A stretch of DNA of 64,000 nucleotides, taken from NCBI GenBank assembly GCA_022478985.1, contig JAKSZP010005647.1:23225-87224 (forward strand), given 5' to 3'. The stretch comes from Massospora cicadina. Its lineage: Eukaryota; Entomophthoromycota; Entomophthoromycetes; Entomophthorales; Entomophthoraceae. The notes beneath the pieces were generated by a model. That model saw only the letters and a program-made list of their open reading frames with translations, ran no database searches and had not been told where the DNA came from. Every line of letters starts with the position of its first letter. Within the stretch, counting starts at the first letter, position 1. Made by a program: the position numbers and the translations under genes. Positions 1-64,000 of the stretch are shown here, one piece after another.

Positions 1-1123
1 TTTTTGGTTGGGATAGGTCCCAAGTCAGTTTTGACTGGGGCTTGGGTGCAGCGATTGGGTGATGGATTCCCAAGTTGCTTCCACCGTGAAGGTCTCCATG
101 TCCTCCTGGCGTTGTGAGTGTGGGATGGTGGTGGTAGCCTTGGCCGCTTCCTTGGCTGCGGTCCTATGGGCCTGCTTGGCCTTCTTCCGCTCCTGCGGGG
201 AGATGGGCTTTACCAATAGGTAGCAGCCTTGTGCTCCTCACGGGAAAGCCTCCTTGGTGCTTGCGGTTGATTTGTAGTGCGCCTCTCCGCTGGCCATAGT
301 CGCCAAGGGGTGCTCTTGGAATGTGACGCCCTCTTTGATGGGGCATGCGTGTGCCTTATGGCTGAACATGTCACAGTGGGTGCAAATGGGGGCGCGCTGT
401 CCACGGTTACCCAGAATGGGTGGGTGGTGTGCCCTGCGATGTCAATAAAGGTGGAGTGCGGGATCTGGGTTAGGTCCTTCACGATCTCCTCAGTTGGGGT
501 CAGAACTGTGATGGCTTTGCTGGTGCACAGGTGTGGCATCAGCATGAAACGTTTCATTTTTGAAAGATTGTGTTTTCACCATATATGGCGAGACCATCTT
601 TCAGGTGTTGCTCCAAAATGTCACGTTTTACCATAGTAGGCAAAAAGTCAAACGTGAGGAAAATTTGGTTTGATTTTGTCCATCTGGTGCATTTAGTTTC
701 AATGACCCATTGCCCTTCAGGGAGGTCGACCACTATGCACACCGCTGCAGCCTCATCTGCTGCTATTTTGCTTTCAAAACCTAGGTCCAGCCAACCACGC
801 AACATGGAGTGAGGTGCAATGTACACCGCGGTTGGGAAAATTTTGTGTACATCTTCGCAAAATTTTTCCCATAGGGCCGTTTTTTGGATGTCCAGATACA
901 CACGGACTCCAAATTCCACCAAAGAAAGTGGCTGGGAATGTGGCGTGTTGATGTACTGGTTGCATCGTGCTTGCCACATGAGTATCTCCGGGGAAATTGT
1001 GACCGCCAGTTTTTTTAGATTTTTTTCTATTCCGCCGGATTCTCCAGGGCGTTTTTGAACGTTAGAGGCCGCGGGCCTTCCGCCTGCTCCTCTTGCCTTG
1101 CTTGCCCAACTGCTCCCAGACAT
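1..1123 (-). pseudogene. LINE ORF1-like nucleic-acid-binding protein, broken and cut by the window edge
   Basis: An open stretch at 554-1123 starts with ATG at 1121-1123. It carries an RRM-like block (WLDLGFESK, then LTFDFLP and LEQHLKDGL). The reading then shifts at 554-557 to the frame of 210-557, and shifts again at a C-run near 393 into a frame holding a classical CCHC zinc knuckle (CTHCDMFSHKAHAC, CX2CX4HX4C, 343-384). That frame has an in-frame TGA at 238-240 and then runs through a lysine/alanine-rich tail to a stop near 22. This order, RRM-like then CCHC, is usual for non-LTR retrotransposon ORF1 proteins, which coat the element RNA. The same domain recurs, much diverged, at 32676-34440 and 62641-64000. 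The class is inferred, since no reverse transcriptase is in reach here. Confidence 0.6.
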
Positions 1124-1640
1124 GGGCGCAGACTAATCCCCACTATGAGATTATCAAACTAGATTTAGTCTTGAATTGAATGGGTTGCAAAAGTGTTTGC
1201 AACGAGAAAGAAAAGTACCAATAGAATATGTAGCTTATCCAGAAAAGTATAATGGCACATCCTTTCCAGCCCAGTTGTTGGCATCTTAAGGAAAGGGAAA
1301 CATGGAAGAGTTTACCCAACTACTTTTACCAAATTTACAAATCTTTATAAGGTCCCTTAAAATCAGTCATCTCACATGTTCCAGTTGAACTTACCCACTG
1401 ACTTGATTGCTTTAATGGGTTTTAAGGCTTGGATATGACTGGACAATAAGCCCCAAATAGCTATGGCAGATTGGCTAAAAATATGCTGACAACAATTACT
1501 GGTGTGCAAATATTTGAGCGCCCTGTGATAAGGTGATATCAAGTCAGAATGGATAGTAATTGGATTAACTCCAAATAATGGAATAAGGCGATGTTGAGTC
1601 ATAACATATATATAGGAGATCTCCTCAAACTAAGGTGATA
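1124..1640. other. Unassigned AT-rich stretch
   Basis: No recognisable gene. It could be the 5' leader of the minus-strand LINE-like element to the left, followed by older DNA that served as the target for element A. A minus-strand open frame at 1372-1602 shows no motif I recognise. Confidence 0.4.
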
Positions 1641-1645
1641 GTGAA

Positions 1646-2471
1646 TGTAACGCACTGGCTCCTTCCAATGAGCCACAAATGAGTTGGGCAACAGAATCCA
1701 TGTTACAGACCATAGGGCTGACAAGGCTCCTGATACTACTCTCCTTGTGCGCGCGTTACAAGACTGGACAAGCACCCCCTGGGAGACAGTTTCAAGTATA
1801 CTTAACCCCAGCAACATGCCTTGACTCCAAGACAAGGTATAAAGGGAGGCAATAGCTCTCCCAAGCTCACTCTCAAAGTCCAATTCTTGTTGATTCAAGC
1901 CAGACATGGCTGCAGTTAGGCAATATTTTTAAAATAAACTCAAAGTATAAATATATGAATTTATAAGTTCTTTCATTTTATATTGGGCCAGGTTGATAGA
2001 AAACAGAACTGAGAAGCCTCCAGCTCCCAGTTCCTTCCCTATATACACATGCTACAAGCTAATATAAAATATAACACAAGCTTATGGTGCTAATCTGACT
2101 GATGCTTGGTGTAAACCTTACAGCAGGATCGCGGAATCCTCACTCAATGGTTCTGTGCCAGTTCTGATCCTCAACAGTTCCACACCAGTTCCATTTCGAA
2201 TCCCAAATGAACCGCGAAACTTCCAAGCACCTGTTCCATTCCATTCTTGATTCGAATCCAAACTGAATCTTGAAACTACCCATGTTACTCAATTCCCATT
2301 TTCCTCAACTTGGACGCCCATCTTGCTCCTCGGCCTCCTTCAAGCTCCTGCCCCTTAGGCGTCCTTGCCAGAACCAACGCCCCCTCCTCCTCCATACATC
2401 CAGACACAGCCTGCCCTGTCTTACCAAAGATCAGGGCAATGTGATGCTGAGGATAGACCTCAACCGTCACA
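1646..2471 (-). repeat. 3' LTR of element A
   Basis: 826 bp. Read on the minus strand it starts TGTGACGGTTGAGG and ends GTGCGTTACA. It matches 6791-7616 with only scattered differences. The left flank is the GTGAA target duplication. Confidence 0.95.
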
Positions 2472-2480
2472 TCACCCCCT
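2472..2480 (-). promoter_or_regulatory. Polypurine tract of element A
   Basis: AGGGGGTGA directly upstream of the 3' LTR on the minus strand, the usual plus-strand primer site. Its last three bases are the TGA stop codon of the pol frame. Element D has the closely similar AGAGGGGTGA in the same place (54161-54170). Confidence 0.8.
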
Positions 2481-2864
2481 AGACAGGAAGAATTCTTGGA
2501 TTTTCTCAGGACATCGGGCACAATTCCTAGCTGACTGCCATGTGGACTCCTCAATAGGATGACCCACCCAACGTACCAAAAACAAATGACGTCCTCTCAC
2601 CACTTTGGTGTCAAGAATCTCCTCAACTTCATACTCTTCGGCTCCTCCTCCAGCTGGGAATAAAGGAGGAGGACTTTCAGGTGGCTGGCCAAAGAATGGC
2701 TTGAGCTGCGATACATGCAACACCTGATGAGCTCTTGACCCTTCTGGGAGCTTCAGCTCAAATGCCACCTCGTTCACCGCCCTCACTACCTGATATGGGC
2801 CCAACGCCACTGGCCCCAATTTCTGGCTCCTTACAGGCAAGGCGTAGTTCCGAGCATTCACCAA
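2472..2864 (-). pseudogene. Integrase C-terminal region with chromodomain, element A
   Basis: 130 codons continuing from the integrase core. Residues 1-60 carry the KLGPVALGPYQVVRAV and HQVLHVSQLKPF segments typical of gypsy integrase C-termini. Residues of about 78-127 form a chromodomain (EYEVEEILDTKVV, LFLVRWVGHPIEESTW). The frame ends in a TGA that is also the end of the polypurine tract, one base from the LTR. The chromodomain places the element among the chromoviruses. Confidence 0.88.
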
Positions 2865-3960
2865 GACCCAATCACCTCTCTCTTGAAAGCTCTACCTTCA
2901 GATCTATGCCGGTCTGCCTTCCTCTTCTGAGCCGCGACTGCCACCACCAAATTCTTCTTCAGGAGCTCCAGGGTGTCCCAGGTATCTCGCGACAGTTCAT
3001 CTGCCGCTGGATTCCGCCCTTGCTCCCTAGGCCCCATACCCTCTGGGTGTTGGCAGTGATTTTCAAAAAATGGGGTCATACCCGTGGATGAATGCTTATG
3101 ATTGTTATAAGCAAATTGAGCCAACTTCACCCAATATACCCAGTCATCCTGCCGCCCTGAGACATAGCACCTCAAATACTGCTCCAATATCTGATTTACT
3201 CTCTCAGTTTGGCCGTCTGACTGAGGATGGTATGCTGACGAATGGCAAGCCTTGATCTTTAGATTTCCCAACATGTGGAGCCAAAATTTAGATGTAAATT
3301 GCGGACCCCAATCTGACACAATCTTTTCAGGCACCTCATGTCTGGAGAAAATCTCATTTACAAAAATCTGTCCTGCCACTTTTGCAGAAATGGTTGACCA
3401 ACAAGGGAAAATCTCTGCATATTTAGTCAGGCGATCCACCACCACCATCAAGGCATCCATCCCCTGTGACTTGGGCAGTCCTGTGATGAAATCCACACTC
3501 ACTGAGGACCATGGCCTAGAAGGAATTTGAAGCGGCTTCAATTTCCCCCTGGTGCCACCCATTGGGCCTTCGCCCTGGCGCAAAACACACAATGCGAAAC
3601 ATACTTCTGCACCGCCTCACCCACACCTCTCCATGAACAGTGACGGCGAACAAGATCTAACATCTTCTCTTGACCGGGATGACCTGCCAGAGGATGGTCG
3701 TGATTAGCTGCCATTACCTCTTGTTGCAGACTCTTCACTGAGACCCAAATCCTTCCCTCATGGCGTATGATACCACCCTGAACTGAGAATCCTGCATGCC
3801 CCCTGCTTGCCTCACCTTCTCCTGTCTCTTCTCTTATCTGTTGGCCCAGCTCACATCTTTGCTGCGCAGTCCAGATTCTTCCTGCCATTCCTTCTCTCCA
3901 TCCCTGGATCGTTGCAAACAAGTTCTGTGGCAACATCGTGGCTGTGTTGAACTTCCTCAA
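2858..3960 (-). pseudogene. Integrase of element A
   Basis: The zinc-binding part is in 3538-3960 (HDHPLAGHPG, then CVFCARAK, an HHCC pattern). The catalytic core is in 2858-3592 in another frame: VDFITGLPKS (first Asp), SDWGPQFTS (second Asp, with Trp where Arg is usual) and DGQTERVNQ (Glu). The second Asp and the Glu are separated by 35 residues, the standard DX35E spacing. The 3538-3592 overlap marks a frameshift. The product inserts the cDNA, with a 5-bp duplication. Confidence 0.9.
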
Positions 3961-4016
3961 CTCCTAATCAGAAAACACCAGTCCAGAATCACGGCTCAAT
4001 AAATCTGGCAAGATAT

Positions 4017-5100
4017 TTTGTTTTCCCGGCTTGTATTCAATCCGCAGGTCATATTGAACCAACTCTAAGTGCCACCGGGCCTGCCTCTGGTTCATCAGGC
4101 GTGGGGACTTATAGTATTCTAAGGCTCGATGGTCCGTTCAGATGACAACTGGGTGCCTGGCATGCAATAGGTGATGTTGCCACTCCCCTAAGGCTGCAAC
4201 TATTGCCAAAAGTTCCTTATCGTAAACTGGATAGTTGGTTTCAGCTGGTGCCATCTTCTGACTGAAATAACAGACAGGATGTTCAACCCCATCTTTACCC
4301 TCCTGCAACAACACGGCTCCAAGTGCAAAATTTGACGCGTCAGTCTCTACCACGAATGGTTTGTTTGGGTCATGGTGTGCCAGAACTGGGGCTGTCAGCA
4401 AACTCGTCTTCACTTGCTGAAATGCCCTCTCCTCAGCCTCCCCCAAATGAACGGCACGTTTCCCGTCAGTCTTGTCAATGGCACAGCCCATTGGGCCAGA
4501 TCCCTAGAAAACCTCCGCACGAAATTCACCACCCCCAAGAAGCTTCGCACTTCAGTCTTATTCCCAGGAGCCTTCCATTCCCGCACCGCCCGCAACTTAT
4601 CAGGACAGATCGCTAACCCTTCTTGGAGAACCACGTTCCCTAGGAAGGACACCGATTCCTTATTGAACTCGAACTTTTATGGCTTCAACTTCAAGCCCGC
4701 GTTCCTAACCACCTCCAACACACTTCTCACATCCCTCACATGGTCCTGTGCCGATCTGGAAAACACCAGGATGTCATCCATATAGGCAACACAACACTTA
4801 CCCACTAAGTCCCCCAATACATGATCAATCATGCGCTGGAAAACTTCAGGGGCATTGCGTAGCCCAAATGGCATAACCCTGTACTCGAAGTTTCCCAGAT
4901 GACATTTGAATGCCATATACCGCTGGTGTTCAGGACGAACAGGAATTTGATTGAAAGCGTCCACCAAATCCAATTTGGTAAACAACCCACACCTGGAGAT
5001 CATGGGCAGAATGTTCTCCATGAGTGGCATTGGATAGGGGTCAGGTTCCGTCACCTTATTAAGGCGTTAGAAATCAACACAAGGATGTAACTCCCCCTGA
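4017..5100 (-). pseudogene. Reverse transcriptase and RNase H, element A
   Basis: RT core at 4677-5054 with FTKLDLVDAFNQI, MPFGLRNAPEVFQRM and the catalytic YMDDILVFS. The connection region is at 4410-4652 (MSFLGNVVLQEG, RSFLGVVNFVRRF). RNase H follows in another frame at 4138-4491 (VETDASNFALGAVL, CYFSQKMAPAETNYP, YDKELLAIVAAL). It is cut by one TGA at about 4136-4138, where related elements have TGG (TDHRALEYY follows at once). The catalytic residues of RT (DD) and the first RNase H Asp are all present. Confidence 0.9.
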
Positions 5101-5977
5101 CTTGAGAACCAACAGGACTGGCGAAACCACCGGCGACTTGGAAGGCACAATCAAACCCATATCCAGCATCTTATGGACATAACCCTCCAATGCCTCTCGG
5201 GCCTGGGGATACAACGGATAGACTGGACAGCCCTTTAGTAACTCAGAGCCTTCCTTGAACCGGAATCCAAATGCAAAATCCCCTGTAGGCGAAAAAGGCG
5301 CATCACCTTTAGGCTCAAACACCTCCGCAAAATCCTGATACTCCTTGGCAATCCTTCCGCTGACACACTTGAGGTGATTCCACCCATGTGCTTCACCATC
5401 GAACCTTGGGACTGAAACGTCCATTCAAACGACCCCTGGCCTCTAGGCGACAGCAGAACCTCTCTCTCTTCATATCAAACTGTGGACGGACATGGTGCCA
5501 CCATCTCATCCCCAGCACCACAGAATGTGGCAAGTGAGCTACGGCGTGAAACTCCTCCCTGAATACCTCCGGACCTTGCCTCAACAGGACCTTGGCCTGT
5601 ACTCGCCATACTGCCGTTCTTTTGGAGGTGTCTGCCAACTTCACCCATCCATCCTTCTGTAATGACAATCCATGGCTTCTTGCCCACTTCTCCTCAACAT
5701 AATTCTCCCCAGCTCCGGTATCAATCAAAGCTAGAACTTCACCGCAATCCCTTCCTTCATCCCCAACAAGCACACTGATGGGCAAAATCAGATAAGGATA
5801 AGATGAAGTAAGCGGTTTATTTTGAGGTACCGGATTCACCAGTTTCTTGTAAAAATTATAAGGAGCCTTCTTATTCTGAGCCTCAGGATCCTGAGTGGTA
5901 ATCTCGATGGGAATCCTTGTCTCCCGCACCTCCACCATACCCTCAGGATTCCCTTGACTCTTCTTCCCTTCCTCCAC
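5074..5977 (-). pseudogene. Protease and start of reverse transcriptase, element A
   Basis: The frame at 5393-5977 holds a retropepsin active site LIDTGAGENYV (Asp codon near 5720-5722) and a downstream hydrophobic strand (LPHSVVLGM). The reading shifts to 5074-5424, which carries the RT N-terminal segments: EYQDFAEVFEPKG, VYPLYPQAREAL and GLIVPSKSPVVSPVLLVLK. It breaks at a G-run near 5096-5100. In the shifted frame QGELHPCVDF follows, then a TAA. The protease would cut the Gag-Pol polyprotein. Confidence 0.85.
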
Positions 5978-6759
5978 ATAGCTAAACCCCTTAGAACCAT
6001 ATACAGGCTCGGAACCTGCCCTTCTTCCACCACTCTGCCCTCGAAATCCCCTGGGGGTCGCACAACTTCCTGATGGGCCCGTACCAAGCTCAACTGTCGT
6101 TCTACCTGCAAGGCTAAACCCACCTCTTCCTCCAACGTCGCTGCAGGTTTCACCGCCGCCATTGCTAATAATAAATCAGCTTGCAAGTTTTGGCGAAACA
6201 TGCGCGGAAGCTGAGACTCAGGTGCCTTTGCTGCTCTTGCCAATGCGCGGAACATCTGGCCATACTCCTCCACTGACTTCTTCCCTTGACCACACTGCAG
6301 TAAAGCCGCCAAGGCCAAATCCTGCGTCTCATCCGGACACGCTGCACGATCAATCCAATCCAGACATTCCTCCACTGATACGGGTAACCCTGACTGCTCT
6401 TCCAAAAGTTCTCGCACCCAGTTGGACTGCTTTACTGGAAGTGCCAACAGAACCTGACTTAACTGCAAGGCAAAGGAATTCTCCCCACCCGCTGCCTTTG
6501 TCAAATGTCCCTGAAACTGAATCTGGCTAAACGTCTGGTGGATCAGTTCCAAGTCTTCCAATTTTAAAACCGTGGGAATTCTTCCTTTGTCCTTCCCAGG
6601 CCCTACCACTTTCCCACCATTCCGGGACACACACTCTAAAACCCGGTATAATTCATGAAGCAAAAAGGCGGTGGAGAATATCACCATCAAGAGTGTTGCA
6701 GTATGGTTATACCACATTAGAAACACAACTTCTTCTGGCACCTCTTTGCTTGCCACCAC
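5836..6759 (-). pseudogene. gag of element A (capsid-like)
   Basis: A 307-codon open frame just inside the 5' LTR. Residues of about 70-230 look like a gypsy gag capsid region: an alpha-helical, Leu/Gln-rich block with QSGLPVSVEECLDWIDRAA, then a VEEYGQMFRALARAA motif and an Arg/Gln-rich helix. I see no CCHC zinc knuckle. The frame degenerates into Arg/Leu-rich sequence near 5980, where the true reading appears to shift into the protease frame. Its product would assemble the virus-like particle. Confidence 0.75.
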
Positions 6760-6773
6760 AACGACAGGAAAGT

Positions 6774-6790
6774 AAATGAGTTCTGTTTAA
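6774..6790 (-). promoter_or_regulatory. Position of the primer binding site of element A
   Basis: The bases just inside the 5' LTR read TTAAACAGAACTCATTT on the minus strand. They do not start with TGG, as a site pairing with a tRNA 3' CCA end would. Element D shows TTAGACTCAACTCAACT at the same place, sharing TTA, then AC and AACTCA. The priming RNA is unknown. Confidence 0.5.
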
Positions 6791-7616
6791 TGTAATGCAC
6801 TGGCTCCTTCCAATGAGCCACAAATGAGTTGGGCAACAGAATCCATGTTACAGACCATAGGGCTGACAAGGCTCCTGATACTACTCTCCTTGTGCGCGCG
6901 CTACAAGACTGGACAAGCACCACCTGGAAGACAGTTGCAAGTATACTTAACCCCAGCAACATGCCTTGACTCCAAGACAAGGTATAAAGGGAGGCAATAG
7001 CTCTCCCAAGCTCACTCTCAAAGTCCAATTCTTGTTGATTCAAGCCAGACATGGCTGCAGTTAGGCAATATTTTTAAAATAAACTCAAAGTATAAATATA
7101 TGAATTTATAAGTTCTTTCATTTTATATTGGGCCAGGTTGATAGAAAACAGAACTGAGAAGCCTCCAGCTCCCAGTTCCTTCCCTATATACACATGCTAC
7201 AAGCTAATATAAAATATAACACAAGCTTATGGTGCTAATCTGACTGATGCTTGGTGTAAACCTTACAGCAGGATCGCGGAATCCTCACTCAATGGTTCTG
7301 TGCCAGTTCTGATCCTCAACAGTTCCACACCAGTTCCATTTCGAATCCCAAATGAACCGCGAAACTTCCAAGCACCTGTTCCATTCCGTTCTTGATTCGA
7401 ATCCAAATCAAATCTCGAAACTACCCATGTTACTTGATTCCCATTTTTCCTCAACTTGGACGCCCATCTTGCTCCTTGGCCTCCTTCAAGCTCCTGCCCC
7501 TTAGGCGTCCTTGCCAGGACCAACGCCCCCTCCTCCTCCATACATCCAGACACAGCCTGCCCTGTCTTACCAAAGATCAGGCAATGTGATGCTGAGGATA
7601 GACCTCAACCGTCACA
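6791..7616 (-). repeat. 5' LTR of element A
   Basis: 826 bp, paired with 1646-2471. An open minus-strand frame (6717-7052) begins with ATG inside the LTR and crosses the LTR/interior boundary. It carries a hydrophobic stretch (TWILLPNSFV) that is also encoded at the corresponding end of the element D LTR. Confidence 0.95.
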
Positions 7617-7621
7617 GTGAA

Positions 7622-8129
7622 TATAGGAATAATAGACCCTGCCAGAATTTCACAGTTACAAAGATAAACCAATGAGGATACGGCAGTAAAGAATAGTCTA
7701 AGCAAAAGGATTTTTTATCATCCAAAGCCTCTGATATATAAGTGAAATGAGACGATTGTATAAGGGGAGGATTGTAAAGAGGAAATAGAGAGTGAAGCAG
7801 AAGAATCTACTAATACTAAATTAAATAAAGTAGTGTGGTCTGTGAAATTGATTCCTATTTTATCAATTCTTTTAAGTTTTTTTCAAGGGCTGACAATCCC
7901 CAAATCATACATCTGTTGCTCAGTGGGAATGACCCTGTGCAACCATTATGGTATATCTCAATGGTATTACCAAAATTATAACAGTGGTGCTCACTACAGG
8001 GGCCCATTGATCAACCACCAAAAATAAAAATTTTCCAGTTACTGGCCATGTCACATCAGGCCTGCTTTGATGGAAAATTTCAAGGCACACTGTGCCAGCC
8101 AAATATGTGGAACTTAAACTTGCATTAGA
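7622..8129. other. Unassigned stretch between elements A and B
   Basis: AT-rich, no motif recognised. It is continuous with 1380-1640 once element A is removed. It may include the decayed 5' end of element B, whose LTR I could not find. Confidence 0.35.
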
Positions 8130-9560
8130 CATGGTGCTTAAGAATAAGGATCAGCTCCTTCCAGAGTGTAACGATGTAATGAATCAGCTCAATGTCACGT
8201 TCAGCCAAATGTAGGTCCTTGGACACCAAAACAGGCAGCTTGCCACTCACCTAGATGACACTACTGAATGACTACATTGTATAGAATGGAAGTTGACCTG
8301 CACCTCCTACCCTCAACTCCCTTATTGGGGAGCGGACAAACTGCAAACGCCCACGTGGGAAGATATGTATTATGATGAGTATGAGGCAGGGTACCCAGTT
8401 GAAGAGCATTTCCTCAGAACTGCAGGCAGCGGGAGCTACTCCGCCAATAATGGCATCCTTAGAGATGACTGATTCAGAAAACCAATTCACCCATGTGATG
8501 GCTGTACTTCCCACCGAAGGGACCCACAATACCTCTGAATCAGCAGACAAGCTGTCCGCTGCTGGCCCTACCAACCTGGCACCTTAACAAGATATTGCCT
8601 ATGGCTCTCAATCAATTACCCAATACTCTCCAAATGCTTGCAGTTATGGGCGGTAGGAGTAAGTCTGTACTGATAAGCAGCCTCCATTTGATTGCAATGG
8701 GAACATCCATGGGTTCTTTAAATGATTCAAGTTTGTGGCGGAAGGAGCCTCAGATCTATGCAAGGCTTAATTGCTGATATCCACCTTGGATGTTGGAAGT
8801 GCTGACCAAGTCACTTGCTATCTTCCAAGCAGTTCTTTTATGTATCAAGAAGTGAAGGATATGGTGCTGTGGCTGTTCAAATGTACAGCTAAGATGTCAC
8901 AACAGAAGGCTGAGTTATTGACCATTGGGTTCCAGAGTAATGTGAATCTTACTGTTTTGCTGACCACTTTAATGTGGAAAGCCCATAGGTTAATTAGGGT
9001 GGGGACTCTATCCAAATCCAATGTCTGCATCGCCATGACCTCCATAGGTAAAGCTATATCGTGAGCTTTATGACATCGTGACTCCAAGTTTTGAGGATGA
9101 TGTACCCCTGCTCAAAATTGTTCAGTTTTTGTGCCATCTGTCCTCTACCTTTTCTCCGCCAAAGACAGACTGAAAACTTACTGCAGCTGTCACCAGTCCT
9201 TCTTATTCAGAGGAATTCTCTCTTTTGTCCAGTTTCCACAGAGTAACCCTCTGCCTTATTATAATTATGTGCCTCGCCCTCAACCAAGTTACCCCAACCA
9301 TTTAACTTCCAATTTGGACCTGCTTATGATAATCGCCAATAGCTAAACTACTGACCTGAGCCTAATTACGCTGACTGACAGCAGTCAACCTATCAACCTG
9401 GCCCCAGTTAAGCTGATCACCACCAATCAAATTATCAGCCTGACCCATCTTATGAGAACTAAAGATGCGGGCCCTATGGGGTAAATTGTTTTGAATGCGG
9501 TCATCCTGGCCACCTGCCTGGAGTTGCCCTAACCGTCAGGTTCAAAATGTACAACAAGAT
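8130..9560 (+). pseudogene. gag of element B with degenerate zinc knuckle
   Basis: A heavily broken frame beginning near ATG 8131. Its C-terminal part has a Tyr/Gln/Pro/Asn-rich imperfect repeat of about 14 residues (units such as STYQPGPS and SNYQPDPSYEN, about 9290-9455). A nucleocapsid knuckle follows at 9487-9528: CFECGHPGHLPG, CX2CX4H, with the fourth ligand position now alanine. The knuckle identifies the frame as gag. Upstream helices are too decayed to assign. Confidence 0.65.
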
Positions 9561-10139
9561 CAATACTATTAGGGAAAAGATGTAACAGAGTAGAGATGGT
9601 ACTCTCTACCTCAGCTATCCAAACCCCAAACGTTCCACCTGAAACTATTGTAGTATATTCAGCGGAAGTCCCTCAGTATGATGATGAGTTTTATATCAGC
9701 AGCCAGTTGGAGGGGTAAATGTACTGACATTGATGCAAGCCAAGGGTATGGCGGAAGAAGTACTTCAGAAGCAACCAAAGCTGTACACCTGTCAACTGTT
9801 TGACCAAGTTTCTTTGGATGAGCTGGACCCATCCTCAGATGCACCTTCCCTGAAAGGAGTAAACATTGCCCTCCTGGTAGATGTTAAAAAAATATTTGAA
9901 ATGGGTCGACCTTGGGACAAATATGCCACACCGAGAATTTTCTAGCCAGTACAGGTTTTAAACTTGAAACCAGCATTTGGGTAAAAGCAGTTTTACCTGC
10001 TAGGCTAACCGCCCCTCCTGGTAGATGTTGTTGTCAAAGAATACCCCAAAGTTGGTGAGAGAATTATGAACTTTGTTTGGAAAGTTACCCTTAAATGTCC
10101 ACATATTAAACAGTCAAAATTCTTCTTATTTTGAGTGTA

Positions 10140-10499
10140 CATTCTGTGACAAGTTTATAGCAAACCCATAGAGTCTGCACTATAATTGATACATGTGCTC
10201 CAATGAATATAGTTTCTAATATGTTGCTGTAAAAGTTGACATTAAAACTTGATGTAGACCATCTCATGGTGTATGGGACCGCTGGAGTGTAAAACATAGT
10301 CTCTGAGGGAGTGCATAGTTCACTACCATTTCAGTTTGGATAAATTGTATTTGTAGCCTTGTCAATAGTCTTACAGAACAGTAAACTATGACCTATTAAT
10401 TAGATATGCTTTCATGCAATTCTTCAGATCTGTCGTTGACATGAAAAAAAGATCTCTAGAATTTTGAGGCAGCGGATACCCATTTACTTTACCTTCAGC
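10140..10499 (+). pseudogene. Protease region of element B
   Basis: Around the Asp codon at 10188-10190 the reading is TIIDTCAPMNIVS, a retropepsin signature with Cys in place of the Gly of DTG. Hydrophobic strands follow with several stops. The region is then split by the family-A solo LTR. Confidence 0.55.
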
Positions 10500-11325
10500 T
10501 GTGACGGTTGAGGTCTATCCTCAGCATCACATTGCCCTGATCTTTGGTAAGACAGGGCAGGCTGTGTCTGTATGTATGGAGGAGGAGGGGGCGTTGGTTC
10601 TGGCAAGTACGCCTAAGGGGCCAGAGCTTGGAGTAGGCTAAGGAGCAAGATGGGCGTCCAAGTCAGAACAAAACGGAAAACGAGTAAAATGGTTAGTTTT
10701 GAGATTCAATTTGGATTCAAATCGAGAATGGAATGAAACAGGTGCTTGGGAGTTTCGCGGTTCAATTGGGATTTAAAATGGAACTAGCGCGGAACCATTG
10801 AGGATCGGAACTGGCACAGAACCATTGAGTAAAGATTCCGCGATCCTGCTGTAAAGTTTACACCAAACATCATTCAAGTTGGCACCATAAGCTTATATTA
10901 TATTTTATTTTAGCTTTTAGCCTGTGTACATAGGGAAGGAACTGGGAGCTGGAGGCTCCTCAGTTCTGTTTTCTATCAACTTGGCTAAATATTAAATAAA
11001 AGAACCTAAAATTCATATATTTATAATTTGGGGTTTATTTTAAAGATATTGCCTAACTGCAGCCATGTTTGGCTTAAATCAACAAGAATTGGACTTTGAG
11101 AGTGAGCTTGGGAGGGCTATTGCCTCCCTCTATACCTTGTCTTGGAGTCAAGGCACGTTGCTGGGGTTAAGTATACTTGCAACTGTCTTCCAGGGGTGCT
11201 TGTCCAATATTGTAGCGCGCGCACCAGGAGAGTAGTATCAGGAGTCCTGTCAGCCCTATGGTCTTTAACATGGATCCTGTTGCCCAACTCATTCGTGGCT
11301 CATTGGAAGGAGCCAGTGCGTTACA
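10500..11325 (+). repeat. Solo LTR of family A
   Basis: 826 bp in plus orientation, from TGTGACGGTTGAGG to GTGCGTTACA, colinear with the LTRs of element A. It is flanked by a perfect 5-bp duplication TCAGC (10495-10499 and 11326-11330). Solo LTRs arise by recombination between the two LTRs of a full insertion. This copy has more differences from the A LTRs than they have from each other. Confidence 0.95.
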
Positions 11326-12944
11326 TCAGCGGTGTGCCAAAGGATCTGGTGCATATGGGACAAGGCAACACTGATTATAGTGACAGGGTTGATTTCAGTT
11401 CTCTACCATTGACTAAAGAGCAAGACTTGGGCCCTCCCCTGACAAAAGCCAATTTTAAGGACTGCCTCTCAGAGCTGATAAGCCTTTATCTATCCCTTCC
11501 AGACACCAAATAATAATAAACATCAAATTAGAGGTGGAAGTTCCAGCAAGGCTTTACAGGAAGGTCATTGGGCTTTTAGCAAATGTGGCTTGAGCCTCAT
11601 GTGTCTCCAGGCATTATAATTCTGGGACGTGGGGAGATCAAGGTTTATAAACAAATCTTCAAAAAAATCATTGCAAATTCGCCTGCATCATATAGTGGCA
11701 TATCTACACTTGACCCCTGTTGAGGAGGTCCTTCAGGTTCACAAGTTTGGGTCACTGGATGAATTTGGCCTAACCGCCAAACTGCAGCTCGGCATAATGA
11801 TAGTGGAATCACGCAAAAATTTAATGGGGTTATCAGAAGAACAAAAATACCAGGCAATAGCTCTATTTCAAAAGTATAAAGAGATTTTGCCATTGATGAC
11901 CATGATTTAGGGTGCGCTTGGGGGGTGGTCAATTATCTGGACACTGGAGATCAACCCCACATAAGGTCTCATCTGATCCGCCAATCAAGGGACATGAAGA
12001 AGTTATCACCAAGGAAATTGATAAGCTGCTGGAGCAAGGGATGATTAAACCATCAAAGAGTCCATGGACTTCTTCCATTCTGATTGAAAAAAGAAAGATG
12101 ATACCAACTGGTTGGTGATAGACTACCAAAAGCTCAATAGTATCACCAAGGAGGACTCATATCCCTTACCACGGATTGATGACGCTTTAGATTGGTTGGG
12201 AGGAGCCTAGTACTTCTCAACGATGCATTTGATATTGGGGTACTGGAAAATTGAGTTGCCCACAGCAGAACAGGAGAAATGCGCCATAATCATATCCAAA
12301 GGGCTTTTTCAACCAACATGTATGCCTCAAGGGCTGTGTAACGTCCCAGCTACAATTCAACAGGCTATGAACACCATTCTTGGCAACCTGAAGCTGTCAT
12401 GCATTCTTATGTACTTTGTTGACATCAATGTATTCTCCTGAACGTTTTCTGAGCACCTTACCCATCTGGAGGATGTATTCCGCCAGCTTTATGAGGCCAA
12501 CGTCAAAATCAAGCCATGTAAATGTTACTTCTTCAAGGACAAACTGGAGTATCTTTTGATTGTGATAGTTGCGACAGGAATTAAACCTTAGCTGGAAAAG
12601 GTGGAAGCTATCCAAAAATGACTACGCCAACCAGTAAGCATGACATACATGTAATTTTGGGGGTGGTAAGTTACTACTGACGCATTATACCCAATTTCAG
12701 CTGCAGTGGAGGTCCACTGTTTGACTTACTAAGAAAGGATGCTGCGTTTGAATGGATGGAACGTCAAAGATTCTCCTTAAATACCTTTGGATGGCACTAA
12801 TCAGTGCGCCAGTGCTGCGCTACCCAGATTTTGATAAAGGGTTTAATGTCCGGATGGATGGTCTCCACTGTAGGGGCAGCCCTATCCCAAAAAGACGATG
12901 AAAGGGAGGAGCGCCCAGTTGCATACTGCAGTCAGGGCCTGAAC
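11326..12944 (+). pseudogene. Reverse transcriptase and RNase H start, element B
   Basis: RT segments in several frames: LLEQGMIKPSKSPWTSSIL (about 12020-12080), [19 protein letters not shown], then CMPQGLCNVPATIQQAMN. The catalytic box reads YFVDINVFS (12223-12441 frame), so one of the two aspartates is lost. It is followed by HLTHLEDVFRQLYEANVKI and KPCKCYFFKDKLEYL. RNase H begins at about 12800 (VLRYPDFDKGF, GAALSQKDDE, PVAYCSQGLN) and stops abruptly at the first base of the element C LTR. Confidence 0.8.
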
Positions 12945-13750
12945 TGTCACAGCTAGTAACATGTTTCATGGAACTAACCGCACCTCTAAAGAAAAGTCCA
13001 ACAAGCTTTTGGGGCAAAGACCAGAACTCCTAAGGGTCACTGATGAACTCTCTAAGGTCATTGACAGAAAATAGGGTTTTAGCTTTGCCAGCCAGGGCTG
13101 AGGAAGATGGCCCATCTGAGGCAATAAACCGGGAGGAATCAAACCTAAAATCCAGAAAATTACATGATATGTGGTTATGGAATTTGTAAAACTTTGAAAA
13201 TTTTTGATTTTGTTGAGAATGAAGAATTTGTAGCTTGGATCATATTTGAATAACCATTATGAACCTTTGTGAATCATTCTCCTTTATATTAAGTCCCAAG
13301 ATGAGAAAGGCTTTTATTTTTTCAGATACTCTGATCACCCTAATAAAGTTTAGGAATTTTTGGTCAAGTTTCCTGTATTTTTTGTTTCTTCAACAAAAAT
13401 ACAACTCTCCAAAGTTCTATGATGACTGAAAACCTTTTTACGTTCTGGGTTGCCCCTACTGCTATATGTGAGCCCTCCACCAACTCCGCCACCTATTCCA
13501 CCAGCTCCGCCGCTTCCTATTTCACCGCCCTCTGTCCTAAAATTATGTCACCCTTCCCAGCTCCTAGAGCCTCTTGTCCCTGATGGTTGTGGCCAGTTTG
13601 ATGTGCGTTTTGCTTCACAGATTCATATGGAAACATAATACCAACTGTTTAGGACGTCTCTTCGTTTTGTTGGGTAACTTGGCCTTGTTGTCACATCTTT
13701 GGACTGGTTCTTTCCCCACAGCAACCTCCTGCGCTCCAGTTTACCTGATA
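12945..13750 (+). repeat. 5' LTR of element C
   Basis: Starts TGTCACAGCTAG and runs about 806 bp to CCTGATA, where the right copy has CCTGACA. It matches 19885-20688 along its length with moderate divergence. The next bases, TTATCTGAGAAAAGCC (13751 on), sit where a primer binding site should be and do not begin with TGG. Confidence 0.88.
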
Positions 13751-13795
13751 TTATCTGAGAAAAGCCTGGTTTTTGTGAGTTTCTTCTAATGTTGG

Positions 13796-14302
13796 GTGGC
13801 TAGAGTTAGTTTAAGCCTCTCAGAGTTGTCACCCATTGAAGCGGTCCACTGGGATGAAACTTTTGTATCCCTTCTGGCCTTAGTTGCTACCTTCTTTAAA
13901 GGGTGTGCTGAGGGTGTTTCACGGCTCCACTCACTCAAGACGCTCATACAGTGTGCAGTACCTGCCACTACCAGTCTCACTCTCCACTATTTACACAATT
14001 ACAAATTTAAAAACGAGATCTTCACCATGTTGTCCAGCCTTAGGGCCCGCCAGAAGTCTCAAGGCAAGGCCATAGTTGACGTCCTCCTTCTCCAGCTGCT
14101 GCTCCGTGAGATTTCAGAGGATGCTCACCAATGGTTACTCTCCACAGGTGAGAATATTAGATCCCTCCTGGAATCTCTCCAAGCGTTGGAAACCTTCACC
14201 AAGACATGTGAGTTTCCACTTGCTACCTTTGAATATTATAACTCCTTTGTACACTTGTCCCAAGGAGACCTCACTATAGCTCAATACTTGCGCCTGTTTT
14301 AA
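13796..14302 (+). pseudogene. gag of element C
   Basis: 168 open codons right after the 5' LTR, with no ATG at the open start. A helical, Leu-rich capsid-type sequence ends in the gag signature LSQGDLTIAQYLRLF before a TAA. Upstream segments such as ISEDAHQWLLSTGENI fit the retrotransposon gag fold. No zinc knuckle was found downstream. Confidence 0.65.
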
Positions 14303-14965
14303 GAGCGATTATTGAGGTTGAAATTTCTTGTATAGTTGAAAATGGCCCTTCTCCGCAAGTCCCTAGAGAATACTGGTGCTACCCTTGGCATATGGGATAA
14401 CTTCCCCCTCTTATCTGAGACGTGCTCCATCCTTGAATCCCTGAAGTCTAACAGCCTCTGTGCCACCATCCTAATTGTACCGGTGAACTTCAGATCTTAG
14501 AATTTGACAACTCTATCACTGTGGGGCACCAACATGGTTTTGATAATATGGTGACATATCCAGATGAGACACTGGCCATTATGGACACTTCCAACCTGAG
14601 TTCTGAATACCCTATTTCCATACTCTCCCATTACCGCTTGGAACCAGCAGTGAGCTCGCTGGAAGGTGAGACTAAAACCTCCATCATAGGTGGGGGTCCC
14701 CTCACTGCTGGCCCTTCATCACCACACTCCACGTAGTACCCCTCGCTTTTGTCCTCAAAAGTAGAGGGGGTTATTAAGTATAACCCAGTTTGATTCAAAG
14801 CATTCACTTCCTCCTAGCCATGGACCCTCTGTTGCAGTTTTGAAACCCATGCCTTCTGTACAGCCTGTCATCCCAGTTGGCCCAGTTGAATAACTCTTTC
14901 CCAACACTCAAGAGCCACCTCTCATGGCAGATTCCATCCAGAAACGAGTAGAGATCCATTAGAGG

Positions 14966-15600
14966 ATGATTGAAGATGAGCTGGCCGGGACTGACCCCAC
15001 CAAAAGCTTGGATGTCCTGACTGGGTTAGTCTCATGTGATAAAGATCTTCTTCTCGCTGAACATAGAGCATTAATCTACCTCACACCATTTAAGTCCCGT
15101 GGACAACTTACTGGCAATTTGAAGTCAAACATTGTGAATTTCTCAGGAAATACCCTCACCTATACTCCGCCCTCTTGGCTTGGAGCCATCCTGTCCTCCC
15201 TTAGCTCAGAGGAAATAAACCCTTTCTCTGCTTACTTCTTGTTCGTGTCCACGTTTTCTTCTGCGGGGAAGAGTTTTCAAGCGCTCACTTTGGTGGATAC
15301 TTGTGCAACTGAAAACTTCATCCGCCAAGAGTTAATAGAGGCCCTGGAGCTGCCCCTGGGAGTTGATATGTTTTGAAGGGTGGCGCATCTCAAACATTCC
15401 AATTTATCACGTTTTAACAACTTCCCTTCATCTCAGGCGATAGGTAACTTTGTTGAGAGCTTCTCATCAATAAAGAACCTCCTATGCTCCGGCATTTTGG
15501 GGTTAGCTGGTGGCGCCAATTTGACATCGCTACTTAACTCCTGGACTCTACCATGCACACAAAAATCCCTGGTGGATTCATGGTTACCATCACTTGTTTA
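14966..15600 (+). pseudogene. Protease of element C
   Basis: The frame 14966-15376 ends with ALTLVDTCATENFIRQELIE, a retropepsin active site (Asp near 15295) whose Gly is replaced by Cys, the same change seen in element B. A stop follows at 15374-15376. The next frames carry the rest of the protease fold (SSIKNLLCSGILGL, probably the C-terminal strand). Confidence 0.7.
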
Positions 15601-16761
15601 GATGAGAGCGCCACGGTGCTCCCCATAAGGTGGGGCCCCTCTCCCAAGGTGGGACTAGCCTCTATTCAACCTACTGATGCCCTGACTCTGACACTTACCC
15701 TGCCTGAATGCATCCGTGAATATGCTGATCTGTTTGATCCCACAAAGGCCGCTCACTCCCTGAGCACACCAACTTTGACTTTAAGTTTAAGTTGAACGTG
15801 GATCTTGTCAAGATATCCTCTCCAATATACCCCTTGTCCCTGAGGGAGGAGGTTGACTTGGACGCTTGGGTAGATGCTATGCTCTCTAAGGGTCAAATCT
15901 TTAAGAAATCCTCGCCGGTGTGCTCCCCCTTCTGTTTGTAGAGAATTCTGATGGCTCACTTCGTCCCTGAGTAATTATGGAAATCTGAACAACTTGACAG
16001 TGCCTGACCTCCATCTGCTCCCTCTGGAGCAACAGAATGCTCGCTATGTGGAGAAGGATAGGGTGTCCAGCAAGCTTGACTACCTCAACGCTTTCAACTA
16101 GATCCGCGTTAAAGAAGGCTAGGAGTGGTTGACCGCTTTTCATACTTTGAAAGGTATCTACCAGTTCAGGGTTATGCCGTTTGGTTTGAAGAACGCTCCC
16201 TCCTACTTTCAGAGGCTCTTTGATGCTGTCTTGGGAGACCTTATGGGAACCTGCGTGATAAACTACATGGATGACATACTGGTCATCTCCCCAGATGCAG
16301 AATCTCACGCCTGTCACCTTGTGTCTGTCATGGAGAGACTTTCACAGGCAAACCTTACAATTAAGGCTAGCAATTGTGTGTCCTTCCAACTTAAGGGTAA
16401 GTTCTTAGGAAACATATCTTCTTCTATGGTCACATGGTTGCCCCAGATAAGGAAGCAGCTATCCGCGGTTGGGTTACCCCCTCATCTCTCACAGAGTTAT
16501 GTAACTTCCTTGGGACATGTAACTTCCTCAAGAAGTTCACCCCCCATCTCTCAGAATTTGCCGCCCTTCTCTAACATCTTCGTGGAAGAAGATTTTAGTT
16601 GAACCACAGAATGTAACGCCGCGTTCCACACCATCAAGTCCATACTCTTGTCCATCCTGGTGTTGGTACATGCATACCCTGGCCACCCCTTTAATGTCAC
16701 CACTGATGCTTCCAACTTTGCAGTTAGAGATGCTTCATTGAAGAAGGGGGAAGATGGAGTT
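15601..16761 (+). pseudogene. Reverse transcriptase and first part of RNase H, element C
   Basis: RT start in 15553-15795 (PECIREYADLFDP) and beyond (LREEVDLDAWVDAMLSKG). RT core at 16129-16602: FRVMPFGLKNAPSYFQRLF, then NYMDDILVIS with both aspartates (codons at 16270-16275). RNase H begins at about 16690 (VTTDASNFAVRDASL, KKGEDGV) and is interrupted at 16762 by the family-G solo LTR. Confidence 0.88.
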
Positions 16762-17920
16762 GTAAGTCCCGGGAAACGTCCTCTGGGCATTGATCGGGCC
16801 ATTTTCCCATTTCTGAGCAAGAAGGAACCAAAGAGGATGGCTTTACCCCTCGTTACTCAGGGCGATCTCGCTCACATGGTAGATGAGCGCTGGGTAACAT
16901 CCCTCCCGCTTCAGATCCCACTTCCAGTACCCACACTCTCCTCAGCAGAACTGCTACAAGGAATCAGTAAAATCTGCATCAAGATCACCAAAATGAAATC
17001 AATCAGAACTAATTTGAGTGGCAATCAACCCGATGCTCAGATTTCAAATGGTCAAAAAGGTATGAAGACCAATATATCAGCTGGAATGCCCAACAGTTGT
17101 GATTCAGTTAAAATGACAATTGAAAAAATCTCTCCCCTTCCAAAATCGTTGGGGATCACCCCCGATGGGCAGGTAACAGCATCAGATACCATCGATGAGG
17201 TTTTGAAGCTTCCTGCTGGAAAATTGGGCATTGCACCTGATGCAATGCCACTGACTGAATGAATGGCCCAGTGACCGAGCACGGGTGAGTTGGACGTCCC
17301 AAACCCATTCCCAACCAAATGGGTCCACCCCTATGTGGTGTGGCCTTGGGGGATTCCTGCTGCTTGTCGGGCTAAACGCCATCATGTCAACTGTCAGAAA
17401 TGCAGTTGAGCCTCAGTTCAGACGTTTAAGGTCAAACTGACAGCAACTAAGCCTGCCACCAAATTCTTTGATGTCAGTTCCTAATTAAATTATCTGTTAC
17501 CCATTCCTGAACAATTCTCTGGTTAAATCTAACTTGCAGGACCCGTTCCCGCTTGTTTCCCTTCCAAATTGACTACTATTTAATCAGTCACATTGCACTG
17601 AGAAAATTAATAGTTAATTTTTTTTCTTTAAATTTCCATTAAAAAACCTTCCCCAAAAATCTGTTTTTATATCCTGAGAATTAAGCCGCCTTTTCCACCA
17701 ACGCTCTCATACCCCTCAGGGTTAATGGTCATGTTTGTCTGGTATTTTATTTTGTGCCTGTATGAAATTCTGGCTCGCCAGCAGACATTGGTGGAACATT
17801 TTTCCAGTTCCATATTCGTTGTATCAGCAGCAGTGGCTTAGGCATTCTGGTTTGCCATTTGAGTGCTCTAGCACCTTGGCCGGCAGGCCAGTCTAATTTT
17901 TACTTGCTGTTCACTTGAAA
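16762..17920 (+). repeat. Solo LTR of family G inside element C RNase H
   Basis: 1159 bp starting TGTAAGTCCCGGG. The host RNase H reading stops after GEDGV and resumes at 17926 so that joining GGAGT to AGAACAGCC restores EDGVEQPVAYFS. That fixes the boundaries and gives a 5-bp duplication GGAGT (16757-16761) against AAAGT (17921-17925). Colinear family members are at 37094-38584, 52079-55886 (split) and 55905-57306 (minus). The LTR encodes a protein-like segment with QGDLAHMVDERWVT (16858-16899) and a PWGIPAACRAKRHH region near 17350-17400. Its open frame (to 17262) is still largely intact. Confidence 0.85.
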
Positions 17921-17925
17921 AAAGT

Positions 17926-19560
17926 AGAACAGCCTGTTGCTTATTTTTCAAGAAGATGACCCTGGCACAGCTCAACTACGCAATATATCATAAGGAACTC
18001 ATTGTTGTTGTTGCGTTACAACACTTGTGACACCATTTGCATGTGACCAAGTAGCCTTTTACTGTCCATACTGACCACAAGGCGTTGATGTACTACTGCG
18101 CCCCCAGAAGCTATCCCTTGCCAGTCTCAGTAGTTAGAAAAGCCTGTCAGTGTTTGACTTCCAATACGACTTCATTTAGGGCACTCAGAACATGTTACCT
18201 CATGCTCTATCCTGAAACCCTGCCCTAGCCCCTGACCCAGCACTAGTTGAAGCCTACAATATCCAGGTGTTGATTAAGCCGGAGCAGGTGAAGGAGAGCC
18301 CACTGTCCAACCACCTCGCTCTGCTTATGATGGAACCTTTGGAAGGGGATGCTGAGACTCCTGCCTGCGTTAGGCTGTCCCAACCTCTGTCAGCTGACTA
18401 TGATTAAGATTAAGCAGTTCTGCCATAAAAATGGCAAACCCTTGGACAAAGGCTACTTGTTGCTGAATGAGGTCATCCTCCATCAAGGCAAGTGGTGGAT
18501 ACCGCCTGGACCCCTGTGTGAAGATATGATCCGTGAAGCTCATGACTCTCCAACTGCTGGCCACCCTGGCAAGGACAAGACACTTAAGCTGGTCCGCCGC
18601 TCCTACAGTTGGAAGGGTATTTCCACAAATGTGTCAAAATTCACAAAGTCCTGACTAACGTGTAACCGGTTGAAGCTGAGATGCCTGAAGAGTACTGGAT
18701 TTCTTGTTCCCCTCCAAGATTCTGAGGGCCCTTGGACATCATTGTCTGTCGATTTCATTGTGGAGCTTCCCTTGTCCTAGGGTTATGATGCAGTTATGGT
18801 TGTGGTTGACCGTTTCACAAAGATGGCCCACTTCATCCCCTGAAACATTACTATTACTTCAGTTGAGACAGACCGCCTCTTTGTAGACCACATCTTTTTC
18901 TTACATGGTCTCCCCAAGGAGATTATCAGTGATCAGGGACCACAATTAACCGCTCAGTTCTGAGAAGCCCTTCTTTCCATCCTCAGCATCCGCCCCTGCC
19001 ACTTCACAGCCTTCCACCCCCAGTCAGATGGACAGAAGGAGAGGGTGAACCAAGGTTTGGAGCAATTCTTACGTACTTATTCCAATGCTGAAAAAACAAT
19101 TGGTACTCTTACCTCCCACTGGCGCAATTCGCTTATAACAACCTTACCCATGCCTCTACAGGCGCTTCCCCCTTTTTAAAAACTATGGTTACAACCCCAG
19201 CTTCAACCTATGTCCATCAATAAAGTCTTCCCTCGTTGCTGCCAATGAGCGTGCTAAAGAGCTCAGGGACATATATCAGGAAGTGAAGGACCATCTCATT
19301 GATACTGTGAGGATCTATAAAGCATATGCTGACCAAAAGCGCCATGAAGACCTGAGTATAAGCCCGGTGACTTGGTCATGGTCAACGCTAAGGATCTCCA
19401 ACTGAAGCAACCCTGCCGCAAGTTAGTTCTCAAGCGTGTTGGACCCTTCATGATCCTCAAGGAAGTTGACCCATCAGCTTACCAAGTTGACTTACCCCCC
19501 TCAATCAAAAGAGTTTAGCACCTTACATTAATGCCTCCTGACCCCTTCAATGGTCCCATG
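17926..19560 (+). pseudogene. Rest of RNase H and integrase, element C
   Basis: RNase H resumes with LAQLNYAIYHKEL and VHTDHKALMYYC (to about 18180). The integrase zinc part is in 18349-18654 (AHDSPTAGHPGKDKTLKL; the cysteine pair is damaged). In the catalytic core, the first Asp is at 18751-18753 (SLSVDFIVELP), the second at 18931-18933 (IISDQGPQLTAQF) and the Glu at 19039-19041 (DGQKERVNQ). The second Asp and Glu are 35 residues apart. Stops at several TGA/TAG codons make it non-functional. Confidence 0.87.
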
Positions 19561-19884
19561 CCACTTCTCCCAGATCCTGTCATAGTGGATGGTAACCCCA
19601 ATATGAGATTGATGATGTTCTTGCTTCTTGCCTATCCCAATGCCACCTGAAATACCTGGTGTCCTAGAAAGGATAGGATGAGACAGAGAACAGCTGGGTA
19701 TCCTATCAGGATATGACCAATACTCAGGACCTCATTCAAGGGTTCCACTCTAGACTCCCAGATGCCACAGATCCTGGCACTAAGCCTCCTTAGCTTCCAT
19801 GAAGCTACCTACTCCCCACAAGAACTTCGCCTTGGCCAATGTCCCCTCAGGTGGTGTAGAACCCCGTCCAAGAGAAGAGGGTGA
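19561..19884 (+). pseudogene. Chromodomain and C-terminal tail of element C pol
   Basis: A degenerate chromodomain (CHLKYLVS, KG, DETENSWVSY, TQDLIQGFHS; about 19590-19750) is followed by a tail KLPTPHKNFALANVPSGG and a Glu/Arg-rich end encoded by the polypurine tract. The same tail pattern (K..PHKN.AL...P..G) occurs at the pol ends of elements F (about 27640-27728) and G (57315-57420, minus), showing that these three families are related. Confidence 0.75.
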
Positions 19885-20688
19885 TGTCACAGCTAGTGAC
19901 ATATTTTCTGGAATTAACCGCCCCTCTAAAGCAAAGTCCAACGAGCCCTTGGGGCAAAGACCAGAACTCCTAAGGTTCACTGATGAACTCTCTAAGGTCA
20001 TTGAAGGAAAATGAGTTTTGGCTTTGCCAGCCAGAGATGAGGAAAATGGCCCATCTGAGGTGAAAACCACGCGAGAATCGAACCTAAGACCCATAAAATT
20101 ACAAGCTATGACGTTACAGAAGTTGGCCAAATTTGAAAATTTTTGATTTTGTTGAAAAATAAAGAATTTGTGACTTGTATAAGATTTAAATAGCCATTAG
20201 GAACCTTTGGGAAGCATTATCTTTTATATTAAATCCCAAGCTGAGAAAGTCTTTGCTTTTCTCATATACTCTGATCATTTTAATAAAGTTTAGGATTTTG
20301 GGCACGTTTCCTGCATTTTGGTTATTTTTGATAAAAAATAACCTCTCTGAAGTTCTGTGATAGCTGGAAACCTTTTTATGCTCTGGGTTGCCCCTACTGC
20401 TGTACAAGAGCCATCCGCCTACTACACCGCCTATTCCACCAGCCCTGCCACTTCCTATTTCGCCACCATTTGTCCTAGATTTTACGCCACCCTTCCCAGC
20501 TCCCAGGGCCTCTTGTCCCTGATGGTTGTGGCAAGTTTGGTGTGCGTTTTGCTCCACAGATTTACATGGAAACATAATACTGACCTTTTAGGATGTCTCT
20601 TCATTTTGTTGGGTCACATGTCTTGTTGTCCAATCTTTAGCCTGGGTCTTTCCCCTCAGTGACCTCCCTCACTCCAGTTTCCCTGACA
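19885..20688 (+). repeat. 3' LTR of element C
   Basis: About 804 bp, from TGTCACAGCTAGTGAC to CCCTGACA, paired with 12945-13750. The open frame coming from pol (19799-20014) runs through the polypurine tract into the first 130 bp of this LTR. Confidence 0.88.
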
Positions 20689-21730
20689 TGACACTGCACA
20701 AACTCTTCCGGTGCATAGCAAATATATTGCCAATTTTATAACACATTTCATCTCTCAAATCATTTTTAAGGTGAGTAAGGTGTCCTCCAATAAATCAAAA
20801 TCCTGATTCATGTGTACTTTCTGATACTGAAGAAATTTTAATTTTTTCTGTAAAGAACTAGTACTTTTAGTTGTACCGCCAATGTGTTACACTGCAATTT
20901 GCATCTCCTGCTGGTATACTGGCTAAATTTTACTATGGTTTCAGCTTGGTGTGTCTTGACTTGTGCAGTGGTGATAGCGTTATGAGCCTCTAATTGAAAC
21001 CAGTTTAATCCTTGACCTATTTAAGGGTAATGCCCCTCTCATTCATAGCTTTCCAGCTGATCTCAATCACTTTGTATTTCAGCTATCTTATATTTTTATC
21101 CAGTCACTGGGAAACTTGTTGTCTATGTTTATGGATGAAATACACTTCTTGTTATACACTTTGTAATTATTTTCCAGTTGGTTATGTAAGGACCATATAA
21201 CATCTAAATTTACTAATTTTGATTATTTATTTCAATTATATATGCATGGTATCTGATAATAGTCATCTGGGAGTTATGAAAGATGGTTGGAGGTATCCAG
21301 TAATGTATTGCCTAAGGTTCTTAGTGTTGGTGATGAAGGATAAAGCGGCTATGATTCATAATATGATTTTTTTATAATCCTGGAGTAACTTCTTGGTTAT
21401 GCCAATATTAGAAAAAGGAAGGTATATGATTGATGATTTAATGACTAAAGAGTTAAAATCTGTGCAATATTATTCAACCAATCTTCAAGACTATATGCAG
21501 GTGAATGAGTATAAAATGAATCCTTTAAGCTGGGAGTGTGTAGTTCTATCCTAATTTAGCTCATTTTAATTAAGGATTAGACAGATTGATGATGAAAATA
21601 AGCAAATATTTTGTTTCTGGGATTCTCTTCTAGTAGGTTAGATTCTATAAATTTTGTTGGATTGTTTATTTATTTAAAAGAATTGAATGTGGCAGCACCC
21701 TGTAGTGAGCATCAAAATGTAGTGAGTGGC
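20689..21730. other. Unassigned stretch between elements C and F
   Basis: AT-rich. No gene recognised on either strand. A decayed minus-strand helical sequence near 20700-20990 and a plus-strand stretch near 21350-21640 (PILEKGRYMIDDLMTKEL and following) could be old retroelement gag or pol. I cannot assign them. The RNase H of element B does not resume here. Confidence 0.35.
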
Positions 21731-21735
21731 AAACA

Positions 21736-22591
21736 TATCATGTTTACATGACTTAATTGAGCGCACCTACAGCAAACACAAGGCTGGGCGGCAGGAGGTC
21801 CAAAAGGTCAAGTTGCAGGACCTTACTGACCTAAAGCACACCTTGGACCAATGCTGGGTACATGCCAGATATGCTCAGGTTGGTCCAGGTGAGGTGAATA
21901 ATGCCAAGCCCCTTATTACAGCTTTTAAATTAAAACGGACGAGTTACCATTTTAACAATGATGGCTCAATTTGGTTACTTAGTAATTGGGAGTTCGGAGC
22001 CCATTCAATTTACAAAATAAACAACTTGGGTCAGCCTCAGCTTCAATTAATCACTTGAGTTTGGTCAATTTCAAAGCATAGTACCCTGTCAAATGGAAGT
22101 GTGCACTTATTTATGCACCTGGGCTTAGCACCACTTTTACTGTGTATGATTCCCCCATTTTTAATTAATTATGATTCTTTGATACTAATCTTACTCATAG
22201 ATTGTCTACCGATTAAATAGACCCCTCATTAGTTTTATATTTTTCTTATGTTAACTTGGAAAAACCTGTGCGCAGACCTCTTTGAGGAGATCTCACCATC
22301 AGGGACACTGCTGGGCCACCCAGGTTCCCTCCAGACTGAGGCACCTGAGCACTCTAGCCCTGATCAAAGCTTGGTTATGGACACCCCTTTGAGGCCCATC
22401 TAAGTTTTGCTGTTTGTTTGATCTCTATTAACCTTTACGTGTTAACCACCCTCACCCTATGTCACTTTAGCTCAAGCATCCTCTTTAGATCTATTCTTCT
22501 TTTAATACTGACGACTAGATCCCTTGCGTTGGGCCTTTGCACTTTGCACCACCTTGCCAGGAACTGGAAATTTATAAACACTCCCCTGACA
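21736..22591 (+). repeat. 5' LTR of element F
   Basis: 856 bp. It starts TATCATGTTTACATGAC, where the right copy starts TGTCATG (a G-to-A change at base 2), and ends CTCCCCTGACA. Its first 330 bp are open (21726-22058) and include DLKHTLDQCWV, which resembles the DLAHMVDERWV segment in family-G LTRs. The next bases, TTAGACAACCAATCCC (22592 on), lie at the primer binding position. Confidence 0.9.
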
Positions 22592-22608
22592 TTAGACAAC
22601 CAATCCCT

Positions 22609-23700
22609 GTACTTTAAGTGAAAGAACTTTTCTGTGTGGGACTTTCACAAAGTGCAAATGGGTTTGGCCAGCAATTGGTCATGTTTAAGGCGGGCTATCC
22701 ACCATTTTTTGCTTTCTGTTATTTGTGGGAGCATCTCAGCGTTATTCTTGCTACCTCTGACTGAAAAGTACCCACCCTTCTTCTTGTACCTGGTGGATAT
22801 AGATGCTTTGCAATACAAGAGTTGTGATTACTTGACTTTCCACCAAAATTAACAAAATAAAAATGATAAAATTGTTTTTTTTTTGGCACCGCATTTGGAC
22901 GTTGCAAGAAGGATCAATGATGAAGGCCTGGTGGTGATGGCCTTGGATAACGGTGCACAATCCATCACCAAAATGGGTATGGTGTCATTTGCAGCCCAAA
23001 CGCGTTTTATAACACTAATTTCTTATAAAAAATTGAGCCCTATATCTTCTCTTATGGCTTAGATATGAAACCCAGTTCAGTATACCAAATACACTAGAAA
23101 ACCCACGATTGACCACAATTATTATCCGCAGAACTCAGGAGGTGAAAAAGAAATTACTTTTAATATATAAGAATTTTTATGCAACTGCAGAATATATGGT
23201 AGGATATGCGGCCTCAGCAGTAAGAGTGGCCAATTATCCCTCTCCGTTATACAATTTGAAAACGTACCATGGAGGAATGTTAGACACTGAAGAAGCGTTT
23301 GGTGGTGAAGTATTGGAATTTTCTGCTTTAAATAAAGATTATTTTGGTTATATTCTACTGACTGCTAAACTTTTCATCCCCTTTAGGGAAAATCAGCGCA
23401 ACTATTTTGGTGGATACAGGAGCCTCTGAGGATTTTATTGACCAAGAATTAACTGACTATCTTGAGCTGAGTTACTTACTAGGTGGTATGATTAGGGGAG
23501 GGGCTTCCCGAGGTATTCCCGCGCTGAAAATTATGGGGTTAGTAGATTATAAAGTTGGTAAATATTATTTGGCTGACCGCTTCTAAGCTATCAAAAACCT
23601 CTTTTACTCCATTATTTTAGCTGTTTAGTGGTGGGAAAATTTTAATGTCAGAACCAACTTGAAAGACAATACCTTGTCCTTAACTTTGAAAAATGGTTAG
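22609..23700 (+). pseudogene. gag remnants and protease of element F
   Basis: The first 800 bp inside the LTR should be gag but are too decayed to confirm. An open frame at 23109-23429 has no clear motif. In the next frame, from about 23395 to 23586, a protease is well preserved: ISATILVDTGASEDFIDQEL with an intact DTG (Asp codon 23413-23415), then GASRGIPALKIMGLVDY, ending in TAA. Confidence 0.7.
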
Positions 23701-23929
23701 GAATTAGTTGTCCCTCTGGTCAAAGCAAACTCTAAGGCGATCTACCCACTGGCCCAATATCCACACACTCAGTCTTACTCCGTTGCTGAAGCCCTCTTTA
23801 GAGATTCTCTTACCTTCCTGTATGGAGGGGTTAGAATCTTTGTTTGATGCAGCTTCAGCCAATGTACTACCAGCTCACTCAGAGTTTGATTGCAAGTTCA
23901 AGCTTACCGTTGATCTGGTGTGTATATCT

Positions 23930-25165
23930 TCCCCAATTTAACCTTTGACTGTGAAGGAGGAAGCGACCTTAGATTTTTGTGTTAAGGAGCAGTTAGCCAA
24001 AGGCGTGATTTTTCAGTGAACCTACCCAGTATGCTTCCCACTTCTCTTTGTGGAGAAAGCCAATGATATCTTATGCCCATGCATAGATATGGGAATCTCA
24101 ACAACGTCACAGTACCAGACTTACATCCATCCCAATGGACTTACAGATTGCACGTTATGTGAAGAAGGCGAGGTATTCTCCAAACTGGATTAAGTAAAAC
24201 GCGTTCAATCAGATCTGGATCAAAAAGGGCCAGGAGTGGTTAACTGCATTCTGTACAAGAAAAGGAATTTTCCAATTTTGGGTTATGCCATTTGTTCTTA
24301 AAAATGCCCCTGCTATCTTTCAACGCCATATTGATGTGGCTTTGGGGGATCTACTGAAAATATGTTTGGTATCTTTTTTTAGTACTAGATGGTCCCAACC
24401 TGAGGGGGGATTCATCGATGTAATATGTTTGGTATCTTACATGGATGATATTCTGGTGTTCTCCCCTGATAATGAGTTCCATGCAGTACACCTTTTGCAG
24501 GTGGTGGAGCGTTTGAGGGCAGCTGACCTTAAGTTAAAAATAAGTAAATGTGAATTCTTCAAGTCCCAGGTCACCTTCCTGGGCTACGTTATGTTTGACC
24601 AAGGGCACATGATAACTCCAGATAAGGAGGTGATTCGTTAGTATCCCACCCCAACTTCAGTTAAGGAATTGAGGAGTTTTTTGGGGACGTGTACGTTCCT
24701 TAAGAAATTCACACTAAACCTTTCTGAGGTGGCGGCGCTCCTATATAAGGCGAGTGGAGCTAAAGTGCTACAGTGGTCCTCAACTTTTAAAAATGCCTTT
24801 CAGGTGATAAAGTGCACCCTGCTGTCCACACCCATCCTTTGCCATGTCAACCCTAATAAAGATTTATTGTGGCTTCTGATGCCTCTAACTTCACCATAGC
24901 AGCGGCCCTATTACAAGTAGGTGAAGATGGAATAGAGCATCCAGTGGGATATTTTTCCAGGAAGATGTCTCTGTCTGAGTTAAACTATGCCATATATAAT
25001 AAAGAGTTACTAGCAGTGGTTGAGGCGCTGACCTTTTGGAGTCATCGCTTACATGGCTCATCCCAACCTTTCCGCATATGTACAGACAACCTTGCCTTGC
25101 TTTATTACCGCGCGCCTCATGTCTTGACCCCATGGCAAACCCGCCAGCATGAGACCCTAGCCTAA
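23930..25165 (+). pseudogene. Reverse transcriptase and RNase H of element F
   Basis: RT N-terminal pieces occur near 23940-24260. The core is open at 24285-24641 (VLKNAPAIFQRHIDVALGDL, then YMDDILVFSPDN, with both Asp codons in 24444-24449). Between these two motifs lies a 63-bp insertion (target duplication plus micro-element) that keeps the frame open. The connection is at 24669-24899 (RSFLGTCTFLKKFTLN). RNase H is at 24869-25165 (ASDASNFTIAAALLQ, GYFSRKMSLSELNYA, YNKELLAVVEAL). Confidence 0.9.
24376..24421 (-). mobile_element. Micro-insertion 1 (full-length type, A-tailed)
   Basis: 46 bp flanked by identical 17-bp copies at 24359-24375 and 24422-24438 (AATATGTTTGGTATCT plus one T shared with the tail). 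Read on the minus strand it begins ACATCGATGAATCCCC, continues through a C-run/G-run hairpin, and ends GACCATCTAGTACTA followed by an A-run. A long duplication and an A-tail are hallmarks of target-primed reverse transcription. The element adds 63 bp (21 codons), so the RT frame stays open. Confidence 0.8.
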
Positions 25166-25554
25166 TTTGTGTCTTTTATGAGTTTACAAGGGAAAGGAGA
25201 ATGGTTTGGCGGTTGCTTTGAGCTGCAACCCTGCACTATCTCCCAATCCTAAGGAGGTAGAGGTGTATAATACACATTTTATGATCCACCAGATAAGAGT
25301 GTGTCTCAACTTCCCTCTCCCTCATCCCGCATGCCAGCGCTTGCTCCTCTGGAAAATTTGGAGGAATATGGTAGGTTCATAAAGGTAGTCCTTTACAAGC
25401 TTTTGTTGGCTGAATATACTATGTTACTTGCTAAGAACGCGTTGAATCAGGAGGATATTTTTAGGGGTTATCACGTGAAGTATGAGATATGTGGTTTCAG
25501 GGGCGCTTATGGGTTCCCACCAGATCACTTCAGCTGGAAATCATCTGAGACCAT

Positions 25555-26427
25555 CATGACGGAATCACTGTTGGTCACCCTGGGAAGGCGAAGACTCTAG
25601 AGCTAATTTTCTGCACTAACAATTGGAAGGGGTTAGCCACACAGGTGGACAGATATTGTAAAGAGTTCCTGGTCTGCAACTAAATGAAACAGAATTTACA
25701 GCTGCTAGTGGGGCTGTTGGTACCAGTTCAAAAGGCAGAAGGGCCTTTAAATTTTCTATCAGTTTATTTTATTGTAGAATTGCCTGTATCTGATAGCTAC
25801 AATGCCATCGTAGTAGTGGTAGACTGTTTACAAAGTTTGCCCATTTTATTCCCTGCAGAACCACAGTAACCGTGGCTGAGATTACTAGGCTTTTTCGTCA
25901 CTCATATGTTTGCTTTTCACGGGGTCCCCCAAGAAATAACTAGTAATCATGGACCCCAGTTTACCTCCATCTTATGGGAAGAGTTGTGTAAGACTCTTCA
26001 AATTCGTTTTTTCCATTCATCTGCCTATCATCCCCAATCAAATGGGAGATTGAACGAATAAACAGTGCCTCAAACAGTTCTTGCAGTAATACACTGCTGC
26101 AGGTTATTCAGATTGGGTTTCCCATCTCCCCATGGCCCAATTCAGTTTATAACAACGCCCAACATGAATCAATCAGGTGTTCCCCCCTTCTTTGCCAACT
26201 ATGGCTTCAATCCCACCTTTAACATGGATCCCATTGTGGATCCAAGAAAGAAGCGGTGGTGGACTTTGCCAAAATGATCATGAAAGTACACCAGGGGGTG
26301 AGCACAAATTTAGATGCGGCCATGCAGACTTACAAGGAGAATGCTGATGGTAAGAGATGAGTTGGACCAGCGTACAAGGAAGAAGATCTTGTGATGCTGG
26401 ATGCTAAAAACATCCCAATCAGGCAAC
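25555..26427 (+). pseudogene. Integrase of element F
   Basis: Zinc-binding segment at about 25555-25690 (HHDGITVGHPGKAKTLEL, then CKEFLVCN). Catalytic core in broken frames: FLSVYFIVELPVSDSYNAI (about 25757-25800, first Asp replaced by Tyr), EITSNHGPQFTSILWEEL (second Asp now Asn) and QSNGRLNE. The segment VMLDAKNIPIRQP stops at the border of the solo LTR at 26433. Confidence 0.78.
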
Positions 26428-26432
26428 CATAC

Positions 26433-27255
26433 TGTCAGACATTTGCCTTCTCAGCTGCAGAGGAAGAATATCTTGGGTCAAAATCAGCCAAAATGGGAAA
26501 ATGTTGGCCATTTACAAGTTTATGATGAACCTGAAAGCAGTTTTAATAATAAAAATGTTATAATCGACCAAAAGACCCTGGTCAATTCTCAGGAACCTTG
26601 CAAATTGGGGTAACATCATTTTAAATCCTGCACGGGCAATAGGCCAAAAATTGAGCAGTCAGATTACTCTGACCACACAATGGACCTTGTGATAACCATT
26701 GGAAGGTACTCCCCCAGCCACAACCAGGTCCTTTTAAGCACTGATGCGGGGACTACACCCTTTTATAGGCGTGGTTGAGGTTCCCCAAGGTAAAATTATT
26801 TTATCAAATGGTGATTGGTTGAAGTACATCAAAACACTACAACATGGGTACATTATGTCCCAAAACCTCATCCCATCTGTTATTTTGCCAAAGAAGTAAC
26901 TCAAATTTCCCAACATCGATGAATCCCCCCCTTGGGTTGGGACCATCTAGTACTAAAAAAAAAAGTAACTCAAATTTCCCAAGATCTGATAGGCTAATAT
27001 ACCATATTTTCAAATTTGGAATGCATCTAAGCTAATCTAACCTATCCTTGAATTCCTCCCCCTCCGACCTTCAGTGCAGTTTAAATAATGATCAGTCAGA
27101 TATCAAAAGGGATCGCTTTTCCTTTTTACCCTCACACTTCTAATAAAAAATCTAAAAACCCAAAACTTTATAAGTGCTTATTTTTATTTTATTAAAACTT
27201 TTGTGAGATTCAGTGGTGTAAGCACCAGCAAGCATAAGTAAGCTGCATTCCTACA
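26433..27255 (+). repeat. Putative solo LTR within element F
   Basis: 823 bp starting TGTCAGACATTTG and ending CATTCCTACA. It lies between the integrase segment IPIRQP and its continuation KKLVLKRIG (27261 on). In element C the same two pieces are contiguous (QPCRKLVLKRVGPF). The flanking pentamers are CATAC (26428-26432) and CATGT (27256-27260), alike except for two transitions. No partner LTR is in the window, so the family is unknown. Micro-insertion 2 lies inside it. Confidence 0.55.
26914..26963 (+). mobile_element. Micro-insertion 2 (full-length type, A-tailed)
   Basis: 50 bp with identical 19-bp flanks AGTAACTCAAATTTCCCAA (26895-26913 and 26964-26982). It begins CATCGATGAATCC, the same 5' boundary as micro-insertion 1. 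It has a C7 run, then TTGGGTTGGGACC, and ends ATCTAGTACTA followed by 9-10 A. It lies inside the putative solo LTR at 26433-27255, so it is younger than that insertion. Confidence 0.8.
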
Positions 27256-27728
27256 CATGTAAAAAACTGGTACTGAAGAGGATTGGCCTTATCACATTGT
27301 CAGAAAGATGGGCCACACCTCATACCAGTTGGATCTCCCCTCCTCGTTTTAAATCTTTTCAGTCTTCTATGAAAGCAAGCTTACGTTTTTTGAGGGCCCC
27401 CTACCAGAGACTCCCAAGGCTTATCTTGTGGATGGGGCACCAGAGTGGGAAGTGGATGATACTGTAGTATTTTGTCAGGTAAGAAGAAGGCTCAAATATC
27501 TTTTATCCTGGAAGGGAATGATGCAGCGGAGAACAGTTTGGTCCCAGCATGTGACTGCACCTATGCCCAAAATCTAATTGAAGCATTCTACAAACATTTC
27601 CCCAAGGTCACAGGATCTAAGTCCAAGCAAGCCATTGCTGCCATGAAGTTAATCCCTGCCCACAAAAACTTTTCCCTGGGCAAATACCCCTGTAGGGGGG
27701 ATGGAGCCCAAAAAAGGGAAGAGGGTAA
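27256..27728 (+). pseudogene. Integrase C-terminus and chromodomain of element F
   Basis: Resumes with KLVLKRIG, shifts frame to PYHIVRKMGHTSYQLDL, then has a linker and a chromodomain (PEWEVDDTVVFCQVRR, LKYLLSWKGNDAAENS; about 27437-27600). The tail AAMKLIPAHKNFSLGKYPC leads into the polypurine tract. It is homologous in order and motif to the pol end of element C. Confidence 0.8.
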
Positions 27729-28582
27729 TGTCATGTTTACACGACTTAATTGAGGGCTCCAACAACAAAGACAAGGCTGGGTGGCAGGAGATCCAACAGG
27801 TCAAGTTGCAGAACCTTCCTGACCTATAGCATACCTTGGACTAATTCAGGGTACGGGCAAGATATGCCCAGGTTGGTCCAGGTGAGGTGCATAATGCCAT
27901 GCCCCTTGTTACAGCCTTGGCATTAAAATGGACAAGTTATCAATTAAATGATGATAGCTCAATTCAGTTACTTGGTGAGCAGGGGTTCAGAACCCATTCA
28001 ATTTATTACATTTCCACCTTGGGTCAGCCTTGACTTCAATCAATCACTCACGTTTGATCAATTTCAAAGTATAATACCCTGTCAGATGAAAGCATGCACT
28101 TATTAGTGCACATGGGCTTAACACTACTTTCACCAATGGATGATTCTCCCATTTTTGTTTAATTATGATTCTTCAATACCAACCTTCCTCATTGGTTACC
28201 TTCCCTTTAAATAAACCCCTCATTAGTTTATATTTTTCTTATGTTAACTTGGATGAACCTGTGTGCAGACCTTTTTGAGGAGGTCTCACCATCAGGGACA
28301 CTGCTGGGCCACCCAGATTCCATCCAGACTGAGGCACCCAAACACTCTAGCCCTGACTAAAGCTCAGTTATGAAACCCCTTTGGGAACATTCAAGTCTTA
28401 TTGTTTGTTTGATCTCTATTAATCTTTAACATGTTAACCACCCTCACCCTATGTCACTTTAGTCAAGCACCCTTTGCAGGGCTATTTTTCTTTTAATACT
28501 GATGACTAATTCCCTTGCATTGGGCCTGTGAACCATGCGCCATATTGCCAGTAATAGGAGAGTTATAGGCACTCTCCTGACA
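27729..28582 (+). repeat. 3' LTR of element F
   Basis: 854 bp, from TGTCATGTTTACACGAC to CTCTCCTGACA, paired with 21736-22591. More stops interrupt the LTR frame here than in the left copy. Confidence 0.9.
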
Positions 28583-28883
28583 AAACATACACTACTGCAC
28601 AGTATATAGTTTCTCCTTAGAACTCATTTGATCTTCTATGACAGTTCAACCTCTATCTCATGACAATAGCAATTCTACAGAATATTATATATAGAAAAGC
28701 TACACAATAACCAATTCATCCAATTCCTGGTATAGTAAATCTTTACTCCAGGAACAACATCTAAAATACTAGATAAAACTAGGGAAAAAGGTAATCCTTT
28801 AATAGGATAATTATGAGAAATATTTATAGTCAATCTTTTAGCCACAGAACAGTAATGTCCTATTTCAGGAGCACAATCAATAG

Positions 28884-28935
28884 GGGTACAATGGGTATAA
28901 TGGGTACAATGTGTACAATAGGCATAATTGTACCA
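28884..28935 (+). repeat. Short imperfect tandem repeat
   Basis: About five units of nine to ten bases related to GGTACAATG, ending GGCATAATTGTACC. The minus strand translates as repeated Cys-Thr-His, which I regard as incidental. Confidence 0.6.
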
Positions 28936-29603
28936 TTTACAGGAAAAGCCAAAGGGTAGAACAGTCACGTGACGATTCTGGAATGGCTTGGAGGCTCAAA
29001 AGATGGGATGTATAAGTGGTATGGGTTGATTCAGACACTCACATTTGTTCTAATAATGCCCGAATAATGAAAAGGTGCAAAAAGTAGTCATCCTAAGTCG
29101 AATCAACATTATTGACCGCAGCTATAAACGATCTGAAGAGTGATTTGTTGCGTTTAAGCCCTAATCTGTAACCCTTATTCGAGGTAAGCCAACCAACCTT
29201 AATCTTTAACTGTATAACCTTGTCGCTATATAATTTTAGGGACCCAACTAAGATTTACACTAAAAATATATGGTTTTTGCAAACTGGTGTTTAATTTTTG
29301 CAAATTAACAGTAAAATAAAAACTTTATTTTGATACTGCTTGGCAAAAATATTATAAGGGCATATACGATGTAAGTAACTTATTGCTAGAAGCGATATTA
29401 TTTAATTTATTAGCGCCCTATTGTATAGAAGCTAGTTATTTAGGTTGGTGCGTAACGGCGGAGCTTGATAAACTTTATAATATAATCCTGATGAGACCTT
29501 ACTGTAGTTAGTTGAGTAATTAAGCTTAGTTCGAATAAAAGAAGTTGAGTAATTAAGCGTATTGTAAAAGTGAGAGTTTGTAGTTTATAGTGTTCTATCC
29601 TTT

Positions 29604-29621
29604 GACCATCTAGTGCTAAAA
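29604..29621 (+). mobile_element. Micro-insertion 3 (5'-truncated, A-tailed)
   Basis: Only GACCATCTAGTGCTAAAA, flanked by perfect 17-bp copies of ATAGTGTTCTATCCTTT (29587-29603 and 29622-29638). It matches the 3' end of micro-insertions 1 and 2, with one base change (TAGTGCTA for TAGTACTA). The 5' truncation with an intact 3' end and A-tail is what interrupted reverse transcription leaves. Confidence 0.8.
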
Positions 29622-29666
29622 ATAGTGTTCTATCCTTTATTCTTTTTAAGTGCAATATTCTACTTT

Positions 29667-29680
29667 TTTAGTACTAGATG
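29667..29680 (-). mobile_element. Micro-insertion 4 (5'-truncated, A-tailed)
   Basis: On the minus strand CATCTAGTACTAAA, with the A-tail merging into the flanking T-run. It lies between perfect 17-bp copies of GTGCAATATTCTACTTT (29650-29666 and 29681-29697). It is the most truncated of the four and is opposite in orientation to micro-insertion 3, which lies 45 bp away. Confidence 0.78.
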
Positions 29681-31040
29681 GTGCAATATTCTACTTTAAT
29701 TCTTTTATCTACACTGTTTCCTTTACGGCAATCTTTTTTACATACTGAGCAGAATAATCGCTACCACCTCACTAACTGATGAATATTGTATTTTATTAAA
29801 GGGGTTTAATTTTACTGTGCCGTTTCACTTTTAAAATAGGGTTTGATTTGGCTAAGCTTTGTGGTTTATTCTGTCTTTTTTGTACGTCATATCTAGTTTG
29901 TGTTACCGGTAAGTTATTAAAGTTTAGCAATTAAAAGACATGCTTTTTGGGGTTTGGTATCCCATGCTCCAAAATCTTCTATCTATTTTGCGTTGAATGT
30001 TTTAGAAAGGTTTATTTATGTTCTTCCTTGTCATCGGCTAGAAATTGTTTATAAAACTTTCACGCTTTTTGGATTGGGTATAATTTTTATATATTTGCAA
30101 AAAATGCTTTGATTTTTGAAGTGTTTTTAAGTGTGGATTAAACAATCAATCTTGGTTTATATATGATTTGTTTAGGAGTTTTACTGACGAAATATTTTGT
30201 TTTGGAGGCTTATAATAAAAAAGAGCGATTTAGATTTATTTAGACCAACTGGCTAAGTAGATCAAACTTACAGTATTGGATATTAAGTTTGACGAAAGGT
30301 ATTTTTTTAGCTTAATTAACTACTGCAAACGTCTTAATGACATTGGCAAGATAATTCTGATTCTTGCTTGCCTTAACATGTCCTATGTTTATTCTGCTTT
30401 GCTTCTAGATTTATAATTCAGATATAATATCACTCAAAATCGAGCTTTACAGACTTATTTTTCGCTCTAAGAGCTCGGTTTAAGGAAGGTTAGCTTATAA
30501 AACACCTTTATGTCATAAATACAAAATTCCTTTTTCTTTAAAACCAAAATAAACTACAACAATAATTGTGTTTCTTTTAATCAAACCTAGTTTCGTTTGT
30601 TTCTATATAATTTTTTATATTTTGATCCCGCTTACGATGAAATTGGTTACTTTTATTGAATGTTCGCCTTTATAGTTCCTTTATTAGCTTGTCACTTAAT
30701 TTTTAATTTGATTTTTAGTAAAGTAGGTACAACCGATATGAGTCAACATTTATTGTTTTTATTAGTTAAGTTGTATTATGTTTTTAGTATTTTTAAACAT
30801 TATCTGATTCAAGGTTTTAATAACTTGATTTTAAGTTATACCATTTGGATAAACCATATTTTTATTAACAGATAGTAGGATTAAAACTCTAAGTATAATC
30901 AACTTATAAAATAGCTATATTTTGAATTTTTAACAAGTCATATATGCAACTAGGCTCAGGCCTTTAATTTCTTGATATTCTTCGGTTTGCAAGCTATGCG
31001 ATAGCGTACTACCACTCTGAGTACTAATCGTTGTTTTAGT

Positions 31041-31851
31041 ATGGCGGAGGTATACCTTGACGTGGCGTATGGTAAAGTTCACCCGTGCAACACATATGAT
31101 CTATACGTACCAGTAAATACTAAAGAACCTGTACCATTGTTGGTGTGGATCCATGGAGGTGCTTGGGTGAGCGGCGACAAAGCAGAGTTTTTCTCAATTT
31201 GCCGAGAAGCTTGCCTGCAGAGGCGTGGCCACTGCACTTCTAAACTACCAGTTGACACCTCGCCCACCTGCCGATCCAGGAAACTTGCGACATCCCATCC
31301 ATATCCAAGATTGCATTAGCGGCTTGCTTCACGTACTTTCAGATGCTAGTAAACGGAACATCAATCCGTGCAAGCTTTTCATTGGGGGTCATTCTGCTGG
31401 GGGTTATATGGCAAGTTCAATTGCTCTCTCTGCCTCCAGTTTTATGCCCCTGCAGACTCATGAGCACCAAGCCCTTCAAAACCTAAAGGGTGTCTTTATA
31501 ACCGAAGGTATCTTTGATCTGACAGAGTTTGTTAGAGATGATCCCACTTACGCCTCCAATTATATCTTACCTGCATTTGGAGATGCTTGGAAGGATGCTT
31601 CTCTGCAAAAGATACTACTCTCGAGTGAATGGAGAACTTGGGCTTTAAAAGAAAACCTTCCCTTTCATCTGATACATTCTTTGCAGGATTCTCTAGTCTC
31701 TTCGTCTCAATCTGAGAACTTCATGCATCACTTGCGTTCTATTGGGCTCAAAAACGTAAGCTATGATCTATTGGAACTTGGGGATCATGACCAAGCACCA
31801 CAAACGGATTATGTCCTTCAAAAAATCATTCAGTTTGTAAGATGCGACTAA
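31041..31851 (+). pseudogene. Alpha/beta hydrolase, kynurenine-formamidase-like, with one frameshift
   Basis: The only host-type protein gene in the window. From ATG 31041 the first frame gives an N-terminal strand and the oxyanion motif HGGAW (residues 38-42). The frame moves by +1 at a T5 run (31188-31192), and the second frame continues to TAA 31849-31851. It carries the nucleophile elbow GGHSAGGYM (Ser codon 31393-31395), a late Asp in HSLQDSLV and a His in ELGDHDQ, completing a Ser-Asp-His triad. With one T ignored the product is about 269 residues, close to fungal arylformamidases (tryptophan to kynurenine pathway, cytosolic). Either a real inactivating shift or a base error in the sequence would explain it. 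A general esterase of the same fold is possible. Upstream TACTAAT...TTTTAG suggests an intron ends just before the ATG. Confidence 0.75.
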
Positions 31852-32675
31852 ATTTTTATAGTTATACCTTTGCCTTTTATTCCAGGGTTTATTTTTTATC
31901 AGACTTATTATACAATTTATAAACTTGGTCATATCTTAATTCTAGCTCAAGTGATATGGACCTGTCTCGTTTTTAAATGATTATATTAACTTTTATACAA
32001 ATATTATTTAACTCTAGTATACTTTTATAAATTATTGAACTGACTTTGATATGTTTTCTTTGCTAACGAGTGCTTCTTAGGAAAGATTGTACTATATATT
32101 ATCAACATTAATACCTACAGGACTATGTATCTAAAATGCTACTTGGTTAACTTGCCCGTCAGTTTCATCATTACTTTTGAACTACTGCATTAATTTGAAT
32201 GAAGTTTTAGGAACAAAACGCTTCTAAAGAAGTTTTTGATTTATCAAGTAACATTTAAACGAAAAAATTTACAGAAAATAAACCCTATTGTATGAGGATA
32301 TGAGGAAGTGCCAGATATTTTAGGAAACTATTTAAAGAGTGTTTGTAAATTTTTCAGGTCAAAATGCTACCTAATGGTTTGATAAATGTCAGCTGGTAAT
32401 GCCATTGAACTTTATTAAATAGATTTAATAGTCATAAGTTAGGTCTCTTAGTTAGAATATAGCTTATGTAATGCTACCAATTTTTCCTAGAATAAGCTGA
32501 CCTTGAGGCTTAATAATTATTACACCTAGTCAAAATGTCTAAATACTAACTAAATGTGTATATTATTGAGAAGTGATGAAACCTAACTAGTCTTTCATGA
32601 AGCAATTTAGCAAATATATGCAACATCTTTATTATACTTAACCATTTAATGTATAGCTGTAATATGTTAATGGGA
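31852..32675. other. AT-rich downstream DNA
   Basis: No gene or repeat recognised. It ends where the 32.7-kb repeat family begins (TTTCTTTCCGCT). Confidence 0.45.
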
Positions 32676-34440
32676 CTTTTCTTTCCGCTCAAGCTCACTT
32701 TTGAGCAATTTGATTAAGAAAGAGTTTAATTTACCACTGCCATCTGGCTGCCCCTTTTACAATATGTCTGCAGATCAGCCACCTGCTGCTCCAATGTGGG
32801 GTAGCTGTGCTTCACCACCTAGCGTTTTCCACCCTGCAGGTGAATGTGTTTGCACGGGGTCAAATAGCCTGCTATCTTTGCCCAGCCATTTTATCCCCCC
32901 ATGGGATTTAGCACTCCACCTGGTATGCATCCACCCTTCTCACCCTATCCTCTCACTCTCCCTCAATCCACAATCCAATTTTGCCTCTGAGTTGACTATG
33001 AGTATTCATTCCCATATGCTGACAAGGCAATTATCAAATTAGCCACTGCTGTGTTTGTGCCAGCTGGCTTTATCAATTTCCACCCTTTTAAGGGCTATTT
33101 CAATATTGGATTCCAGGTGGAGGAGGCTGCAGCAGCAGCAGCAGCTTCTACTCCCCTTATTTTTAAAAATACTCCAATCCCTACTACACAAACTTGCCTG
33201 TCTACAGACACCACAATGGTGGTGTCCTTTGCATCCCTCCCTTCCCACCTCCCACCCCCAAATTTTGTATGATCAGCTGATGGTGGGGCTTATGGCATTT
33301 GGCTCTCAGCCCAACCTTGTCTTCACTGTTCCCTCCAGTGTGGAGTACCTTGCTGCCCCTTATGCAACAGCCACTATTATCCCACACCACCCTGCCATAG
33401 CCCACCAAATCCCCCATATTTGTATCGCAGCAGCACCTGAGTACTTAATTAGGCTCAGGTGGATAATGGTCACCAAATTTATCCTATCTGTTTTAAACTC
33501 ACCATTCTAAAATTTTTTTTCCCAAGCTACTTCCTCTGGTGTGGCCTCTTGACCATATTCAGCAGATTCTGAATGGGGAATTTTGTTGCTCCCTCCCACT
33601 CAATATTCTTATTCAATGGGCCAATGTGGGAAAGCACCCACCAAAACAAACAGCCATATTAACCCACCCAATTCTACTCCTGCCAATCAGAGTCAGGCTT
33701 GGACTGCTAATTATTCTTAATCAACCCATTTGCCTACTACCACCCACCCAACTTCTAACACCACTATTCTCATGAACCAGAATCTATGGGACCTATTGGC
33801 TGAGATTGATGAATCAGGTAATGTTATCATGAGTGAGCAAACTGGCCAACCTCTCAGCCAGTTTGATTATGGTCAAGCCAAATTTTTCCTTTATGATTTT
33901 GATGGTACCCAACCCCCAAATGTTTCACCCTTAAACCCGATGCTGCCCCCTACCAAAGTGACCACCAGCTTGCCTTAGCTGTGGTGGCTATTCCCTAGTG
34001 CCCAAACCTATGCAAAGCAGTGGCCAAATCAGTGGCTCAATACCAACTAGGGTTGCCCACACTCTACTTCCCCCCAATTTCCCCAAATCTCCCTGTAGCA
34101 ATATCTCAAAATTATTTGACAATGCTGAAGCTGCTGTCATGCATGTCGCTAAACTAGCAGATTTTAACCCATCTGCTAAAATCACCCACCAGAGTATCTC
34201 CAGTTTTACCCAACTCCCCAAAGCCCACATAAAGCTGAACTTCACATAGCAGAATTTGTTGAAGTGGTCTACTGCATTAACAGTGATGAGGAAGTGGAGA
34301 ACTCATACTACACCACCATCCACCACACTATGTTGATGCCCCAATACCCTGGCTCTACACTTTAGTCTCTTTCCAAACATGACATAGTCATAGCAAACTC
34401 ATCTGCAGATAAACCGTTTGACCCCCCTCAACCTCAGCCA
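32676..34440 (+). pseudogene. LINE ORF1-like repeat, copy 1
   Basis: Colinear with 62641-64000 from the shared start TTTCTTTCCGCT. Three frames together read a proline-rich N-terminus (SADQPPAAPMWG), an RRM-like block (FINFHPFKGYFNIGF, then a run of GCA-encoded Ala, LIFKNTPIPTTQTCLS, VSFASLPSHLPP; 33050-33270), a damaged knuckle (DNGHQIYPICFK, about 33460-33495) and a C-terminal part with NQNLWDLLAEI and SDHQLALAVVAIP. The block order matches the protein at 1-1123. I infer a non-LTR retrotransposon ORF1. No ORF2 is visible downstream, so this copy is incomplete. Confidence 0.6.
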
Positions 34441-36749
34441 TGGTGGGTTAACAGTTTCTGCTCCTCACCTGGTTTGTTGTTTTTGTTTTGTCTTCAAAGT
34501 CATTCTTTTGATTGAGTTGTTTTATTTTGTTTGAGTTTTGGTACTCTGTCCCCTGGTCAGTGTACCTCAAATAATTCAATGTAATTCATTAATGGACTAT
34601 GATCTGTTGACATTTTTAAATATTTATGAATTTGAAGTAATTTGGGGTATACAAAACAAAGGCTTTCTAGTGCAGTAGTTTTCAGCTTAATTAATACACT
34701 AAGCCAAAGATATAAGGAGTACCCATTTTTGTATGAGTTTATAGGGCTATTAAAGCCACATTGAATATAAGCTTATGGTCAAACTCTATATAATAATGAT
34801 ACAAAAGCATCTACAAAAAAGCACAAGATACAGGAGTGCAGCCTTTTTACTTAAGTAATAGTATAGATTGAGTAGATGCAGCTTAAACTATATGCTGTTA
34901 TCTGTGATGCAGTATATTGCTTTATCTTTAGAAGCCACAGAAAAACTATATAAAATTTAGTTCCTAGCCCGTTTAATTTTCTGTCCAGAATTTAATAATA
35001 GTGTTGAGAAAAACTCAACTATAGAGATAATTCCTCAACCTATGGAAAAACCCCTCCAGAAAACCCTATTTCAGTAATATTATAAACAGGTCTAAGGAGC
35101 TAGCTGGCCAGAATAGCAATTAAGTCTCATCTGACATAGCCAGTCCCAGCTTTGCTGCTATTGGCAAAAAGCTGAAAATACTTTATCAGCTACTCAAAGG
35201 TGCCTAAGTTAGACAAATTGGGTTATTTGGAACTTAACTTAATATAGAGGTTCAGAGATTCCTTATGATTCTCAGAGGGCCTGAGACTTTTCAACCTAGA
35301 GAATTATATTTTTAACCTAAAATAAATATAAGCTGCAAAAAGTACCTTAGTATGAAAAAATTTAGTATCAGGGGAAATCAGAACTATTAAGTGTTATATG
35401 CATATACCATTTGAAAGGGTAGATGTTGATTCAATAATATAGAAGGTGATAGCATAGTCCAGGTTCAGAGTTTGAATAGATCAGGACTCATCATCAAAGG
35501 ATGCACTGAGATCAATAATGGTAACACAGTTGAGTGGTTTCTATTATCTCTTGTTTGAAGCCAATAGATAGAAAGACATAATGGATGGTATAAAGTTGAT
35601 AATGGGGCAAATATGTGAAGTGATTATTTAACTTGCCAAGAAAAGTCTATTAAAAAGATTAAGAAAACACACCTTATACAGTGGAAACACCTTCATAACT
35701 TAGATAAAGCCCAGAATACCTCTATGAAGAGGTAAAGCATGAGGATGGCAAAAGATATCATTGTATAAGTTAAAAATATAAAAGCTAGTAACAAAAAGGA
35801 GATAGATAACCAACAGAGAGGTTGGTCAGAGAAACACTACTTTAAGGACAATTGGGGTGATAGTCCTGGATCAATCTGTTGGGAAAAGGCTTTTTAGCTG
35901 ATAGATGAGATTACCATCAGAGGTAGTCCTATAGCTCAAGTTTGTATGAACTCAAAATGTTTTACAAGCTGATTGTTCTCATTTTTAGTAATAATAAATT
36001 TTAGAAATGAGTCAAATCCTCATTTGGAAATCAAATCTAATGAACTACCCAATCTAAACAATATTGGATAATCTTCAGCACCATTGATGTAACACCCTGA
36101 AACTCATCACGCGATTTATGAGGATTAACCTGGGCCTTCTTGGCCTTAACCTAGCGTTGATCTAAAGTATATCTGAGATCAGAGAGGGTGGCCTACTTGA
36201 GTGCTTTGGTCTTCTTTATTTTCTCCTTGTCCCCACAGTTTACATCAGAAATATATCATGAGACATTCCATATTATAAGCTAGATACTTAATAAAACACT
36301 ATACTTAACATCAATATGATAATAAGTCAGTCAGGGCATTCTTCCCTAACTCCTTAACCAGTGGACAACTTATGTGGTGATTTATCAGAAAATTATATAT
36401 ATGAACTTAATGTTATTATGGAAAATGCTCAGTTCTTTAAATAATATTATAAATGTTTTGGGCTTTAGCCCAATAAAATCAGTTGACAAGTTAATTTACT
36501 TAATCTAAGTCAAGGTCAGTAAAGTATTAATTGTAAACATAAAGTTGAGGCTTCACCTAAAAATAGGACAAATCTTAACAGAGCACCCACCAAGCCTTGA
36601 CTAGAAGACAATGATTATGCCAGGGGTGGACAGCCTTAGAAGGATCCCAAACTACAAGATTTGGGATGAGTGTGATAAACCAAGGTAGTTGATTTAGATG
36701 ATGACCTGGTGAGCATGAGGTTGGTTTAGTCTCATAATCTATAATCAGT
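34441..36749. other. Strongly decayed AT-rich repeats
   Basis: No open frame of note and no motif I trust. Continuity with the minus-strand RT remnant at 36750-37093 suggests that much of this is an old gypsy element, but RNase H and integrase signatures cannot be recognised. Confidence 0.35.
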
Positions 36750-37093
36750 TTGTGGTATGTAAAATCCTTTCAACATTGTTTCTGACTTTTTTCTCTTTGA
36801 CTAGCTTGATTTTAAAGGGGCGGGGATCCCATAGTTTTAATATCTCATTACACTCAGGATTGACAAATATTATTTCAGCATTAGGACTTATGGGTAGTAA
36901 TAAGAATAGAAGGCATTCTTGAATGGCTTGCTTGAGTTAGACTTGACCTTGGGTTTTAATAGTGGTATGGCATCTGAAACTGCATCCTGAGAAACAAATT
37001 GGTCGAAGGATTTTGGCAAAAGTTTATGCAACCACTCAGTAAAAATTTTGGTTAGATAGAAATTCACCATGTATCTGTAAAAAGCAAACTTCA
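36750..37093 (-). pseudogene. Remnant of a gypsy reverse transcriptase N-terminus
   Basis: A minus-strand frame (36888-37094) reads LHKLLPKSFDQFVSQDAV, resembling the segment before RT in gypsy elements. Further on, NEILK and RPFKI.LVKEKK resemble the PSKSP..SPVLLVKK block. It stops at the boundary of the family-G LTR. The match is weak. Confidence 0.35.
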
Positions 37094-38584
37094 TGTAAGT
37101 CTAGAGGAGTGCCTCTCTGTTTGGACTGGGTGACATTCCCATCTCCATCTAAAATGATCCAAAAAGGCCGGATGCCCCTCTTGTCTCACAGGGTGACTTT
37201 GCTCACGTGGTGGACAAGTGATGGATAACAGCATACAATTTAAGGGCCCCGCCACAAGTCCTCATAAATTCTTCTAAGGAATTAATAAAACAAATTAAGG
37301 GGATTTGTGATGAGCTTTCTGAGAGTTGGTAATATCTTGGGATGAAATAAAAACAAAGTTGAGGGCAACAAGCCTTTGGCATCAAAGCCTGAGAGCCCTC
37401 AACCCTTGACAACATTTCTAATGGAAATTACTCTCAGTAAAGGATGTGTCAAGTGTCAGATATTTGGCAAAGCTTGCCAATGGGATTGGGCCATTGGGCA
37501 ATGTTGTTGCTGATTTAGAACTCCCCTCAAAAACATTAGGGACAAATCCTGACGGTCATTTACTTCCAGCGTTAAATTTTTCCAATAGCTTGAATCCCAC
37601 CCTTCAAAAATTAGAATTGTTGTTTGAGGCATCTTACTTGACCAAACGGACACCAAAGTGATTGGGTACAGGCAGTTTGGTATCTCAAAACCCATTTCTG
37701 ACCATTTGGGACTTCCTCTATGTTTAGTGGCCTTAGGGAATTCCTGTTGCCCATCAGGTAAGACGCCATCACACTAACCATCAGAAATGCAGGGAAATGC
37801 AAGTTGGGCATTTGAGGTTAAACTGACAGCATCTCATTCTGCCAATGAATCCTTTGAAGTTGGTTAAGATTGAATTTGTTTTTTCCCTATTTTAAAGTTT
37901 GCCAGGTTGGTTGAATCATGAGTGCCCTAATCTCATGCTTTTATAAGTTATTCCCCAAATTAACCATTTATTTAAACAGTCATAAAACACTGAAAAATTG
38001 AAAGTCAATTTTTTAAAATTTACAGTTTATTAAAAATCTTCTAAAAATTCTCAAAATTTTTATTTATTTCAAACTTTTTATTGCCAAACTCTCTATGGCA
38101 TTGACTCCATGGACCTTTGGGTCATACATTGGCTGGGCAATACCAGTCATGGTAGTAACTATAGCTCCTACTGTAGCCAACTGGGCTTATCATGTAAGAA
38201 ACTTCTGGAAATTAAACACAATTGTTGAGGCCATTCACCAGCAGGATGTTAAGATCCTGTGGGCTTATCTGTTCCCACTCCAAGTGAGGATCTGTCCCCT
38301 CACCTCAGATTTTGTTCCAAATCCTCTATGGAGTATCCTGAAAAAGCAAATACAATTGTTTAACTCCCTGCAGCAAGGCCCGCTGGGTCTGGAGTTGCAA
38401 CAGCCTAGTTTCTTGCCAGGTTCCTTCCTACATTTGCAGTTCTCCAATGATTAATAGTCACACGTCTCCATGCACAAGACAACGTCATATGAGCGGCAAT
38501 GCAAATGGCATTCTGGCTTGCCTTTTGAGTGATTCTGCATCCCAACTGGAAGGACAGTAAACTTTCTATGCAGTCTCCCTGACA
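37094..38584 (+). repeat. LTR of family G, second copy
   Basis: 1491 bp from TGTAAGTCTAGAGG to CTCCCTGACA, colinear with 16762-17920, including the segment QGDFAHVVDK.WITAYNL (about 37188-37230) and GIPVA...RRHHTN near 37740. A long open frame at 38095-38454 (ANWAYHVRNFWKLNT, ILKKQIQLFNSLQ) matches the copy at about 53030-53250 but is deleted from the copy in element C. The flanking pentamers (CTTCA, CAAGG) differ, so either the flanks were rearranged or this is one LTR of a broken element. Confidence 0.7.
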
Positions 38585-41333
38585 CAAGGCGTACATGAGT
38601 TTGGAACAGTTAAAGGGTTTCAGTTTGTAAGAAATTTGTTAGGCCATCAATTCTTTGATAACTTGAATCTCTGGTTAGTCAGTTGGAAGATGAGAAAGAT
38701 TGTAAAATGGCCTATAAAAATATATGAAAAATTTTTGCCTGACAACTTTGATTTGAAATGTAATGAGAATGTGTTACATCATATCAACACCAGAAGCCAT
38801 CCACTGATACGCCTCCATCCCATCAACTGGTTCAAGGCAATAAATGAGTTTTAACAAAGAGGTCAATATGCTGGAGCAGAAAGGAATGTTGGTACTGGCA
38901 AAAAGGCTGTGGCGTCACCAGTCTAAATTGTAAAAATTAGGATGGATCTAACAGATTAGTAATTGATTACTGGCAACTTAACAATGTAACAGAGAAAAAA
39001 CTACTCCTTTAAAGGATTGATGTAAAGCTTAACTGACTCAGTTAATCAGAGTACTTCTCCATGGATCTGATTTCTGATTTATGGCAGATATATGTGCCTC
39101 TGAAATTGCAAGTCAAAATTTGCCAATATAATAACTCAAGGGTGTTCCAACCAACACAAATACTGTAGAGGTTATGTAATGTACCTGACATGTTCCAAAG
39201 GGCTACAGACATCATGCTGGGAGACTTGGAGATATATATTTTTTAGTTTACTTGGATGAAATAAAATTTTTCTTAGGACATTCAAGAAAAACTTGCAGCA
39301 CCTGGAGGGAGATTTTCGCCAGCTTACTGCTACCAATTAGAAAGTCAAGCTCAAGAAATGTAACTTCTTCCAAAAACAACTCGAGTATCCGGGCTTTGTC
39401 CTTGACAAGGAGATCCTATGGCCCCAATTGGCCAAAATAGAGGCCAATAATAAGATAAGGACGCTGGCCAGCAATAATCCATCTAGGTTTTTCTAGAATG
39501 ATCAGCTACTATCAGAGGCTCAAGCCACATTTTAGAAAAATAGAGGAGCCTCTATCCATTCATTGAAAAATGAAACCCATTAAGAGGACACTAAATTGTC
39601 AGCTGGCTTTGACCAACTTCACACTTGTCTTTCTTTGGCACTGGTACTCATGTATCCAAACTTTGACAAATTATTCATATTTCTGACAGACTCCTCCTTT
39701 ACTACCATATGAGCTGTATTATCCTAACTCTACAATGAAAGGGTAAAAACCCATAACATACTGCAGCTGGATGTTAGGCATGCGTGAGAAAAATTCAAAA
39801 TTACCAAAGGAGGATGTTTAGCGATAATTTAAGAATGCAAACCATTTAGGTTATATGTCCATGGCGTGCAATTCAAGGCGGTAACCAACCACTTCTCACT
39901 TATATGGCTACAGAACCTCAAGGAGCTGAATGGATGCTAGCTCTCTGGGCGTTGAAATTACAGGCGTACAACTTTAAGCTTCAAACCTGGTGTGGTGTGA
40001 AGCATCAAAATGCTGACTGCATGTCTAGGATACTTACTGTCACATTAAATTTCAATATGACAGATGGCCTTTAAAATAAGACGTTGAACAATGAATATAG
40101 TAATGAACCAGAAGAAGTACAACACGCTGTGGACTGGCTGATGAACACCACTGTCAGGGAAAAAACTCTTCAAACTAGTAGAAAACTGCAAATACATCTT
40201 ACTATGACCAACTAAGCATACGTATCTGATCATCAGATCCCACAAAAGGCCATAGCCACAGCAGATCTAAGAAGACATATTAACAACTAAACAACACTAC
40301 TACTGAGAATCACTGCACTTTGATGTCCATGAAGACCTCATCTGATTCAAAGAGTGCCAAGAGAAAGTGCTGTGTTGTAAAAGCACTTCATATCAACCAT
40401 TAAACCCAAACTTCATTTTTCACACCATGTCATTTGATATTGTAGGGCTGCTAACTGCCACCGGAGAATTTAAATATCACGGTGGCCATCAACCACCTTT
40501 AAAATGGGTCAAAGACAAACCCATCAGAGACCTGGGGGCTGCAATAATTATTATTCTTACTTTGGAGAACATTATATAAATATGTATGCCCCGACTTCCT
40601 TCTAACGTATAATGGTATTAACTTCAATTAAAAGATGATTTTCAAGATTAATGAAGAGATGGGGGTCTATGGGGTCCTGTTGATGCCATAATACCAAAAA
40701 ACTAATGGTATGGTGGAATGTGTCAATGACACTTTAGTTAGCATCCTATGAAAATTAGCATCAGGAAAATTGACCATTAGAACCTCCACCTGCCTTCCAC
40801 CATCTTTAAATTACCATTGCATTCCACTTATCCATGGAAAAGTCACCATTACTATCATGTATGGATGACAACCTGATCCTCTTTCAATCCTAATTCCTGT
40901 GTTTTGAAGAAGGAATGACTCTCACTTGAAACAAGGAGAATTTTGATCAAATGCTGATCCAACTTTGAACTGAGGCCTACTATAACATGTTGGCCTGGAA
41001 AATGAAAAATAGAGAGCACAACAATCAGAATTACCATCCTTTGCCTTGCCTTAGAATAGGAGAGTGAGTGCTTACTATGAAAACCATGGGTTCAGTTAGA
41101 CACAAAAGATTGAACAAATCTGTAAGGGACCATTTGAGATCATACAGAAAACTTCAACTGACATGTATACACTCAAATACCCCATCAAAGGACATAATAT
41201 CAGCCGATTACATGCTAAGCTCCTATTGTGTTTCCAGCAGGGTGCAGAGAATTCCAGTCCCCTTCAATCAGTAATCAAACCACCAGCTACTGGCAATTTT
41301 TGATCCCCTATGTTTGGTCAAGTGAGGAGAAAT
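38585..41333 (+). pseudogene. Element E: decayed gypsy pol
   Basis: RT pieces at 38640-39260 (EVNMLEQKGMLVLAK, LVIDYWQLNNVTEK, RLCNVPDMFQRATDIMLGDL) with the YxDD box lost. Connection and RNase H at 39280-40050 (LTKFMYPNFDKLF-type strand, then a NYRRTTLSFKPG-like end). Integrase near 40425-40580 (MSFDIVGLLTATGEFKYHGG). The end at 41333 is a purine stretch (GTGAGGAGAAA) followed by TGTTGAGATTTGGG, which may be a polypurine tract and LTR start. RT motifs resemble element B more than A, C or F. Confidence 0.6.
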
Positions 41334-42240
41334 GTTGAGATTTGGGTTTAAACAGCCATAGGATATTTCCACCAGACATATTACCCCCCATATTCTATAG
41401 ACCTCGCCTTTATCCTTGTCTCACTATCTATATCCCTTAGCATATTAATTGCAATTTAACCACTAACAGATAGTTCAATAGCAATTCCTGACCCAAATTT
41501 AAGTTTTTAATTAATTAACCATATAGTCTTGATAACAGAATTGACCCTTATCCTCTCGCTCAGTTCTTCAAATCAGTTCCATTCCCATTAATCAGAGAAA
41601 ATCATAATCATTCAGTCAAATTTGTCTTGAGCATTGCCAGTTGACTGATACACTTTTGATGCCACCAATGTTGAATAGACCATCACAAAACGTTCTTGAC
41701 TTTGGACAGACCATCGTCATGTTTCAGAGAGCTTAATCCACAGGCTATTAGTGGATCATAAAGAGAAAACTCTAAGGTTATGGAGCTGGGAAATAAGCTG
41801 ACTTATTAGAGGTCAAGTTTAAATTTGGCTGGCCCAGCATTGAAAAGGAGTCCGGGTTGATGCACATTTTGTAGAACACCATTGACAATATATCTCCAAG
41901 CTGGAAGTACCTAATGAGACTATGGCGGATTTGGGGAATTTAATTTAAGTGAAGCCTTATATTTTTATCAAGCTTTACATTTATTTGGGAGTCGTTGTTT
42001 TCACAAAGCTGCACCTATTGATGTGCAAACATACCTGCACCTATATTTCCCAGTTGCAGTTCTGATTGCAACAGATACTTTGTTAATATGTATTGCCATA
42101 AAGCTTGTTTTCTCATTTATGTGGTCTTGAACGTTTCCAAACTTTTGGACTAAGGTTGTATTGACTTTCTCCAAGGCATGGAAGTCTTTTATATGCAATC
42201 AAAATTCCCATATTTTGCCAATGAGACATATGAGAATGAG
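41334..42240 (+). other. Possible LTR of element E and unassigned flank
   Basis: Starts TGTTGAGATTTGGG after a purine tract. A possible end is at CCATTGACA near 41891, but no second copy exists here to prove it. The rest shows nothing recognisable. Confidence 0.3.
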
Positions 42241-44300
42241 TTTTATATTTTTTTTTGGTTGATTCCTTTATTGCACTTTGGTAAGTTTACAAGAATTTAT
42301 TGATGCTTTCATATCCAAGGATGAACTTCTCTTAAACGTTGAGTTTGGAGTTAACTGTAAGAGGAGCAGGTAGGGTATTGGTGTATGGAGTAACATTGAG
42401 GCCAGGTTCAGAAGAATTTTGTTTCAGCCTAACTTTGAGGAGCTTGTTTATTAATTAGTTAGCTTAATTCTACCACGTTGTCTTAAATTCATCAAAAACT
42501 GATTGAAGATAGAAACTAAAGATTTTCATATCAGTTACTCATAAAAGGCCAACATTTTATTGTTTTGACGCTGCAGCAGACAATTTCAGTTACATACTTG
42601 GTCTTTAAGATATCTAGATTCCTGTTATAGATGAGGCAATCATTTTTCATCTTATAAGATGAATCCACATTGTAATCTTTGGCCAGTGCATTTAAAGTGA
42701 AACTTAAGTCAATAGGGCTTGCTTTAGGATGCACAATAACCCCCAAGCACTCTTCCATTTGGCGATGTAAGGCCTAAATCTTGATTAGAATTTTATTCTT
42801 ATAAGAATCGTTGGCAGCTCTGGTATCTGAAAGGGTGGAGCTGAGGCCCAAGAGGCCTATAGGGTCCCAAGAACACTTCTGGCCCCTCAGGCTCTTTAGG
42901 ACCTTTTCTCCGCGGGTCCCTATAGGCCTCAAGATACCCTCCATCAAGAAAAACTTATGAAAGCGGTGTGAAAATTATTAGTCAGAGTTAAGATTTGGAC
43001 TAGTCTTTGGAGTCAAGTGGAATTGAGGAGCTGAAGCCAATTTTTTGAGTTTGAAGAGGCTTGCTGGACATGACTTGTACATTGGCCATAACACTTTAGA
43101 GGCGGTAGTCTAATTAATCTTCCAGGTATTTGGAGATTATTGGAGGTAATTAAAGAAACTTGATAATGTGAATTGTTTAGTAGACTTCAGTTGTTCCAAA
43201 TAGATTACCAATTGTCATAAACAAAGGTGGAGGTAACACCATATAATCTGACAATGTTATTATGTAAAGTTTGCATCAATCATAATTGTTGAACCACCTC
43301 TTGATGCAACCTTTCAATATTAAAAAGGTGGTGGATCACTGAGTATATAAAGTGATAGAGATAACAATATGTCCCAGTATCCAACACACTTGAAGGTACT
43401 TGAATGAATACAAAATTCCTCATAGTAGAGGTACAGCCATAGTGTGGGACTGAAAGGGATATTCTACAGTCAAACAGATAACATTAAAAAATGAAATGGT
43501 GTTATTGTTGTTCTCAGAGTGAAGATGGTATTGATTTTAAAAAGTAGTTGAGATGAACTTGGTTATAGCCTAGGACTTCAGGCTCTTAAGATGCATTGAA
43601 GGCAAATCATAATGTGAAGTATTTAATATAGCTAGTTACTCTACCTGCCATAATGAAGCAATAAAGTCTCTTGAATAGAATATTTCTATATTAGGTGATG
43701 AAATTTTTAATTCTACAACTCAGAACTCTCTATAGAAAACTAAATCTCAGCTTCATGCACACATTGACTTAGGGTAAAAATATTTGTTTATAGAAAAGTT
43801 TTTTTCAGAGATTCTAGCTTCGCTTGGGGTGGCTATAGATGAAATAGCTTTTTAAATTACAATTAGTAGGCACTTATGGATTGTAAAGGTTTTCAGTTGC
43901 AAATTATATGGTTAGTGCTATGGAACCTAATGATAAGAATAAGATAGTGTTGTCATTCTGGATGAGTTATCACTCAAAGCAACATCCAGAATACCAATGA
44001 TACAACCACCCACTATAAATGAAAGAGAGCGAAGAGAAAGTGCCACTAATGTCCAGTTTCTCTAAAAGTTGATAAACATGGCTAAAAAAGGTACCCACAA
44101 ACTATCTATAGTTAGAAAACAGAATCTTTTTGTAAGAAAATCTTTATTTTAGTATTGAAAATCAAAAGAATGGATTAAAAGAAATTGTTGGGGACTGTTG
44201 TTTTACTAATTTGATTGGGAATAAAGGAGTGTGAATTGAGGGCCACCAATCTAATGCAAAGAAATTTTAGAATCAAACACACTACTGAAACATTAATAAA
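42241..44300 (-). pseudogene. Decayed gag region related to element G
   Basis: Part of this stretch (about 43960-44160) is colinear in sequence with 62420-62600, the upstream end of element G. A minus-strand open frame at 42531-42758 has no certain motif. I read it as a second, older copy of the same gypsy family, cut off by the LINE at its right. A GC-rich inverted repeat lies within it at 42838-42960. Confidence 0.4.
42838..42960. repeat. GC-rich island with imperfect inverted repeat
   Basis: AGGCCTATAGGGTCCC near the left pairs, with one mismatch, with GGGTCCCTATAGGCCT near the right, about 60 bp apart. The composition differs sharply from the surrounding AT-rich DNA. It may be a small inverted-repeat insertion. 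No target duplication was identified. Confidence 0.5.
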
Positions 44301-44559
44301 ACTTGACTGAGACGCGCAAGTTTTTTTTACAAAGAAACTCCATACTTTATTTGAAAATTAAATTAAATAAAAAGTAAAAGGGGATGGCGGAATACAGTTG
44401 ATTTGGATGAGGATAAAGGACTGAGAAATTGGGCTTCTAGTTTCCTAGCACCTCTGACCGTTACTGGTTGGTAATCGCCATTGCTAGCCACAGTTCTAGC
44501 ATCAACAGGCTTACAGACCATATGATCTTGAGTCAGTTTATTGCTTCATTGCATACGAC

Positions 44560-47500
44560 AAGAAATCTGGCAGGAAAAGCCAAATGCGTGGCTTTATAGC
44601 ACTCGTGGATTAAGCATGAGAATTTTGAGATTTGTCAGAGCTAATCAGAAATAACTCAAATGATCTTCAACGCCAAAATTTCGTGATGGGGGTGTTTGCT
44701 GTCCAAACTCTTGGCAATGAGAGCTGAGTGTATTACCCATACACAATAATGGTAGATGAAGGCTAATAATTAGACCAGGGCTGTTCTCAGGGTTTATGCA
44801 AAAGAGGTTTTGTGATGGATGCATTTTCATTGGCAATTAGTCTCCTGATAGGATGTATCTCATAATTGGCCAGTATTTTTTAAACATAGCGCATTTTTAA
44901 TATCAGTGGGAAATATCTGCTTTCATTTTGCTGCATACTGGTCACTCCTTGTGTGGGTAGTCCAGTCTGCTATGCTTACCAGATTTAATCGCTTGGTTCA
45001 AGATCCTCCAGGTGACCAACCATTGCTTTGCCATTACTAGTCAGGAGTTGAGGCCTGAAATAAGCTCCTTTGTTTGGCAGTTGGTGTTGTGACCTTTGGC
45101 TGACCAGTTGTTCAGAAATTGTGGTCAAGTGGGTGAATTGCATCCAGGTTTTGGGAGTGAATCCCCATGCTCAATTAGGGTCAATATGTAGTAAATTTTG
45201 ATTGTCTTGATGGCATATTCATGAGTGGTTCAAATGCGCTCCTCCCAATTTATTGTGTAAATCATTGCAGAATTATGGGCCTTGAAATCCCTGTGGATTT
45301 GGTTGGCATCCTGATCTGACTGTTTGAATGACCATCTGCCCAGGTGCACTGCCTGATTGCACAGTCACCAGTAGTATATGGTGCCTTTTTGGGAAGGCAT
45401 TTGCAGATGGTTTGCCATCCATTTGTGCAAGAATTGTGAAGAAACTAGCTCCTGAAGGCCCTGAACTCTATCCTAGTTCACATTCCAAGCTAGGGTTGGG
45501 CAGAGCATGTGCAACTGTGTTAGTCTAAGGAACAACTTCACTCAGATCTGCCAAGCATGGGATTCAAAATCCAGAAGGCCCATGCCTCCTTCGTTCTTCA
45601 GTTTGGACAGGGTCTCTAGGGCTATTAGTGCCACTTTTTCCTTGAACCATAAGAAATTGCGGAGCATTGTCCTGATCTTTTTCTCTAGGTTCAGGCTCAT
45701 TGGCAGCACGTGGGTGACAATCACAGCTTGGAGAAGATGAATATGTTGACGGCCAACACTTTCTCCTCAAGGCAAAGTCTTGCATTTTTCCAGCATTCAA
45801 TTTAGATCAACAGACAAGATAGCACCTCTTGCTCAGTTTCCAGTACCACTATTCCTTTGTTGTTAAAGAGTATTTTGAGGTATCATATCATCTGAGAGTT
45901 CATGATTGGCGTTGTGTTGGTTGGAAGGCTGAAATTTGGGACGCCAATCCTCATTACTGAGGTTTTTGCCAAGTTGATCTTTGCATTCAACGTTAACTGG
46001 TATGAGTTTAGTAGCTCTTTGGCGCCCTGAAGGTCAGTTAGCAAACTAGACCTACTACTGTGTCATTAGCAAAGATTAGCATTTTCAGCGGCATTTGGTT
46101 AGGGTGGACTAAGCCCTTGCGTTTTGTGTCTAACGCCGCCAATAAAACGTTAGCTGCAAAAATTAACCAAAATTGGTGACATAGGATCACATTGTTGAAG
46201 ATCCTGCCCAACCAGAATACTGCTGGTTATGCTGTCAGCGATGATTACTTTGGTGACCAGGCCCAAGTACAGAATTTTTATTTACTATCTAAAAGATTTG
46301 AGGATACCAACCGCCTTTAGCGCTGCATGTAGGAAGGACCATGCTACTCAATCGTAGGTCTCCATGTTGAGGAACATGAGATAGCTGTCTGAATTTGCAC
46401 CAAATCTTATAATAAATTGAGTTAGGTCCTTTGAATTCACTTAAGGTGTGGACAGTCTTAGATTTTGCACTGAAATCCATTATATAAATAATTTAGGACT
46501 TAACCTTTATTAGAGGTTAAGAGGTCAAAATAAATTCCCTAATGTTGAAACTTAACCAGTTGGCAATGGTTCAGAGGTTCCCACAGGCTGAATATAATAG
46601 TTGTTGGATTTTTCACTGAAATCCAGTTGTAGATATGCTAATTGAACTTCAAAGAGTAGATAATACTGCAAGGAAAGTTACTTTATTTGGTATATAAACT
46701 ATTACTATTTATAGTACTAGGGAAGCAACTAGATCAAGTCTAATTAAAATCAAGGGTAATTAATTAAAGATAGGATAGATCAGGATAGGTGAATGCTTGG
46801 CATCATTTGCTGACAGTGTGTGTCCTATAAATACTTATCAAATACAAGGGGCGTGAGACCATCCTCAATGAAAGTTGCTGATGTCAAAATAATTAATTGA
46901 TATTAGAGTCAATCCACAATATTTCAGATTGGGCCTAACCCAAGTTAATAAGGAGCCAAATCTGGCATCCACCCGTAGGCAGGTCACAACCCCTAGTTGG
47001 GGCTTCCCCAATAAAGAGAGAATCCCAACAATAGCACTGCTTGGTTATCCACATGTACTGGAGCACGTTTTGATTGCACCTATGCTGTCCCAGATGCTTC
47101 ATCCCTTAATGAATCTATTTTGGGCCTTATGCAGTGTACACGGTGATGTTGCCATTAGCCAATTTGATAGGATGCGTGTGAGCAGCTTATAAACAGTGTT
47201 GGATAGAGAAATCAGAAGCCAGGTTCAGAGTTGGTGTTGGAGTCCTTTTTTACAAAAGTACAATTTGGATCTCTTGGCCTCCTAGAATTATTGCCCATTT
47301 TGCAAGCAGTGGTTAAAGAGGGATTTAAGCTCTGGTGCAATGCGTTCATGGAATGTGGTGTAAACTTCTGTGCAAATGTTGTCAGGGCCAAGTGCCTTCA
47401 TCTTCAGCAATTCCTTTAGTGCTCACTTGACTTCATCAAATGAATTGTCAGCGGACAAGTTAGTGACATCTTCTGGCATGCAGGCCCTGAGTGCCACCTT

Positions 47501-49000
47501 GACCAGGTCAATTAGGTCATCTGTCACCAATTTTCTCATCTCTTGTTGGAAAATATATTGCTGTAGAAATGTTTAATTTTGTCCTTATTGTTTCCAAGTC
47601 CTTTTTTACTTCCTCTGTCGCCATCTCTACCTCATGTATCTTATCCTTAGTTCAGATTTCCTTGAGGTGCACCAGGCCCACTTTGGTCATTGTCCCCACT
47701 GAGCTCTATTAATTTTAGGTAGCATTGATCTGTTGCTCAGAATCCTGTTTCGCCATTAAGGCCTGAAACCATTTGTGCGTTTTTTGATACTCACTCCACC
47801 ATTCTTTGCTGTCCCGCTGGGTGAGTTTTAACCTCTCTAGTTAAGCTTTCAGCTGCTTTGCAGCAGCAGTTTGCTTGTAGATAGTCGATTTTTGAACTTC
47901 ATGCTATTATGCCTAATCTTCTCTTTGATCTGGACCAATCTTTCCAGAGGATCTATATCCAGGTGACAATCCAGGTATGCGACTAGCCAATCCAGTCCAG
48001 CTTCTATTGTTAAGCGCCATTCCCCATCCCTCAGCGTAGCTGGTGCAACTGCCATTCTCAGTTACTTGGGTGTTCATCCAGATCAATATCCATGTGGACA
48101 ATCATGTGGTTTCTCTTGGCATTTATACTGACCTCACTGTTGGAATTCAGCGGCTTGAGATTAGATGACACCAGTATGTAATCCAATTGCAACCCAGATT
48201 GTGGGGATCCGGCGGAGTTGTATGATTATTGCGTTAGGTTAGTTGGATTTTTGTCCTCCTCATTGATCATGAGACACATCCTCAAAAAGGCTAGGTAGTC
48301 TAGAATCTCATTGGCCTTCTGGTTGGGATTTTCACTTTTTTGGGAACATATCCTGACTTGCATTTGTCCAACAGCTCAGGTCTCCTGCTATAACTGTCGT
48401 TGCTTTGGTTGGTACTTCTGATAGATAATTCCAAAAAATTCAGTTTTTGTGTTGCTTTGGTAAAGCATAGAAAGCCACCACACAAAGGATCTTGCCAGTT
48501 TCCCTTTTAATAGCTGTTGCTATAAAGATCCTTCCAGCGTGAGTTTCCTCCATAGTAACCAGATCTATTTTCTTATTCAGTGCGACAATCACCACATGAT
48601 CCATCCAGAGGGCTTGACAGCCTATTTGGCAGGACCACAAGTGGTTCTTTGTATTATTGTTTTAGCTCAGCACCATCTCCTTTTGTTTTCTGATTGTGTT
48701 TATAATATTAAAACTATCTCTGTAATTTTTGTTTTAAAGTGATGTATTTTCCGCCTTCTTGTTTGCATGCTCACCATCCCCAAGCATTTGTAGTTGCAAT
48801 CTTCATTTCTGACTGCCTGACCCATGGGTATAAGGTTTAGTGTTATTTTCTGGGTGTGTGCATGGAATCACAGACGGAAGTTTGCTTACTGGTGGATGGT
48901 GTCACCGAGGGTGAGGGGGTATTGGTCAGCTTTTGGGGTCTGTTGGTCAGAACTGGGATAATATTACTAGACATTTTGTGCATTAGAATTTCAGTCGCCA
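44560..49000 (-). pseudogene. ORF2 of the LINE: APE endonuclease and reverse transcriptase
   Basis: Endonuclease: ETHAGRIFIATAIKRETG (about 48500-48560), VIAGDLSCWTNASQD (about 48350-48400) and LDYILVSSNLKPL (about 48170-48210). The final catalytic SDH is replaced by RNH (NHMIVHMDID). RT: a D.VAWSFLHAALKAVG block (about 46310-46390), GQDLQQCDPMSPILVNF (about 46170-46230), then FANDTVVGL (about 46055-46080) where FADD is expected. C-terminal: LPMSLNLEKKIRTMLRNFLW and EGGMGLLDF (45542-45724), the usual LINE sequence after RT. Clearly a LINE, clearly dead. Confidence 0.8.
46602..46918 (+). repeat. Solo LTR, copia type
   Basis: 317 bp from TGTTGGATTTTTCAC to GTCAATCCACA. The ends form the TGTTGGATT/AATCCA(A)CA inverted repeat typical of Ty1/copia LTRs. 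Flanking pentamers ATAGT (46597-46601) and ATATT (46919-46923) differ at one base. The LINE reading continues on both sides. Strand not determinable. Confidence 0.6.
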
Positions 49001-49299
49001 TCCCCATCTCCTTATCAAATGATAATGGGGACAGTTTATTACAGCTCTGAAGCACCTTGTTCCCTACTGGCAGTGTGGTGGATTTCCCCTCATCAAAAAA
49101 TTGGTTTCCCACCCTGTCACTAGATCTTTGTGGAACTGGACTTTTTTGTTGTGTTTCAATTAGCTGATTTTGCCAATTTCGTCAATTTGGTTGTTTGTTT
49201 AGTAATTTCCTTGGGTTTGTTAGCCAACAATTTCTGATTTGACTTAATGTTTATTTTTTGACTTATTGAGCTTTGATTTTGATGTATTGGCATCTTTCA

Positions 49300-50450
49300 C
49301 TGACCTTCCCTTCTTGGGGGAATTTTTTCAGATTTGCCTTCTGCCATTGTTCTTCTTTGAAGATCGTCCATTCCACCTGGGATAGGCATGGCGTGATTGG
49401 ATTGGGACATGTTACTTCATCCATTTTGTAGGTTTCAGTATTTGTGTTAATATGGGCTTGTCATCCACTTCAGGCCACTTGGCCGCTTCTTGCTCCCACA
49501 CTTCCCTATGGGTGAGGTCCAACTCCTGTTGTTAGCGCTTCATCTGAAAACTCCATCAGGTTATGCGGAATTTATTCTTTGGCCTTTGGTTGAAGAAAGG
49601 TTTTGGTCCAGACTTTTGTGACCCCACCAATGGGGTCATATTTGTACTCGTGAGGGGGTTTCCTTCTTTGATGGTGGCATTGGGCCATTGTGTGACCAGT
49701 CTGGTAGCAGAACCAGCACACTTGTTTTGCATCCTCTTACTGGATGTATATATCTCTACTCAGGCTGAACAGGCGGATAAATCAAAGTAAGGTGATATTA
49801 TTTGGCTTCATCTATGGTACTGGTTTTTAAAGCGCTTCAACAGTTTGAGGGTAAATGCACTTTGTGATATAATTGCTGCCAGCTTGCCAAAATTCTTGTA
49901 TCTCTCCATAACATGATAGTCTAGTCCAAATCACTTTGTGCACCCATTCCCTCTCTCAATCAGTCAGAAAATTTTGGAATGTCACCCATTTTGCAGTTTG
50001 GCTAGCATACCTAATCAGTTCTGTTCATAAATAAACTCCCTTATACTTTATGCCAATCTCTAGGAGTTTTTTCTTTAATTCGCCTGGGATCACAATATCA
50101 GTATAGCCCCATTTGGGTACCCAGTGTTGGTCAAAGCCCCCCTGAAAGCACCTCATCGCGTTTTTGGTAAATTGACATCATTAAATTGGACCACTCCTCC
50201 TCCTCCACTAGCTGAAGGTGAATATGGGTTTCATCCTTCATATACAATTTTGGCACCTGGCGGTCTGTGAAGCTTCCTCTGATCAGTTGTCAAATATATT
50301 TATATGGCTTCCCGCCCATTTCATGTATTATTGTTGGTATGGGCTGCCACTGCACTATATAACTTGGATCTCAGGCTAGGCTTGGGTAACTTGAGGGGGG
50401 GTTTTCCCCTTCATTATCCAGCTTACTGATTCATCAAGGCTAAATCCCCA
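49300..50450 (-). pseudogene. ORF1 of the LINE, with zinc knuckle
   Basis: Frames on the minus strand read RGSFTDRQVPKLYMKDETH and LVEEEEWSNLMMSIYQKRD, then GYTDIVIPGELKKKLLEIG. A perfect CCHC knuckle CWFCYQTGHTMAQC follows (CX2CX4HX4C, 49677-49718). The tail is rich in Lys, Gln and Pro. Such ORF1 proteins bind the element RNA. It is not clearly alignable by eye with the RRM-like proteins at 1-1123 and 32676-34440, so it belongs to another LINE family. Confidence 0.68.
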
Positions 50451-50900
50451 ATTGAGGAACGCCTCAATCTGTCATATGCTGTTTTCTTGGAGATTAATGC
50501 TCCTAGCCAATTGTGCGCCAATCTCAAGATTTTTCCACTTGAGGGCATCCATCAGCAAAATACCAGTTGGTACCATTGGAGAGCAGATTCCAGCCCGCAT
50601 GTTGGGTGCAGGTATCTCTGGAGGGCCTCCAGCGTAATTGAACTACACTGGCACCAGTCCCTTACCATAATGCTGTTCAAACCGCCATTCATGAATATCC
50701 ATGCCATGGCAGTTAGAACTCCCACTTCGCATCATTGGAAGGCTTTGGATGAGGAAAATCCTTTGGGGCGTATGGGGCAGTTAATGATGGTTCTGGGAAG
50801 GATTGCTTTCAGTCTCAGATGGTTTTAATTTGGATTACTGCTTTGAGCCATTCTTGGCCCAGATCTGGGGTTGTAACCCCTTTCATTGCTGTTGACACCT

Positions 50901-52078
50901 GTGGTGAAATCTCATGTTCCATCAACGGTTGATCCAACATGGGGTGAACCCCACGGCATCTCAGTATGAAGATTTGGCTAGTGTGATGACGTCATGTCAG
51001 GGTTTATATCTCAATTGGGAAAGGCTGGCCCCAGAGGGTTTTGTAGATCAGTTTTGTAATATCCAGATTTGCCCACTCTCAAACTTTATCAATACTAGCC
51101 CCCACGTGGAACCAGTATATTATTTCCAATGGGGTAATCCAATGACGGACCAGTTGATGGCCTCTTCTGGCAACCAATCCTGGAAGGGCCCCACTCCACC
51201 GCCTTCTACTTTGTCTAGCTTGCCTTCATAAGGTCAAATGCGGTGGCCAGAGGGATATGGGTGTATGACCAGTGTAAGGCCTTGGTGGCCTTAAAACTGA
51301 CCGCAATCCATGGCAGTGCCTCCTCTGGGGATAATGTGGTGTTGTACCATTACAGTGCAGTGTCAACTAGAATAGTATGTTGAGCACATTAAAAGGTGGT
51401 CAAAACATTCAGGAACCGTTTCTTGTAATCAGATAATTCTGTCAGGGTAAGATCCAAGCTCCCAACGGCCTGAAGAAATTTTGCTGGTATGCCAGCCTTA
51501 TTGTACTCCATTGCATTTAGAAGGTCAATTCTGGCCGCCATCCAAGCCTTCACATCCACCAGCTTCAAGTCTTCTTGAACAGCTGCTTTGATTACTATAT
51601 GCTTAAGGGGGAGTTTCGTCCATTCAAGGGCGTCTTCAGTTTGGATCTGCAATGAATTGAAGAACACTGCAATGTCAAGTGATAAATGGAGTTTGAGCCA
51701 GCATTTGGTGGCCCCAGCAGAAAACTTATGATCCCACCAGATGGCCATGATGATGGGCATAATGTTCTTTAAGACCCACTTCATCACTGTTGAATAAGGG
51801 AACTGAAGGGTCTCCCATTGCTTGATTTCATGAAAGGCACGCTGTGGTGTGCTAACATGTCCTTTTTGGATGAGATTGTACTTTACCAAAACTTAGTCAC
51901 TGACTTGACCACAGTTGGGGTTTGGCCTCTTCCAGATGTACTTTTAATTTTCAGATGGATTTTTGTGGGTGTTTGATACTTTGGCTTTGGTTTCTGATAC
52001 TCCTCCATCCCCATTGGGGATGATCCACAATAGTTCGCTCTGGTTTGCTGCTTGATTTTGGGCTGATATTGCCCCTTC
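50901..52078. other. Unassigned stretch with one long minus-strand frame
   Basis: Between the LINE and the family-G LTR. A minus-strand open frame of 166 codons (51389-51889) is described separately. Plus-strand frames at 50487-50828 and 50914-51231 show no motif. Confidence 0.4.
51389..51889 (-). CDS. Unidentified protein, possibly retroelement gag
   Basis: 166 codons without a stop. Helical, with WWDHKFSAGATKCWLKL and a Leu-rich second half (LPLKHIVIKAAVQEDLKL, AVGSLDLTLTELSDYKKRF). A second minus-strand frame (51883-52230), rich in Gln and Lys, lies just upstream and could belong to it. I do not recognise the family. Its place beside repeats and its helical composition would fit a gag or ORF1 protein. 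An open frame of this length could also be chance. Confidence 0.3.
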   Translation of the reverse strand: MVKYNLIQKGHVSTPQRAFHEIKQWETLQFPYSTVMKWVLKNIMPIIMAIWWDHKFSAGATKCWLKLHLSLDIAVFFNSLQIQTEDALEWTKLPLKHIVIKAAVQEDLKLVDVKAWMAARIDLLNAMEYNKAGIPAKFLQAVGSLDLTLTELSDYKKRFLNVLTTF

Positions 52079-53548
52079 TGTAAGTCCTGTAGACCAGCAC
52101 CTGCAACTGTATAGAAAGCAACACCCCTTCCGGACAAAAAGAGGGCCAAAGGCCTAGTGGACCCCTTGTTGCAGTTGAGCGACTTGGCACATGTGGTAGA
52201 TGAGCGTTGGGTGACCGCTCTTCCCCCCAAGGATAACCCATTCCCACCCCTTCCCCCTCCTCAACCCTGGTAAGTTTAATAGAGGGTTCTGCAGAGAGAT
52301 TGCGCACACCAGAGGCCATAAGCAGGACCCTGGGACCACCCACTCACCAGAGAAACTATGTCAAAATTTTGAGAAAATAGCCTCCTCCAACATCAGAGTC
52401 CAGTCTGCAAATTTTGGTCTGGGGGAGCCAGTCTGGACTGTCTGGCACCGGAAATTAGGTTGGGGCACAACTCAGATCTTGAACTAGGCACCAAATGACT
52501 CAGACCAGTTGCTTCAACTCTCTGGGATGGATCTGGGAAGTTCAGATCGTGAAAATAGCCCAATTGTGAGTTTGGACCTGGTCTTAAACAACTCAGCCCA
52601 GCAGCCCCTGCCTCCTGGGACAAATCCGGAAAATTGAACCATTCAAACAGGCCAATTCAGATAACCAGGGCCCATATTGGCACCATTGACTTGGTTTGGT
52701 CCCAAAAAATGCAGAGAAATTTGCAAAGTTTTTTTTTTTTATTTTTGCAAGAATTTTGAACATCCTCCACCCCCTCCCCACCGGCCAAACAAATTCGATT
52801 GCTGAACCCCAAATGACCAATCTCAAAATACACCCCTATGCAATTTACCAAGTACTTAAGGCAACTGCCCTTCCCAGGGGCAGTTTTCAGTCCATTCCTT
52901 ATCTTCTCACGCTTTTCATTCAATAAAACAAAAAAATCCTGTACAGCTTGCCTCAGCCTCCAACCACTTTACTTTTAATTAAAATTTCCACCAATCGATC
53001 TGGCAAAGCATGCTGTCACCCAAGCCCTTATCCTGATGTCCGCCAACTGGATCATCCAGTTGCACAACCCTGCCATGTGGCAGCAGATTGTAAATGAAAT
53101 AAACCAGCTCTACCTCAATGATGAACCTGCTGTATCATTTTTTATTGCGTGAGTTTAATGTAAACCCTTACATCTGTTCTACTGCTGAGTTTTCCAAAAC
53201 CGCTCCCCTGTTGGAGCAGCACCAAACCAGCTCTACCCCATTGCTCGTGGACTTGGGGTCCATACCTGGCCTGCCCACTGATGACACAACCCACCTGTGG
53301 GGCCTGGAACACCCCGTTCAGGGGAAGCTCAGCCCCAAAGCCCTTTGTGGGTCACATCCCCCTTTGATCTCAGCTTGATCGCGCAGTGACCCTTGTGTTG
53401 CCCTTCACTGGTGTGCAAGCTCACTTGTTCAAATCTGAAAGCCAGCAACTGTGAACCCTGGAGGAGTCATCATAATCCCTGCCTTTCCCACCCTTGAGGG
53501 TTGCCCCCACAAGACTCATGGTTTCCCCCATTGCAACCATCAGGTTTG

Positions 53549-54160
53549 TGTAAAAAAAAGTTTGCACCAATATCCCACAAGGGAATCGGGAAATAAGAGC
53601 CATATAACTGACTCAACTAGAGACCAGCCCACCAGAGCCAATCCCCGAACCCATCCACCAAGTTCCACCATTGCCACGTGCCCTCAGATCCCTGTCTTCA
53701 CGCTGTAGGAGGATACCGTGTAGCACGCCAACGCCACACCATTCCCACTATGGGAGCCCATGCCTTCAACCTGATATTTTATATCAAATAAAATATTCTT
53801 TTCAATTCCGCCAACAAATCTTTATTTGATTTTAGGATTTATTGTAGAAGACTCAACTGGCTATTAAAGCCAGCCTATCCTCAAATATATAGTGCATTTG
53901 CAAATATAAAATAGGCTTTCCACTATGCCAAGCTCTCCTGAACTGTCCCACACATCTTGGGCAAAGATTCCATTCCCCATGGAATCATCATCTGAAACAC
54001 TTGTAAGTCTGACATCATATTGACTCAGATGAAATTCAGCTTTGGTCTGTCAAATTTCCCTCACTCAGATTCCTTCTCATTCAGGTTTCTTCTTATATTT
54101 GTATCTAGTACTAACTGATCCATAGCAATGTACAGATCAGGTACCACCTGATCTGTTACA
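53549..54160 (-). repeat. 3' LTR of element D
   Basis: 612 bp. On the minus strand it starts TGTAACAGATCAGGTGG and ends CTTTTTTTTACA. Paired with 55096-55706. Confidence 0.9.
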
Positions 54161-54170
54161 TCACCCCTCT

Positions 54171-55078
54171 GTGAAGATCAGAATCGCTGGGCCATCCCTG
54201 GGCACTGTGCGCTGACTTCTCCTGTTTGACATGTCGTCTCCTCCTTCAGATCACCTTTCCACTTCACTTGCGCATGTGGCTGGCCCTTTGCCCATCTCCC
54301 AAGCTCTGGATCCGGTGCTCTGCACTGATCCACCTGTCACTCCCAGTGGGCCCTTGCCTGTTCCAAACAGCCCCATAAGTTCTCCTTGGTATCCATCTGG
54401 GCACATGCCATCCCATCCAGCCCACGGTACACTCCATCCATGGCTCCTCTGGACGCTCTTCGTGGATCCACCTGTTGCTTCTGGTGGGCCACCATCCACT
54501 CCAAATTTCCCTGTAGCTCTCTCTCAGTATCTACCAGGGCACATGACATCTCGTCTGCCTCCTGGCACACTCAGTCCATGGTCCTTCTGGACGCTCCTCG
54601 TGGATCTGCCTGTTGCTCTTGCTGGGCCACCACCCACTTCGCACTTCCCCATAGATTTTTCTCTATATCCGCCATGGCTAACGCCATTCTGTACGTCCCC
54701 CATACAACACATCCACAGCTCCTTCAGACACCTTTTGGGTATCAGCTTGCTGCTCCTGATGGGCCACTGCCCGCGCCATACTCCCCTGTTGATTCTCCTC
54801 AAGATCTGCCATGGCCTGCGCCATTTCATCCACCCTTGGTACACTTCCTCCCCAGTTTCTCACGACACTTAAGCCAACCAAACCTGACACTTTGCTCGCA
54901 ATACTTCTTTTGGATTACCGTAGATCCATTCCTCTCCTTTCCAAACCTCCACCTCCTTCAACTCACAGTCAGTCCATTCCTCCCCTTCTGAAACATCCAC
55001 CTCCTTTGACTCACAACCAGACCATTTCTCCCCTTCCAGAACATCCACCTCCATCCACTCACAGCCAAACCAAGAAAC
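54171..55078 (-). pseudogene. Gag-like protein with tandem 46-residue repeats, element D
   Basis: A first open frame from ATG 54888-54890 reads MSGLVGLSVVRNW and then one repeat unit. With frame changes, four units follow at a period of about 138 bp, starting near 54812, 54671, 54533 and 54396. The unit pattern is a MADxEENxxGS-type start, a VAHQEQQAD core, then ASRxAMD. The Glu/Gln-rich units look like coiled coils. The plus-strand 213-codon frame over the same DNA (54231-54872) is the proline-rich shadow of this repeat. Function unknown; a structural role in particle assembly is a guess. Confidence 0.6.
54320..54860 (-). repeat. Tandem repeat of about 138 bp, four units
   Basis: The internal repeat of the element D gag-like region. 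Units are diverged but colinear, and each contains the equivalent of GTGGCCCACCAGGAGCA on the minus strand. Confidence 0.7.
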
Positions 55079-55095
55079 AGTTGAGTTGAGTCTAA

Positions 55096-55706
55096 TGTAA
55101 CAAACAATTTTGCACCAATATCCCACAAGGGAATCAGGAAGTAAGAGCCAAATAACTGACTCCACTAGAGACCATCCCGCCAGATCCAATCCCTGACCCA
55201 TCCGCTGAGTTCCGCCATTGCCACGTGCCCTCAGATCACTGTCCACATGCTGTAGGAGGATATTGTGTAGCACTCCAACGCCACACCATGCCCACTATGG
55301 GAGCCCATGCCTTCGATCCAATACTTTATATTAAATAAAATATTCTTTTTGATTCCGCCAACAAATCTTTATTTGATTTTAGGATCTATTGTAGAAGATT
55401 CAACTGGCTATTCAAGCCAGCCTATCCTTAGATATATAGTGCATTTGCAAATATAAAATAGGCTTTCACAATGCCAAGCTCTCTTGAACCATCCCACACA
55501 TCTCAGGCGAAGATCCCATTCCCCATGGAATCATCATCTGAAACTCTTGTAAGTCTGACATCATACAGACTTGGATGTGATTCAGCTTCAGTCCGTCAAA
55601 TTTCCCTTACCCTGATTCCTTCTCATTCAGGTTTCTTCTTATATTTGGATCTAGTACTAATTAATCCATAGAAATTTATGGATCAGGTACCACCTGATCT
55701 GTTACA
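55096..55706 (-). repeat. 5' LTR of element D
   Basis: 611 bp, ending GTTTGTTACA on the minus strand. Just inside, 55079-55095 reads TTAGACTCAACTCAACT at the primer binding position. The end of the LTR encodes VIWLLLPDSLVGYW, resembling TWILLPNSFVAHW at the end of the element A LTR. Confidence 0.9.
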
Positions 55707-55904
55707 GTTTGTCTTGGGGGCCTTTGGTACATTAATGAAATTTTAATTTCCTCAGATCCCCAATAGAGACGAAACTCCTATAAATCGCTTAAACCACAGT
55801 ATCAATGGCATTCTGGGCTCTCCCATGAGTGCTTGCTCACCCTGATTGGGAGCCTAGTCTACTTCTTTTAAGCTGAATACATGACACCTGCTGTTACTGG
55901 GATT

Positions 55905-57306
55905 TGTCAGGATTGCTTTTAACAATTCGCTCGGTTTTTTAGTTTGATCATGGTCAAGGACATCGTCCCCCTACCTGGTCATTGTTGGGACTGGTCCCTG
56001 ACATATTGTTTGAGTTATCAAGTCAAGTGTCATTGGATATTTTCTCCATCACAGTTAAAACTTTTTTGTTATTGCCCAGACGATTTGGGCCCTTGGATTT
56101 ACTATTGGATTTGGATTTGGACTCTGATCTAACCAATACTTCATCAGGATTTTTGGTTTTTTTAAAAAATTTACTACAGGGTCCCATCCCCTCCCCTGAT
56201 TGAAGTTTAATGGGGAATATCTTTTTTGCTGCTGTTCATGGAATCACTTCGCACTCCCCAAGGGTGTCATCAATTGTATGGTTTGTGGCAGAAACAGATA
56301 ATATAGAGTTAGTTGCATTTACTGCGCTTGTCACTGGGTTCATGGTTTTGTTTGATCGTTTTTTGTCATTTGTGTCATCGCTGATTCATAATTTGTCAAG
56401 CAGTTGTTAATTGAGCAGTTACCATTATCAATTGAGTGGTGGCCTTTGTCAGCGGGAAGTTGTCCAGATGGAATGTCCATCTTAGCATACTTTTTGATAA
56501 AATTTGTATTCAGCATAAGAAAGCCATCCATTTCTTTGTGCTTAGCACAGATGGGCAGAAGGACCTATTTACGCTAAGTGGTTAGCTGTGGGGTACTGCT
56601 CTATAATTACAGTATCTCACAAGCAGACGGATGTTCTCTCTATACATGTACTAGTGATTTTTGAATTCAGAAGTGAGATTTGTGAGAGAGAGATAAAACC
56701 TGAGATGCACAAGTAGATCACCCCACCTACATTCAGATTAATGCTATCAAATTTTTTACTAAATTTCTATGGCTTGGTTACGGCATAGAAGGCAAACAAG
56801 CCACTTTGTGGGACTGGCGGGGCATGCCCATGGGCAGGGATGGTAAGGCCAATCCCAATTTATGTCAAATGATTTAACCCAATCAAACCTGTAGGAGACG
56901 GGCTTGGTGCACCATCGCCTAAGTCAGAAGGCTGTAAAAGGGCTATCCATCCTGAGTTGCCCAATTGATTAGTCTGCATTTGAATCCGGATTCTACCCCT
57001 AAGAGGAACTAAAACCCTTGGATGTAATATGGCATTGAGGTGGGAGGTGACCTGCCTGCTGGTGGTGTTTTAAGCCTCCACCACCTCCCTGCACAGCCGC
57101 TTAATCCTTTCTACCAACTTCTTGGTAGTATGCAGGATTTGGATGGAAGAAATTTCAAGTGGTAGGCTGTAACCCACAGATCATCCAATACATGAGCTAA
57201 ATCGCCCTTGTTACTTTAGTAGTAGAAGCCTTATAGGGCCTCTTATTAGTTCTCTGAAGGAACTCCTTTCTGTCCAGGCGTAGGGGTTGCTCCCTAGGAC
57301 TTATCA
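55905..57306 (-). repeat. 3' LTR of element G
   Basis: About 1402 bp, starting TGATAAGTCCTAGGGAG on the minus strand next to the end of pol. It includes KGDLAHVLDDLWVTAY (about 57160-57207) and a PWACPASPTKW region near 56830-56870, both colinear with the other family-G LTRs. The end CAATCCTGACA at 55905-55915 is inferred. This copy ties the solo LTRs at 16762, 37094 and 52079 to a parent element. Confidence 0.65.
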
Positions 57307-58700
57307 TTTTCTAATTAAATAGAATGAGCTCCTCTTTCAGGTATTTGGGTGAGCGCGTAATTCTTATGGGGCTTATGGAGCTTGATACCATGATGGCTGC
57401 AATTTATTTGAGAACAGGAGGCCATGTGGTGAAGTTTGTGAAATTCCTCCACCAGATCCTTACAGTTGATGCTTTTCCTGGCACTTACCAAGCTATCTTT
57501 ATTTGAATGAAAACTCTTCCTTGCAACCAGGTACTGAACTGAATGGCCGGACTTTTGAGAGACCAGAATTGCCTCAACCTTAGCCTCCTTTGAGATCTCC
57601 ACACTATGGGTTCTGGCGTGGAAAAATTTAACCTTTAAAATGGGGAAAGCTGAGATTCATGGAAAATGTTACGTTTTTTTATAGGAGGGGAACTTCAGTC
57701 AGAAAGCCCTATCACCTAGATCCTTTTCCTCTACATGGGGACCAAATTTTTTGCTTGCAAATTTCTTTGAGGGGACTTTTATCTGCAAATGGCGCATAAC
57801 CAACATGACTAAGGAGCCCTCCTTAAACTCATATACAGAAGCCGCTTAGAATCTAAGAGCTCATTTTAGTCAGAGGCGAGCTTTGACAGATGTTCATGTA
57901 CTTGTTGTTGGTTTCCCAAATTAGCAGCTGGTGTCCTTCAGCTGAAGGCATTTACAATATTAAATAAGGGCCAATTTATATAGATGGTTATAAAATAAAG
58001 TGGCATCATTGGGAGATAAGCCAGTGGAAGGATGCGTTGCATTGTTATAGGCGTACTGTGCCAGGGTAAGATAAGCTGCCCAAGTGTCCTGAGTATTGGA
58101 GGCATAACAGTGTAGATACTGCTTCAGGATCTGGTTAGCCCTTTATGTCTTCCCGTCAGACTGTGGATTATATGAGGTAGAGCAGCATGGCTTGATCTCT
58201 AGAATAGATAACAACGCGCTCCAGAAGCAGGCTGTAAATTAAGGCCCTAAATCACTTACCACTTCCAAAGGTAACCATACGTCACAAAGACATTGGTAAT
58301 GAAGACCCTAGCCGTCTCTTCTGAGAAAATAAAGAAATAACAGTAAATGAACATTGAAAACTTGGTAAACCGGTCTACTACAACCATGACTGCATCACAC
58401 CCATTGTATTTAGAGAGTAATACAATAAAGTAAACCAATATGGAAGTATGAGGTCTTTCTTATTGTTTTTTTGGATGAAGCAGACTGCAATTACCCTACC
58501 TGTATGAATTTGCACAGTCACAAGTAACGCAATTTTCTACCCAGCAGGAATATATTTAGAAATACCTAGAAATAAAAAGGCATTTTCACAAGATCCATAC
58601 GCTTCTTGTTTCCAATGACCAACTGCTGCAGGGTCATAGTGTTCACTAACCACCTCATTGTGAAGCAAGTGAGATACCAAGACATTGTCCCCTACACAGA
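57307..58700 (-). pseudogene. Integrase and pol C-terminus of element G
   Basis: 57315-57602 is the C-terminal tail: Lys/Ser-rich, then HKPHKNYALTQIPERG. The integrase core shows NGCDAVMVVVDRFTKFSMF (58256-58438). Other catalytic segments are not clear, and the chromodomain is not recognisable. Stops are frequent. Confidence 0.6.
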
Positions 58701-58859
58701 ATTATCTCTTACTTCTGGGTATAGTGTGTTTTCTTGTGATATGAAAGTGCCAGTCGATCAAACAATTTTTTCCCTCATAGCAAGATGTTTAATCAGCCAA
58801 CACACAAAAAGCTAATGGTACATCTTTAGCCCATTTCAACTGAAGCTGGGTGTGGAGAA

Positions 58860-59624
58860 ATGGCTAGAACTGAGAAGAAGGACTGAACATTTTAATTATT
58901 GAGACTTCTCATTGGTGGGGAACAGGGAGGGATCTTGACTCAACATATCTAAGAGAACATTTAAAACGCCATTAACAAACTAATATAAAAATAAACTACA
59001 GAGATTATGATAGGTTCAGGCTTTTTAATTTGACAATTTTTGCCGTTTCCTTAATACATGATCGCTTGATTATTCATTCTGAAGGCAACTTTGTGTTGTG
59101 CCCCTTGAGAATATACCATCAATGGGTAAGTAACCATGTCATCGCACCAAGCTCCTTATAATAGATTTCCAATGAATTTTTGGAAGAGACTTTCTAGAGA
59201 GCTTTTTTCAGAGTGCTCTACTACATCATGATTATGGAGTAGAACATCCCCCATATCAGCTGCAAAGCATCACACGCCACATTAAAGAACCAGGATATGT
59301 CAAAATTCCTGAGAATAGGGTGAAACAAGCATTTTCTTGTGGAATCAAACGCTTGTTGACATGCATCTGTACACTTTAAAGGCACATTGTTCCCGTCAGG
59401 GGGTAGAGGGGTGCTTCCAACTGAGATAGTGTGGGAAGAATTTATCAAGAATGTGACTGTACCAAGTAGCTGCAAAGTTTTTTTTGCTTCAGGGGTACCA
59501 TGAGATAATAACCTCCAGTTTACAAGGAGGAAGTCACTTTCTTGGGTAAATCTGGTTAAGAAACATATTTACCCAAGAAAGTGACTTCCTCCTTAAAGAA
59601 CTTGAATTAAGATGGCTTTAAATA
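58860..59624 (-). pseudogene. RNase H and RT connection of element G
   Basis: 59221-59475 reads MQLLGTVTFLINSSHT, then CQQAFDSTRKCLFHPILRNF, a gypsy connection and RNase H start. Upstream, KPS.FKFFKEEVTFLGKYVS (about 59560-59620) is the end of the RT palm/thumb. A perfect 28-bp inverted duplication disturbs this point (59524-59594). Confidence 0.6.
59524..59594. repeat. Perfect 28-bp inverted repeat with 15-nt loop
   Basis: Left arm 59524-59551 (AAGGAGGAAGTCACTTTC...) and right arm 59567-59594 are exact reverse complements. One arm is the native RT sequence (EEVTFLGK on the minus strand). The other is an inverted copy. Confidence 0.9.
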
Positions 59625-60722
59625 TGTTGAAGATTTAATTATTTTTCAATGGTTCAGGAACTTGGCTATTGTGCCAGGATCAACAGTATGAGGACTGTTG
59701 ACCTCTTGCTACGCTGCCTTCATTGGCGCCAGGGGGTAATGGTAGCACTGACCACTCCCTAGATTCTTGACCCAGCATCTAATCTTTGGGGATCTCTTGA
59801 TTATTGGGATTTCCAGTAACGAATCACTTGGAAAAAAGAGAAGAATAGGTAAATGTAGATTTTTATTTAGATAAAAAAGGGGGTCTTTTATAGCTGACAG
59901 ACCACCCAACTAACTTACATATAATCTGGGGTTATATTGGATTCAGGGGTAGCACCGGTGCTAGACATTAGTAAGTCTCCAACGTTAACCATCTTTGGCA
60001 TAATTCGCCAGAAACTCATGAAATAGCATTGGTGTAACTCACTGGCAGCTCAAAATCTATCCCAGAAATCCTCAGCATCTTCTGCAAGTAACCCTAGCAT
60101 GATAATCCTCAGCAACGTCAGATGGCATTCATAAATACAAATCATAACATTGTCCACTAAAAATCATTATTGAAAAATATTATTTGTAGATTTATCCTCA
60201 GCATTAGTCGCTGGTAAATCCTATTAAATCCAAAATATTGTATTGAAATAGCTTAACCCAATTGGTTGGGTAGCATGACGTGAAGCTGCACCATTAAATT
60301 ATCCTTAAATATCTATTGGCGAATTATCCAGTTGCTTTGAGAATTTTTAGATATTGAGAACTCATTTTTGATGATCTAAATTAAGACTGAAACAACAAAA
60401 GATAGAAGCAGGTTTAATTGAGTAAATCAGGTGAATTGATTATATGTTGTAATGGCTGGGATCCACTGAACTCTTGAAAGTTGAACAAGGTTAAGTAGTC
60501 AAGTTTTCATGATGTAATTAACTCAAACTGCTGAGATCCACTGAACTCAAAAGTTGGACCAACTGAATTTTAGTCAGAAAGGGTGCCCAACATAAGGTGA
60601 TCCATTGAATTCATTAAATTAAGTAAAGTCAAAACCCTTAAATCAGATATAATTAATTGGAATCAATGCCCAATTAATAAATCATAATAGCTGATACCAA
60701 AAGAGTCATAATCTGGTTAACA
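59625..60722. repeat. 1.1-kb insertion within RT of element G, LTR-like ends
   Basis: RT reading stops after MKKVYLYVVN (minus strand) and resumes with YLKPS.FKFFKEEVTFLG, which would be contiguous in an intact element. The insert has TGTTGAAG and GGTTAACA at its ends on the plus strand, as LTRs do. Flanking pentamers do not match, so a solo LTR is only likely. It contains the repeat at 60450-60625. Confidence 0.5.
60450..60625 (+). repeat. Imperfect tandem repeat, about 70-bp period
   Basis: Units begin with GGGATCCACTGAACTC (about 60459), GAGATCCACTGAACTC (about 60533) and a more diverged TGATCCATTGAATTC (about 60599), each followed by an AAAGTTG.AC-type stretch. Confidence 0.55.
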
Positions 60723-61790
60723 ATATTAACAACATACAAATACACCTTCTTCATGGCAGACAACAATACTTTGGGTACTAGAATGCTGCTCATAAATTGG
60801 GGAATGACCAGGATGTCATCAATATAGTCCTCAGCGCAGGTAAAATGAAGATCACCGCAGACATCATAAATCATATACTGGAAAGTTGCAGGAGCATTTT
60901 TAAGGTCAAGAACATTACCTTTACTGTAGTATTCCCTCCTTCTGCAGATAGTTATGATCCACTACTGACTTATGAAAACCTAAATTAATTAAAAATTCTA
61001 CTAGGTCACGTTTACAAAAACACGCGGGACTATGCAATTGCTTGACAGATTGTTTTCTTTAAGAGCAGAGGGTAGGAGTCATTTACGGTTATGTTGCTTA
61101 GATGCTATAGTCCACACACGGCCATAGGGGTTCCATCAGATTTCTGTTAGAAGACTATAGGGGAAGCAATATGTGAGGATTTATGGATTGTCCTTCCATT
61201 CTGGAGAATGTCCTCTAACCACACCTCCAATGCCTTACCATATTGTTTGGTATATTGTTAAAAAGAGATATCTATATTGATCAAGACACCAAAAAACAAA
61301 AACCATATCATAATGAGAATGAGGCGGGAAATGATTGACTTTTTAATAATGAAGATTTTTTGTACAGCAGCAACCATGATGGTAAACCAGGTGGTAGATC
61401 ATTGAAATATTTAGTTGCTATGATAGAGACAAGTGCTATTGGTATGTAGAATGTATCCATAAGAGGGAACTCGCCATGGAGGCGTGTGTTTTCAGAGGAT
61501 GAAAAGTTGGATTCCAGGTTGGTATTTACCTATTAGCGGCGCCACCACCCACCCTAATAACTATTGTAGATAATAAGTCTGTCACTGTGGTGAACCAGTC
61601 GCAGAAGCAGAACCTATGCATCTAGAATGGGATAGGACGTCTCAACTCTTAGAATGTCATGGTGGATGACGTTGCGCATTTAAGATTATTATATTTCTAA
61701 GATCCAGATCAAGAACTTGAGAGATTTAAAAGCTAATAAGATTACCAGCTCCACCTTTATCCATGAAGGCATTAATGAGAACTTGTAGGG
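60723..61790 (-). pseudogene. Reverse transcriptase and protease remnant of element G
   Basis: RT N-terminal block ALEVWLEDILQNGRTIHKSS, then IASPIVF (about 61147-61250). LKNAPATFQYMIYDV leads to YIDDILVIPQF with both aspartates (about 60800-60900, within the 60674-60874 frame and upstream). A protease-like GGAGNLISF.ISQVLDL lies near 61690-61780, but its DTG is lost. Confidence 0.6.
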
Positions 61791-62640
61791 TCCTAATATA
61801 ATTTCAATAGGCAAAAAGAAATATGTATTATCCTGTTTATTCCAACTTCACAGGACATAACTGGCAAGGATGGAGTAATCACCTGTATATCAGCTGGTAA
61901 AGTTCCATGAAGAGGAACAGTTCCTTCAACTGGATGGATTACATCACTCTCTTCCTGTTGTACCGCGTGTAACATATGCAATAGATGGATTTGAAACAAT
62001 ATGTTTTACATTGGCGTCCAAATTAAAGGATGCAGTTAGATTACCAGAACAAAAGCCTGCTGGGCTGGAGTAGATAGGAACGAATTCTGGAACAAACAAA
62101 ACGCCACACGTGTGACCTTTCAGATGAACATGCTGAGCGGAGGGAGATGAACTGAAAACAGTTACACTTAAATATGAAGTATGGTTCATAGTTACTAAAC
62201 TGAAAGGCATTCTATAACCAAACCATAGAAGTTTTGCTAAAGCGAATATGATAACCACAAATAAACTGCCAAATCACACAGGGCTTACTAGTTTCAATCA
62301 TATGATAGAATCAACACATCATCTAATCAAAACAGAAGGGTGTAGAAAGCTAAAAGTAATTGCGCTCCATTATATGTCATGTAGCCTGATGATAAAAATA
62401 AAATTTTGCTTCTTTTTTTAAAGAGTTGCCACTAAAATCAATAGCTAGAATACCATTAGTACAGCCACTCGCAATAGCTGGATGATAAAGAAGAGGGAGA
62501 TTGTCATTATTTGTCAGTTATTCCAAAGATTTGAAAACATACTAAAAAATACCCACAAATTACTTGCAGTTAATAAATTGAAACTTATTATAAGGATATT
62601 TTTTAGAACTAGGAAATCAAAAAAATTGAGCAAAAAAGCC
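61791..62640 (-). pseudogene. Upstream (gag-side) remnant of element G
   Basis: Two open frames (61793-61999, 61944-62258) without motif. 62420-62600 is colinear with about 43960-44160, so the family is repeated in the window. By position it should be gag and spacer. Confidence 0.4.
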
Positions 62641-64000
62641 TTTTCTTTCCGCTTAACATCACTTTTGAGCGATTTATCAAAAAAGTAACCGTTAATTTTC
62701 CATTGCCACCTACACCGCATCAGTTTTCCATTTATGTCAGCATATCTGCTACATAATGCCCCAGTGTTGAGGCAGCGGCGCTCCACCTGCTAGCGTTTTC
62801 CACCCAGAAGGCAAACATGTGCGAACTGGCTCATCCAGTCCACTTAACGCATCAGGCTGATTTGTCCCTCCAAGGGACTTATTATTACACTTAGCGCAAG
62901 TCCACCCAACCCGCCCCCACCCAGCCCTACCCCAATCCAATATTTGCTTTTGCCTCCATGTTGAATATTGGTGTCTCTTCCCATATGCTGACAAAGCAAT
63001 AATTGAGCTGGCTTCAGCCACGTTTGCACCAGCTGTGTTTATCAACTTCTGCCCTTACAATGGCCATTTTGATATAGGCTTTCCCACTAAAGAGGATGCT
63101 GCTGCTGCTTCAGCTACGCCCTTAATATATAAAAACACACCCATTACCACCACCCATACATGCCTCTCCAGTAATACCACAGTGGTGATGACCTTTGCAA
63201 ACCTGCCTTCGCACCTTCCCCCTCAAACCCTCTATGAAGAATTGATGATGGGGCTGTCAAAAATATGGTATAGACCCCATCCTCCACTTCCTGGTCCCAA
63301 GCAGTGCTGAGCGGTTAGCGGCACCACAGGCAATGGCCACCATCACCCCCCACCAGCCAACCATAGCCCCGCACATCCCACCATGTGCCCATATCCCATC
63401 TGCACCAGATCACTTCTTTTGGGCTTGTATTGACAACGGCTGCACAGTTTGCCCCATCTGCCATGAGTTGGATTATTCCAAAAAACATGTCTCTACAATT
63501 CAAAACAGGTGGAATCCGCCAAGCCCACATGTGAGGCCACACAAACAGTGTTTGAGTGGAGATTTTGGTTTCCCCCACCCCCTCCAGCTGAACGCTCAAA
63601 AAATCAGGTAACCTTTTCAACCAAATCCCAAGCCAGCTTAATTTCCAACAATATATCCAATCAGGAGCAGGTTTGGACCCATATCCAATTCAACCAATTC
63701 CCACCCCAATACTTACCCAACCAAAGCCACGTCTCTCTGAATCAATCATACTCAACCAAAATCCCTGGGACCTATTGGATAAAATACTGAATCTAGGGAA
63801 ATTGTCCCACCTCCCGACTTTCCAATTAATTTGGAACCATATCTACCTTCAGATTTCGATGCCTCATTCCCACTCAAGAAATATAACCCCAAACCCACCG
63901 CTACACCATTCTTGAGTGACCATCAACTTGCCAAGGCCATGGTGACCTCTCCTGAAAGCCAACATCTTCACGAAGCTGTGGCACACTCAGTCATTGAATT
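62641..64000 (+). pseudogene. LINE ORF1-like repeat, copy 2, cut by the window end
   Basis: Colinear with 32676-34440 from the shared start TTTCTTTCCGCT. RRM-like block: AVFINFCPYNGHFDIGF, an Ala-rich run, LIYKNTPITTTHTCLS, MTFANLPSHLPP and LYEELMMGL (63035-63260). The knuckle-like CPICHELDYSKKHVS (about 63450-63495) has lost the canonical spacing. Then come NQNPWDLLDKI and SDHQLAKAMV. The alignment with 1-1123 covers AVFIN..GHFDIGF against AVYIA..GWLDLGF, MTFANLP against LTFDFLP, and the knuckle. Confidence 0.62.

Follow-up and report, generated by a model that had tools for sequence, protein, structure and literature searches.

Apparent micro-LINE insertions by the tens of thousands in the cicada-infecting fungus Massospora cicadina, with hints of copying from a trimmed RNA fragment

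Micro-LINE insertions appear to number in the tens of thousands in the genome of the cicada-infecting fungus Massospora cicadina, where a LINE seems mostly to have left only its last 12 to 42 nt. The LINE origin of these inserts, their target duplications, their length classes and the sharp 5' end of one class can be read in the genomic sequence itself, and the sharp start before a predicted hairpin hints that a trimmed RNA fragment was copied. Very short LINE stubs are normally unrecognizable. Here, a distinctive 3' end together with intact duplications reveals the low end of the LINE length distribution.

In a stretch of 64,000 nucleotides of M. cicadina DNA (the window), all four A-tailed insertions of the original prediction were found between different perfect direct repeats, with target duplications of 17 to 19 bp. 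The first (24376..24421, minus strand) lies within a Ty3-type reverse transcriptase frame and is a stub of the 42-nt class with an A-tail and the loop variant TCAGG; the two copies of its perfect 17-bp duplication are at 24359..24375 and 24422..24438. The second (26913..26962, plus strand) is a stub of the same class with an A-tail, the loop variant TTGGG and seven C, between perfect 19-bp copies at 26894..26912 and 26963..26981. The third (29604..29621, plus strand) is an ultra-short copy, GACCATCTAGTGCTA plus an A-tail, whose 3' end carries one substitution and whose perfect 17-bp duplication occupies 29587..29603 and 29622..29638. The fourth (29667..29680, minus strand) is the ultra-short copy CATCTAGTACTA plus an A-tail, between perfect 17-bp copies at 29650..29666 and 29681..29697. 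Three of the four insertions agreed with that prediction in their coordinates, while the second had been placed one base off, at 26914-26963.

The common 3' end CATCTAGTACTA had 34,869 exact matches in the M. cicadina genome, compared with 186 when the pattern was reversed. With two mismatches allowed, the 12-mer gave 8 matches in the window against 4.28 expected, and the count inside the window alone is weak evidence. A sequence-blind scan of 301,637 bases, mostly chosen because the LINE family (F1) or its sister family was present there, found 93 A-tailed inserts, each bounded by exact direct repeats no shorter than 11 bp; when the sequence was read backwards, the scan gave 2. Of the 93 inserts, 91 were F1 or its sister family. 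Chance repeats were ruled out by the reversed-pattern, backward-read and swapped-pair controls. Copies shorter than 12 nt were also present (9 nt at L002 and the 5-nt TACTA at L069), each flanked by 16-bp repeats.

The length classes were scored on the first 100 F1 copies listed, and all 100 places were examined. Among these copies, 71 were 12 to 29 nt long, 20 fell into a discrete class with a length of about 42 nt, and 9 ran into the LINE; not every copy therefore continues into a longer element. With the threshold set at a duplication score of at least 11, we found a significant target duplication in 86 of the 91 short copies (19 of the 20 stubs of about 42 nt and 67 of the 71 shorter copies), compared with 0.3% of 1,979 swapped flank pairs. 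The median duplication length was 16 bp, the target start was A-rich, and an A-run of at least four followed TACT in 85 of 86 copies, a count that includes target A. Random loss of 5' sequence, as is usual for LINEs, would account for copies such as L008 (about 506 nt) and L012 (about 395 nt), which are ordinary truncated LINE copies with duplications. As an explanation of the F1 set it is most improbable, since the 100 listed copies form no continuum: at most 1 copy fell at 30 to 40 nt, between the 71 shorter copies and the 20 with the sharp end, and no copy had its start anywhere from the sharp class up to the flank limit, which lies at about 400 nt.

The parent element is L119, a 6.45-kb LINE inside a 21-bp target duplication. 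Its reading frames are interrupted, and it retains an endonuclease piece (Exo_endo_phos, PF03372, E = 5.5e-9) and a reverse transcriptase piece (RVT_1, PF00078, E = 8.1e-34), both above the cut-off; a zf-RVT match was below the cut-off, and the first open reading frame of L119 had no Pfam match. The 42-nt unit is contiguous with the 3' UTR of this LINE, and the two main loop variants are common to stubs and LINE copies. Because the parent LINE carries endonuclease and reverse transcriptase pieces, we read the inserts as the 3' end of a LINE, not as an independent micro-SINE. The duplications, the A-tails, the 5' truncation, the A-rich target start and this parent also bear out the earlier proposal of LINE-driven target-primed reverse transcription.

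The original prediction further held that a discrete small RNA is mobilized. A genome search for the 42-nt unit found 1,854 exact 42-mers, of which 1,199 lacked the exact five LINE bases AATAA directly before them. The discrete unit of about 42 nt therefore stands (20 of the 100 listed copies), whereas its status as a separate small-RNA element is unsupported because the 42 nt are the LINE 3' end and the loop variants are shared. A micro-retroelement independent of the LINE, made from a small-RNA gene of its own and having only its 3' end in common with the LINE, would agree with the discrete end and with most exact 42-mers lying outside a LINE. It is very unlikely in view of the contiguity with the 3' UTR, the shared loop variants and the failure to find tRNA-like promoter boxes. 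No pol III box A or box B pattern was found in the 42-nt unit, no tRNA gene in 24000-30000 and no Rfam match in the window at the gathering score, and on these grounds a SINE with a tRNA-type promoter was rejected. A mobilized discrete RNA would fit the 42-nt class as a LINE 3' stub.

We then analyzed the predicted fold of the unit. An 8-nt palindrome at each end had been proposed around a C-run/G-run hairpin; the hairpin was predicted by folding as well, but the palindromes did not fold on themselves, and GAUG paired instead with CAUC around the C-run/G-run hairpin. The stability of the fold was no greater than that of shuffled sequence (z of 0.14 and -0.53). The aborted copies end in the 3' arm, the loop or the C-run of the predicted hairpin and almost never beyond it: at 30 to 40 nt, at most 1 of 29 survivors stopped, compared with 15.4 expected from the earlier stop rate. 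For the shortest copies, aborted copying is the best reading, and abortion of reverse transcription is likely to be their cause.

The discrete 5' end of the 42-nt class is real. The class begins at one nucleotide, 5 nt ahead of the predicted hairpin stem, and 19 of the 20 stubs start with ACAT. The next base toward the 5' side, which is A in the LINE, was A in 4 of 19 stubs, compared with a background of 30%. Extra 5' bases absent from the LINE template occurred in stubs L058, L106 and L118, and extra bases matching the LINE occurred in two others (AA in L056 and A in L100).

We propose that the insertions would be target-primed reverse transcription products of F1, the 6.45-kb L1-like LINE; the name L1 is taken from the label used for M. 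cicadina LINEs in PMC10515909. Reverse transcriptase would begin at the A-tail of the LINE RNA, copy UAGUACUA and then meet the GAUG/CAUC hairpin around the C-run/G-run. Mostly it would quit in the 3' arm, the loop or the C-run and leave copies of 12 to 29 nt, some of them shorter. Once past the hairpin, it would sometimes read on deep into the LINE but would more often end at a single nucleotide, 5 nt ahead of the stem. This position would mark where another type of template starts: a stub of the LINE RNA 3' end, about 42 nt long with an A-tail added and beginning ACAUCGAUG; on balance, such a stub RNA is probably the template of the 42-nt class. The small hairpin, its shuffle-like stability and the lack of an Rfam match count against the stub, as do the extra bases of L056 and L100, which the LINE would also supply. 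The explanation as a whole, which combines aborted copying of the hairpin with a stub template made by a stalled exonuclease, is offered tentatively, somewhat short of an even balance.

Alternatively, no stub RNA would exist, and reverse transcriptase on full-length LINE RNA would be blocked at the 42-nt position by a CPSF-like protein on AAUAAA, the shorter copies being hairpin aborts. The shorter copies can be explained without any stub, and the F1 stub end is indeed the last A of AATAAA. A second family, F2 (5,891 against 46), bears on this possibility. Its stem is GUGG/CCAC in place of GAUG/CAUC, so that two pairs are changed on both sides in a compensated manner. Stub-like copies made up 13 of 74 scored F2 copies, and 8 of the 13 had a duplication score of at least 11. 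Counted by eye, nine F2 stubs read GATGCG, and the preceding base was other than A in eight of the nine; the F2 stub end is therefore separated from the stem by 5 nt, just as the F1 end is. It is the first base after AATAAA, one base farther from that motif than in F1. The 5-nt stem offset common to F1 and F2 is thus supported on few copies, and the case against AATAAA as the landmark consists of one nucleotide and few F2 stubs. The polyadenylation-site block is rather doubtful in our view: the ends of the two families differ by one base relative to AATAAA and agree relative to the stem, the next template base was not enriched in F1 (A in 4 of 19), and the extra bases of L058, L106 and L118 are foreign to the LINE, as they would be at a template end. 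We also set aside a roadblock formed by a ribosome on the stop codon, for which the distance seemed too long. In the unselected F2 sample (40 of the 100 copies listed), 33 of 40 were long copies; six of 40 other listed F2 copies lay outside the search pattern and were left unscored. F2 consists mostly of ordinary truncated LINE copies, the kind expected from random truncation, which also tells against the stub explanation, and is older than F1.

The putative stub would most likely be left by a 5'-3' exonuclease of the Xrn1/Rat1 type, stalled at the hairpin or at a LINE protein bound to it, and we name this maker with some reserve. An equally sharp end would result if, with no stalled exonuclease, an endonuclease cleaved the RNA 5 nt ahead of the hairpin. 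Such a cut is unlikely, considering that the letters at the site differ between the families (AATAA/ACATC in F1 and AATAAA/GATGC in F2) and that no ribozyme or other Rfam family was found in L119 at E values up to 5; a catalogued ribozyme in the LINE was rejected on that search. In the mosquito-borne flavivirus xrRNAs, Xrn1 halts 5 to 6 nt before the P1 stem, with a precision of one or two nucleotides, and that distance is not common to other xrRNAs (PMC5760640). The likeness to the flavivirus sfRNA left by Xrn1 would be one of geometry only, a discrete 5' end with a stem following after about 5 nt. Unlike the elaborate folds of xrRNAs, that of F1 is a plain hairpin with no Rfam match, and its putative stub is deduced from DNA copies.

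It is conceivable, although we doubt it, that decaying LINE mRNA yields a 3' stub, about 42 nt long and protected by the hairpin, which is kept on the retrotransposition machinery and copied end to end. If so, an mRNA decay intermediate would be retrotransposed, LINE proteins and mRNA decay would meet on one RNA, the insertions would record the exonuclease halt site to a single nucleotide, and we would know of no discrete retroposon shorter than this stub, which would have thousands of copies.

The insertions resemble those of L1-type LINEs in their target duplications (median of 16 bp), A-tails, common 3' end, 5' truncation and endonuclease/reverse transcriptase parent, but F1 copies are mostly shorter than 30 nt, and one-fifth share one sharp 5' end. 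For comparison, a review gives 81 and 180 bp for the shortest two mutagenic L1 insertions of the mouse (PMC6466679). Like SINEs with LINE-derived 3' tails, F1 has a short unit, a discrete 5' end and a 3' end in common with a LINE. Such SINEs require a head derived from a small RNA gene, as stated in PMC7245038, whereas the F1 unit is the tail only, and neither a small-RNA-gene head nor promoter boxes were found. Searches of open-licence texts for LINE and SINE insertions of such small size found no counterpart, which is a thin basis for novelty. Transposable elements make up 92% of the M. cicadina genome (PMC9584336), and L1 LINEs make up 6.3% (PMC10515909). The latter are presumably the same elements in the same host, and the section on L1 LINEs in that paper mentions neither micro-insertions nor a discrete 3' unit.

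Under either reading, inserts of 12 to 50 bp plus a duplication form a large and easily missed class of insertions in this genome rich in transposable elements. Since the low-end lengths are exposed, the genomic copies serve as a footprint assay of LINE reverse transcription on its natural template. The footprint suggests where the enzyme quits, that passage of the hairpin is decisive, and that reverse transcription either has another type of template or meets a sharp block. A link to 5.8S rRNA, through a possible 10-nt likeness of CATCGATGAA, was also considered. At the junctions of 59 short copies, the raw counts for microhomology were an overlap of 1 to 4 bases in 15, none in 27 and extra bases in 17.

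Our analysis bore out four short inserts in the window, which the original prediction had placed between perfect direct repeats; the repeats measure 17-19 bp. The predicted positions also held, except that insertion 2 moved by one base. When insert 1 and one repeat were removed in a frame check at site 1, the reverse transcriptase (RT) reading of the host frame continued. We take this frame, from its motif, to be a Ty3-type reverse transcriptase. Since the frame likewise stays open in the filled site, an open frame alone is no proof of an empty site. Two 12-mer matches with a single mismatch, TATCTAGTACTA and GATCTAGTACTA, lie at window positions 54102-54113 and 55648-55659; they may represent very short copies or have arisen by chance.

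LINE insertions are marked by long duplications, A-tails and 5' truncation. One long copy, L119, was extended to 8.2 kb and contained a unit of about 6.45 kb between copies of a 21-bp duplication. Its reverse strand carries a stop-to-stop frame of 841 residues and three further pieces (endonuclease, RT and C-terminal), in frames that are interrupted in this copy and were left unrepaired. The 841-residue frame had no Pfam match, and the C-terminal piece gave a sub-threshold match to zf-RVT. About 64 nt separate the last stop codon from the tail. The truncated LINE copies L008 and L012 also had duplications, with scores of 14 and 15. We therefore concluded that the micro-inserts represent the 3' end of the LINE, here called F1. 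A hairpin predicted in L119 (about 235-265, minus strand; CGCCU..GGCUC-UUAG-GAGCC..GGCG) holds the LINE stop codon, UAG, in its loop, and the 3' UTR measures only about 64 nt.

The genome search covered 1.47 Gb in 16,968 contigs, with the window in contig 4922. Exact genome-wide matches to CATCTAGTACTA numbered 34,869 (17,391 + 17,478), compared with 186 for the control. The exact 42-mer occurred 1,854 times (control, 0). It was preceded by the LINE bases AATAA in 655 cases and had no exact AATAA in front in 1,199 (65%), a count that would take in LINE copies carrying a substitution in those five bases. Named RT relatives, among the best 120 of 1,524 listed, included zygomycete fungi (Rhizopus, Mucor and Lichtheimia) and also fungi of other groups, oomycetes and one plant entry. 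The M. cicadina MCPNR19 assembly is described as 1.488 Gb in 19,694 scaffolds, the longest of 1,107 kbp, with 92% transposable elements (PMC9584336). Another report (section 6) puts the L1 LINEs of M. cicadina at 6.3% and describes them as unique within its comparison of fungi (PMC10515909).

We then read all of the first 100 listed CATCTAGTACTA matches, taken in contig order with no selection by length. Nine reached into the LINE (L047, which has an internal deletion, was counted here), 20 were stubs of the 42-nt class and 71 were shorter. A duplication score of at least 11 was found in 19 of the 20 stubs and 67 of the 71 shorter copies (the exceptions were L090, L045, L066, L069 and L114), compared with 0.3% of 1,979 swapped pairs, whose maximum was 13. 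The target duplications had a median length of 16 bp and were perfect in 66 of 86. Their first base was A in 82 of 86 and their second in 72 of 86, with a preceding A in only 2, a pattern toward which the A-tail biases the alignment. The 67 short copies with a duplication had insert lengths of 12 (8 copies), 13 (9), 14 (8), 15 (4), 16 (8), 17 (4), 18 (4), 19 (5), 20 (6), 21 (2), 22 (1), 23 (3), 24 (1), 25 (1), 28 (1) and 29 nt (2), the minimum of 12 nt being imposed by the search word. Inserts below 12 nt exist, one of 9 nt and one of 5 nt.

The template would face the RT in the order UAGUACUA, CAUC, AC, G-run, loop, C-run, AAU and GAUG, with predicted pairing of GAUG with CAUC and of the C-run with the G-run. 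The predicted fold was not more stable than its shuffles (z of 0.14 and -0.53). The ends of the 71 short copies all fall at 12-29. Had the stop rate stayed unchanged, 15.4 ends at 30-40 would have been expected among the 29 survivors; at most one (L059) was observed, a deficit with P of about 1e-8 under a simple constant-rate model. An RT that struggled while opening the stem and then ran freely would yield this deficit, and such a struggle may be the cause of the short-copy ends.

The 5' end of the 42-nt class was sharp. Nineteen of the 20 stubs started with ACAT, the exception being L059, and the next LINE base upstream, A, was present in 4 of the 19, compared with a background of 30%. By eye, 6 of the 20 began exactly at the initial A directly after the duplication, 3 had one extra base and 2 had two, 7 had a duplication ending in A, which left the start ambiguous by one base, L090 had no clear duplication and L059 started deeper. 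The extra bases matched the LINE in L056 (AA) and L100 (A), and did not in L058, L106 and L118. The C-run length differed among copies, and the 5' end stayed put. No start among the 100 copies fell between the sharp class and the limit of the flanks, about 400 nt in most cases. The loop variants were TTGGG (15), TCAGG (4) and untyped (1) in the stubs, and TTGGG (5), TCAGG (3) and TCGGG (1) in the LINE copies. Our literature search found no LINE in which most copies fall below 30 nt and a fifth have a single hairpin-set 5' end in common.

A second family, F2 (CCACTAGTGCTA), had 5,891 matches compared with 46 for the control; no RT was identified in the region upstream. Its stem is GUGG/CCAC, compared with GAUG/CAUC in F1, so that two of four pairs are altered on both sides. 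When consensus structures were folded separately for 17 F1 and 12 F2 ends, cut at the stub start, the stem followed five unpaired bases in each. The 40 BLAST-listed F2 copies included 24 long, 10 stub-like and 6 outside the pattern used; 40 unselected copies included 33 long, 3 stub-like and 4 shorter. Scores of at least 11 were found in 3 of the 7 unselected non-long copies and in 8 of the 13 pooled stub-like copies. F2 is mostly an ordinary older family, and the micro-copy flood is therefore a feature of F1.

Nine of the 13 stub-like F2 copies read GATGCG, preceded by a base other than A in eight; in the ninth, L162, the preceding A is part of the duplication. The other four had a different base for G or overlapped the duplication. 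The GATGCG starts without a preceding A place the F2 end five bases before GUGG, directly after AATAAA. The F1 stub takes in the last A of AATAAA, and the F2 stub begins right behind it, so that the end is off by one relative to the hexamer. From stub end to stem the distance is 5 in both families, a constancy that turns on one nucleotide and few copies; from stub end to 3' end it is 42 in F1 and 45 in F2.

The sharp end and the occasional extra bases look like run-off at the end of a template, and on these sequence features we favor a discrete 3' stub RNA as the template of the sharp class. Such an RNA would remain if a 5'-3' exonuclease came to a halt at the hairpin or at a bound LINE protein. 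As described in PMC5760640, Xrn1 stops 5-6 nt short of the P1 stem in mosquito-borne flavivirus xrRNAs, with a precision of one or two nucleotides, and xrRNAs of other kinds differ in halt distance. The main alternative is that the RT is arrested at a protein bound to AAUAAA, and the data do not decide firmly between this arrest and the stub RNA.

Several stubs had further features. In L012 (about 1300-1410, plus strand), a triple target repeat holds a 42-nt stub and then a shorter insert of about 10 nt at the same target site. In L030 (about 1480-1600, plus strand), it holds a 42-nt stub and then a shorter variant ending CCTGCTAGTACTA. The triple repeats indicated that each site was hit twice. 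The stub tail of L079 (about 355-430) is A8-C-A5, with an internal C. In L014 (about 1513-1669), a pair of oppositely oriented 42-nt stubs lies within about 160 bp, much as two inserts of the window lie close together at 29604-29680.
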